From: Chitinispirillaceae bacterium
GTDB lineage: Bacteria > Fibrobacterota > Chitinivibrionia > Chitinivibrionales > Chitinispirillaceae
Direction: 5' to 3'
NCBI GenBank assembly: GCA_016929595.1
Contig: JAFGIN010000149.1
Location: 1-41,109 of the forward strand
DNA length: 41,109 bases
Positions 1 through 41,109 of this stretch are shown here, piece after piece; positions within the stretch are counted from its first letter, which is position 1; each line of letters opens with the position of its first letter. The position numbers and the translations under genes were made by a program. The notes under the pieces were generated by a model, which was given only the letters and a program-made list of their open reading frames with translations, had not been told where the DNA came from and did not search any database.

Positions 1-356
1 TAAGGCTGCATAGTCGATTTTTGTGCACTATAATAATGTAAGAAAAATTCTAAGAAGATATGATGCAAGTGTGGGAGATAACATTTAGTACCCTGGTCTT
101 CCGGGTTGGTATACTGGACAACTGCTTTTTTTCCATTGTTGTTAACAGCTCTAACCTGCATATTCTTGGTTCTGATCTGGTTTCCAATCTGGATTTTCAT
201 TGTTCCTGAGTATATAAGCGACTGGTAAACGCGGTTAAAATCCATTTTCTTCAGAATCTCTTCACCGGTAATTTGTGCCTCTACGGGGTATAGAGCCATT
301 ATACAGATAAAAAACAGGGTGTACAGTAATGATATATTCATATTTAATCCTTTCAT
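1..356 (-). CDS. LolA-like outer membrane lipoprotein-sorting protein, partial
   Basis: Amino-terminal part of an exported protein running off the left edge. After a hydrophobic signal peptide (about residues 5-27, ending PVEAQ) comes GEEILKKMD, then a beta-rich stretch ending TNPEDQGTK. That pattern is typical of the LolA/LolB-fold outer membrane lipoprotein-sorting proteins that travel with MacB/FtsX-type ABC permeases. Two starts are possible. ATG at 354-356 overlaps the upstream permease stop as ATGA. ATG at 339-341 has AAAGGA a few bases before it. The reading frame stays open to the edge, but after residue 91 the usual 'MW-Y-P' type motif is not seen, so a frameshift or assembly fault in the last 85 bases is possible. 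The family call rests on the first 90 residues plus context. Confidence 0.6.
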   Translation of the reverse strand, partial: MKGLNMNISLLYTLFFICIMALYPVEAQITGEEILKKMDFNRVYQSLIYSGTMKIQIGNQIRTKNMQVRAVNNNGKKAVVQYTNPEDQGTKCYLPHLHHIFLEFFLHYYSAQKSTMQP

Positions 357-1588
357 GCGCTTTTAATCAGATCTATTGCGTTCATTCTGGATGCTTTCCA
401 TGAAGGGAAAAAAGCGATCAGAGCTGAAAGAGAAGTACCAAGCAGGATGGCCAGGAGGATCCCGTATGGCTTAACCGAAAAATGAATAACATTGTCAATT
501 GGAAAACCAAAGGAGGCTGTCATGGAGGTGAAATCAACACCGTAAATGAGGAGGAAAATATTAACAATTGTGCCCGTAAGAGCACCTGTAACGCTCCCAA
601 TGAACCCAAGAATCAAACCCTCCAGTATAAATAGTGTGAGAGTTTCTTTTTGAGTAAATCCCATCGATTTTAAGATTCCGGTTTCCTTTCGTCGTTCAAG
701 AACAACCATCATCATTATATTACCAATGATAAACGCACCCAGAAGAGCAATAATTATATACAAAACGTTATAGGTGTTAGATGCCATTTTCATCATCATA
801 TAGTAATCTCCTATTTTTGTCCAGGGCTTTACAACAAGTGATGTGTCATTAATATGTTTTGTTATCAGATTGCCCATTTCATCAGCTTTTGTATAATTTT
901 TAAGCATAATTATGATTTGCTGAGTAGCATTTGTAATATTCAACAGCTCTTTTGCATCATCAGAGGATATCTGAAACATACCCTCATCCAGAGTCAGAAG
1001 GCCGGTCCGGAACAAGCCGGAAATTATGAACTTTTTTAAATGTAATGCATAATCAGCACCGCTGGTCATAACTTTAACGGTATCACCAATGCCGTAATCG
1101 AGCTCAGCTGCCAGTTTCTCTCCCATAATCAATTCATTTCGGGATGAGAGATAGGTACCGGAAACAATGGATTTCTGAAGCAGAAGGAGTTTTTTTTCAA
1201 TCTTGGGATCTCCGGCAATTCCAAACGCTGTCCTGTTTTTATTATGATTATTTAAAAGTACACTAAAAACAATCCGTTCTGTAATTATGTCAATTTCAGG
1301 TGAAATCGATGAATTTCTATTGATATTTTCAATAACAGTACCTGCATCGATTATATTATCTGTAACCGGGTTGAAACGACTCCTTTGATCAAATGCTTTT
1401 GTTGTAATGCGGATATGGCCGGTCTCATTTTTTGTGTAATTTTTTACCATGGATTCAAGTATGCCGCCGATCATTCCGTCCATAACAACGACTGCTGTTA
1501 TTGAGAGTAAAACTGAAATAATCGCAAGCATTGAACGTCTGCGGTTACGGCCTGTATTTCGAATAGCAAGTTTTATTAAATAATTCAT
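353..1588 (-). CDS. ABC transporter permease, FtsX/MacB type
   Basis: 411-residue inner-membrane permease. One membrane segment near residues 20-40 is followed by a large periplasmic domain (about 45-270) and three membrane segments (about 275-297, 312-345, 375-395), the classic MacB-PCD plus FtsX layout. The cytoplasmic loop 'RRKETGILKSMGFTQKE' is the coupling-helix signature of the family. It is the second permease of a heterodimer with the gene just upstream (20-nt gap) and overlaps the LolA-like gene by ATGA. By analogy with LolCDE and MacB systems it should use ATP to move a lipoprotein or envelope substrate out of the inner membrane; the substrate cannot be read from sequence. Confidence 0.9.
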   Translation of the reverse strand: MNYLIKLAIRNTGRNRRRSMLAIISVLLSITAVVVMDGMIGGILESMVKNYTKNETGHIRITTKAFDQRSRFNPVTDNIIDAGTVIENINRNSSISPEIDIITERIVFSVLLNNHNKNRTAFGIAGDPKIEKKLLLLQKSIVSGTYLSSRNELIMGEKLAAELDYGIGDTVKVMTSGADYALHLKKFIISGLFRTGLLTLDEGMFQISSDDAKELLNITNATQQIIIMLKNYTKADEMGNLITKHINDTSLVVKPWTKIGDYYMMMKMASNTYNVLYIIIALLGAFIIGNIMMMVVLERRKETGILKSMGFTQKETLTLFILEGLILGFIGSVTGALTGTIVNIFLLIYGVDFTSMTASFGFPIDNVIHFSVKPYGILLAILLGTSLSALIAFFPSWKASRMNAIDLIKSA

Positions 1589-1608
1589 ACATGCTCCGTT
1601 ATTTTCAA

Positions 1609-2865
1609 TTATACAAATCGTAAAGTTTCGATTATATTCATTTTTGATGCTTTATATGCCGGGATAAGTCCGGCCAGAGTTGCTGTTACAACGCCAAAAA
1701 TAAAAGCGAAAAACATGACATCCGGATTCCATTCACCATAGATCGTACCCCATACAGGCATACCTGTCGTATTTACATTACCAGCAAAGGCTTCAAGTGG
1801 AAAACCTTTGTATATTAGAAATGAGTTTGCAACAGATCCAATGATAAGGCCAAGTGTACTACCCAGAAGCCCTGTAATGAATCCTTCAGTACAGAACATG
1901 ATCATGACATCAAAACCTCTCATTCCGTGTGAACGAAGAATACCTATTTCTCTTATGCGTTCATAAACACTCATTAGTACCGTGTTGAATATGCCAACTG
2001 AAGCAATCAGAAGTATGAGAAGCATGAATATCATTCCGAAACTTTGTTTCTGTTTTGCCATTTCAAAAAATGCGGCACCGAGTTCTTTGAATGTAGCTGT
2101 TTTAAGATTACTAAAATGATTTTCGATAGATGTTCCGACTTGTTCCATTTCTTGAGTCATTATATTGAGATTCTGATTTCTGAAAACCTGAAGATCGATT
2201 TCTGTGATTAAGTTGTCAAGATCAAGAAAAATATTGGCATCCTGATACGTTATAAATAAAGTATTTTTATTAAGATTTGGATCGGAGGAATTGATTAAAC
2301 CTGTTATTATAAATTCATCAGCATTGTGGCTTTCGTAGCGGGTGAGAGCCTGCAAAGTTACGAAATCTCCAACAGATACATTTAATTCACGTGCAAGTGA
2401 TCTACCTATAATTATTTCTTTCTCTGATTTCCCGGGAAAAAATTCTCCTTCGAGATATTTATGGAGATTGAATACCGTAGTATCGGACGATGGATCAACA
2501 ACTGTTCCGACAACCGGTAATGCATCTGTATAATTTGAAAGTTGTCCTAAAAATTCCGTTCTCCTGGTAAATGATTTCACTTTCTGGTTTGATGCGAGGT
2601 ACGCGGTGAGTGAATCGTAGGTATCTATACCATAGTCAAGGGGTAGTGATTTTTTCTCTTTAATGTAAGATTGTGTATGGATTTTAACTGATGATGTAGT
2701 AAGGTTGATCATATTGTCTATCGCAGCATAGTCCATTCCTTTATACATGGAATTCATGAATATAAACATCGTAAGCCCGGCGGCAATAGTTACTGCTGAA
2801 CTCAGAGTACGTCGTGAATGACGATGGATATTACGGATCGATATCTTAAGTAATGCTCCCATCAT
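1609..2865 (-). CDS. ABC transporter permease, FtsX/MacB type
   Basis: 418-residue permease with the same four-segment layout as its downstream partner: membrane segment about 19-40, periplasmic domain about 45-275, then segments about 278-300, 325-350 and 385-405. 'YERIREIGILRSHGMRG' is the conserved cytoplasmic coupling region. Its ATG shares one base with the ATPase stop (TAATG), so translation of the two is probably coupled. Two consecutive ATG codons begin the frame. It probably forms a heterodimer with the 353-1588 product and exports a substrate passed to the LolA-like protein; that role is inferred from the operon. Confidence 0.9.
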   Translation of the reverse strand: MMGALLKISIRNIHRHSRRTLSSAVTIAAGLTMFIFMNSMYKGMDYAAIDNMINLTTSSVKIHTQSYIKEKKSLPLDYGIDTYDSLTAYLASNQKVKSFTRRTEFLGQLSNYTDALPVVGTVVDPSSDTTVFNLHKYLEGEFFPGKSEKEIIIGRSLARELNVSVGDFVTLQALTRYESHNADEFIITGLINSSDPNLNKNTLFITYQDANIFLDLDNLITEIDLQVFRNQNLNIMTQEMEQVGTSIENHFSNLKTATFKELGAAFFEMAKQKQSFGMIFMLLILLIASVGIFNTVLMSVYERIREIGILRSHGMRGFDVMIMFCTEGFITGLLGSTLGLIIGSVANSFLIYKGFPLEAFAGNVNTTGMPVWGTIYGEWNPDVMFFAFIFGVVTATLAGLIPAYKASKMNIIETLRFV

Positions 2866-3545
2866 TACTTCCTTTCATCGGAACAGATTAATCCGTCTTT
2901 GAGAACAGCAATCCGCTGAGCATATTTCTGTACAAGAGGATCATGTGTTGAAAAAAGGAAAGTTGTATTCATTGTTTTATTGATACCCTTCATCAGAGAA
3001 ATAATCTCTTCTGCTGTAACAGAATCGAGATTGGCAGTGGGTTCATCAGCCAGAACTAAAAGCGGATCTTTAACAAGTGCACGCGCAATCGCTACACGCT
3101 GTTCCTGCCCTCCTGAAAGCTCCCGCGGAAAACGATCCTGAAGACCACTCAGGCCAACAGCTTCAATCATAAGCATGACTTTCTGTGAGATCTCTTTTTT
3201 TGTGCGTACTTTATCGATAACAAGCGGGAGTTCGATATTTTCTCTTACTGTAAGGACGGGAATTAAATTGTATGACTGAAAAATAAAAGCAATGTGTTTT
3301 TTACGATATGAAGAGAGCTCATTTTCGCTCATTTTTCCCAGTTCTGCACCATCATACAGAACATTTCCTTCCGTCGGTGTATCGAGACATCCAAGAATAT
3401 TGAGCAGTGTTGATTTACCACTTCCTGAAGGGCCGACAATTGCCATAAATTCACCTTTATTTATTTCAGCTGTAACACCATTGAGCGCGTTAAATATCTG
3501 GTCTCCTTTACGGTATGCTTTTTTAATGTTTTCTAATACTAACAT
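2865..3545 (-). CDS. ABC transporter ATP-binding protein (LolD/MacB class)
   Basis: 226-residue ATPase with all key motifs: Walker [10 protein letters not shown] (38-46), Q-loop near FQSYNLIP (89-96), signature LSGGQ (143-147), Walker B VLADEP (164-169), D-loop NLDS and switch His201. Length and the [15 protein letters not shown] segment fit the LolD/MacB/FtsE class that drives FtsX-type permeases. One residue differs from the usual signature: LSGGQEQR rather than LSGGQQQR. A clear AGGAG lies 4 nt before the ATG. It follows the winged-helix regulator by 39 nt in the same operon. Confidence 0.95.
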
Positions 3546-3584
3546 ACAACTCCTGTTCGACTGGTTAATGAGTGTAGTTTTGTT

Positions 3585-3917
3585 TTATTCTGGATAAGTT
3601 TTTTTTGAAAGCGACTGAATTATTGAGTTCATTTCTTCAACATATTTACGTAATGCTTCAGACCCGTTAATTGTCAACTCAACTGATGTCAAGGGCTTTT
3701 TGTTCTTGAATTCTTTGACGACAGACAAGTAACCGACTTCTTCAAGTTTTCTTATCTGAACAGAAAGATTGCCCGATGTCATCTCTATTGCCGATTGAAG
3801 TTCGTTAAACGATATCCGGTTTTTGTCACTGCTTGCAATATAGGTAAGGATAAGCAGTCGCGCTCGTTCATGAATGATTTTATCCGGATTGATAGTATAG
3901 GATTTTTTCTCAGACAC
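3585..3917 (-). CDS. Winged-helix transcriptional regulator (HTH_34-like)
   Basis: About 110 residues, starting at the GTG at 3915-3917, because the longer ATG frame would run far into the upstream gene. The core 'ERARLLILTYIAS', 'ISFNELQSAIEMTSGNLSVQ', 'IRKLEEVGYLSVVKEF' and 'VELTINGSEALRKY' is the helix-turn-helix plus wing of the PF13601/MarR-like group. It overlaps the end of the membrane protein gene by 8 nt and precedes the ABC genes, so it is probably the local regulator. The palindrome at 4616-4632 over the operon's transcription start is the natural candidate for its operator. What signal it senses is unknown; such small proteins often respond through dimerisation or a partner membrane protein. 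Confidence 0.82.
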   Translation of the reverse strand: MSEKKSYTINPDKIIHERARLLILTYIASSDKNRISFNELQSAIEMTSGNLSVQIRKLEEVGYLSVVKEFKNKKPLTSVELTINGSEALRKYVEEMNSIIQSLSKKTYPE

Positions 3918-4593
3918 ACCTGGCCGCCTTTTTTCTGCTACTGATATGTGCTGCGATGGAAAAAAGTATAAAACCCAGACCAATGGTGTAGCTTAATGAT
4001 ATACAGGAAGAGATATGGTTAAATACAAGTGAAATTACACCTGATAAAAGTAACCAGTAGCCCATAACAAACATTTCTGAGATTCTGAAGCCGATAGCTG
4101 CACCATTTGTGATCAATCCAAGTCCGATTGCAATTGTAGGTATTAGTAAATATACGTGGCCAGACTGTAAAAAGTAAATTGAAAGTGAAAGCGTGATAAT
4201 TGCCGGAGGAAGATAGGCATGAATAACATTTCTGTTGTATATATTCGCAATCATAGATGTATATGTATACGTTGGATTTGAAGTTTTTACGGTAGAAAAT
4301 ATTGTGTGTTGTTTGTAAAACCCTATCACTACCAGAAAAATTCCCAGTACAACAAACAGCGGCAATCTGATCTCTGATGGAATCAATGAGAATGTTCCAT
4401 ATTTTATAATGAGCCACTGAAAAACTCCCGAGAAAAGAATTGTCAGTATCCCTGTAGCCAAAGTAACAATCTGCATTCCTTTGGAAATTCCGGCTTCGTA
4501 CAGGAATGGATTGTTCTTTGTAATCATCGCTTTTATATAACTGACATCCTCAATAAGGGTATTGATATCGTTTTTTTGATTCATTTGATCCAT
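3910..4593 (-). CDS. Hypothetical six-span membrane protein
   Basis: 227 residues. An amino-terminal soluble part (about 1-38, 'NDINTLIEDVSYIKAMI') resembles a short coiled or helical segment. About six membrane helices follow (near 40-62, 78-94, 125-143, 147-165, 175-192, 197-215). I do not recognise the family. It is the first gene of the operon and its stop overlaps the regulator's GTG start, which suggests the pair work together, for example as a membrane sensor or anti-regulator with its DNA-binding partner. That role is inferred only from position. GAGGAG stands 7 nt before the ATG. Confidence 0.75.
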   Translation of the reverse strand: MDQMNQKNDINTLIEDVSYIKAMITKNNPFLYEAGISKGMQIVTLATGILTILFSGVFQWLIIKYGTFSLIPSEIRLPLFVVLGIFLVVIGFYKQHTIFSTVKTSNPTYTYTSMIANIYNRNVIHAYLPPAIITLSLSIYFLQSGHVYLLIPTIAIGLGLITNGAAIGFRISEMFVMGYWLLLSGVISLVFNHISSCISLSYTIGLGFILFSIAAHISSRKKAARCV

Positions 4594-4615
4594 AATTTGA
4601 GCTCCTCTATAAACA

Positions 4616-4665
4616 ACTTTATAGTATAAAGTGGCTTTTATAATAAACTACATCATATTCATCAA
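4616..4665 (-). promoter_or_regulatory. Promoter with palindromic operator for the ABC operon
   Basis: Read on the minus strand: TTGATG (4660-4665), a 17-nt spacer, then TATAAA (4637-4642), a good sigma-70 type match. The expected start of transcription falls near 4630, inside the perfect palindrome ACTTTATA-G-TATAAAGT at 4616-4632. That placement is typical of a repressor site. The winged-helix protein encoded second in the operon is the obvious candidate to bind it. The palindrome itself is seen directly; the repressor link is inference. Confidence 0.55.
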
Positions 4666-4821
4666 TTTTTCAACATTTTTTTAAAAAAACTATAATGGCA
4701 TGCTGTTTTTCGTTCTCTAAAGAGAATAGAAAATTGACCCGCTTGTATTTTTTTAAACTCACGATGGCTTTTTATAGGTACTTTGTAATTTATAGCGCTA
4801 AAACTTAGAGGGTAATTAGAA

Positions 4822-5673
4822 ATGGCTAATATTTTTGAGTATCAGGATTATCGGCTCTACCTTAAAGATTTTTATGCGGAGCAGAAAGCATCGAAAAAAA
4901 ACTTCTCCTATCGCTCATTCTCTGAAAAAGCGAATATCAATGCACCATCATTTCTTTTCTATGTAATAACCGGTAAAAGAAATCTTACACAATCCACCAT
5001 ACTTAAGATTTCACACGCGATTGGGCACTCAAGAGAAGAGGCTGATTATTTTGAGCTGCTTGTTTTATTCAATCAGGCAAACACAATTACTGAAAAAACA
5101 CACTATTACAGCAAGCTCATTGAAATCCGTAAGCCACTGGATATCTCTATTGTTGATAAGGATCGTTATGAATATTATTATAGCTGGTACAATGTAGTAA
5201 TAAGGGAAGTGGTGACTTTTTTTGATTTTGAAGGTGATTTCAATAGATTAGGTGCTTTTCTGGTTCCTGCGATCAGTGCAAAGCAGGCAAAGGAGTCTAT
5301 TCGCCTGCTTGAACGCCTTGGATTTATCGAAAGAGACAGTAACGGTTTGTATCATCAGACTCAGAACATTCTACAAACCAGGGTTAGTGCTGTTGATGCA
5401 TTTATTATTGAGAAGTTTCAAATTGATATGATGCAGGTAGCGATACATGCTTATAAAAATATTCCTGTGAGCAGGCGAATGACCACATCAACGACGATTT
5501 CAATCTCACGGGAAACATTTGAACTGTTTAAATTAAGAATCAGAGAGCTGCAGAATCAACTGATGGAGATGGCACGGATTGACAGCAAACCAGAATCGGT
5601 ATACCAGTTGACAATGAATGTATTTCCCATCAGTAAGAGTACAGGGGAGGATTCCAGTGATAAAGACCGTTAA
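4822..5673 (+). CDS. TIGR02147 family protein (DUF4423, HTH-like)
   Basis: 283 residues matching the TIGR02147 family: opening 'IFEYQDYRLYLKDFY', then a helix-turn-helix-like block 'FSYRSFSEKANINAPSFLFY' with 'VITGKRNLTQSTILKISHAI', 'ADYFELLVLFNQA', and the C-terminal 'RLLERLGFIERDSNGLY' and 'MTTSTTISISRETFELFK' segments of DUF4423. The family is expanded in Fibrobacter and is the best taxonomic marker here. Its biochemical role is not settled; the helix-turn-helix suggests a regulator. The downstream lipoprotein gene begins inside it (17-nt overlap). The start at 4822 has GAGGG 9 nt before it. Nothing looks truncated. Confidence 0.88.
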   Translation: MANIFEYQDYRLYLKDFYAEQKASKKNFSYRSFSEKANINAPSFLFYVITGKRNLTQSTILKISHAIGHSREEADYFELLVLFNQANTITEKTHYYSKLIEIRKPLDISIVDKDRYEYYYSWYNVVIREVVTFFDFEGDFNRLGAFLVPAISAKQAKESIRLLERLGFIERDSNGLYHQTQNILQTRVSAVDAFIIEKFQIDMMQVAIHAYKNIPVSRRMTTSTTISISRETFELFKLRIRELQNQLMEMARIDSKPESVYQLTMNVFPISKSTGEDSSDKDR

Positions 5674-6844
5674 TTTTCCTGTACAATTGCTCACATTGAT
5701 TGCGTTTTTGTCCATAACATGCAGTCAGGATTCCGGCGATCTGCTTGCGGGTGGGGCCACTGGTACAGAGGTCAGTGTTGTTACTGGGACTGTTCTTAAC
5801 GATGATGATTCGCCTGCTTCATATGCATCAGTCAGGTTGCGTCCGGTAGATTACATTGCAGATTCTTCAGCATCCTGTGGTTATCGCAGTCATCATTCTA
5901 TTAAAGATGCCAGAACAGATTCATCCGGGCATTACAGGATTGATAGTGTTGTGCCGGGTAGTTATCGCATTGAAGCTGTCAGTTCAAATGATACTCTGGG
6001 AGTGATAATAGAAGTCGATGTAGTAACAGAAAAATCTCTTGTAAATGTACAACAATCAAGACTTTTGCCAATGGCCGAAATTAGGGGTGAAATAAAGATA
6101 AATTATACCTCTGAGAACAAAGGTAAGGTTCAGATTTACGGAATCGAAAGAAATGTGATGACTGATAGCAATGGTATGTTCAGGGTTCGTGTTCCAGTTG
6201 GTGCACACAATCTACATATAAGAACATTTGCCGATTCTCACTCGGGGCAGGCACAAAACATAGAGAGCATGGATTTCCGCCTGCGGGTAGATCCGGGTGA
6301 GGTACACGATATCGGCAGAGTGCAAATCTATTCTTCACAGGCAAAACCGTGTCAGGATGGGAGATGCGATACCACGGTATTGTATGAGGTTCTGGATTCA
6401 CTTAACCAGGCTCGAACCATGTTTGATTCTGTAAGCGTGTGGCATGGGGGGAGAATTGTTGCTCTGAATTTCCGGAATGTTAAAATACAAAGTGTTCCCA
6501 GAAAGATAATCAGGCTTTCAAAAGTTATGTCAATAAACTTTGGAAATACCGGTTTGACAAATCTATTCCGCGAAATTGGATATATGCGCAATCTCAATGA
6601 GTTATATCTTGATAGTAACATGCTTAAAGAGTTGCCATATGAAATAGGAGAACTTAATAATTGCAAGATACTGGATATATCGGGTAATATCATAAAAACG
6701 TTGCCCCGTTCAATTACACGACTCTATACATCCGAACTTCTCAATCTTGCAGGGAATAGACTGTGTACACTTGATTCATCACTGGCAACCTGGGCTGAAG
6801 AATTTGATCCCGACTGGAAAGAAAGCCAGATATGTGATTACTGA
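5657..6844 (+). CDS. Lipoprotein with carboxypeptidase-regulatory-like and LRR domains
   Basis: GTG start at 5657, chosen because GGGGAGG lies 6 nt upstream and the product then opens with a lipoprotein signal (hydrophobic, ending LSITC, Cys about residue 22). It gives 395 residues. Next come one or two beta-sandwich segments of the carboxypeptidase-regulatory type ('GTVLNDDDSPASYASVRLRP', 'TDSSGHYRIDSVVPGSYRIE', then 'MTDSNGMFRVRVPVGAHNL'). The C-terminal third has leucine-rich repeats ('LNELYLDSNMLKELPYEIGE', 'KILDISGNIIKTLP', 'LLNLAGNRL'). The gene overlaps the TIGR02147 gene, so the pair is probably co-translated and functionally linked. Likely a surface or periplasmic anchored binding protein; the ligand is unknown. 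Confidence 0.8.
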   Translation: MIKTVNFPVQLLTLIAFLSITCSQDSGDLLAGGATGTEVSVVTGTVLNDDDSPASYASVRLRPVDYIADSSASCGYRSHHSIKDARTDSSGHYRIDSVVPGSYRIEAVSSNDTLGVIIEVDVVTEKSLVNVQQSRLLPMAEIRGEIKINYTSENKGKVQIYGIERNVMTDSNGMFRVRVPVGAHNLHIRTFADSHSGQAQNIESMDFRLRVDPGEVHDIGRVQIYSSQAKPCQDGRCDTTVLYEVLDSLNQARTMFDSVSVWHGGRIVALNFRNVKIQSVPRKIIRLSKVMSINFGNTGLTNLFREIGYMRNLNELYLDSNMLKELPYEIGELNNCKILDISGNIIKTLPRSITRLYTSELLNLAGNRLCTLDSSLATWAEEFDPDWKESQICDY

Positions 6845-6868
6845 ATGAAAAACCAGATTGTAATATTG

Positions 6869-6922
6869 AAGATCACCCATACTGTTTTTAATGATCCATG
6901 ATTAGTATGAGTGATCTTTTTA
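6869..6922. terminator. Bidirectional terminator hairpin
   Basis: AAGATCAC-CC-ATACT (6869-6883) can pair with AGTAT-GA-GTGATCTT (6904-6918) through 13 base pairs with a small internal loop. A T-run follows on the plus strand and an A-rich flank serves the minus strand. It lies between two convergent stop codons (6844 and 6924), as expected for a shared terminator. Confidence 0.8.
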
Positions 6923-6923
6923 G

Positions 6924-7537
6924 TTATATATTAAGTGAGAGTCCAAGATTTAATGAGAAGTAGCGAAGGGTGCTACCAGATTCAATAAAAATCAGATTAA
7001 ATGCCGGGAATACATCTAAAGAAAGGGAATTCATGTCACCTAGAGTAAATCCGGCACCTGCCAATACCCCAAATCGGCCCCGTGTTCCGGACCCGAAAGT
7101 TTCCTCTACGGTTGCATCAAAATCGGTCGCTTCCACAGTGATCTCATTATTAATCACATAAAGACCTCCACCACCCTGGAGAAAGAAATTTATGCCACCA
7201 TTATATCTGGTTGTCAGTCGCAAGAGAGGCAATATCTCTATACTGAAGGCATCACCTTCGACATTTGTGTTGAAAATTGAAGAGATGTTTTCTGTAAATG
7301 AACCTTCATCAGGGGTCCATCTGTTGTAAACAACATGAGCTCCCAGAAGAATGTTTCTATTAAGATAAAAAAACAGCTCACCACCAACGGCAAACCCCCA
7401 GTTAAAATCGTCAAATTCCGGTCCAGCCTTTTTTGATGCTCCACCAACGACGTTAAGCTTAAGTTGCTGTGCACCGATGAGCGATGGGAACAGCAATAGT
7501 AGAAAGATCAGGGTTGCTGGAATCGTTTTTTTTTCAT
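6924..7537 (-). CDS. Outer membrane beta-barrel protein, frame broken after start codon
   Basis: Body of about 190 residues reads as a small porin-like barrel: alternating strands, Gly-rich 'FFLQGGGGLYVINNEI', 'GRFGVLAGAGFTLGD', and a final strand ending 'YFSLNLGLSLNI'. An AAGGAG and ATG at 7535-7537 are ideally spaced. The nine A residues that follow (7526-7534) put the signal peptide out of frame with that ATG. Ten A's would give MKKKTIPATLIFLLLLFP... joined cleanly to the barrel. As written, only a TTG within the signal peptide (at 7496) opens the frame. This is either a slippage-prone on/off switch, a sequencing indel, or early decay. Its promoter is probably shared with the small genes upstream. 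Confidence 0.72.
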
Positions 7538-7561
7538 AACTACTCCTTTTTCAGCGAAGAG

Positions 7562-7792
7562 TTACTTAAACAAAAAACCAAATGGCAGACGATGATGAAA
7601 CAGTTGAAACTCTTTCTTTTTTGGGAAAAGACAGATTGACGGGAAACGTAAATTTTTGAATATTCTATATTTTTTCTCAGGAAAAGGGTGCCTGAACATT
7701 TTTTTCCAACGCATGAATGGTACTTTTACAACCAATGCAAGAACTGCTGATGTTGTGGCAATAAAAGTCAGAATCTTGAATAATAATTTCAT
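7562..7792 (-). CDS. Small hypothetical single-span membrane protein
   Basis: 76 codons with AAGAGG 6 nt before the ATG. The first 25 residues are a convincing membrane segment ('LLFKILTFIATTSAVLALVV'), followed by a basic patch (MRWKKMFRHPF). The C-terminal half is Phe/Lys-rich and less protein-like. A one-base change in the A7 run would shorten it to about 45 residues. It sits 24 nt before the barrel gene's start codon and on the same strand. No family is recognised. Confidence 0.4.
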   Translation of the reverse strand: MKLLFKILTFIATTSAVLALVVKVPFMRWKKMFRHPFPEKKYRIFKNLRFPSICLFPKKKEFQLFHHRLPFGFLFK

Positions 7793-7917
7793 TATGAACC
7801 TCTTTTCCTGATGTTTGGATTGTTATGTATATATAAATGGTAGATGCGTGTTTTAAAACACAACTTCCATGTGATGTCAAAAAAAATTTTCAGGAATTTC
7901 AGTTCTTTCCAGATCAA

Positions 7918-8091
7918 TTAAACCCGCGGTGGTTTTCTGATAATTCCTATTAAAAGTATTAGAAATGAAAGTGCCAGTGATGAATAAAAAGAGATCATAG
8001 AGATTGTTGGGGGAACGATTGTGCTTCCGCTGAATCTAAGTATTGCAGCTGCAACAGCAACGATAAAGAACAAGAGAGCCCAGAAAAACAT
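7918..8091 (-). CDS. DUF1328/UPF0391-like small membrane protein
   Basis: 57 residues. AGGAG stands 6 nt before the ATG at 8089-8091. The sequence begins MFFWALLFFIVAVAAAILRF and has a second hydrophobic segment ('FYSSLALSFLILLIGII') ending in basic residues. Length, two spans and the opening 'WALLFFIVAVAAA' resemble the YtjA/UPF0391 family, whose function is unknown. The middle is less Gly/Ala-rich than usual, so the family call is moderate. It may head a short minus-strand unit with the two genes downstream. Confidence 0.6.
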   Translation of the reverse strand: MFFWALLFFIVAVAAAILRFSGSTIVPPTISMISFYSSLALSFLILLIGIIRKPPRV

Positions 8092-8340
8092 TTAAAACTC
8101 CTGATGTTAGTAAGTATTTTATTAAAATGGTCGACTTTGGCAGCAATCATCTTACCCCCGGTTTCTAAATGCTCCTGAAATAATGTATCCGCAATTATCA
8201 TTCCGGTTCTTTTTGAAGATTATGCCGTTTTCAGTTTAAATTAAAATATGCCACCATCGAAATGCTGTAGTTCTGGTTGATACCTGCCGTGGAGATTCTT
8301 ATTTTTAAAAAAAATGTACCATAAATCTGAGGAGGATACA

Positions 8341-10557
8341 TTGCTGACCGTTTTTAGATTTTTTCTTCCGTTATTGATTTTTTTCACGACAACAGTTTTT
8401 TCTCAGGCGGTAGACTCTTCCAATACTGTAAGGACCGAACGATTAGAATCGACGCTGGTTTTGTTGAAGGATAGTGTCAGGTTGCAGACTCTGATTAACG
8501 AAGTTGAAGGAATCCTTGAGGCAGAAAAACAGGCCGCATCTAAAAGTCATATCAAAGATATTTCCGTTGCCGGGACAATTGTAAAGGCTGATTCGTTGTT
8601 GTTATTCAATTCTATCACTGCTTTTTCAAAGAGATTGAGAAATGTTTACAGAGAATTGATTAACTCACTGGATGTTATAGTAAAGCCGCGCAATTTGATA
8701 ATTTTTAATAACCGTCGTGATGGCATGTTGTTTTTGTTATTTATAGTCATCGCACTCATCTCAGGTAGTGTAGTCTGGTGGCTTGTAAGACGAATGAGTT
8801 TAAAATTCAAGGCTGGTTCACAGAACAATTCTCCGAGCCGATTTTCAGGGTACATGTTTCTGTTTTTCAGCCGTTTTGCTTCAGGCGGAGGTATTTCGAC
8901 GGTACTTTTGCTGGTATACTTTTCAATAGGAAAAAACAGCGTTGGAATGCAATTGTATCAACTTGCTTTTGCAGTAGCAGTTTATGCATCTCTCAGTTCC
9001 GTAGTGCAGGTATTCTTTTCAAAAAAGTATCCTCAATTCAGGGTAGTACCTTTATTATCAGCCCAAACCGATTTAATCCTGAAATTGCTATCATCAATTC
9101 TTGTCATTGGATTTCTGTTCTGGTTTTTATACAGCGTTACTCTGTCTTTGAACTGGGTTTCAACACCGGTAATGATTGCCGCAGTGTATAAGGTGATTTT
9201 AACATTTCAGCTTACTTTTCTCGCATACCAGCTACAGAAGGCTGTTAAAAAGGGTGATACAAATACTGGAGCTGGTACTATTCAGAAGTTGATTCTGGCG
9301 ATTGCTGGCTTTACGGGCAGAAAAATGTATCTGATTCTTTTTGTTGCATGTACAGTATTGACTGTTTCATCGCTGGTTGATGACCAGACAATGTATCGTT
9401 ATTTGTTTACGTCGATGTTGTATACCGTGTTGCTCGGTTTCTGTCTGACGCTGTTATACTGGATGCTGATAAAACTGCTGAAACATGTCGGCAATCTAAA
9501 TAATGACAGTCAGAAAGCCAGTACTTACTTTGACCAGTTTCTTGCAGCAAACGTAAATAGTATCGGGTGGGGTGGTTTTATTTTTATCAGTGTTGCCGGT
9601 TTAATTATTCTTGTCAGGATATGGGGACTCAACATCTTCCGCATTTCACAAACAGATATACCGTTAGTTGCCGCAATCGTACATATTATAGCTATAATTG
9701 TAGCTGCGCTGATTATTTTGCAGCTCACACAACTTTTAATAAAAGGGTTGCAGGCAAATGCCGCGAAAAACATGGTGCGAAGTGGGACAAGTGAAATCGA
9801 AATAAAGAAACGTCTTGACACTCTGGGTGGTATTTTTCAGAAGATCAGTGGCACTACTATCAGTGTAATAGCTGTAGTTATGATCGTCGATGAACTTGGA
9901 TTTGATATTAAAGCGATGCTTGCCGGTCTTGGAATTGTCGGGCTGGCGGTTGGCTTTGGTGCACAGAATCTTGTTCGTGACATAATCAGCGGCTTGTTTG
10001 TTATATTTGAAAACAGGATCCGTGTTGGTGATGTAGCGATTATTAACGGAACCGGCGGTCTTGTAGAACAGGTTAATCTAAGGACTGTCGTTTTACGTAG
10101 TCAAGATGGAACGATTCACGTTTTTTCCAATGGCACAATCAATAGTCTCTCAAACATGACACATGAATATTCTTATTATGTTTTTGATATTGGTGTTGCT
10201 TACAATGAAAATGTTGATCACGTCATTAAAGTCCTCAAAAGTGCGGGTGAATCCATTCTTGAAGATGAGCGGTACAGACAATCGATACTTGAACCGCTGG
10301 AAATTTTGGGGCTCGACAAGTTCGGCAGTTCAGAAATAATAATTAAGGCTCGCATAAAGACTGTGCCGATTAAACAGTGGGAGATTGGCAGAGAGATGAA
10401 CCGAAGAATAAAAATTGCGTTCGACAAAGAAGGTATTGAAATTCCATATCCACATCGGAGTTTTTATTTCGGAGAACACAGTAAGCCTGTAAGTGTGAAA
10501 ATTGAAGGATTTCCGCAGGTGTTTTCTGGTAATGAGAATTTAGAGAGCAGGATTTAA
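8341..10557 (+). CDS. Mechanosensitive ion channel, MscS family (large, MscK-like layout)
   Basis: 738 residues from the TTG at 8341, preferred over the ATG at 8314 because GGAGG lies 5 nt before it and the product then opens with a signal peptide (ending VFSQA). A periplasmic helical region (about 20-120) precedes many membrane helices (from about 127 onward). The MscS core starts near residue 526: 'MLAGLGIVGLAVGFGAQNLV' is the pore helix, then 'FENRIRVGD' and the beta domain 'VVLRSQDGTIHVFSNGTI', and a C-terminal alpha/beta domain ending 'GIEIPYPHRSFYFG'. It should open under membrane tension to release solutes. It stands alone with about 250 nt of non-coding DNA upstream. Confidence 0.93.
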   Translation: MLTVFRFFLPLLIFFTTTVFSQAVDSSNTVRTERLESTLVLLKDSVRLQTLINEVEGILEAEKQAASKSHIKDISVAGTIVKADSLLLFNSITAFSKRLRNVYRELINSLDVIVKPRNLIIFNNRRDGMLFLLFIVIALISGSVVWWLVRRMSLKFKAGSQNNSPSRFSGYMFLFFSRFASGGGISTVLLLVYFSIGKNSVGMQLYQLAFAVAVYASLSSVVQVFFSKKYPQFRVVPLLSAQTDLILKLLSSILVIGFLFWFLYSVTLSLNWVSTPVMIAAVYKVILTFQLTFLAYQLQKAVKKGDTNTGAGTIQKLILAIAGFTGRKMYLILFVACTVLTVSSLVDDQTMYRYLFTSMLYTVLLGFCLTLLYWMLIKLLKHVGNLNNDSQKASTYFDQFLAANVNSIGWGGFIFISVAGLIILVRIWGLNIFRISQTDIPLVAAIVHIIAIIVAALIILQLTQLLIKGLQANAAKNMVRSGTSEIEIKKRLDTLGGIFQKISGTTISVIAVVMIVDELGFDIKAMLAGLGIVGLAVGFGAQNLVRDIISGLFVIFENRIRVGDVAIINGTGGLVEQVNLRTVVLRSQDGTIHVFSNGTINSLSNMTHEYSYYVFDIGVAYNENVDHVIKVLKSAGESILEDERYRQSILEPLEILGLDKFGSSEIIIKARIKTVPIKQWEIGREMNRRIKIAFDKEGIEIPYPHRSFYFGEHSKPVSVKIEGFPQVFSGNENLESRI

Positions 10558-10756
10558 AAAATATGGATTTGTAAACCTTGAACTGAATTTTTTCAACCTC
10601 GAAACTTTTTCTGTTTGATATAAAGTGAAAAATTTAAATTTAGAGAATAATATACTCTTCTAAGAGATATTTTGTCGTAAAATTATATACTTAGTTCGCC
10701 ACTGAAACGTAATTTACCTTAACATCATAAAATGTTGATTATTTAACAGAAATATT

Positions 10757-11578
10757 ATGCAAAAAATTCATGATGCACCCTGTTTTCAGGTAAAAGAGGA
10801 GATACTGTCACAGATTTTGAGCAAGGCATCTGTAATGTCCGGGTATACTCCAAGACAGAAAATTGAAGCGATAGCTCAACTTTTTTCTACAATACCTTAC
10901 GAAAATCTAACCAAAATTATAAAATCTGATGTGCTGGTGAATACGCGTTCAGCACTTCGCTACCCAGATGAACTGCTTGATGAATGGATACGCTGGGGGA
11001 CTGGTGGTACATGTTTTTCTTTAACATCAGCTATGATTGCGGTATATAATTGCATGGGTATCGAGGCGCATCCGCTGCTGGCTGATCGTCATTATGGTAT
11101 CGATACACACTGTGGTCTTGTTACAGTTATTCCCGATGGAGTATTTCTGCTCGATCCCGGATTTCTTTTATATCATCCGGTTGTACTTCCACAGCACACA
11201 CCGGTTTCTGTAAATACCGGATACAATGTAATCGAACTGGTTCCAAAAGATAATGGAAACAGGGTTGAGATGTACACTGTTGTCAAGGGAAGCAGAAAGA
11301 TGAGGCTTGTTTACAAAACAGCTTTTGTTGATGCTGTACGGTTCGAACATGCCTGGGAAAGTTCGTTTGCATGGGAGATGATGACATATCCTGTACTGAC
11401 AAGGGTTTCGGCAAGTCAACATATCTATCTTCAGGGCAATGCTCTTTCGGTGAGATCAGCAGAAAAAACAAATCGTCAAAAAATGTCTATAGATGAACAG
11501 TATACATTTATTTCCGCTACTATGGGGATCAATCCCGGGATTACCAGAAAAGCATTGGAGATTATCAATAATGGCTGA
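10757..11578 (+). CDS. Arylamine N-acetyltransferase-like protein
   Basis: 273 residues. The NAT-type catalytic triad is visible: Cys86 in 'WGTGGTCFSLTSAM', His118 in 'YGIDTHCGLV' and Asp133 in 'FLLDPGFLLYHP'. The leading segment 'FSTIPYENLTKI' also matches the family's 'iPFENL' region. NATs move acetyl from acetyl-CoA to arylamines or hydrazines; distant members act in natural-product amide formation, so the substrate is open. Length is typical (about 270). The upstream 200 nt are non-coding and no strong ribosome site precedes the ATG. The stop overlaps the DUF4416 start by 8 nt, indicating an operon. Confidence 0.75.
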   Translation: MQKIHDAPCFQVKEEILSQILSKASVMSGYTPRQKIEAIAQLFSTIPYENLTKIIKSDVLVNTRSALRYPDELLDEWIRWGTGGTCFSLTSAMIAVYNCMGIEAHPLLADRHYGIDTHCGLVTVIPDGVFLLDPGFLLYHPVVLPQHTPVSVNTGYNVIELVPKDNGNRVEMYTVVKGSRKMRLVYKTAFVDAVRFEHAWESSFAWEMMTYPVLTRVSASQHIYLQGNALSVRSAEKTNRQKMSIDEQYTFISATMGINPGITRKALEIINNG

Positions 11579-12119
11579 ACCGTTACCACCATTTCCTGTA
11601 AAGTTTTTCATTGCTGCACTCTACTGCGATTCTGATGCGCTTGAAAGAGCAAAAACACTTTTGATTGCGGAATGGGGGAGAATCGATTATTTTGGTCAGG
11701 ACAGGGTATTTGACGTTACCGGATATTACGATGAAGAGATGGGGTCTCCCCAGATCCGGCAAATCATGACATTCGAAACGCTGCAGGAACCAACGCTGCT
11801 GGTTCCAATGAAAATACGGTGTAATGAGCTTGAAAAAAAGTGCATTTCTGAAGGTAAGCGGGTTGTCAACCTTGATGCCGGGTATCTGGACCATAATAAA
11901 GTTATTCTGGCATCGGCTAAAGAAGCCGGCCAGAAAGTCTATCTTGACAATGGGATATATGCAGATCTGGCAGGACGATATAAAAGTGGAAAATATCAAC
12001 CATTTGAATGGTCTTTTCCGGATTTTAAAGATGGAAGATATGATCAGGAACTATGCCAGATCCGTTCGATTTATTTAAGGCAGCTTAAGGAATGGAGGAA
12101 AACATCAGATATGTTTTGA
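11571..12119 (+). CDS. DUF4416 family protein
   Basis: 182 residues from the ATG at 11571, which overlaps the end of the NAT-like gene (ATGGCTGA). Family hallmarks are the opening 'PPFPVKFFIAALYCD', 'LLVPMKIRCNELEKK', 'RVVNLDAGYLDHNKVILASA', and the closing 'PFEWSFPDFKDGRYDQEL' with 'IRSIYLRQLK'. DUF4416 proteins are widespread in deep-branching Gram-negatives, sometimes called GTP-binding proteins without clear support; no P-loop is visible here. Function unknown. Earlier in-frame starts would sit deep inside the upstream gene. Confidence 0.88.
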   Translation: MAEPLPPFPVKFFIAALYCDSDALERAKTLLIAEWGRIDYFGQDRVFDVTGYYDEEMGSPQIRQIMTFETLQEPTLLVPMKIRCNELEKKCISEGKRVVNLDAGYLDHNKVILASAKEAGQKVYLDNGIYADLAGRYKSGKYQPFEWSFPDFKDGRYDQELCQIRSIYLRQLKEWRKTSDMF

Positions 12120-12146
12120 TTTCAAATGCATCGGAGAAAAACAACT

Positions 12147-12569
12147 ATGAACGAAATTAACGAAAACAAAACGATGCGTAGTATTGCAGAAGCTCATCTG
12201 TATATAGCGGTCGCAAAGGCTGATGAAAAAATCTCCGGAAGAGAGCTCACGGAAGCGTCAAATCTGGCCAAAAATAGCCAGAGGAGCTTAAATATTCTGA
12301 ATATGAATCAGAATGTCAAAGATACAATCAGTAAACATATAAACAGTATTATACGTGACAGCGAGTATTCTTCATGGGACTGGAATGCTCATCTGGAAAA
12401 AGCACTATCCATTTTTAGACAGCTGCTGGATGATGGTGAATGGAGTGTGAAATTGACAGCTGATAAAATTGAAGACGGTCTCAGAAAACTTTCGTGGGTT
12501 GATGGGTATGACCTCAATGAGTCGCGGGTGGTGGAGAAAATTTTATCAAAATTACGCGAACTGAACTGA
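12147..12569 (+). CDS. TerB-like helical protein
   Basis: About 140 residues from the ATG at 12147 (GGAG 11 nt upstream); an ATG at 12126 would add seven residues and cannot be ruled out. The pattern 'AEAHLYIAVAKADEKISGRE' followed by further helices ('WVDGYDLNESRVVEKILSKL') resembles the all-helical TerB/DjlA-N fold, where 'AD..I...E' repeats mark acidic helix ends. It follows the DUF4416 gene closely and is probably co-transcribed with it and the NAT-like gene. The role is not known. The family call is from pattern only. Confidence 0.55.
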   Translation: MNEINENKTMRSIAEAHLYIAVAKADEKISGRELTEASNLAKNSQRSLNILNMNQNVKDTISKHINSIIRDSEYSSWDWNAHLEKALSIFRQLLDDGEWSVKLTADKIEDGLRKLSWVDGYDLNESRVVEKILSKLRELN

Positions 12570-12694
12570 AGGAGACGAGTGGACGGGGAGATGGTCTGAA
12601 GTGTACGGGAATAACTCCATACAACGACATCACTGGCATCAAAGTGCGGGAACACATAATGAAGTTTGAAGTGAGAAATGTGAAGTGTGAAATA

Positions 12695-12856
12695 GGAAAA
12701 AATTCACTACCATCCCACAGGAAATGCCAATGATTTTGTATGTTTTTACAGTATTTGTTGACAATTCCACTTTGCTAATAAGCTGTTTTTCTGAGAAAAT
12801 GGCACTTTCAGCATGTTTTCACCACTTTTCTATGGGATAGTAGTGGAAAAAATTCA
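12695..12856. repeat. MITE-like inverted repeat flanked by 12-nt direct repeats
   Basis: CACTACCATCCCACAG (12705-12720) is matched at 14 of 16 positions by the reverse complement of 12830-12845. The pair is bounded by identical direct repeats GGAAAAAATTCA at 12695-12706 and 12845-12856. The roughly 138-nt interior carries no ORF. The layout resembles a small non-autonomous element with a target duplication, lodged between two convergent genes. It could instead be a long terminator-like structure. Confidence 0.5.
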
Positions 12857-12885
12857 TCATTCATCATTCATAATTCATAATTCTC
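12851..12885 (-). repeat. AATTATG/AATGATG heptamer repeats
   Basis: On the minus strand this reads as consecutive 7-nt units AATTATG, AATTATG, AATGATG, AATGATG, lying 12-45 nt after the folD stop codon. The same heptamer family follows the TfoX-like gene at 40681-40736. Confidence 0.65.
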
Positions 12886-12896
12886 AGTAAGCCTGA

Positions 12897-13757
12897 TTAA
12901 AATCTGGATTCAATACAAATAGCTTCAGCTGAATCCATTGTCTGACGGATCAGTGTTGCGATAGTCATCGGGCCGACTCCTCCGGGAACGGGAGTGTATG
13001 CGCTGCAATGTGTGACATCGTCCTTCAGGTTAACATCACCAATATTTCCAGGATGGTACCCTGCGTCAATAATTACCGCGCCTTCTTTAATCCAGGAACC
13101 CTGAACAAATTCTGGTTTGCCAACCGCAGCAATTACAATGTCGGCCTGCTTTACAAGTTCCGGCAATCCTCTGGTACGTGAGTGGCAGATTGTTACGGTT
13201 GCATTTTTATTTAGAAGCATCATGGCGACCGGCTTGCCAAGAATCGGGCTTCTTCCGATAACCACTGCGTGTTTTCCCTCAAGTTCGATGTTATAGTGCC
13301 CGATTATCGCCATAATACCCGCAGGTGTAGCGCTACCGTGCGCCGTTTCGCCCATTGACATACGCCCAAAACCCAGACAGGTAACCCCATCAACATCTTT
13401 TTTAAGGTCGATTGCATCAAAGGCGGCACGCTCATCAATCTGTGATGGAACCGGGTGCTGCAGAAGAATGCCGTTTACTGATGCATCAATGTTGAGTTCA
13501 TGTATCTTTGAAAGCAACTCTTTTGTCGTTGTTGATTGAGGCATTTCGATTTTTAACGATTGCATTCCGACCCGTGCGCAGGCATTTCCCTTCATTTTGA
13601 CGTAGGTTGCAGATGCCGGATCACTACCAACCAGAATAGTCGCCAGTGTCGGTACATTACCATTATGAGTATCTTTAAACTTCTGAACACGGATTTTAAG
13701 TGATTCTTCGACTTGTTTTGCAAGACTTTTTCCATCAAGAATGAGTGGTGTGGTCAT
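12897..13757 (-). CDS. folD: Bifunctional methylenetetrahydrofolate dehydrogenase / cyclohydrolase
   Basis: 286 residues, full length for FolD. The YxxxK catalytic motif is Tyr52-Lys56 in '[11 protein letters not shown]'. Other hallmarks are '[13 protein letters not shown]', '[13 protein letters not shown]', the NADP-binding '[19 protein letters not shown]' and the closing '[16 protein letters not shown]'. It converts 5,10-methylene-THF to 10-formyl-THF through methenyl-THF in the cytosol, feeding purine and formyl-Met synthesis. It is a single gene, convergent with the NAT/DUF4416/TerB group, and its 3' side is occupied by heptamer repeats and the MITE-like element. Confidence 0.97.
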
Positions 13758-14137
13758 TGGAATACCTTTCTATGGCGGCTATTTGCCCAAACGTTTAACA
13801 CATTTCATGAATATTTCGAATAGAAAATAAATAGTGTACAGCGAGAATCAATTACTAAAATATTTCACTTTTACTGGTAAAATCAGCTCTGTAAAAATGG
13901 ATGGTAATCGTAGCTGTGCCATCGCAGAGTAAAAACGGCGTGGCGACATCGATTGCTACAGTTTTTTTATCAGTTTGATGCTGCAAATAATCTTTCGAGA
14001 CAAGGAGATGTATAAGTTCAATTAAAAACCATAAGCCAAATGTCGTTCTCATCTTGTCTTGAGCAGAGCGAGGTTTTCTTCTCGACAAAATTTTAGGATT
14101 TCATTTCTGTTAAACCCTATCGAAAAAAAATTTTTTC
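13758..14137. other. Non-coding or decayed stretch before the RHS island
   Basis: 380 nt without a convincing gene. A 77-codon open frame on the minus strand (13855-14088) has no recognisable family and begins at a weak start, so it is not called. The folD promoter should lie at its left end. The right end leads without a clear ribosome site into the truncated RHS-type fragment, so this stretch may contain the junction where the 5' part of that gene was lost. Confidence 0.45.
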
Positions 14138-14490
14138 ATGCTTAAAATAATCATTGCAAAAAGTAATTTTTTAATTATCTTAATTTACGGAGAATTCTAC
14201 TTGCAGGACCGTGCTGAACTGACTTTTGATTCTATGGCTTACGCACCATCAGTACAAATATACTCAAGAGATCAAAATGAACTGCGAATCGGCGTAGATG
14301 TAAAAACTGTCGGTATCATTACTGCACCATTTGCAAGTGTCAATGTGCATTCCGGGGCACAATGTGATGGTGCAATTTATGCGGAAAATATCAATATCGA
14401 ACCTGGTGTAATTTTCAATAGCGCAATGGTTAACCCGAATCGTGACAGCGATAGTGATTTTGTCCCTGATGGGATTGAAATTCTTCCTCT
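14138..14490 (+). pseudogene. Upstream fragment of RHS-type surface protein, separate frame
   Basis: About 115 codons that look like the inside of a larger exported protein, not a beginning. From about residue 20 come 'FYLQDRAELTFDS', 'VQIYSRDQNELRIGV' and 'IITAPFASVNVHSGAQCDGA', a beta-helical-looking segment like those in surface proteins. It ends with an acidic calcium-type motif 'DSDSDFVPDGIE'. There is no signal peptide and no credible ribosome site. At about 14471-14493 the protein-like frame passes to the next frame (…DGIE, then SSSSMDC…), so one indel separates it from the RHS core ORF downstream. The open frame runs on to 14674, but the product after about residue 113 is not protein-like. 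Confidence 0.6.
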
Positions 14491-14493
14491 TCG

Positions 14494-16830
14494 ATGGATT
14501 GTGTTCCTGTCGGTATGTATTTTAGAATTAAATGCAATGCGATCAACTATGGAAAGCGAATATTTGTGGGAATTACAACTCCGGGTAACTCTTCAACCGG
14601 AAATTTTGATATGGCAGTACATAATCCGGAAGATCTCAGCTGGTCAACTTTCCAGCATCCATATCGTTTTCTGACTACTCTTTCAATTGATGAACGAAAT
14701 CACCTCATTAGCAATAGCGATGTTATTGGTGTCGTTGAACACACAAATTCTGGTACCGATGATGCAGGAACGCTCGTAGCTACCTGGAAAAATTCCAATT
14801 CAGCTGTAGCCTATTACGATGACGGGATTATTTTTGCAACGAATACTGGTTCTCAAATCGAAGTGGATGTGCAGGTATCCGGTTTAACCGATCCGGATAC
14901 GATTATTCCGTGTAAAATTATTGTACGATATACAGATCTTGCCAATCCGGGAGTACCAATTCCGCCAAAAGAGCTTTCATTTAATATGGATGGTAATACA
15001 GCCGTCTGTTTATCAGCAATAGCTGCGACAGACAATGGGATACGGTTAGATACGATAAAAATAATTTCTAAAAAAGCAGACGGCAGTTTTGATACGATTT
15101 TGCACAGAAACCCGGCATTGGAAGCAGAGCGTTCAGAATCCTTTTACATCCATGCATCATGTAATATTGCTGATATAAATAAAGATCATAATTTTACCAT
15201 TAGCAAAATCGCATCTGCGCAATTTGAATCTTCACCATTTTCGGCTGATGGCATTATAGTTAAAAATGGGGAAAATTATAACTATAACTATTTTCTTAAA
15301 GACCATCTGGGATCGACTCGTATGGTGTTGGCTCAGGATGGATCCATAAAAAATGCCCTTATGTACCAGCCATTTGGTACAGTGAGCAATATTGACAGCA
15401 TTTCAACCGGTTCAACCGATCCATTGCGGCAGAAGTTTACAACCAAAGAGCTTGATGAGGATGGCGCGTCGGATTATGCAATTATTGGTATTTCAACAAA
15501 AGTTACAGGAATTATGCTTGATGATACCAGCAGTAATGTTATCATTTTATATCATGGTGATGGCACAGTTACTGTTTTTCCGCTTATGAACGATTCTCTT
15601 AACAACACCGCTTACTTTGAAAAAATTCTGAAGTTCAGTACAGAGAAAAGTATTGATAGTATCAAGATTTGCACGCCGGGTGCAACTCCTGAGGTTAATT
15701 ATGTAAGCGCAGTAAACTACACCGTAGATGTGGGAAAATATGGGCTTATCAGTCTTGACACAAGTGCAAATATTCTGAACACATACAGTAGTGTAGACCA
15801 TTTTAACAAGAGCCCAACGGAGATTACCAGTAATATTGGACAATTCTATTTCGGAGCACGGTCCTATGATCCCGGTTTGGGTATATGGTTTACGAAAGAT
15901 CCTGCAGAGGTGTTTTTTAATTCATACGCTTATACCGGGAATGGCTCAAATCCTGTTAATTTTGTGGATCCTTATGGACAGGAACTCGTTTCAATCACTA
16001 TAGGACTTTTTGCTTTAGCAATAACTTTATACTGGGCCGGACATTCCCTCGAGAATTATGAGGCCGGAATGCCTCCTTCTAATGCGTTCAACCCATTCAA
16101 AAAATATGATGGTAAATTAGTATGGTTTAGTGGAACTGAAGAGGATTTGAACCAATTAAGTAATTCCGGTGCCGGGGTTAATATCGATGGCGAAAACAGC
16201 GGGTTTTATTATGATGTTGCAGGGCAACGAAATTATGCAGGTGGTAATGGTAATAATTCTGCTGAAGCAAATGCAGATGCAATTCGAAATGCTTATTCGA
16301 AAATTAATGTTCCAGCTCCACAGGTTAACTACTCATGGTTAATATCTCAGGGTGCTTTACTAAACAGTGGTAAAGGACCTAAAGAATTAGTATTTGGATA
16401 TCTTGAAACCAGAGTAGGGGAAACTTATGAAGACTTTTTCAAGAATAATTTACCTATAATTTCACAAAATGCTGGTGGATATTGTTTACCATATGCAATG
16501 TATAGAGCTTTTGGAGAGATCAGAACTCATGAGGGATGGGAACCATTTTTTCAAAACTTTCAAAATTGCTTATATGATCCAGAATATGCTAACATTGTAG
16601 ACGGACAGAAGTACGTAGCAATTTGGTGGCGTTTAAAACCAGATGGAAAGCCAACAAGGTATGGTCATCACTCAGTTTACACCGATGGTTATATTGCATA
16701 CCATACTGTTGATGGTAAAAAATATTATCAAAACCAATTATTAGATTTAGATGAGATTTATAGTATTCCCATGCATACAAATGGTATGCCGAAGTTTTTT
16801 GGACCGATGTTTTTTTGGAATGAAGAATGA
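14494..16830 (+). CDS. RHS-core protein with putative papain-like C-terminal toxin domain
   Basis: 778 codons. Residues 1-260 are beta-rich and unclassified. The RHS-associated core begins near 268 ('YFLKDHLGSTRMVLAQDGSI', 'YQPFG'). It is interrupted after 'KFTTKELDEDGASD' by about 120 extra residues (327-447), then resumes 'GQFYFGARSYDPGLGIWFTK' and ends 'NPVNFVDPYGQE' near 498. The 280-residue tail differs in style, as in polymorphic toxins. It has a hydrophobic segment (about 500-518), Cys664 in 'NAGGYCLPYAMYRAFG', and His725/His726 in 'YGHHSVYTDGYIAYHTVDG', which suggest a papain-like cysteine peptidase fold. A gene overlapping its stop by ATGA could be the immunity gene. The amino terminus and export signal are missing, so it may be a displaced tip or a pseudogene. 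Confidence 0.75.
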   Translation: MDCVPVGMYFRIKCNAINYGKRIFVGITTPGNSSTGNFDMAVHNPEDLSWSTFQHPYRFLTTLSIDERNHLISNSDVIGVVEHTNSGTDDAGTLVATWKNSNSAVAYYDDGIIFATNTGSQIEVDVQVSGLTDPDTIIPCKIIVRYTDLANPGVPIPPKELSFNMDGNTAVCLSAIAATDNGIRLDTIKIISKKADGSFDTILHRNPALEAERSESFYIHASCNIADINKDHNFTISKIASAQFESSPFSADGIIVKNGENYNYNYFLKDHLGSTRMVLAQDGSIKNALMYQPFGTVSNIDSISTGSTDPLRQKFTTKELDEDGASDYAIIGISTKVTGIMLDDTSSNVIILYHGDGTVTVFPLMNDSLNNTAYFEKILKFSTEKSIDSIKICTPGATPEVNYVSAVNYTVDVGKYGLISLDTSANILNTYSSVDHFNKSPTEITSNIGQFYFGARSYDPGLGIWFTKDPAEVFFNSYAYTGNGSNPVNFVDPYGQELVSITIGLFALAITLYWAGHSLENYEAGMPPSNAFNPFKKYDGKLVWFSGTEEDLNQLSNSGAGVNIDGENSGFYYDVAGQRNYAGGNGNNSAEANADAIRNAYSKINVPAPQVNYSWLISQGALLNSGKGPKELVFGYLETRVGETYEDFFKNNLPIISQNAGGYCLPYAMYRAFGEIRTHEGWEPFFQNFQNCLYDPEYANIVDGQKYVAIWWRLKPDGKPTRYGHHSVYTDGYIAYHTVDGKKYYQNQLLDLDEIYSIPMHTNGMPKFFGPMFFWNEE

Positions 16831-17756
16831 ACGAAAAAAATAATTTCTTTTTGATTTTCTACATAATTCTTTGCACATATCAGATTTGTTTGTGCCAAGA
16901 CTCAATTAAGAATAGAACTGAGGCTAAATATAAAATTTCTGCATTTTGTAATGTTCCATTTGGAAATGAGGAAAACTGCTTACCTATTCCGGTGCTCTCA
17001 AAATTTCACCAGATGTATCCAAGGATTTTTCATTTAAACATTGCAGATAGCACACTTTACTTTGGTGCAGAAGGTTTAAATGAAAATTTTATATATAAAT
17101 TAGATATAAAAATGAACCGTTTGGTAGAAAAAAAAATGTTCCATAATTTATATGACTTTACAATATTTAATGATACTGTTGTTGTACTCGGTTTGGATCG
17201 CCTTACATATTTTACAATGCAACTTGATTCTATTGGAGTTGAAATGTTTCCACATATCTATAAGTTACAAGGCATTGTAAATAATAATTATTTTCTAATG
17301 GATTACTTATTTACAAGACGTTTTGAACCTGGTAAGCCGCTCAGTTACGAATATGTTTACTCTCTTAGAAAGAAAAAATTTACTAATATTATTAATGAAG
17401 AAAATGATTTTTTTCCTGTAACTAATTGTAGTTTATGCAATAATGAAATTTTAAAGAACATCTTCTTGAACAAATATAGCACTATACATGGGCAATCGAA
17501 TAGGTATATCATTTATAAAATTAGAAATAATTTTATAAGGCATGGAAAAAATAAAATTAACCGTTATGGTTTATATGATAAAAGTAATAATGTAGAGACT
17601 ATTTTGAATGATTTAGAGAACCAAAATGTTTTTTCACTTGCCATTAGACCATTTGTGGCAATTAATGATTCACAGTTTATTTGTGTGAGTATAGATCAGA
17701 GTGTTTTTAATGGAGTGACTTTTAAACTTATGACCATTCAGAATTCTACTAAATAG
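16827..17756 (+). CDS. Exported hypothetical protein, candidate immunity partner
   Basis: 309 residues beginning at an ATG that overlaps the RHS gene's stop (ATGA). An amino-terminal signal (hydrophobic about 7-22, ending ICLCQ) directs it across the inner membrane; the Cys could make it a lipoprotein. The rest is strand-rich with repeated segments such as 'LNIADSTLYFGAEGLNENF' and 'YDFTIFNDTVVVLGLDRL', hinting at a propeller-like fold. I recognise no family. The strongest clue is the tight coupling to a toxin-type RHS tip, the usual place of an immunity gene. The gene is clearly AT-richer than the biotin or folD genes, which suggests recent acquisition. Confidence 0.6.
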   Translation: MNEKNNFFLIFYIILCTYQICLCQDSIKNRTEAKYKISAFCNVPFGNEENCLPIPVLSKFHQMYPRIFHLNIADSTLYFGAEGLNENFIYKLDIKMNRLVEKKMFHNLYDFTIFNDTVVVLGLDRLTYFTMQLDSIGVEMFPHIYKLQGIVNNNYFLMDYLFTRRFEPGKPLSYEYVYSLRKKKFTNIINEENDFFPVTNCSLCNNEILKNIFLNKYSTIHGQSNRYIIYKIRNNFIRHGKNKINRYGLYDKSNNVETILNDLENQNVFSLAIRPFVAINDSQFICVSIDQSVFNGVTFKLMTIQNSTK

Positions 17757-17777
17757 TTAAAAGAAATAATAGCATTT

Positions 17778-18181
17778 TTGGATGGTCTAATTAACAGATT
17801 GGTAATGGCTTGCATGATAACAAATGTAAATTTACCAGTTCGGATTTGTTGTGAAGCAGGACCGTTAATAATGGGGTTAAGTGCTCTTCATACAAGTTTA
17901 ATACGAGGAGGAAAAATTATTGAACACCAGATTGCTGATATTATATTTCCAGTTTTCTGTATTCAAATATGGACAAACAGTTATAGATACAAAATGTATT
18001 CGCTAAGAACTACAAATCATAATTTAATGTGGACAATTAATTTAGACGGGAAGGATTTGACCCCTTTTATAAAATCAAGAAAATATTGAAATTAGTATCC
18101 AATTCAAATGAGTTAACAATTTCTGATTTGGAGAAAGCTATAATTAATAAAAAATTGAAACTAAACCCTAAAAATTTCTAA
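17778..18181 (+). pseudogene. Decayed ORF in the RHS island
   Basis: The stretch holds a 103-codon frame from a TTG (stop 18087-18089). Its last part reads like protein ('NHNLMWTINLDGKDLTPF'). In a different frame from about 18045 the sequence continues plausibly as 'FDPFYKIKKILKLVSNSNEL' and 'TISDLEKAIINKKLKL', ending at TAA 18179-18181. This looks like one gene broken by at least one indel. The 5' half is not clearly coding. No family is recognised. It could be a remnant of another immunity-type gene, but that is only a guess from position. Confidence 0.4.
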
Positions 18182-18218
18182 TGCGTTTAAGCTGTAAAAA
18201 ATTAGTAAGGAGCAAAAT

Positions 18219-18713
18219 TTGTATAGAAAGTGTATATCTGTTTTTTTCTTTTTGCTTTTGTGCGCACTTCAAAATGTTTACAGCAAAAACAGTTCAGATG
18301 TTAAATCTGCCTTTATAAATTCAGCATATAGACAGCAATGTAAACTTTTTACAACATACTTGGTGAGTGAAAAACATACATTTAAATTGTTCAAACCGGA
18401 TTCTACAGGCATTGAATTACTAAATGAGTCCCCCGATTCAAAAATATTGTTACGCAGGATAAAAAATGTAACGGCACTAGTTTCGGCTTTAGCACTTGCC
18501 GGCAGTTTGTGTGAACTTTATGCACCGTCAATGGAAATAAAGAATAAACACAGGCCTGTTCCACGTATGCTTTTTGCAGGTGGTCTCGTTATGCTGGGTG
18601 CTGTGGTTCCACTACAGATAAGAGTAAACAACCTGTCAAATAAATTCGTATGGACATTTAACAGAGACATCTTTTTGAACAGGAGTACTGTAAATACAAG
18701 TCATTTTGAATGA
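18219..18713 (+). CDS. Exported membrane protein, tandem paralogue 1
   Basis: 164 residues from TTG at 18219, supported by AAGGAG 6 nt upstream. Signal peptide about 5-22 (ending VYSKN), then 'NSAYRQQCKLFTTYLVSEKH', 'PDSTGIELLNESPDSKILLR', two hydrophobic segments (about 84-102 and 118-134) and 'NNLSNKFVWTFNRD'. It shares the same order of motifs with the next gene (18758-19267), so the two are tandem duplicates that have diverged widely. The family is not recognised. Two-span small membrane proteins are one common kind of immunity protein, which fits the RHS neighbourhood, but nothing in the sequence proves this. Confidence 0.65.
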   Translation: MYRKCISVFFFLLLCALQNVYSKNSSDVKSAFINSAYRQQCKLFTTYLVSEKHTFKLFKPDSTGIELLNESPDSKILLRRIKNVTALVSALALAGSLCELYAPSMEIKNKHRPVPRMLFAGGLVMLGAVVPLQIRVNNLSNKFVWTFNRDIFLNRSTVNTSHFE

Positions 18714-18757
18714 TTATATGCATTAATGCTATTTAAAATATAAAAAAGATAATAAGT

Positions 18758-19267
18758 ATGATAAAAAAGATTGTTGTTTTTTTGGTAATTTTGATTATGT
18801 TTGCAGGAGTTTTTTATAAAACTTATAGTGATGATAAAACACCTGGTAAAATGGTTTATGTCAATTCAACTTACAGACTTCAGAATAAACTGTTTAAATC
18901 ATATATGATAAGTGAATACCATAAATTCAAATTGTCCAGTCCCGATTCTTTAGGTAATCTGCTTTTTGACAATTCACCGGAATCAAAAAAACTACTAATG
19001 AGGGCAAGAGTAGCCAATGCAATTGGTTTAACATCTGTATTGGTCGGTGGCTTATCTGCGATATATTCACCAACAGTAGCAATGCATTATGAAGGTCGCA
19101 TTCCATTACCAGGTATTCTACTTACTGGGGGTGCGGCAATGCTGGTTATCGCAATTCCCATCGAATGCAGAGCGGCAAACCTTAAAAGTAAATTCTTATG
19201 GATATTCAATAGAGATGCCATTTCAACTCTTTCGGGATTGACTACAAATTCAGAGGAATCCAGATAA
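18758..19267 (+). CDS. Exported membrane protein, tandem paralogue 2
   Basis: 169 residues. Parallel to its upstream neighbour: an amino-terminal hydrophobic segment (about 5-20), 'NSTYRLQNKLFKSYMISEYH', 'PDSLGNLLFDNSPESKKLLM', two hydrophobic segments (about 88-105 and 120-137), then 'NLKSKFLWIFNRD'. Conserved positions shared by both copies include NS-YR-Q-KLF, SE-H-FKL, PDS-G, SP-SK-LL and the final W-FNRD. The stop codon (TAA) shares one base with the ATG of the RHS amino-terminal gene (TAATG), so translation may be coupled. That suggests the pair belongs with that protein. Confidence 0.65.
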   Translation: MIKKIVVFLVILIMFAGVFYKTYSDDKTPGKMVYVNSTYRLQNKLFKSYMISEYHKFKLSSPDSLGNLLFDNSPESKKLLMRARVANAIGLTSVLVGGLSAIYSPTVAMHYEGRIPLPGILLTGGAAMLVIAIPIECRAANLKSKFLWIFNRDAISTLSGLTTNSEESR

Positions 19268-20202
19268 TGAAGCGTTATACTTTCACAGGCCAATGGTATT
19301 TGTGTGCCGTACTATTTCTCTCTTTTTATTCACTGATATTTGCAAAACGTATGAGTGATCACAGTGAAGGCAGTGGTAACGGAAAAGAGATTGGCCCATA
19401 TAGTAGTGTTGCTTTTTCCGGAGGAGGTTATGTAAACCAGATAACAGGATTACCGGTGTATTCTACCAAGATAGCCCAAATAACTTCAAACAGTGGATAC
19501 AGTCATAGTCTTAATCTTGCTTATGGATTTGGGACGATGAATACCGTAACACAATATAACCGCTATGAACCAACTGAATGGGTTGGCTTGGGCTGGCACC
19601 TTGGTATAAGCTATTTTTATTGTATTCCAACCGACACAAATTTTAACATGCGCTATTATTATGTTAATAGTACTGGATCTGTTTCTGAAGTTGTAAGGAC
19701 TAATGATGGAAGATGGCGGATAAAAAGTGATCCATATTGGTATGTGGAAGAAAAAGAGAGACTGAATAACGCAATTACAAAGTGGAAAATAACAAAACCT
19801 GATGGAACTATTTTTAATTATAACGCAACCCGATTTACAACCAGATTATACTATGATACCGCTGGCTGTGCTAAAAGTAATGGACAATACCCCTACCGGA
19901 TTGATCTATCGTCAACACGAGATGTAAATGGGAGCGGTTTCGATTACCAGTATAGTGTTACTAATGCCAACTTCAACAGATGGTGTGGAACAATTAATCC
20001 AGCGTATACACAGGAGGCATATCTTAGAGAAATTATTGCTAGCGACAATGGAGATAAACTGGTGTTTTTAGTTGAAGACAAAGATCCTAATGAATACTTT
20101 ATAGATCCGGATACAACAAAAGTAAAAATTTATGAAAAAAAGTTTCTGAGGAGCATTAAATATGTTGATAGGTACAACAGGTTAATAGATTCTATTGCGT
20201 GA
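19267..20202 (+). CDS. RHS-type protein, amino-terminal module (frame broken at 3' end)
   Basis: 311 codons with a clear signal peptide (about 10-26, ending LIFAK). Then come the start of an RHS/YD-type surface protein, 'NQITGLPVYSTKIAQI', 'SLNLAYGF', 'EWVGLGWHLGISYFY' (the familiar 'GLGWxLG' feature), and strands such as 'WKITKPDGTIFNYN' and 'YRIDLSSTRDVNGSG'. A normal family member would continue for over a thousand residues into YD repeats and the RHS core. Here the frame stops after 'YVDRYNRLIDSIA', and the next frame starts 8 nt back with 'LRDELYVISPNGDEE'. A one-base shift in ATTGCGTGATG would join them into a protein of about 727 residues. Confidence 0.7.
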   Translation: MKRYTFTGQWYLCAVLFLSFYSLIFAKRMSDHSEGSGNGKEIGPYSSVAFSGGGYVNQITGLPVYSTKIAQITSNSGYSHSLNLAYGFGTMNTVTQYNRYEPTEWVGLGWHLGISYFYCIPTDTNFNMRYYYVNSTGSVSEVVRTNDGRWRIKSDPYWYVEEKERLNNAITKWKITKPDGTIFNYNATRFTTRLYYDTAGCAKSNGQYPYRIDLSSTRDVNGSGFDYQYSVTNANFNRWCGTINPAYTQEAYLREIIASDNGDKLVFLVEDKDPNEYFIDPDTTKVKIYEKKFLRSIKYVDRYNRLIDSIA

Positions 20203-21451
20203 TGAATTGTATGTAATCTCACCAAATGGTGATGAAGAATTAGTAGCTAAATCAAAATATGCTATTACCTGGAACCAGGGAAGCGGAGCTCTGGTAAATG
20301 ACAGTGTGACAATACGATTTTATAATGGCACAGTATGGAGCACTATCGCACGGATACAAGGGCAGAATTCATACCTGTGGACAGTTCCTGATAGTGTTTA
20401 TTTAAATTGTAAAATTTCTGTTATTTCAGCAAATAACTCAAATTACTCTGACACTTCTGATAATGAATTCTCTATTATAAAAAACAGATGTCCGGCGCAC
20501 CCCAGAATCGTTTCTCCATACTTCAGACAAGATATAAGTGATGATACTATACGATTAAGGTGGAACCAGGTTATTGATTCTGACAGTGATGCAGTATCTT
20601 ACCGTATTGAAATCCGACATGCATTAGATAATTCTTTGTGGGTTCTAGCTAATAACTATACAGACACCCAATATTGTTTTTTACCAGCTGACTGGGAATA
20701 CGGCCGCTATATATGGAGAGTGCAAGCTTCTGATGGGAGCTGCGCCAGTTCAAAGGAAAATGAATTTTACCTTGTTCCTGGTAGTTTTTTTGCAATTCGC
20801 GATATTAAAGAAAGAATTGTTTTCAGATTACCAGATGCATTATACAACAGCATATACAATTCTCTTACTCCTGAAAAGAAAGCTCTTATTGAGAATACTT
20901 ATAATGATACAACAGAAGAAAGTGGTTACCATTATATGAATTCAAGTTTCAGAGGTTATTTTGTAACAGATGATACTCTTGAAAACTGTTTTTATTATTC
21001 TGTTTATCATTCAAAAGGGAAAGACAGACGTTTTGATGCGTTTGAAGGGAAAGGTGCCGGCCATACAGGTCTACGGGGTGGAGGCGGATGTGGAAGACTT
21101 GATGGAAAAATGCAGCTGATAAAAATATGTCCATATCAAATAGCTGCTGTACCGGATTTAAAATTAGAGTATAACTGGGCATGTCCGAATAAAGGTGTTA
21201 AAACTATAACCTGGAATCAGGTAAAGCCGACAAAAAATGTTGATAATGCTATTATGCAGATTAAGATGAGTATTCAGAAAACTCATATTGGAAGTCCCAC
21301 AAATTTGCATGTCTGGTACAAAGCCTGGCATAGAGGGGGTGGTGATTCTGGTTGGAAAACTGATTGGCAACCAACAGGACCTGGTAATCGAAAAGTAGAC
21401 AAAGTCTGGATAAATATCTTTAAGTATGACAGCGGAAATGAAACACACTGA
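20195..21451 (+). CDS. Ig-like/Fn3 modules with uncharacterised C-terminal domain
   Basis: 418 codons opening only at a TTG inside the previous gene's end, so it is probably the continuation of the 19267 gene after a frameshift. First a Kre9/Ig-like domain ('YVISPNGDEELVAKSKYAIT' to 'SDTSDNEFSI', about 4-93), then an Fn3-like domain ('PRIVSPYFRQD' to 'YIWRVQASDGSC', about 97-185). The C-terminal 230 residues have a Gly/His-rich centre ('GAGHTGLRGGGGCGRLDGK') and 'WYKAWHRGGGDSGWKTD'. I recognise no family for this tail. In an RHS protein this is where the variable effector would sit, so it may be an effector or a surface-binding tip. Confidence 0.6.
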   Translation: MRDELYVISPNGDEELVAKSKYAITWNQGSGALVNDSVTIRFYNGTVWSTIARIQGQNSYLWTVPDSVYLNCKISVISANNSNYSDTSDNEFSIIKNRCPAHPRIVSPYFRQDISDDTIRLRWNQVIDSDSDAVSYRIEIRHALDNSLWVLANNYTDTQYCFLPADWEYGRYIWRVQASDGSCASSKENEFYLVPGSFFAIRDIKERIVFRLPDALYNSIYNSLTPEKKALIENTYNDTTEESGYHYMNSSFRGYFVTDDTLENCFYYSVYHSKGKDRRFDAFEGKGAGHTGLRGGGGCGRLDGKMQLIKICPYQIAAVPDLKLEYNWACPNKGVKTITWNQVKPTKNVDNAIMQIKMSIQKTHIGSPTNLHVWYKAWHRGGGDSGWKTDWQPTGPGNRKVDKVWINIFKYDSGNETH

Positions 21452-21538
21452 GATTGCGGTTTGAATAACTGTCGCTTTTAGAAAAGTTTTCTATCTTAGC
21501 ATGCTTTTAATCTCCATTGGCTGTCTATGGAAAGTCAG

Positions 21539-21568
21539 TGACCCCTTACTATTAGAATAAAGGTGTCA
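21539..21568. terminator. Hairpin between convergent genes
   Basis: TGACCCCTTA (21539-21548) pairs with TAAAGGTGTCA (21558-21568) with one mismatch, around a 9-nt loop. No strong T-run follows on either strand, so it is a weak terminator candidate placed between the RHS island and the biotin transcription unit. Confidence 0.35.
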
Positions 21569-21592
21569 TCAAAAGCAAGGTCAGTTCGAAAA

Positions 21593-21928
21593 CTATTTCA
21601 CCAAAACCGTCGCAATCCAGCTTGTTACCGCTACGATAAGCCAGCCAATAACAGCAGCACCAAATGAGGATATTGAGAAACCGGGAAGTATCCATGCTAC
21701 CATGGTAAAAACGAGTGCGTTAACAATTAAAAGAAACAATCCCAGCGTAACAATCGTAATCGGCAATGTAAGAATAACCAGGACCGGTCGGATAACAGCG
21801 TTAAGAATACCAAAGAGAAATGCGGCAATCAGCAGTGTCATAAATCCGTCAACATGGATTCCTGGAACTATGTATGATGCAACTCCTATACTGAGTGCGC
21901 TGATTAAAAGTTTACCGATAAATTTCAT
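21593..21928 (-). CDS. PF04020 family four-span membrane protein (phage holin 4-like)
   Basis: 111 residues from the ATG at 21926-21928, which has AAGGAG 5 nt upstream; an earlier in-frame ATG (21946) lies within the ribosome site region and is less likely. Four hydrophobic segments with family hallmarks: 'VASYIVPGIHVDGFMTLL', 'AFLFGILNAVIRPVLVILTL', 'PITIVTLGLFLLIVNALVF' and 'WILPGFSISSFGAAVIGWL'. Despite the 'phage holin' label of the Pfam entry these are common chromosomal inner-membrane proteins of unknown function. It is 23 nt downstream of bioB on the same strand and is probably read from the biotin transcript, with no evident link to biotin. Confidence 0.9.
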   Translation of the reverse strand: MKFIGKLLISALSIGVASYIVPGIHVDGFMTLLIAAFLFGILNAVIRPVLVILTLPITIVTLGLFLLIVNALVFTMVAWILPGFSISSFGAAVIGWLIVAVTSWIATVLVK

Positions 21929-21951
21929 ACGTTCTCCTTTTTGCAATAAAG

Positions 21952-22917
21952 TTACTGCATCCTTTTTTTAAGTCCCAGAGACTGGATCATGATATCATCG
22001 TTGTCTACACCAGCACCTCCGGTAGTCAGATAGCCGCCCGAGATATATCCGTTGGCACCAGCATAGAACAGAAGCGGCTGAAGTGGTCCCAGATGTACTT
22101 CTCTGCCACCACAGATTCTAACAGGTCGATCGGGCATGACAATGCGGAAAAGAGAAACGACTTTCAGGAAATCCAGCGGAGAATCATCAGGGGCATTCAC
22201 TCTTGTTCCCGGAATCGCATTGAGAAAGTTCAAGGGTATGCTGTCAACTTGCAGATCTCGTATCTGGATACAGAACTCCTTTCTTTGCTCCCAGGTCTCT
22301 CCAAGCCCCAGTATTCCGCCACAGCAGACACGTAAACCAACCTTTTTGGCGCGTCTAACTGTTTCAACCCGGTCTTCCCATGTATGAGTCGTCACAATTT
22401 TCGGATAATGGGATCGGCTGGTTTCAATATTGTGATGATAGCAGACAACACCAGCTTCAACAAGTATCCGGAGCTCATCTTCATCAAGAATGCCCAGTGA
22501 TGCATGTTTTTCGCCAGGACATTGTTTGAGAGCATCAACTACAATCTGCAGATTCTTTCTGGAAAGTTTCCTGCCGCTTGATACAACCGAGAAAATAAGA
22601 TTGTTTTCAAATGATTTTATTGCCTGGGAAATTATCTCTTCCGGTGAAGCCAGTTCCCTGATTTCAACAGATGCTTTGTTATGTGATGATTGTGAACAGT
22701 AGGCACAGTCCTCACTGCAGCCCCCCGATTTAATGTTCATTATTGAACAGGGGTCAACAGTTGAACCGAAATAGTTTCTGCGAAGTTGATCGGCGCATGC
22801 AAACAGCACCGACATCTGATCATGAGGCCAGTTGATGATCAAATCCATATCATCGTTATCAATGACTCCGGCGACAGATTTATTAAAAAGCTGTTGAGCT
22901 TTTTCGAAAATGGTCAT
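21952..22917 (-). CDS. bioB: Biotin synthase
   Basis: 321 residues from ATG 22915-22917, which aligns with the usual amino terminus of BioB; longer frames would cut deep into the esterase gene. The radical-SAM cluster ligands are Cys67, Cys71 and Cys74 (CSEDCAYC). Other hallmarks are 'PCSIMNIKSGG', 'YHHNIETSRSHYP', 'CCGGILGLGETWEQR', 'PLNFLNAIPGTR' and 'YISGGYLTTGG'. It inserts sulfur into dethiobiotin to give biotin, the last step of the pathway. The start overlaps the end of the esterase gene by 35 nt. It is the last biotin gene of the operon. Confidence 0.96.
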   Translation of the reverse strand: MTIFEKAQQLFNKSVAGVIDNDDMDLIINWPHDQMSVLFACADQLRRNYFGSTVDPCSIMNIKSGGCSEDCAYCSQSSHNKASVEIRELASPEEIISQAIKSFENNLIFSVVSSGRKLSRKNLQIVVDALKQCPGEKHASLGILDEDELRILVEAGVVCYHHNIETSRSHYPKIVTTHTWEDRVETVRRAKKVGLRVCCGGILGLGETWEQRKEFCIQIRDLQVDSIPLNFLNAIPGTRVNAPDDSPLDFLKVVSLFRIVMPDRPVRICGGREVHLGPLQPLLFYAGANGYISGGYLTTGGAGVDNDDIMIQSLGLKKRMQ

Positions 22918-23611
22918 GAGAGCTACCTTTTGTTGTATGTTCATAAATATATTTTGCGATGAGCAGTTCTTTTTCATGAAAAACAGCGTGACTACCCGTG
23001 AAAATATGTAAAGTACTCCCGCATCGTTCCGCAACCATTTCGGCCGCTTTAAGCGGAATGATAGTGTCGTCTGATCCATGAAACAGAAGTGCATTAGTAA
23101 ATGAAGGTGTGGTCTTTGTACAATCAGCCTGCTCCAGAAAGTGCAGACCGCAGGTGAGTTGTTCTATAGTGTAAGGTGTACTGGAGTATATGGTGCTTTT
23201 AAAGCCACAGGATGTATGAAATTTACTGAGTACATCATCAGGATCACTACGCAGATGTTCTCTCATTGTGCGTAAAACTTTCGGATGTGCTCCTGTCCGG
23301 TAGCCATCCTTCCTGCAGAAAGATAACGTTGGTGATATAAGTGTAAGGGAGATAACAGGAAGAATCGAGGCAAGCGAAAATGCCACTATTGCACCAGTTG
23401 ACCATCCGGCCAGATGGTAGCGTTCATTCGAAGACAGTGAGAGTTGATTTTTCACTATCTCTGGCCAGCTTTTATAAAGATTATACTGTTTATCAAAAAG
23501 TTCCGGAACTATCAGATTACAATCGATATAGGTAAACTCTATACCGAAACACTTATAAAGAAGTGTTGGCGGAAGAGACCAGCCACCGATAAAAAGATGT
23601 CTCTCATGCAT
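22883..23611 (-). CDS. BioH-like pimeloyl-ACP methyl ester esterase (alpha/beta hydrolase)
   Basis: About 242 residues from the ATG at 23609-23611, which overlaps the bioF stop by 8 nt (ATGCATGA); another ATG 18 nt earlier is possible. Alpha/beta hydrolase features: nucleophile Ser71 in 'YHLAGWSTGAIVAF', acid in 'LLFHGSDDTIIPL' and His in 'IFTGSHAVFHEKE'. The opening 'HLFIGGWSLPPTLL' gives the oxyanion strand. Its place between bioF and bioB in an operon that also has bioC points to the demethylation of pimeloyl-ACP methyl ester, the job of BioH, BioG, BioK and BioV. It is not a clear match to any one of these, so only the role is proposed. Confidence 0.75.
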   Translation of the reverse strand: MHERHLFIGGWSLPPTLLYKCFGIEFTYIDCNLIVPELFDKQYNLYKSWPEIVKNQLSLSSNERYHLAGWSTGAIVAFSLASILPVISLTLISPTLSFCRKDGYRTGAHPKVLRTMREHLRSDPDDVLSKFHTSCGFKSTIYSSTPYTIEQLTCGLHFLEQADCTKTTPSFTNALLFHGSDDTIIPLKAAEMVAERCGSTLHIFTGSHAVFHEKELLIAKYIYEHTTKGSSHDHFRKSSTAF

Positions 23612-24752
23612 CAAAGCCGTTCCATTCATTAAGAATATTCAAAATATGTTCAATATCCGATCTGCTCAATCCGCTGTGAAGAGACAGACGAACCCGGGAG
23701 GTGCCGGCGGGGACAGTCGGAGGACGTATTGCGGGAGCGTGCACACGGTTTTTGCAGAGATATGTTTTTAATGCTAATGCGCGTTTTTCATCACCGGTAA
23801 TTACTGGAATGATCTGTGTTGTCGAGTTGCCCGTAGTAAAGTAATCAGATCTGCATGAAGTGCGAAATGTATCTGCAACGGCAAGAAGATTGCTGCCCAT
23901 CTGTGGATGTGACCGTATATAACGAATGGCAGCAAGATTATGTGCAAGTGTAGCGTGGGGGAGTGCTGTAGAATAGATAAGACTGCGGCAGGTATTAACA
24001 AAATAATCCCGTAGTATATGTGATACTGCAACATAACCGCCGCAACCTGCCAGTGCTTTACTCATTGTGCCCATAATGATATCGATTTCATCGCCGACTC
24101 CAGTCTCATCGGCAAGACCGCCAATGTGTTCACCAAGAATTCCAGCCGCATGAGCTTCATCGATCATGATTATGCAGTGGTTTTTTTTTGCAATTGTTAC
24201 AATGTCAGAAAGTGGCGCGCGATCTCCATCCATGCTGAACACAGAATCGGTTATAATGACTTTTTCTTTTGATGCCGATGATGAACACTTTGTTTCAAGA
24301 TCTTTCATATCAATATGCTTGTAACGGGTAAGTTTGCAGCCGGACAGCCTGATCCCGTCATAGATCGATGCGTGATTGAGCCGGTCTGAAAAAACTTCTG
24401 TGTCCCTGGTGCATAATCCCTGTATAATACCGCAATTTGTCGCATACCCGGAATTGAATACAAGTGCGGTTTCGGTGTTTTTCCATGATGCGATTTCAGA
24501 TTCAATTTCGTCAAACAGAGGTGAATATTGGGCGACAATGCGTGATGCCAGATTGCCTGATTGTTTACCCTCAGAAAGCCGCTGTGCTTCATCACGAACG
24601 TCGCTGCTGTCATGTAAATTGAGATAGCTGTTCGTTGACAAGTCAATTATGTCGTTAGAGCAGCCGAAACAGGGAATCTGTCGAAAAAGACTACTGTTTT
24701 TTCTCGATGCGATTTCACGTTCGATGCGGTCATAAAGGGGTGAGGCATTCAT
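23604..24752 (-). CDS. bioF: 8-amino-7-oxononanoate synthase
   Basis: 382 residues, normal for BioF. The PLP-binding lysine is Lys232 in 'IIMGTMSKALAGCGGY'. 'SGNLASRIV' and 'YSPLFDEIESEIASWKNTET', 'NHASIYDGIRLSGC' and 'MIDEAHAAGILGE' are typical of alpha-oxoamine synthases. It joins pimeloyl-ACP and alanine to form KAPA, releasing CO2. The start overlaps the end of bioA by 23 nt and its stop overlaps the esterase start, so translation along the operon is likely coupled. Fold-mates such as 2-amino-3-ketobutyrate ligase are excluded by the operon. Confidence 0.95.
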   Translation of the reverse strand: MNASPLYDRIEREIASRKNSSLFRQIPCFGCSNDIIDLSTNSYLNLHDSSDVRDEAQRLSEGKQSGNLASRIVAQYSPLFDEIESEIASWKNTETALVFNSGYATNCGIIQGLCTRDTEVFSDRLNHASIYDGIRLSGCKLTRYKHIDMKDLETKCSSSASKEKVIITDSVFSMDGDRAPLSDIVTIAKKNHCIIMIDEAHAAGILGEHIGGLADETGVGDEIDIIMGTMSKALAGCGGYVAVSHILRDYFVNTCRSLIYSTALPHATLAHNLAAIRYIRSHPQMGSNLLAVADTFRTSCRSDYFTTGNSTTQIIPVITGDEKRALALKTYLCKNRVHAPAIRPPTVPAGTSRVRLSLHSGLSRSDIEHILNILNEWNGFDA

Positions 24753-26091
24753 TGATGGTCTCCTGAAGTACTTCTGATGTGGTGTCTATCATAAAGTCAA
24801 TATCTTTTTCAGTGATAATAAAAGGAGGCATAAAGTAGATCGTATCTCCAAGCGGACGCAGCAGAAGACCGCGTGCTACTGCTTTATTTGAGAGTATATA
24901 AGAAAATCTGGACTCCACCGGAAGAGGTCTTTTTGATGCCTTGTCGGCAACGAGTTCCAATGCGGCACACATACCCAATGCACGGATGTCACCAACAATG
25001 TCAAACTTTTTGAAAACAGAGAGCTTTTCATGAAAATAGTGTATTTTTGTTTCAATTGATTGCGGGATGTGCATGGATGTGATCAGCTCAATAGTGGCAC
25101 ACGCTGCGGAAGCGGCAAGTGGATTTCCTGTAAATGTGTGGCCATGATTGAGAATACGGTTACTTTTATAATCCCCTTTGAATTCATCAAATATGAACTC
25201 TTTGACAACTGTTGCAGAGAGGGGGAGATACCCTCCCGTAAGTCCTTTGGCAATACACATGATATCAGGCACTTCCCCGGCATGTTCGCAGGCAAATAAC
25301 TTACCGGTGCGACCAAAACCCATTGCAACTTCATCGGCAATGGTGAGGACATTGTACTGTTTGCACAATGAGAATATACGTTTAAGTACCTTTGAAGGAT
25401 ATACCCGCATTCCGACCGCGCCCTGAACCATCGGTTCGAAAATACATGCTGCGATGTTTTTGTTGTGTTCCTGAAGAATTCTTTCAAGAGAGTCCATACA
25501 TTCACAATGACAATTCTCCGGTGTACAGTTGACCGGACATCGATAGCAATAGGGAGAATGTGCGAAGAGCTGTTTTTTGAACTGCTGATGAAACAGCGCA
25601 TGGTATTGGGGGATCATTCCAACGGACATTGCACCAAGGGTGTCACCGTGATACCCGCCTTCAAAGGAGACAAATACCGGACGTGTTTCACTGCGGAGTG
25701 CGTGGTATTGCATTGCAATTTTCAATGCGATTTCAACAGCGGTTGAACCATCATCAGAATAAAAAATTCTTGTGAGTTCAGAAGGAAGTATGTTTTTTAT
25801 CATTTCAGACAGGCGCAGTGATGGTTCAGAAATAAATCCGGCCATAATTACATGCTCTATTTTGTCGAGTTGCCGTCGGACCGCATTGGTGATATAGGGA
25901 TGATTATGACCGAGAATACTTACCCACCAGGAACCGACCGCATCGAGATATCGTTTGCCCTGATTGTCAATTATCCATACCCCCTCTCCTTTTTCAATTA
26001 CTATTGGAGGGTTTTCAAGAGTATCCCGGTAATAGCTGAATGGCATCCATAAATTGTCAAAATTATAACTTGATTTTTCTGCAGAAGGCAT
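24730..26091 (-). CDS. bioA: Adenosylmethionine--8-amino-7-oxononanoate aminotransferase
   Basis: 453 residues. PLP lysine Lys281 in 'IMCIAKGLTGGYLPLSAT'; 'LWMPFSYYRDT' and 'YLDAVGSWWVSILGHNHP' mark the BioA subfamily, along with 'FYSDDGSTAVEIALK' and 'FEGGYHGDTLGAMSVG'. A six-Cys segment (181-197, beginning YCYRCP) is an insert found in several BioA groups. It transfers an amino group to KAPA, giving DAPA. The amino terminus overlaps the bioD gene by 29 nt; the length of this overlap is acceptable because the first residues align with known BioA starts. Confidence 0.96.
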   Translation of the reverse strand: MPSAEKSSYNFDNLWMPFSYYRDTLENPPIVIEKGEGVWIIDNQGKRYLDAVGSWWVSILGHNHPYITNAVRRQLDKIEHVIMAGFISEPSLRLSEMIKNILPSELTRIFYSDDGSTAVEIALKIAMQYHALRSETRPVFVSFEGGYHGDTLGAMSVGMIPQYHALFHQQFKKQLFAHSPYCYRCPVNCTPENCHCECMDSLERILQEHNKNIAACIFEPMVQGAVGMRVYPSKVLKRIFSLCKQYNVLTIADEVAMGFGRTGKLFACEHAGEVPDIMCIAKGLTGGYLPLSATVVKEFIFDEFKGDYKSNRILNHGHTFTGNPLAASAACATIELITSMHIPQSIETKIHYFHEKLSVFKKFDIVGDIRALGMCAALELVADKASKRPLPVESRFSYILSNKAVARGLLLRPLGDTIYFMPPFIITEKDIDFMIDTTSEVLQETINECLTPL

Positions 26092-26752
26092 GTAAATCCT
26101 GTTCTTTCATACTGTTGAATCCGACCTCCAGAAGGGGACGCGGATAGATCTGTTTTTTTATAAAGTCCACATTGTCATGGTAAATATAATCAGTGTTGAT
26201 ATTGCGTGCATTATTCATAACAACACCCGCAAGCACGATAGAGCGGCTTTTGAGTATTTCAACTGACATGAGAGTGTGATTGATGGTTCCAAGATGAGGT
26301 GATGATACAAGAATGACAGGTAAGTTCAGCGCATTTATCAAATCCAGCATGTATTGTTTACTGTTCAAAGGTACCATGATCCCTCCCGCACCTTCAACGA
26401 TAATATTCATATCGTATGTTTTCAGTCGTGAATATGCAGCTGCAATAATCTCTATCGAGATGGGGTCAGATTTCTCTATTGATACCGCCAGATGTGGTGA
26501 ACAGGCGTTTTTAAAACGGTAGGGAAGGTGGTTTGATATGTCAAGGCATGGAGTTGCTTTTCCACTCATGACAAAATCATAATCCGGAGAGTGAAGGTTT
26601 CCCTTGTGATCTTCGCTGCATCCAGTCTGTACTGGTTTCATGTAGGTGGTCGGATGAGATTGGCTTAATGCATCAACAAGAAGACGTGATATCCAGGTTT
26701 TTCCAATATCGGTATCCGTACCGGTTACAAAATAACATTCAAGGGAACTCAT
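26063..26752 (-). CDS. bioD: Dethiobiotin synthetase
   Basis: 229 residues. The modified P-loop 'VTGTDTDIGKTW' (about 7-18) is diagnostic, followed by 'YMKPVQTGC' and 'IIVEGAGGIMVPLN'. It carboxylates DAPA to dethiobiotin with ATP and CO2. It is the second gene of the operon: its ATG shares one base with the bioC stop (TAATG) and its 3' end overlaps bioA by 29 nt. Nothing is missing from the catalytic set that I can see. Confidence 0.95.
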   Translation of the reverse strand: MSSLECYFVTGTDTDIGKTWISRLLVDALSQSHPTTYMKPVQTGCSEDHKGNLHSPDYDFVMSGKATPCLDISNHLPYRFKNACSPHLAVSIEKSDPISIEIIAAAYSRLKTYDMNIIVEGAGGIMVPLNSKQYMLDLINALNLPVILVSSPHLGTINHTLMSVEILKSRSIVLAGVVMNNARNINTDYIYHDNVDFIKKQIYPRPLLEVGFNSMKEQDLHAFCRKIKL

Positions 26753-27540
26753 TATGAATCTGCCTCCAGTTTTGCACGACCGATAACTGATTGATAGGTT
26801 AATGGAACTCCTCTTCCGGTAGCGCAGGTTGATTCCAGTACCTTACAGAAGGTGTGAAGTTGATTTCTGGTCATTGACTTTTCTGCTATTGCGGTACTTC
26901 CTATAGCGCTGAGACTCCTGAGGAGTTCGCGTGCAGATGGAAAATATACGATTTCTTTATCTGTGGTTAGTGAAAATTCTTTGAATGAATATTTTTCAAG
27001 AAGTTTTGAGATCTGTTCCGGATCGGGAAGGGAAATCGGGTCTGACATCCCGGCGCTTTTTCGTGCCTTTGAAAGCTCCTGGAATGAACCGGTTGTAAAA
27101 ATTGAAAAGAAAAACATTCCGTTTCTCTTTAAAATCCTCCCAAGATCAGAAAAAAAAGAATCAAGATTATATACCCATTGAAGAACGCTGGTGGTGATGA
27201 TTCCATCAAAAGAACTGTTTTTAAACGGCAGCCTCTCTATATCTGCGTTAATCAGTTTAATCGAACAGTTGTTCTTTTGCTGTAGAATCAAAGATTGAAA
27301 AGCGATATCGATTCCTGCAAAGGTAGTTGATGTAAATGATTGCCGGAGATCACTAAGTAAGCGACCTGTGCCACAACCGAGGTCACCCCAGAGGCCTTGA
27401 GGTTTTTCTTTGAAAATCTGCTCCCTGAGAACCTCCTGATATCTCCTCTGGACCTCTGCGTATTGATCATATCTGGACGCTTTCATACCGAATGATTGAG
27501 AGATACGCTTTTTTGAAGGAATTTTTACAGAACGGTGCAT
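26752..27540 (-). CDS. bioC: Malonyl-ACP O-methyltransferase
   Basis: 262 residues. A class I SAM methyltransferase: 'LWGDLGCGTGRLLSDL' is motif I, 'FDGIITTSVLQWVYN' matches the BioC 'SNLALQW' region, and 'FGMKASRYDQYAEVQRR' is the typical BioC opening. It methylates malonyl-ACP to start pimelate synthesis by disguising it for fatty-acid enzymes. It is the first gene of the operon, with the esterase that reverses the methylation encoded four genes on. The pathway from malonyl-ACP to biotin is therefore complete here apart from fatty-acid synthase steps. Confidence 0.93.
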   Translation of the reverse strand: MHRSVKIPSKKRISQSFGMKASRYDQYAEVQRRYQEVLREQIFKEKPQGLWGDLGCGTGRLLSDLRQSFTSTTFAGIDIAFQSLILQQKNNCSIKLINADIERLPFKNSSFDGIITTSVLQWVYNLDSFFSDLGRILKRNGMFFFSIFTTGSFQELSKARKSAGMSDPISLPDPEQISKLLEKYSFKEFSLTTDKEIVYFPSARELLRSLSAIGSTAIAEKSMTRNQLHTFCKVLESTCATGRGVPLTYQSVIGRAKLEADS

Positions 27541-27943
27541 TAGAACTACAAACCTTTTTTTAAAAAACCGATACTAAAAATAAATCGCAACGACTATCAA
27601 TGTATTGTTTTCCTGCTTTCGATTAAGTATTATATAAAATTCGCGCAGAATGCCGGTTTAGAGGTAAATTTCCGGCACTTTGGTTATAAGGGAGAAGAGA
27701 CCGGTAACAGTTTGTATAAAAAAATATTGAAGTCTGATGAGTAGTATCAAAAAATCTATAGTGATGAAATGATTTGAACCAGATTCAGGTTAAGCGTTTT
27801 AGTATATTTCAGGTACCTGATACCGGGTAAAGCAATTGTACCAAGTATTGAAAGGAATGATCCGTTTGCACGTAGTACAAAAAAGATGCTTGAGTACATT
27901 TTACTGTAATAAATTCTCAGATCGATTTTCGGGTATATATAAA
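27541..27943. other. Divergent intergenic region upstream of bioC
   Basis: About 400 nt between bioC and the first convincing start of the next gene (27944). I looked for the known biotin operators: the BirA type TTGTAAACC/GGTTTACAA, the BioR TTATMKATAA type and the BioQ type. I see no convincing match. The sequence up to 27943 is open in the frame of the downstream gene from a TTG at 27836, but that extension lacks a signal peptide and is not called as coding. Confidence 0.5.
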
Positions 27944-28966
27944 ATGGGTTTGCAGTTTGGGTTATTGCTGCTGGTGTTTAATAATTTATTACTGGCTGGT
28001 AATTACCTGGGTAATCATAAAATTTCATCAGTGTGCGATACAGCACAAAAGCTTCTTGTCAGGCAGAAATATAAACAGGCAAGTCGCCTGCTTCAGGATC
28101 ATCTTAAATGTAAGCCAGACGATATCGATGCTCTTTACCTTTCTTTTGCTGTTGAACAGACACGCATACTGGATTTTGAGTCCTATTTAGTAGATGGAAA
28201 AAAGTATCAGGCACGTGCTGAGAGTCTCAGGGCTGTTTTCGAAAAACGTCTTCCAGCGCTTCACGGGGAAGATTCTCTGGTTTGTCTTTTTTATCTTGCA
28301 AATGTCTACGGGGGATTGAGTATTGTTCAGGCAAAGACGGGAAACTGGTTTGATGCAGTCAAGAATGCCGTGCCATCAGTTGCGCTTCTCAAAGAGGTTC
28401 GCCAATTACAATCAGACTTTTATGCTGCATATCTAGGGCTAGGTGTGTTTAATTACTACCTTAAAAACAGTTTTAAATGGCTGCCATTCATCGATGAAAA
28501 AGAGGATGATCTCAAGACGCTTCAATCCGCTCTGAAAGCATCATTTCCATATGATTACGCTGCAAAAAATACCCTATGCTGGATTCTGATCGAGAAGGAT
28601 CAGTACAAACGATCCGATTCTCTTGCTTTGTCGGTACTGAAAGAGATTCCTGATAATACTATATTTTATCGTATACGATTGATGATCGCATTGTGGACAC
28701 AGCAGTATCAGACTGCACTTATAATGGCTGATAAATTTATAAAATTAACACTGGAACGTGAGAACAGAAACTGGTCAGATCTTGTTGCCGGATATTCGGT
28801 GTTAATTGATGCATACGAGGCAACCGGGAATTTCGCTTCAATGAACAGTTCAATAAACAGATTGCTTCAGATCGATATACCTCAGGAATATGTTTCAATA
28901 CCTCAAGTGAAGAAAAGCCTGAAAAAAATAAATGATAAAAAGCAGAAATATAAAAATGCGAAATAA
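27944..28966 (+). CDS. Exported helical-repeat (TPR-like) protein
   Basis: About 340 residues from the ATG at 27944, chosen because a signal peptide follows at once ('GLQFGLLLLVFNNLLLAGNY'). The remainder is alpha-helical with TPR-like pairs: 'AQKLLVRQKYKQASRLLQDH', 'DIDALYLSFAVEQTRILDFE' and 'AAKNTLCWILIEKDQYKRSD'. A central 'AYLGLGVFNYYL' segment is also seen in a set of bacterial exported TPR proteins. It probably acts as a periplasmic scaffold. Its 3' end overlaps the start of the Wzi-like barrel gene, suggesting that the two work together at the outer membrane, perhaps for polysaccharide. No enzymatic motif is visible. Confidence 0.7.
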   Translation: MGLQFGLLLLVFNNLLLAGNYLGNHKISSVCDTAQKLLVRQKYKQASRLLQDHLKCKPDDIDALYLSFAVEQTRILDFESYLVDGKKYQARAESLRAVFEKRLPALHGEDSLVCLFYLANVYGGLSIVQAKTGNWFDAVKNAVPSVALLKEVRQLQSDFYAAYLGLGVFNYYLKNSFKWLPFIDEKEDDLKTLQSALKASFPYDYAAKNTLCWILIEKDQYKRSDSLALSVLKEIPDNTIFYRIRLMIALWTQQYQTALIMADKFIKLTLERENRNWSDLVAGYSVLIDAYEATGNFASMNSSINRLLQIDIPQEYVSIPQVKKSLKKINDKKQKYKNAK

Positions 28967-30578
28967 TAAGTATTTAAGATTAATTAAAATCGTTATTGTT
29001 GCTCTGACTGTTAATACTTATGGAGCTTATGATCCGAACCTTAGACACAACGATGCTGTAACAGGCTTTTTGCGGCGGATGGATGCACTTCAGACACCTT
29101 TTTCTGAACTGACGTTACTGCCATTACGATATCAGACTGTTTTCCACTATTGCACCAGTGGTGTTGACACTATGAAGTTGACTCTACAGGAGATTCAAAT
29201 TCGAAAGTTGCTTTTAAGTTATATTGACCCGACAATAGGGATGATAACATGGAATAATGAACAGAAAGATATCAATTTCAGGGTACATCTTTCTTTAACA
29301 GGTGATATAAACGCTCATGTCGGAGATGGTGCAGGTGCTACAGTAAAAGGGATCATTAGCCCATCAATGACGGGGAATCTTGGCAGAATCTCATTTTATT
29401 CCGGAATTGATGTCTGGACAGAGTATAATTCTGATGTAAAATACCGACAAAGCTCCTATCAACCCTATGATGGAATTCCATATAATCTTTATGGAAGAAA
29501 AACCGATTCTGCATCAGTACGCTCTTCAGATCTTCCCCGTGGTGGTATCAATTACGATGCGGGTGCTGTGAAAATCCAGGCAGCAATCGATTATCTGAGA
29601 ACCGGTCCGACAGTTTACTATCCGTTAACACTCTCCGGCGTTGCACCACCCATTACTTATCTGAAAACGGATCTTGATCTGAGTATTATACAGTACAGTC
29701 ATCTTGCTGGTATGCTACGTTCACAGAAGGATAAACCAAAGTACATCTATTTCCATCGACTCAGTTCGTTTTTATTCAAGAAGAAACTACTTCTGGGTAT
29801 CAATGAGGTAATAATTAACGGAAGCACGACCGATCAATACCTGGGAGACTATAACATGTTAGATCCAGGAAATTATCAGAACCGATCATGGGAACTGGTT
29901 TATCTGATTCCTTTTGTACCTTTTAAATTTGTCGAACATTATGCCGGTGACAGAGACAATGCGGCGCTTTCAATGGATATGACATTGTGGTGGCCGGAGA
30001 GGTTTCGCTGGTATGGAGAGTTGTTTTTTGATGATATTCTCGCTCCATGGAAAATCTTTTCTAATGATTGGGGAAACAAGTGGGCGCTTACCTGTGGTAT
30101 GCAGTATTTCGGGTCGATAAAAGGGATGAATTTTGAGAGTACACTGGAATATTCGCATGTGGAACCATGGGTATACACACACTTCTATGGCGGAAGTCAT
30201 CAATACACCCATTTTGACAAATGTCTTGGATCGCCGCTAGGCCCCAATTCACAGGGTTTTACAGCACATTTTCAGTTAACGGTTTCTCCAAAACATATCG
30301 CAGGGTTTGGTCTCTGGTATCAGGCTTCTAATTCGACAGTTCGTGGAGGATCAATAAACGATATTTTTCAGTATTCCGACAAATCTGACAGTACAGCATT
30401 TCACGATTCTGAAACGAAACATTTTTTAGGGAAAGGGACAACGTCATATTTTGGTCCCATTGTAACCTATTCTTTTAATCCATTTGGCAGATTTCAGATT
30501 CAATTGAGATATGAACTGGATCTCATTGAAGACCCGGGGGACTCCCGCTTTTTCTGTAATGGTGGTTTTGTGTTTTAG
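28956..30578 (+). CDS. Outer membrane barrel, Wzi-like capsule assembly family
   Basis: About 540 residues, starting at ATG 28956 (an ATG at 28932 would add eight residues); signal peptide ends near 'NTYGAYDPN'. The order of features fits the capsule-assembly Wzi family: 'KYIYFHRLSSFLFKKKLLLG' with 'INEVIINGS', 'DRDNAALSMDMTLWW', 'WYGELFFDDILAPWK', and an alternating-strand C-terminal part ending in an aromatic ('GGFVF'). Wzi holds polysaccharide at the cell surface. The glycosyltransferase/flippase genes 4.5 kb further on could supply the polymer, but the two sets are not adjacent. It overlaps the TPR-like gene by 11 nt. Confidence 0.72.
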   Translation: MRNNKYLRLIKIVIVALTVNTYGAYDPNLRHNDAVTGFLRRMDALQTPFSELTLLPLRYQTVFHYCTSGVDTMKLTLQEIQIRKLLLSYIDPTIGMITWNNEQKDINFRVHLSLTGDINAHVGDGAGATVKGIISPSMTGNLGRISFYSGIDVWTEYNSDVKYRQSSYQPYDGIPYNLYGRKTDSASVRSSDLPRGGINYDAGAVKIQAAIDYLRTGPTVYYPLTLSGVAPPITYLKTDLDLSIIQYSHLAGMLRSQKDKPKYIYFHRLSSFLFKKKLLLGINEVIINGSTTDQYLGDYNMLDPGNYQNRSWELVYLIPFVPFKFVEHYAGDRDNAALSMDMTLWWPERFRWYGELFFDDILAPWKIFSNDWGNKWALTCGMQYFGSIKGMNFESTLEYSHVEPWVYTHFYGGSHQYTHFDKCLGSPLGPNSQGFTAHFQLTVSPKHIAGFGLWYQASNSTVRGGSINDIFQYSDKSDSTAFHDSETKHFLGKGTTSYFGPIVTYSFNPFGRFQIQLRYELDLIEDPGDSRFFCNGGFVF

Positions 30579-30594
30579 CTTTTTGTTGATCCAT

Positions 30595-30623
30595 CGCAGG
30601 GGCACGATGCAAAGGCCCCTGCG
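30595..30623. terminator. Hairpin between convergent genes
   Basis: CGCAGGGGC (30595-30603) and GCCCCTGCG (30615-30623) pair perfectly over 9 GC-rich base pairs with an 11-nt loop, between the stops of the Wzi-like gene (30578) and the lipoprotein gene (30627). No T-run follows on either strand, so it may work with Rho or simply protect transcript ends. Confidence 0.6.
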
Positions 30624-30626
30624 GGG

Positions 30627-31055
30627 TTATCTGGCTTGAGCACCTGCAGCATCCAGGGCGGGTTTATTTTTAGGGTTACCGGAATTTTTCATAATCCAGG
30701 TATACTCTTTATAGCCACCAGGGAGACCGGAAAGAACGCAAAGTTTATTTTGTGCTTTCGAAAAATCCTCCTGGTAGCGAAGTCTGAGTGTCGGGTCTTT
30801 GGTTTTGAATGAATCAGCATATTTAAATGTCAGAGAATCCAGGAGGGGATTACATTTCATCCAGGCTTTCATCTGAATTTCTGAAATTAATGAATCAACC
30901 GGAGGAATAAACTTCTTCTCTTCAATTAGAGCTGACGCAGACTGAGGAGAGGGTTCTGATGATTTTGAACTGTTTGAGGGGCTTTTTTTCTGGCACAGGC
31001 ATAGAGAAAACAGTACCGCCAATATTACATTTAACAAGAGATACTTTTTAATCAA
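30627..31055 (-). CDS. Hypothetical lipoprotein
   Basis: 142 residues. Signal peptide 'YLLLNVILAVLFSLCLC' with the lipid-attachment Cys at about 19 or 21, followed by a Ser/Pro-rich linker (about 25-45) and a short helical domain holding two Cys (about 68 and 105). 'YTWIMKNSGNPKNKPALD' lies near the end. I recognise no family. It is a single gene, divergent from rsmA across a 104-nt spacer that must hold both promoters. Confidence 0.65.
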   Translation of the reverse strand: MIKKYLLLNVILAVLFSLCLCQKKSPSNSSKSSEPSPQSASALIEEKKFIPPVDSLISEIQMKAWMKCNPLLDSLTFKYADSFKTKDPTLRLRYQEDFSKAQNKLCVLSGLPGGYKEYTWIMKNSGNPKNKPALDAAGAQAR

Positions 31056-31159
31056 ACTTTTTCTCCTTTTTTTAACATTATTATAGTATATACTACAAAT
31101 CTACAATAGGAACATAAAAATGACCAGACTGTACTGGAAAAGAATATATCAGGAGTACT

Positions 31160-31942
31160 ATGCGACCTAAAAAATCGTATGGTCAGCATTTTTTAACCGC
31201 CCCATCATTTGCGAAAAGAATCGCAGATGCCGTTCCGGCATTACCGCAGGACAATGTGCTTGAGATCGGGCCTGGCCAGGGCGCATTAAGCATTTTTCTT
31301 GAGCAGCGGTTTCCAGGGTTTCATTGTGTTGAACTCGATACTGACGTTCTTGATATTTTGAAATCAAAGTTAAAAAGTGACAGGTATACCATACATACTA
31401 GTGATGTTCTTGCGTTTGATTTTTTTAAAGCCGGTTGTCCGCTGCATGTAACAGGCAATCTGCCCTATTCGATAGGCGCGATGATTATAAAAAAGACATT
31501 ATTATATGGAAATGATATTTTATCCTGTACTTTTATGGTGCAGCGTGAAGTGGCAGAGAGAATTGTCAGCGGACCCAATTCGAAAACAAATGGTTTTCTG
31601 TCTATTTTCTGTTCGTTTTTTGGCAAACCAAAACTTTTATTTCATGTTCCTCCAGGGGCGTTTTTTCCACGCCCAAAGGTGGATTCTTCAGTTTTTCAGA
31701 TAATTATCGATAAGGAGCTCGAAACAAAACTTCCCAGAGACCGGTGGAAACCTTTTTTTGCGTTTGTAACTAAAGGATTTACTTTCAGGCGAAAACAACT
31801 GATAAATGCCTTTTCAAGGAAGACTGAAGAGAAGGAGATGGTCGCATCCGTCCTTAAACAGTGTGGTATAGAACCTTCAGCACGTCCGGAAAACCTTGGT
31901 ATTGAAGAATGGCTGAGATTTTACAAAAAATTTTCCGAGTAA
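31160..31942 (+). CDS. rsmA: 16S rRNA (adenine1518-N6/1519-N6)-dimethyltransferase
   Basis: 260 residues. 'KKSYGQHFL' opening, SAM motif 'VLEIGPGQGALS' (33-44), catalytic 'NLPYSIG' (100-106), and the C-terminal 'FVTKGFTFRRKQLINAF' typical of KsgA/RsmA. AGGAG lies 4 nt before the ATG. It dimethylates two adjacent adenines near the 3' end of 16S rRNA during 30S assembly. Unusually, its 3' end overlaps by 34 nt the start of a large outer-membrane protein gene, so the housekeeping gene appears to lead a surface-protein operon. Confidence 0.96.
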   Translation: MRPKKSYGQHFLTAPSFAKRIADAVPALPQDNVLEIGPGQGALSIFLEQRFPGFHCVELDTDVLDILKSKLKSDRYTIHTSDVLAFDFFKAGCPLHVTGNLPYSIGAMIIKKTLLYGNDILSCTFMVQREVAERIVSGPNSKTNGFLSIFCSFFGKPKLLFHVPPGAFFPRPKVDSSVFQIIIDKELETKLPRDRWKPFFAFVTKGFTFRRKQLINAFSRKTEEKEMVASVLKQCGIEPSARPENLGIEEWLRFYKKFSE

Positions 31943-33990
31943 ATCGATACATCGGGTTCTGCGTTTCTGTCATATTTTTTCTGGCAGGGAGAAACATTGT
32001 TGCGCAAAGCAATGTTTGGCCGGACTATTTGAATGTGCCGGAGAATACAGATGAAGAGCAGCAGGGCGATTCAAGCTGGCTTAGATTTGATAACAGGCTT
32101 TCATGGTATGAAAAAGTGAACGAAACTAATACAATTGACTGGCGATTTGAGAATAAAAAGAACAGTTTTTCTCAGCAGAGTCACTATTTTTTAAAAATGG
32201 ATAATCGCGAATCCAGGGAACATTCGTATTCGCTACCTGGAAATTTTATGAGAAAAAACGTACTTGGCCCATCTGGCAAAATTGGTTTTGAATGGATACC
32301 TAAATTGAACTATAAAGTCAGAGATGACAGCAGCACATTTCATTCAACGGTTGATATTGGCCCTGTTGCTGAAGCGAAACTGTTTTCTGTGCCGATAAAT
32401 GTACGTACAGGTGTATCTACAGATGTATGGGAAGAGGCTATGGAGGGTAATAACATATTTTCTGTATTTGAAAATCAATCCTGGGATGCTGGTTACTATC
32501 TTGAGAGTGAATTTGGAGATTATAGTAAACCAGTTTTCAATATGCCGTTTTATTTCACATTAAGAGCTTCAGGACGTTCGATTCGCAATGCCGGCCTGGG
32601 ACTTGTCATGGGTAATGCACTTTATACCAAAGAAATAGGTTTGGGAGATTCGATTGTCATTCATATCAGTGATTCACTTTCAAATGGAAAGGAATCATAT
32701 TTAAATCAGGGAACAATGTTTACTACCTCACCCTGGCGAATTCTTCACAACTTTTCCATCACCGGAGGTATTAAGAGTGCGGAGCGTCTTGGATTTCGAC
32801 TTTTGGGATATTACAGATATAATTATCGAACAATAACATATCCTTCAGGAACTGATCTTTACAATGATATGAAAGGAAAGAACAATAAAGCAACTTTACT
32901 GCTTTCAACTCAGAACAGGTATTTTTTCAATTACAATGGCGGTATCGAACTCGGGTGGAATGATCAGGACTGGATGTATAAAAATAAGAATATCAAAACG
33001 CGGATTATTAAATCTGATGGAAACAATAATTCTCTGGTTGCCGCTGAAAATAGAGAAAAAATGCTTGCGACAGCTAATAATAAGGACAATCTGACATTTG
33101 CTGCAAACATGGAACACAATGTAATTGTACCGTTGTTTTACAAGTTTTCTCTTTATTACAATTTTCGAATTTTCAGAGAATCAAAAAAATATAGTAACTA
33201 TTATCTGTTGATTGATTATGGAAAAGCAGATACAATACGGAATCAGCTGGAAAGTGATGGCGTCGATAATTTTCATCACATCGAGCTTTCCCGCAGAGAT
33301 AGCAACAGTATGTTACAGGGCGGCATCTATTGTGATTATGGAAAAGTTGTAATGCATAATCTCCGTAAATCCCTGAGCGGGATCAGCAATATTCGAAAAA
33401 ATATGAAGATCGGTGGATTTGTATCACTTTCTTTAAATAAACTCTATCTGAGTGAGGAGCTGTTTTTTCAAGGTCAGAAATTCGATTATATCTTTAAAAA
33501 ATTACATACAGAGCCATCTGCAAGACCTCAGCAACAAAGGGATTTTTACTCCCTGCTTTCAAGCTCCTGGACTTTCAATGATAATGTTAAACTCGTTTGC
33601 AGCTGGAATGAACGATATGGTGATGATGGAAGGTGGTATGGGAAAGAATACGTTATTGACGAGGACGAAAGAAGTGATTACTATGCTATTCAGACAAAAA
33701 AGAACGACTACGCGATAACAATGCATATCGAAACGGCATTTACACATTTCAAAATTCTGGCTGGAGGAACATTCAGAGATACCTATAACAAAAGTTTTGA
33801 TGCTGATGATTCTATTTACGTACCTGTGCTGGAGGGATATCGGTACATACCATTTATTGAATGTGAAACAATGTTGTCGGGGTTTTATTTCAAATTTAAA
33901 ATAAAAAGAGATTTTAACACTGTTGATCCGGAACTGTGGAACAAATACAAAAACTGGGATTTTACTTTTTTAATGCAGAAGGAGTGGTGA
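31909..33990 (+). CDS. Large outer membrane beta-barrel protein
   Basis: 693 residues from an ATG inside the end of rsmA. A hydrophobic signal (about 13-30, ending NIVAQS) is followed by almost continuous amphipathic strands rich in Tyr, Asn and Ser, for example 'GFEWIPKLNYKVRD', 'LGFRLLGYYRYNYRTITYP' and 'MHIETAFTHFKILAGGTFRD'. The end, 'NWDFTFLMQKEW', carries aromatic residues as many barrels do. The family is not recognised; it may be specific to the phylum. Two small lipoprotein genes follow with almost no gap, which suggests one assembly or transport unit in the outer membrane. Confidence 0.7.
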   Translation: MAEILQKIFRVNRYIGFCVSVIFFLAGRNIVAQSNVWPDYLNVPENTDEEQQGDSSWLRFDNRLSWYEKVNETNTIDWRFENKKNSFSQQSHYFLKMDNRESREHSYSLPGNFMRKNVLGPSGKIGFEWIPKLNYKVRDDSSTFHSTVDIGPVAEAKLFSVPINVRTGVSTDVWEEAMEGNNIFSVFENQSWDAGYYLESEFGDYSKPVFNMPFYFTLRASGRSIRNAGLGLVMGNALYTKEIGLGDSIVIHISDSLSNGKESYLNQGTMFTTSPWRILHNFSITGGIKSAERLGFRLLGYYRYNYRTITYPSGTDLYNDMKGKNNKATLLLSTQNRYFFNYNGGIELGWNDQDWMYKNKNIKTRIIKSDGNNNSLVAAENREKMLATANNKDNLTFAANMEHNVIVPLFYKFSLYYNFRIFRESKKYSNYYLLIDYGKADTIRNQLESDGVDNFHHIELSRRDSNSMLQGGIYCDYGKVVMHNLRKSLSGISNIRKNMKIGGFVSLSLNKLYLSEELFFQGQKFDYIFKKLHTEPSARPQQQRDFYSLLSSSWTFNDNVKLVCSWNERYGDDGRWYGKEYVIDEDERSDYYAIQTKKNDYAITMHIETAFTHFKILAGGTFRDTYNKSFDADDSIYVPVLEGYRYIPFIECETMLSGFYFKFKIKRDFNTVDPELWNKYKNWDFTFLMQKEW

Positions 33991-33991
33991 T

Positions 33992-34510
33992 GTGAACAGG
34001 GGAATTGTTCTGTTAAGAGCATGTTTTATCGTTTTAGTATTCCTGAAATGTTCGCTGTTCACACCGCGTGATACGTTTGAAGAGCCTGATGATCAAAGCC
34101 TGGTGGATATGCAGTGGATTGGAAAAATTATGGAATGTCCTCAGAATACTCTAAATAGAGGAATAAAATTTGATGATTATTTAATAACAGAGATATTTGC
34201 AGAGACGTTTGAATATTTGGATGTAAATGTACCAGGCGGCGCAGTTTACGGCAAAACAAGCTTTGTTAATCATCTTACTATTTTAGGAACTCCAAAGTCT
34301 GTAGAATGGCAGGATGCAGGGACATGCACCTATAGAGGCAGTGATACGATCATGGTAAGAGACACGAAATACGAGATAGAATATGATACTATCAAATTCA
34401 ATGGTCGATCAGATTTTGATATTGTCAAACAGGATAAATACCGGATAATCAGGTGGATCAATTATCCCATGGGCAGTGGTGAGTCATATTTTACACCATT
34501 GGAGGATTAG
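33992..34510 (+). CDS. Small lipoprotein, possibly NTF2-like (first of two)
   Basis: 172 residues from a GTG at 33992, with AAGGAG 7 nt upstream. Lipoprotein signal with Cys20 in 'IVLVFLKCSLF'. The mature part 'DMQWIGKIMECPQNTLNR', with 'YLITEIFAETFEYLDVN' and 'YRIIRWINYP', has the helix-then-sheet pattern of an NTF2-like cone and an ending like that of the next gene. It begins one base after the barrel gene's stop. Probably anchored in the outer membrane beside the barrel; the ligand is unknown. Confidence 0.62.
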   Translation: MNRGIVLLRACFIVLVFLKCSLFTPRDTFEEPDDQSLVDMQWIGKIMECPQNTLNRGIKFDDYLITEIFAETFEYLDVNVPGGAVYGKTSFVNHLTILGTPKSVEWQDAGTCTYRGSDTIMVRDTKYEIEYDTIKFNGRSDFDIVKQDKYRIIRWINYPMGSGESYFTPLED

Positions 34511-34514
34511 AAAC

Positions 34515-35108
34515 GTGTTTCGTTATTGTAACTATATTTCAATACTTTTTTTAATACTGATCAGTTGCAGTGAACTTTTTTTCCCGGAAACAGGTGTTCC
34601 GTTTGATTCTTCATCGCGCAGAAGTACGCCTGAAGATGTTAAAAATCAATTGATAGAAGGATATGAGATGCGACGCATCGAATTGATCGAGGAGTTACTC
34701 GCAGATTCTTTTCAGTTTTATGTTGCACCTTCTGCAAGCAGTTATCTCGATTACAACTCGGAACCGCCGGATACTTCAATGGAATATATTGATAAAAATA
34801 AGACTTCTTACAGTTATTGGAATCGAAAAGACGAACTGTATAGAACAAAAAGGATGTTCGAACATACAGTTTCTTCCCAGTTTTCGCCACGACCGTATAT
34901 ATCCAGTGTGAGGTATATTATTCAAACAGGTGGTGACACTACTGCGGTTGAGTTTATTTTATCAAACGGAATTCTTGCTCTGGAAACTGATAAGTATGGT
35001 ATGAGGTATGCCGATATTGATAAACAGGTGTTTCTTCTGAGTAAAGACGAGGATGCCCTCTGGGTTATCAGAAAGTGGTATGACTTGAGCAATTCTGAAA
35101 GTATGTGA
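34515..35108 (+). CDS. Small lipoprotein, NTF2-like (second of two)
   Basis: 197 residues from a GTG at 34515, preceded by GGAGG 10 nt upstream; a longer frame would start within the previous gene and place the signal peptide internally. Lipoprotein signal 'YISILFLILISCSELFF' with Cys about 18. The mature part 'TPEDVKNQLIEGYEMRRIEL' with 'IEELLADSFQFYVAP', later 'YSYWNRKDELYRTKRMFEHT' and 'ALWVIRKWYDLS', reads as the NTF2/SnoaL-like fold. Last gene of the rsmA unit. Its stop is only 6 nt from the convergent flippase stop, with no room for a terminator between. Confidence 0.68.
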   Translation: MFRYCNYISILFLILISCSELFFPETGVPFDSSSRRSTPEDVKNQLIEGYEMRRIELIEELLADSFQFYVAPSASSYLDYNSEPPDTSMEYIDKNKTSYSYWNRKDELYRTKRMFEHTVSSQFSPRPYISSVRYIIQTGGDTTAVEFILSNGILALETDKYGMRYADIDKQVFLLSKDEDALWVIRKWYDLSNSESM

Positions 35109-35114
35109 ATAATG

Positions 35115-36671
35115 TCAAGACGCAAAACGTTTCTTAAGATGACATATTTTAAGCAGCAATGATGAAAATAGCTTCAGGTTATGTGGTGTAAAGGCACTTA
35201 TGTGTTCAATAAGCATAATATCTTCATCCTCAAATGATGTGATAAGAAACATGATACCGGTAAAAACTATAAATCCTGCGAAAATTGCTATTATAAGACC
35301 TGGTATTTCGTGATTGATCCTAATGATTATCTCCATGCATATTCCCATGAGAAGTGATGCTACAAACGTTTTAAACACTGAAAGAAAAGGATATCTGATC
35401 TTCATCAGTTTGCATGTGTATATAAGACCGCCAGCAGATCCAAGTATTGATGTGATTCCGTAACAAACAGCTGCTCCAACTGCGCCATACGGTTTTATCA
35501 GCAAAAGGTCGATTATAATATTGAAAATTGCAAGAAAGAAACCATATTTATATATAAACGCCTGCTTTTCAAAGCCGTAAAGGACCGCTGATGCCGGATT
35601 TGAAAGGTTTGTAAAAATAGATGCAGCGAAAATAATCTGCAGTACCCGTTGTGCACCTATGAATTCGTGACCGTAAAGATAATGAATCAGGTGGTAGGCC
35701 AGAACAATGCCACCGACACCAACCGGGAATGAGAAAAAGGCTATATACCGGGTTGAAATGTAAAATAGACGTTTCATTTTATCGGTATCGTTTGTACCAT
35801 GCAAACCAGACATTGCGGGAAACAGTACTTTCCAGAATGTCATTGGAAGAATTGATGCGAAGCGCTGAACTATGTTAAAGCCAAGATTGTAGAATGCAAT
35901 TTGACTCGCATTACAGAATCTGCCAATAAAAAAATTCTCACTTTTATCCCATATTATTTTATCACAAACAGATATTGCTATCACACTTTTGTTATAGTCA
36001 AGAACACGTTTTTTAATATCTGATGGTAAATGTCCTCTGGGTAGATGCAAAACGCCTTCCTTGTATAATACATATAGATAAAAGAATGTATTAACAAATG
36101 AAAATACAAGCATAACTATCATCAAACCAGCCAGACCATAACCAGCCTTGAGTACTATGATTTTCGAAAAAAATGACAGGGGAGTAAGTATAATATTTGA
36201 CAATGTAAAATATTTGAATCTCTGAAGTCCTTCAATGACACCGGAAAATACTGCGGTAGCTATTCCTGGTAAAATCCCGATTGCAGCTAGAAAAAAGTAG
36301 TATGACTGTGATTCTGAAAAGAAAAAATCTGCTAACGTTGTACGAAAAATTATTAAAAGGACAGTTGCTGCAAGAGATGCAATAAATTCAATTTTCGCAA
36401 TAAAAAATATTAACTGAGAAATCTGATCGTTTTCAGCCTTTTGACGTAATTCAGCGGTAAATTTGGTTGCTGCATGTATAAATCCCATTCCGACGGCCCA
36501 GGTGACTGTTCCGATCAGCCACAGCGTCATATTGAATATGCCATAATCATGCGGTCCAAGCAGACGGGCGATAATTATCGATACTATCCATGACGAGAGA
36601 ATCATGAATATTGAATTGAAAAGGAGAAATGCTGAATTCTTTACAAGTTCCCTGCCGTTACCGTTATCCAT
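35115..36671 (-). CDS. Polysaccharide flippase (Wzx/RfbX-like, MOP superfamily)
   Basis: 518 residues with about 12-14 membrane helices. 'LVKNSAFLLFNSIFMILSSW' and 'IIARLLGPHDYGIFNMTLWL' form the standard opening of oligosaccharide flippases, and the 'QIAFYNLGFNIVQRFASILP' segment is the mid-protein family signature. It should flip undecaprenyl-linked sugar units across the inner membrane. The start overlaps the upstream glycosyltransferase gene by 8 nt (ATGGATAA), placing it third in a three-gene unit. No polymerase (Wzy) gene is seen in the window. Confidence 0.9.
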   Translation of the reverse strand: MDNGNGRELVKNSAFLLFNSIFMILSSWIVSIIIARLLGPHDYGIFNMTLWLIGTVTWAVGMGFIHAATKFTAELRQKAENDQISQLIFFIAKIEFIASLAATVLLIIFRTTLADFFFSESQSYYFFLAAIGILPGIATAVFSGVIEGLQRFKYFTLSNIILTPLSFFSKIIVLKAGYGLAGLMIVMLVFSFVNTFFYLYVLYKEGVLHLPRGHLPSDIKKRVLDYNKSVIAISVCDKIIWDKSENFFIGRFCNASQIAFYNLGFNIVQRFASILPMTFWKVLFPAMSGLHGTNDTDKMKRLFYISTRYIAFFSFPVGVGGIVLAYHLIHYLYGHEFIGAQRVLQIIFAASIFTNLSNPASAVLYGFEKQAFIYKYGFFLAIFNIIIDLLLIKPYGAVGAAVCYGITSILGSAGGLIYTCKLMKIRYPFLSVFKTFVASLLMGICMEIIIRINHEIPGLIIAIFAGFIVFTGIMFLITSFEDEDIMLIEHISAFTPHNLKLFSSLLLKICHLKKRFAS

Positions 36672-37881
36672 TGAGGCGTCCTGTAACTTTTTCTAAAAAA
36701 TAGTGCTCGTTTTTTATACAAATGGTTTCAAGGTTGTAGTTTTTTAAGAGGTGAGCTGAAGCGGCATCGCCTAGTTTTACAGTTATTTCAGGTGTATTCA
36801 GGAATGAAATCATCACATCTGACCATTTACGGACATTGCCAGGTTCGATAAGAATTCCATTAACACCGTTAGAGATCATTTCTTTAAATCCCCCGCAATC
36901 AGATGCAACAACAGCACATCCGGCAGCCATTGCTTCAAGGCATGCATACGAAAAATTTTCCCATAGTGACGGATAAAATGCTGCAACAGATTGCTGCAGA
37001 TATTTTTGAACTTCATTTTGAGCGACACCCTTGATCCAGATTACTTTTTTTGAAAAAGAGGACGATTGAATCTTATGATAAGTTTTTGACTCATAAGAGA
37101 TTCCGTCTTTGTCGGTTCCAAATGGAGCACCAAGAATAATAAGTTCCGGAGGATTATAAGTGCGGCAAACATTAAAGTACGCATCAAGAAGTATATGCAC
37201 CCCTTTTCTACGTTCGACTCTCCCTGTAAAGATCCAGTTTTTACCACTGTGCAAGGTTCCCCGAGATGTGTCAACAGGGTTTGGAACAATAAATGGCTTT
37301 GATTTATCTGGTGATTTTAAAACAAGGGAAGCAACTGCAGCTGAAGGTGCAGTTATCAGATCAGCCCTTTTTATAGCATGGATTTCAAGCATCTTAAAAA
37401 GGAGATGATCTCCCGGTTGCTCATTAATGGTATTCAACGATCTGACCACATACCATGGAGTATGAAGCCTTACGACCGTGAGTGTTCCGGATATTTTTTT
37501 GATAAAAAAACCTTCTGCACCACATTCGGGATATTCAACTATGTCAAATTTTTTATGAATGGTATTTAAAAAGTTAAGCTCGCGGGCTGCTGCTGATGCC
37601 CATGATAATCTCACTAACGTATGAAAAAACATCCATCTCAACAGTATACGCAGATAATAGAAGCTGCGTCCTTGTGGAAGCATAAATGGTACAGATGGCA
37701 CCCGGTGAATCGTTACACCATTGACCTTTTCCTCAAAACGTTCTCCACTTCTGGATTGAGAAATGACATGCACCTCATGTCCTCTTCTGCACATTCCTTC
37801 AGCAATACATTTTGTATAAGTACCAATACCCCCATTACCTGTCAATGGAGGATATTCGCTTGATATGTAAACTATTCTCAT
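36664..37881 (-). CDS. Glycosyltransferase family 4
   Basis: 405 residues, GT-B fold. Opening 'MRIVYISSEYPPLTGNGGIG' is the acceptor-side loop; the donor-binding half has 'IFTGRVERRKGVHILLDAY' and 'FYPSLWENFSYACLEAMAAG' followed by 'CAVVASDCGGFKEMI', the EX7E-type motif of GT4. It adds a sugar from a nucleotide donor to a lipid-linked or soluble acceptor on the cytoplasmic face. It starts inside the stop of the neighbouring GT4 gene (ATGA), to which it is clearly related, so the pair probably acts in sequence on one polymer. Confidence 0.92.
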   Translation of the reverse strand: MRIVYISSEYPPLTGNGGIGTYTKCIAEGMCRRGHEVHVISQSRSGERFEEKVNGVTIHRVPSVPFMLPQGRSFYYLRILLRWMFFHTLVRLSWASAAARELNFLNTIHKKFDIVEYPECGAEGFFIKKISGTLTVVRLHTPWYVVRSLNTINEQPGDHLLFKMLEIHAIKRADLITAPSAAVASLVLKSPDKSKPFIVPNPVDTSRGTLHSGKNWIFTGRVERRKGVHILLDAYFNVCRTYNPPELIILGAPFGTDKDGISYESKTYHKIQSSSFSKKVIWIKGVAQNEVQKYLQQSVAAFYPSLWENFSYACLEAMAAGCAVVASDCGGFKEMISNGVNGILIEPGNVRKWSDVMISFLNTPEITVKLGDAASAHLLKNYNLETICIKNEHYFLEKVTGRLNG

Positions 37882-39080
37882 TTTTGGCTGATAATTGACT
37901 CGTAAAATGAAAGGGCTTTTTGTGCGATGATTTCTGGAGAATAGTTGTTTCTTATCCGGTTATATGCATTCTCTGCCAGTTGTGCACCGAACTCCCTCTG
38001 TGTGTACAACTTTCGAATACACTCTACCATTGAATCTTTATTTTCATTTTCAAATAATAAGCCGCTGGTATTGTGTGTAATTATTTCGGGAATTCCACCG
38101 CTCGATGAAGCAACGACTGGAAGACCCGCAGACATCGCTTCAAGAATAGAGTAGGGGGCATTTTCGAATAGTGATGGTGCTAAGAGAATAGAAGAACGGC
38201 AATAAAGTATAAAAAGCTTACTCCTGTCAACCGAGCCAAGAAACCATATCCTTTGCCGTTGTTGCTGACTGAGTACGCGCTCTATTGCGTTACGATATAT
38301 GTCCGTACCATCAAATTCGGTTTCACCGGCAATTGTAATGTGTATGTTATCATCGATTCTGAGAATCTCTTTAATTCCTTTAAGAAGGACCTCTGCACCT
38401 TTACGCCTTTCAAACCGGCCGATAAATAAAATATGAAAACGTACATCTCCTGTATGAAGCTTTTCAATAACATCGAAAGGTCTGCACGAAACCGGGTTTG
38501 GTATAAGTGTGGTTTTTTCCTGATCAACACCGTATCTTTTTACTACATCCGTATGAATCGCCTCACTTGGGCAACGATATCCACATGCGTTTTTAACTGT
38601 TTTTTCTTCAAATAAGTACTGAATCAGACGTTTTTTGTCTGGCTTGACACCATTGATTTCATCAACCAGTGCTGATGACATGTGAAAATTTACAACAATG
38701 GGAAATGGCAGCGGACTGGTGCATGATGCGCCAGCTCCACCAAATTCAGGAATCTCAACGATATCTATTTTATCCTGTGCATGAAGTTTCAGTAATTTGC
38801 TTCGAAGACCACGTGCATGACCCTCTTCCCAATGCATTGGATCGTTTTGAAAACGATATTGGATACGTTTAATAAAACCCGCTGGCGGTTCGTATGCATA
38901 AAACACGGGTATGCAATTCCCAGGAATCTGATCCTCACTGGCCCCCTGACGCAGTAAAATATGGACAGTGTGCCCTTGCGATTTCAGTGCATCTGCCATT
39001 GTATATGTATAGGTAGCAATACCTCCCTGACCCTGACCGCTCAGTGATGGGTATTCAGAATTGACTAAAACGATATGCAT
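37878..39080 (-). CDS. Glycosyltransferase family 4
   Basis: 400 residues, same layout as its downstream neighbour. 'VNSEYPSLSGQGQGGIATYT' at the amino terminus, 'FIGRFERRKGAEVLLKGI' in the linker, and 'LAPSLFENAPYSILEAMSAG' then 'LPVVASSSGGIPEIITH' in the donor site. First gene of the unit, with a long non-coding stretch upstream. Likely role: first or second committed sugar transfer of a cell-surface glycan, using a nucleotide sugar. The exact donor cannot be read from the sequence. Confidence 0.92.
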   Translation of the reverse strand: MHIVLVNSEYPSLSGQGQGGIATYTYTMADALKSQGHTVHILLRQGASEDQIPGNCIPVFYAYEPPAGFIKRIQYRFQNDPMHWEEGHARGLRSKLLKLHAQDKIDIVEIPEFGGAGASCTSPLPFPIVVNFHMSSALVDEINGVKPDKKRLIQYLFEEKTVKNACGYRCPSEAIHTDVVKRYGVDQEKTTLIPNPVSCRPFDVIEKLHTGDVRFHILFIGRFERRKGAEVLLKGIKEILRIDDNIHITIAGETEFDGTDIYRNAIERVLSQQQRQRIWFLGSVDRSKLFILYCRSSILLAPSLFENAPYSILEAMSAGLPVVASSSGGIPEIITHNTSGLLFENENKDSMVECIRKLYTQREFGAQLAENAYNRIRNNYSPEIIAQKALSFYESIISQK

Positions 39081-39413
39081 CGTGAGAGATCCATCCGGAA
39101 AAAAGACTCAGCTTGATGAATTAGTAATTCTATAAACTGTTAGAATAGTTGTAACTCTATCCAGAACAATAACTAATTACATCAATTGTATTGTTTTTTA
39201 CTGGCAATTACTACATATTTTTCGTTTAAAGAGATAGGATACCAATACATTTCATCCATTCAAAAAAATAAAAAAAATGCAGTTTTGTGATGACTGTCAC
39301 ATCGCTGTTTAAATTTTTACAGTATTTTTTCATGAAAGCAGTTAAAAATTCTTTGCTATATAAAGAACTTGTTGCCGAAAGAAGAAATATGGATACCGTA
39401 GTCTGTAAGGATA

Positions 39414-39484
39414 TGGACGCCCGAGGCGATTTAGTGTGGGTTGGCGAGTTTAGTGGTACGTCGTAATAGCAGTGATCCCACACT
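39414..39484 (+). repeat. Putative pseudoknot-forming element, copy 1
   Basis: TGGACGCC (39414-39421) is followed by AGTGTGGG (39433-39440), GTCGTAAT (39460-39467) and CCCACACT (39477-39484). The 8-nt arms pair exactly. GACG (39416-39419) can also pair with CGTC (39459-39462), interleaved with the first stem as in an H-type pseudoknot. The same four blocks recur in the same order in copy 2, with the arm-to-arm length exactly 52 nt in both. Confidence 0.5.
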
Positions 39485-39489
39485 TTGAA

Positions 39490-39670
39490 GCTTTTGATGT
39501 CGCCGGAAGGTGACGATATATATTATTGTATATTAAACTTTGTATATTTCATATTTTGTCCCTCTGGGACATGGATTTTCAGGTGCAGCTATAAGCAAGG
39601 TCTGAATGCAGGTTAAAATCAGGGCATTTAATGATAAACTCTCCCGGTGTGTAGCCCTGAGAATTTTTTA
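39490..39670 (+). ncRNA. Possible small RNA region with hairpins and a terminator-like end
   Basis: Three hairpins lie in order. GTCGCC-GGAA-GGTGAC (39499-39514) has a GNRA-type loop. TGTCCC-TCT-GGGACA spans 39557-39571. TCAGGGC (39619-39625) pairs with GCCCTGA (39654-39660), followed by T6 (39664-39669), which resembles a Rho-independent terminator. There is no convincing protein frame. A transcribed RNA is inference only. Confidence 0.3.
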
Positions 39671-39748
39671 AAGTCACGGATAAAAGTGATTGATCGAAAA
39701 AACAATTGTTATGACCATGTTCTGTGAGGCTGATGTTTTATTGCGAAG

Positions 39749-39812
39749 TGGACGCCTGTAAGTGTGGGTTCACCATTCTTTCGGCGTCGTAATGTCCTTT
39801 CAAACCCACACT
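39749..39812 (+). repeat. Putative pseudoknot-forming element, copy 2
   Basis: TGGACGCC (39749-39756), AGTGTGGGTT (39761-39770), GGCGTCGTAAT (39783-39793) and AACCCACACT (39803-39812). GACGCC pairs with GGCGTC over 6 nt, and AGTGTGGGTT with AACCCACACT over 10 nt. The two stems interleave, the layout of an H-type pseudoknot. Between the blocks the two copies differ in sequence, which suggests that structure, not just recent duplication, has been kept. Confidence 0.5.
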
Positions 39813-39838
39813 CCTCTGCTTTGCAGTCCATATGTTTT

Positions 39839-40188
39839 TTAATTCATATTAGAATATAAAAGCACCAGAAAAAAGATTTGCAAACCGCAGAAATTAAGGA
39901 AAAGGGAAACTTTCATGATCACAACCTGAGAAAATGTGTTCTCTGGCATATCAATGTCCAGATAGAGAGCATCAACAAAATCTCCTGTAATTGCACCACT
40001 GTCTGAATTCACTTCTGTAGTTTGGACAAAACACGGAAATGCTCCCTTAGTATGATTACTTGCAATGTTGTTGAGTTACTATGAAGATCAAATCATCAAA
40101 TGACCCTCATTTCCACTGTATACTCAAAATCCGACTTGTAGTTGTAATCAAAATACCTGTTGCATTGGGGTATTTCTAATAAATTCAG
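39839..40188 (-). pseudogene. Remnant of a protein gene, two frames
   Basis: On the minus strand, 40188-40096 reads as a frame ending 'YNYKSDFEYTVEMRVI' and a stop. A different frame from 40075 to 39839 reads 'NNIASNHTKGAFPCFVQTTE', then 'VNSDSGAITGDFVDALYLDI', and ends in a hydrophobic tail. Both halves are protein-like but neither has a credible start, and stops separate them. This looks like an old gene broken by indels. I recognise no family, and the evidence is only the protein-like wording of the frames. Confidence 0.35.
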
Positions 40189-40354
40189 TTACAACTTCAG
40201 ATATCCGGAAGTCAGGAGACAGAATACAGGTATATGTGTCACGGCGGGTGATTATATTAGGTGTGAGCATTGTTTTATTTTAAAAAAAATTACATTCTAC
40301 GTCACGAACCTAGGGATGAGTGATAGTAAACCTTCAGGATAAAAGGAGAATTAC

Positions 40355-40681
40355 ATGGCATCAGATAAAAGTTTTGTTGATTTCATACTCGATCAGATCG
40401 AAGATGCCGGAGTTATTACTTGTAGAAAAATGTTTGGAGAGTATGCTGTTTATTCGAATGGAAAAGTAGTAGCTTTAATATGCGATAATCAGCTTTTCAT
40501 AAAACAAACGAATGGTGGCAGGGCATTCATTGGAGAGGTAAAGGAAGCGCCTGCGTATCCGGGAGCAAAAATGAATTTTCTTATCGGTGATAAAATCGAA
40601 GATCGTGAATGGCTCAGTGAACTGATACGTATAACAGAACGGGAGCTACCTGAGGTGAAGAAAAAGGTTAGAAAATTATGA
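40355..40681 (+). CDS. TfoX N-terminal domain protein
   Basis: 108 residues, with AAAAGGAG 6 nt before the ATG. The single domain 'FVDFILDQIEDAGVITCRKM', 'FGEYAVYSNGKVVALICDNQ', 'LFIKQTNGGRAFIG' and 'APAYPGAKMNFLIGD' is the TfoX/Sxy amino-terminal domain (PF04993). The TfoX C-terminal domain is absent, as in many free-standing members. Full-length TfoX promotes competence in gamma-proteobacteria; stand-alone N-domain proteins have no firm role, so competence should not be assumed. It is isolated from other genes, with long non-coding DNA on both sides. Confidence 0.92.
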   Translation: MASDKSFVDFILDQIEDAGVITCRKMFGEYAVYSNGKVVALICDNQLFIKQTNGGRAFIGEVKEAPAYPGAKMNFLIGDKIEDREWLSELIRITERELPEVKKKVRKL

Positions 40682-40736
40682 ATTATAAATTATAAATTAT
40701 AAATTATAAATTATGAATGGTGAATTATGAATGAAA
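40681..40736 (+). repeat. AATTATA/AATTATG heptamer tandem repeat
   Basis: Starting at the last base of the TfoX-like stop codon: four AATTATA units, then AATTATG, AATGGTG, AATTATG and a partial unit. It is the same heptamer family as at 12851-12885, again directly after a stop codon and in the same sense as the gene. Confidence 0.75.
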
Positions 40737-41109
40737 AACCATGCTTCCGGTTAGCGAGTGTTGCTGGAATAGATCTTTGAAATTATGGTTGTTTAAAGAA
40801 GGTTGTAGCTTCAATCGATTGGTGGTTTCCAATTTTTGGCACCATGAATTATTCCTGTAGGCGAATTTCATGATAAAATCAGAAGTGAAATTCTTATGTC
40901 TTTCCAGCAATTCGGGGAGTTGATTACAGATCAAAAAAGAAAACAAAACCGGAATAAGATCCCAGGGAACAAATAATTTCCTGTCCCCGAGAATACTAAC
41001 TTGAAAGTGTTTGAGATGTTTAAGACAGGATCTTCAATTATGGCATTTCACTTTGGAAAAAACCTGTTTGTCTCCACTGCGAAAAGTGACTTCCACTGTT
41101 ACTACCCCA
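40737..41109. other. Right-edge stretch without a supported gene
   Basis: About 370 nt. A minus-strand frame (40725-40946) and a short plus frame opening at 41021 and running to the edge are both present, but neither has a good ribosome site or a recognisable family. The minus-strand frames near the edge look partly protein-like in broken pieces, so this could be the tail of a degraded mobile or surface gene continuing beyond the window. Confidence 0.35.

Follow-up and report, generated by a model that had tools for sequence, protein, structure and literature searches.

The duplicated element at 39411-39833 of the window, by which we mean the whole stretch of 41,109 nucleotides analysed, most probably (at a rough probability of 0.8) belongs to a family of small, non-coding and non-autonomous mobile DNA repeats of the REP, TIR-dimer or MITE kind, present in about 40 copies. 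The repeat family is new as a family, and its kind is already known. Its copies are numerous and dispersed, with sharp ends and unrelated flanks; their stems carry compensatory changes, and some copies form composite pairs with homologous inner sequence. This would be a well-defined family of small mobile repeats in the Fibrobacterota, where no such family was found described, and its subtypes, covarying hairpins and paired ends make it usable for tracing mobilisation and for seeking the enzyme. Searching the whole genome also made it possible to tell a real repeat family apart from a pseudoknot that had been over-interpreted.

A preliminary description of this DNA had reported two direct copies of an element with interleaved stems. 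The four short blocks shared by the copies, their spacing of 328 nt and the arm-to-arm length of 52 nt in both copies were read in the sequence as claimed there (Table 1). The duplication is far above chance: BLAST with copy 1 matched the genome at 14 further sites (identity of 77-97%, best E 7e-31), the same search with copy 2 revealed 11 (best E 1e-13), and covariance model R1 extended the family further, as given below. The direct arrangement proved to be wrong, since it is the reverse complement of copy 2 that aligns with the whole family; copy 1 lies on the plus strand, its partner on the minus strand, and the pair in the window is accordingly inverted, tail to tail. The copies had looked direct because the unit is quasi-palindromic, and TGGACGCC in copy 2 corresponds to the reverse complement of the atypical 3′ tail of that copy, not to a 5′ block. 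The likeness of copy 1 to other c1 copies runs on in the alignment to about position 39515.

Table 1. Features of the two repeat copies, and of the pair that they form, in the window.
Feature	Position	Strand	Basis
Shared block TGGACGCC	39414-39421 and 39749-39756		read from sequence
Shared block AGTGTGGG	39433-39440 and 39761-39768		read from sequence
Shared block GTCGTAAT	39460-39467 and 39786-39793		read from sequence
Shared block CCCACACT	39477-39484 and 39805-39812		read from sequence
Repeat copy 1, c1 subtype	39411..39504	+	model R1, 89 bits, E 1.3e-18; family alignments
Copy 1 small 5′ hairpin, GCC-CGA-GGC	39419..39427	+	sequence; equivalents in other copies
Copy 1 main hairpin, AGTGTGGG (39433-39440) / CCCACACT (39477-39484), loop 36 nt	39433..39484	+	paired across copies
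Repeat copy 2, c2 subtype	39742..39833	-	model R1, 87.9 bits, E 2.6e-18
Copy 2 main hairpin, AGTGTGGGTT (39761-39770) / AACCCACACT (39803-39812)	39761..39812	-	sequence
Copy 2 small 5′ hairpin, CTGC-AAA-GCAG (minus strand)	39816..39826	-	sequence
Composite of the two copies, tail to tail, 423 bp, with outer ends ATATGGAC...GTCCATAT	39411..39833	.	model matches and pair comparison

Architecture and distribution of the repeat family

The host genome is a fragmented 6.6-Mb metagenome-assembled genome of the Fibrobacterota (Chitinispirillia), estimated to be 95% complete. Its TypA, encoded on contig C92 (locus L061), shares 76-81% identity with sequences from Chitinispirillia and 'Fibrobacter sp.' metagenome-assembled genomes. 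A covariance-model search of this genome and of the phylum, as the preliminary description had proposed, was carried out with model R1, built from 19 copies; it recovered 39 copies here at E<1e-3, on both strands and on about 28 contigs, and a few divergent ones were found in the order with models R2 and R3. The unit is about 93-120 bp long and consists of a small 5′ hairpin followed by a long one, in the consensus order (T)TATGGAC, small hairpin, AGTGTGGG, 36 nt, CCCACACT and TTGAGGC...TGTCGCC. The 5′ end is TATGGAC, and the 3′ ends are mostly TCGCC, with GTCGTC in some copies. Two subtypes were distinguished, a left-type c1 and a right-type c2 (GTGGGGG), which differ in their inner extensions; several c1-type copies carry an additional 28-nt hairpin after GCCCGAGGC. 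At its 3′ end (39498-39515), copy 1 also has a hairpin resembling a terminator, TGTCGCC-GGAA-GGTGACG, with an AT-rich run after it; three such sites lie in the region, against 0.8 in shuffles.

The copies are intergenic, lie on either strand and in all orientations of the neighbouring genes, and some are placed just 3′ of genes. Only a few ORFs extend across copies, and at about 90-110 aa they are short and appear to be spurious. Neighbouring genes are diverse and share no family, the flanking DNA is unrelated between copies, and similarity ends sharply at the element boundaries. Two copies, at loci L036 (G000:C150) and L045 (G000:C93), are adjoined by a different dispersed sequence, about 130 bp long and inverted (85% identity), which is a second repeat family of the genome.

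Under strict filters, R1 gave no match in 60 relatives and none in 167 other genomes of the phylum, and an exact-pattern scan of named genomes gave 0 matches. Divergent copies were found within the bacterial family with models R2 and R3: five in G014 (best E 4e-13), one in G007 (7.5e-4) and one in G016 (1.5e-8), where the R3 scores for G014 and G016 are raised by construction, as that model was built partly from the copies of these two genomes. The independent R2 scores per genome were E 7.6e-4 and 5e-3 for G014 and 0.01 for G016. Among 40 genomes searched in the order, one copy was found in G032 (0.006 per genome), with ends TTATGGACCGCACAAGCGGAGAGGTGTGGGG...CCCCACACC; by eye it looks genuine, a judgement we offer tentatively. 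Matches to viral, phage and plasmid sequences in the search for homologues were at chance level. The divergent copy at locus L160 (G016:C140) is adjoined upstream by a long palindrome, GTGTGGTAGTAAA...TTTACTACCACACT.

Stem covariation and its interpretation

The 8-bp main stem (AGTGTGGG/CCCACACT) is 95-96% paired across copies, and the copy alignment revealed compensatory changes at four of its base pairs. The change AGTATGGG/CCCATACT is found in copies C49 and C51, AGTGTTGG/CCAACACT in C150, with its close relative C101 half-way, and GGTGTGGG/CCCACACC in C34 and C156, which belong to two different subtypes; in the GTGGGGG copies a U-A pair is exchanged for G-U. The small 5′ hairpin shows compensatory exchanges as well, in the variants CCGC-AAAA-GCGG, CTGC-AGA-GCAG, TCGC-AGG-GCGA and GCC-CGA-GGC. 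The loop of the main hairpin measures 36 nt in most copies, with 33 and 37 nt also occurring. No shuffle reached the covariation score of the main stem, and a partner slid by one column scores similarly; the shuffle controls contain related copies, so that the covariation is to be taken as support and not as proof.

Covariation and a fixed loop length, together with the exchanges in the 5′ hairpin and the position of some copies just 3′ of genes, would also be expected of a structured RNA family, regulatory or trans-acting, in which the hairpin is the functional fold and the copies were amplified as RNA genes. We consider this quite unlikely: a hairpin in single-stranded DNA predicts the covariation equally, the element gave 0 Rfam matches both at the gathering threshold and at E up to 1, promoter-like sites near copies are at chance level, and the copies occur on both strands beside unrelated genes and are patchy between related genomes. 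The preliminary description had gone further and proposed an H-type pseudoknot RNA. GACGCC/GGCGTC is indeed present in copy 2, where it interleaves with the main stem, but the helix is completely formed in that copy only; over 19 copies 49% of the cells are paired, a level that shuffles match. What stood of that proposal is a repeated family of structured elements with a covarying main stem; the conserved interleaved helix did not, and a pseudoknot RNA is extremely improbable. An alternative pairing between loop and tail, GCGAC/GTCGC, was rejected: judged by eye it suits some c2 copies, but it is broken in the GTGGGGG subtype.

That the copies might be fragments of protein-coding genes, a possibility raised in the preliminary description, has some apparent basis in reading frames: 20 of 33 copies leave one reverse frame (RHxxxxSVGSxxxRRRxxLxNPHxxLLxSI) open vs about 10 in shuffles, forward frame 0 is open in 17 of 33 vs about 6.5, and there are the short ORFs mentioned above. 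This openness is probably an effect of shared sequence, because the copies are not independent. Loop lengths of 33, 36 and 37 nt and one-base indels disrupt the frame, many copies contain stops, and neither a Pfam match, even at E 10, nor a tblastn match to plasmids was obtained, so that the coding reading is very improbable. Integron attC sites were considered and discarded as well; the copies are not in cassette arrays, and the end motifs and orientation that we take to be those of attC do not match the element.

The reading we favour is a non-autonomous mobile repeat whose stem would be kept paired by selection for recognition. A hairpin kept both for DNA mobilisation and for an RNA function, either as a regulatory RNA or as a 3′-end structure of preceding genes, is an unlikely extension of it; if true, the double-hairpin fold of a mobile repeat of the Chitinispirillales would also work once transcribed.

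Paired units and candidate mobilising enzymes

Most copies are single, without a partner on the tail side, and that side is no richer in partner ends than the head side. Tail-to-tail pairs were found at the window locus, C2 (423 bp), and at C90 (352 bp), C156 (385 bp), C155 (676 bp) and, truncated, C110; head-to-head pairs occur at C88 and C223. The ends of the composites, ATATGGAC...GTCCATAT, resemble terminal inverted repeats and are absent in single copies; inverted ends, TTATGGACC...GGTTCATAT, are also present at G032:C68. C90 and C156 carry one and the same composite in opposite orientation, with a c1-type end, a GTGGGGG-type end and matching inner extensions. In G014 there are two pairs whose spacers are homologous, and the pairs align with each other at 77% over 271 bp. 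The intergenic regions G014 C118 and G007 C4 are orthologous, with flanks 74% and 80% identical; one unit is present in both, and the second unit and the spacer are seen only in G014, the interval lengths being similar (273 and 263 bp). Repeats of the CTCCCCTCGCC...GGGGTGAGG type were noted in composite spacers or beside c1-type copies at L233 (C27), L053 (C156) and L058 (C155).

The composite in the window is probably a mobile unit, the alternative being that two ends have come to lie side by side. Mobility itself, the class of the enzyme and the unit that moves we infer along the following lines. Units would exist singly or tail to tail, with paired TATGGAC ends acting as terminal inverted repeats, and in a pair one unit may form the left end and the other the right end of a MITE-like composite of roughly 285-676 bp. 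The folded or inverted ends would be recognised by an enzyme acting in trans, which would put copies into intergenic DNA; candidates are an HUH/Y1 transposase of the hairpin-recognising kind (RAYT or TIRYT) and a DDE transposase working on the ends. MITEs of the Correia, RUP and ERIC kind have a TA target and a link to IS630; in the studied family TA precedes the T/G-GG start in 30 of the 39 copies, which would fit an IS630-type DDE enzyme without showing one.

A variant of this mobile-repeat explanation, not exclusive of it, is that the copies are solitary long ends of a larger autonomous transposon (an IS or a TIRYT-like element) missing from the genome or unassembled. The tail-to-tail pairing of left-type c1 with right-type c2 (GTGGGGG) copies, with their differing inner extensions, speaks for it, as does the location of several copies near contig ends; we regard it as possible, if doubtful, given that the stretches between tail-to-tail copies showed no transposase on inspection of their ORFs; in the 10.4-kb interval at C220 in particular, no transposase-like ORF, Y1 included, was seen.

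More generally, the search for a transposase between or beside copies found none. The genome carries genes for four Y1 transposases, and such genes are numerous across the bacterial family. The element is absent from about 50 Y1 loci examined in its own genome and in the family, an absence that is not final, given a fragmented genome of 95% completeness and a survey that covered part of the Y1 loci. A systematic scan for target-site duplications gave no signal for 3-9 bp. The search for a clean empty site yielded none, rsmI and its neighbour not being adjacent in G007.

Relation to known repeat systems

The terminal inverted repeats (TIRs) of TIRYTs or TIRtrons are moderately abundant, in some cases self-complementary, form REP-like dimers and are found in few genomes (Di Nocera et al. 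2013, PMC3733652). The studied family shares with them self-complementary repeats that occur as dimers and singly. TIRYT repeats are defined by the Y1 transposase gene that they flank (PMC3733652), and in contrast no Y1 gene examined is flanked by the studied element. REPs, in turn, are 20-40 bp long and carry a GTAG or CGTC tag (PMC3733652). Like REPs, BIMEs and REPINs, the studied repeat is dispersed, extragenic and hairpin-forming, with inverted dimers, compensatory stem changes and a patchy occurrence between species; unlike REPs, it has a unit that spans about 93 nt and contains two hairpins, with a loop of 36 nt, outside the size and tag of that group. It also differs from the REP/RAYT system in its position, beside none of the Y1 loci examined, and the RAYT at C179 has repeats of its own.

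Correia/NEMIS, RUP and ERIC (RU) are small TA-flanked MITEs (reviewed in PMC2229807). The resemblance to them, drawn from description and not from alignment, lies in intergenic non-autonomous repeats of about 100 bp with strong secondary structure, in tens of copies and with TA adjoining an inverted terminus; unlike them, the studied family shows inverted ends only when paired. By analogy, it may work like REP/REPIN, TIRYT-type TIRs or Correia/RUP/ERIC-type MITEs (PMC3733652, PMC2817692, PMC2229807). We assigned it to none of the REP/REPIN, TIRYT and MITE groups because the tag, the size or the flanking transposase by which they are recognised is lacking or open.

Two RAYT-type loci with repeats of their own were observed in the course of this comparison. 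At L064 (G000:C179), positions 120-760 and 1340-1500, a RAYT-type Y1 gene lies amid REP-like palindromes, GTAGGTTGGGTTA...TAACCCAACCTAC, and the GTAGGTTGGGTTA palindromes are unrelated to the studied repeat. At L063 (G000:C137) a second RAYT-like gene is flanked by short palindromes of the GGGGTCGGACC type (about 100-120, 1325-1380 and 2260-2280). The window also contains, at 40673-40731, immediately after the TfoX_N gene, a tandem AT-rich minisatellite with a unit of about 14 nt (AAATTATAAATTAT), and a AATTTATAATTTATAATTT run at about 310-336 of locus L061, on another contig, resembles it.
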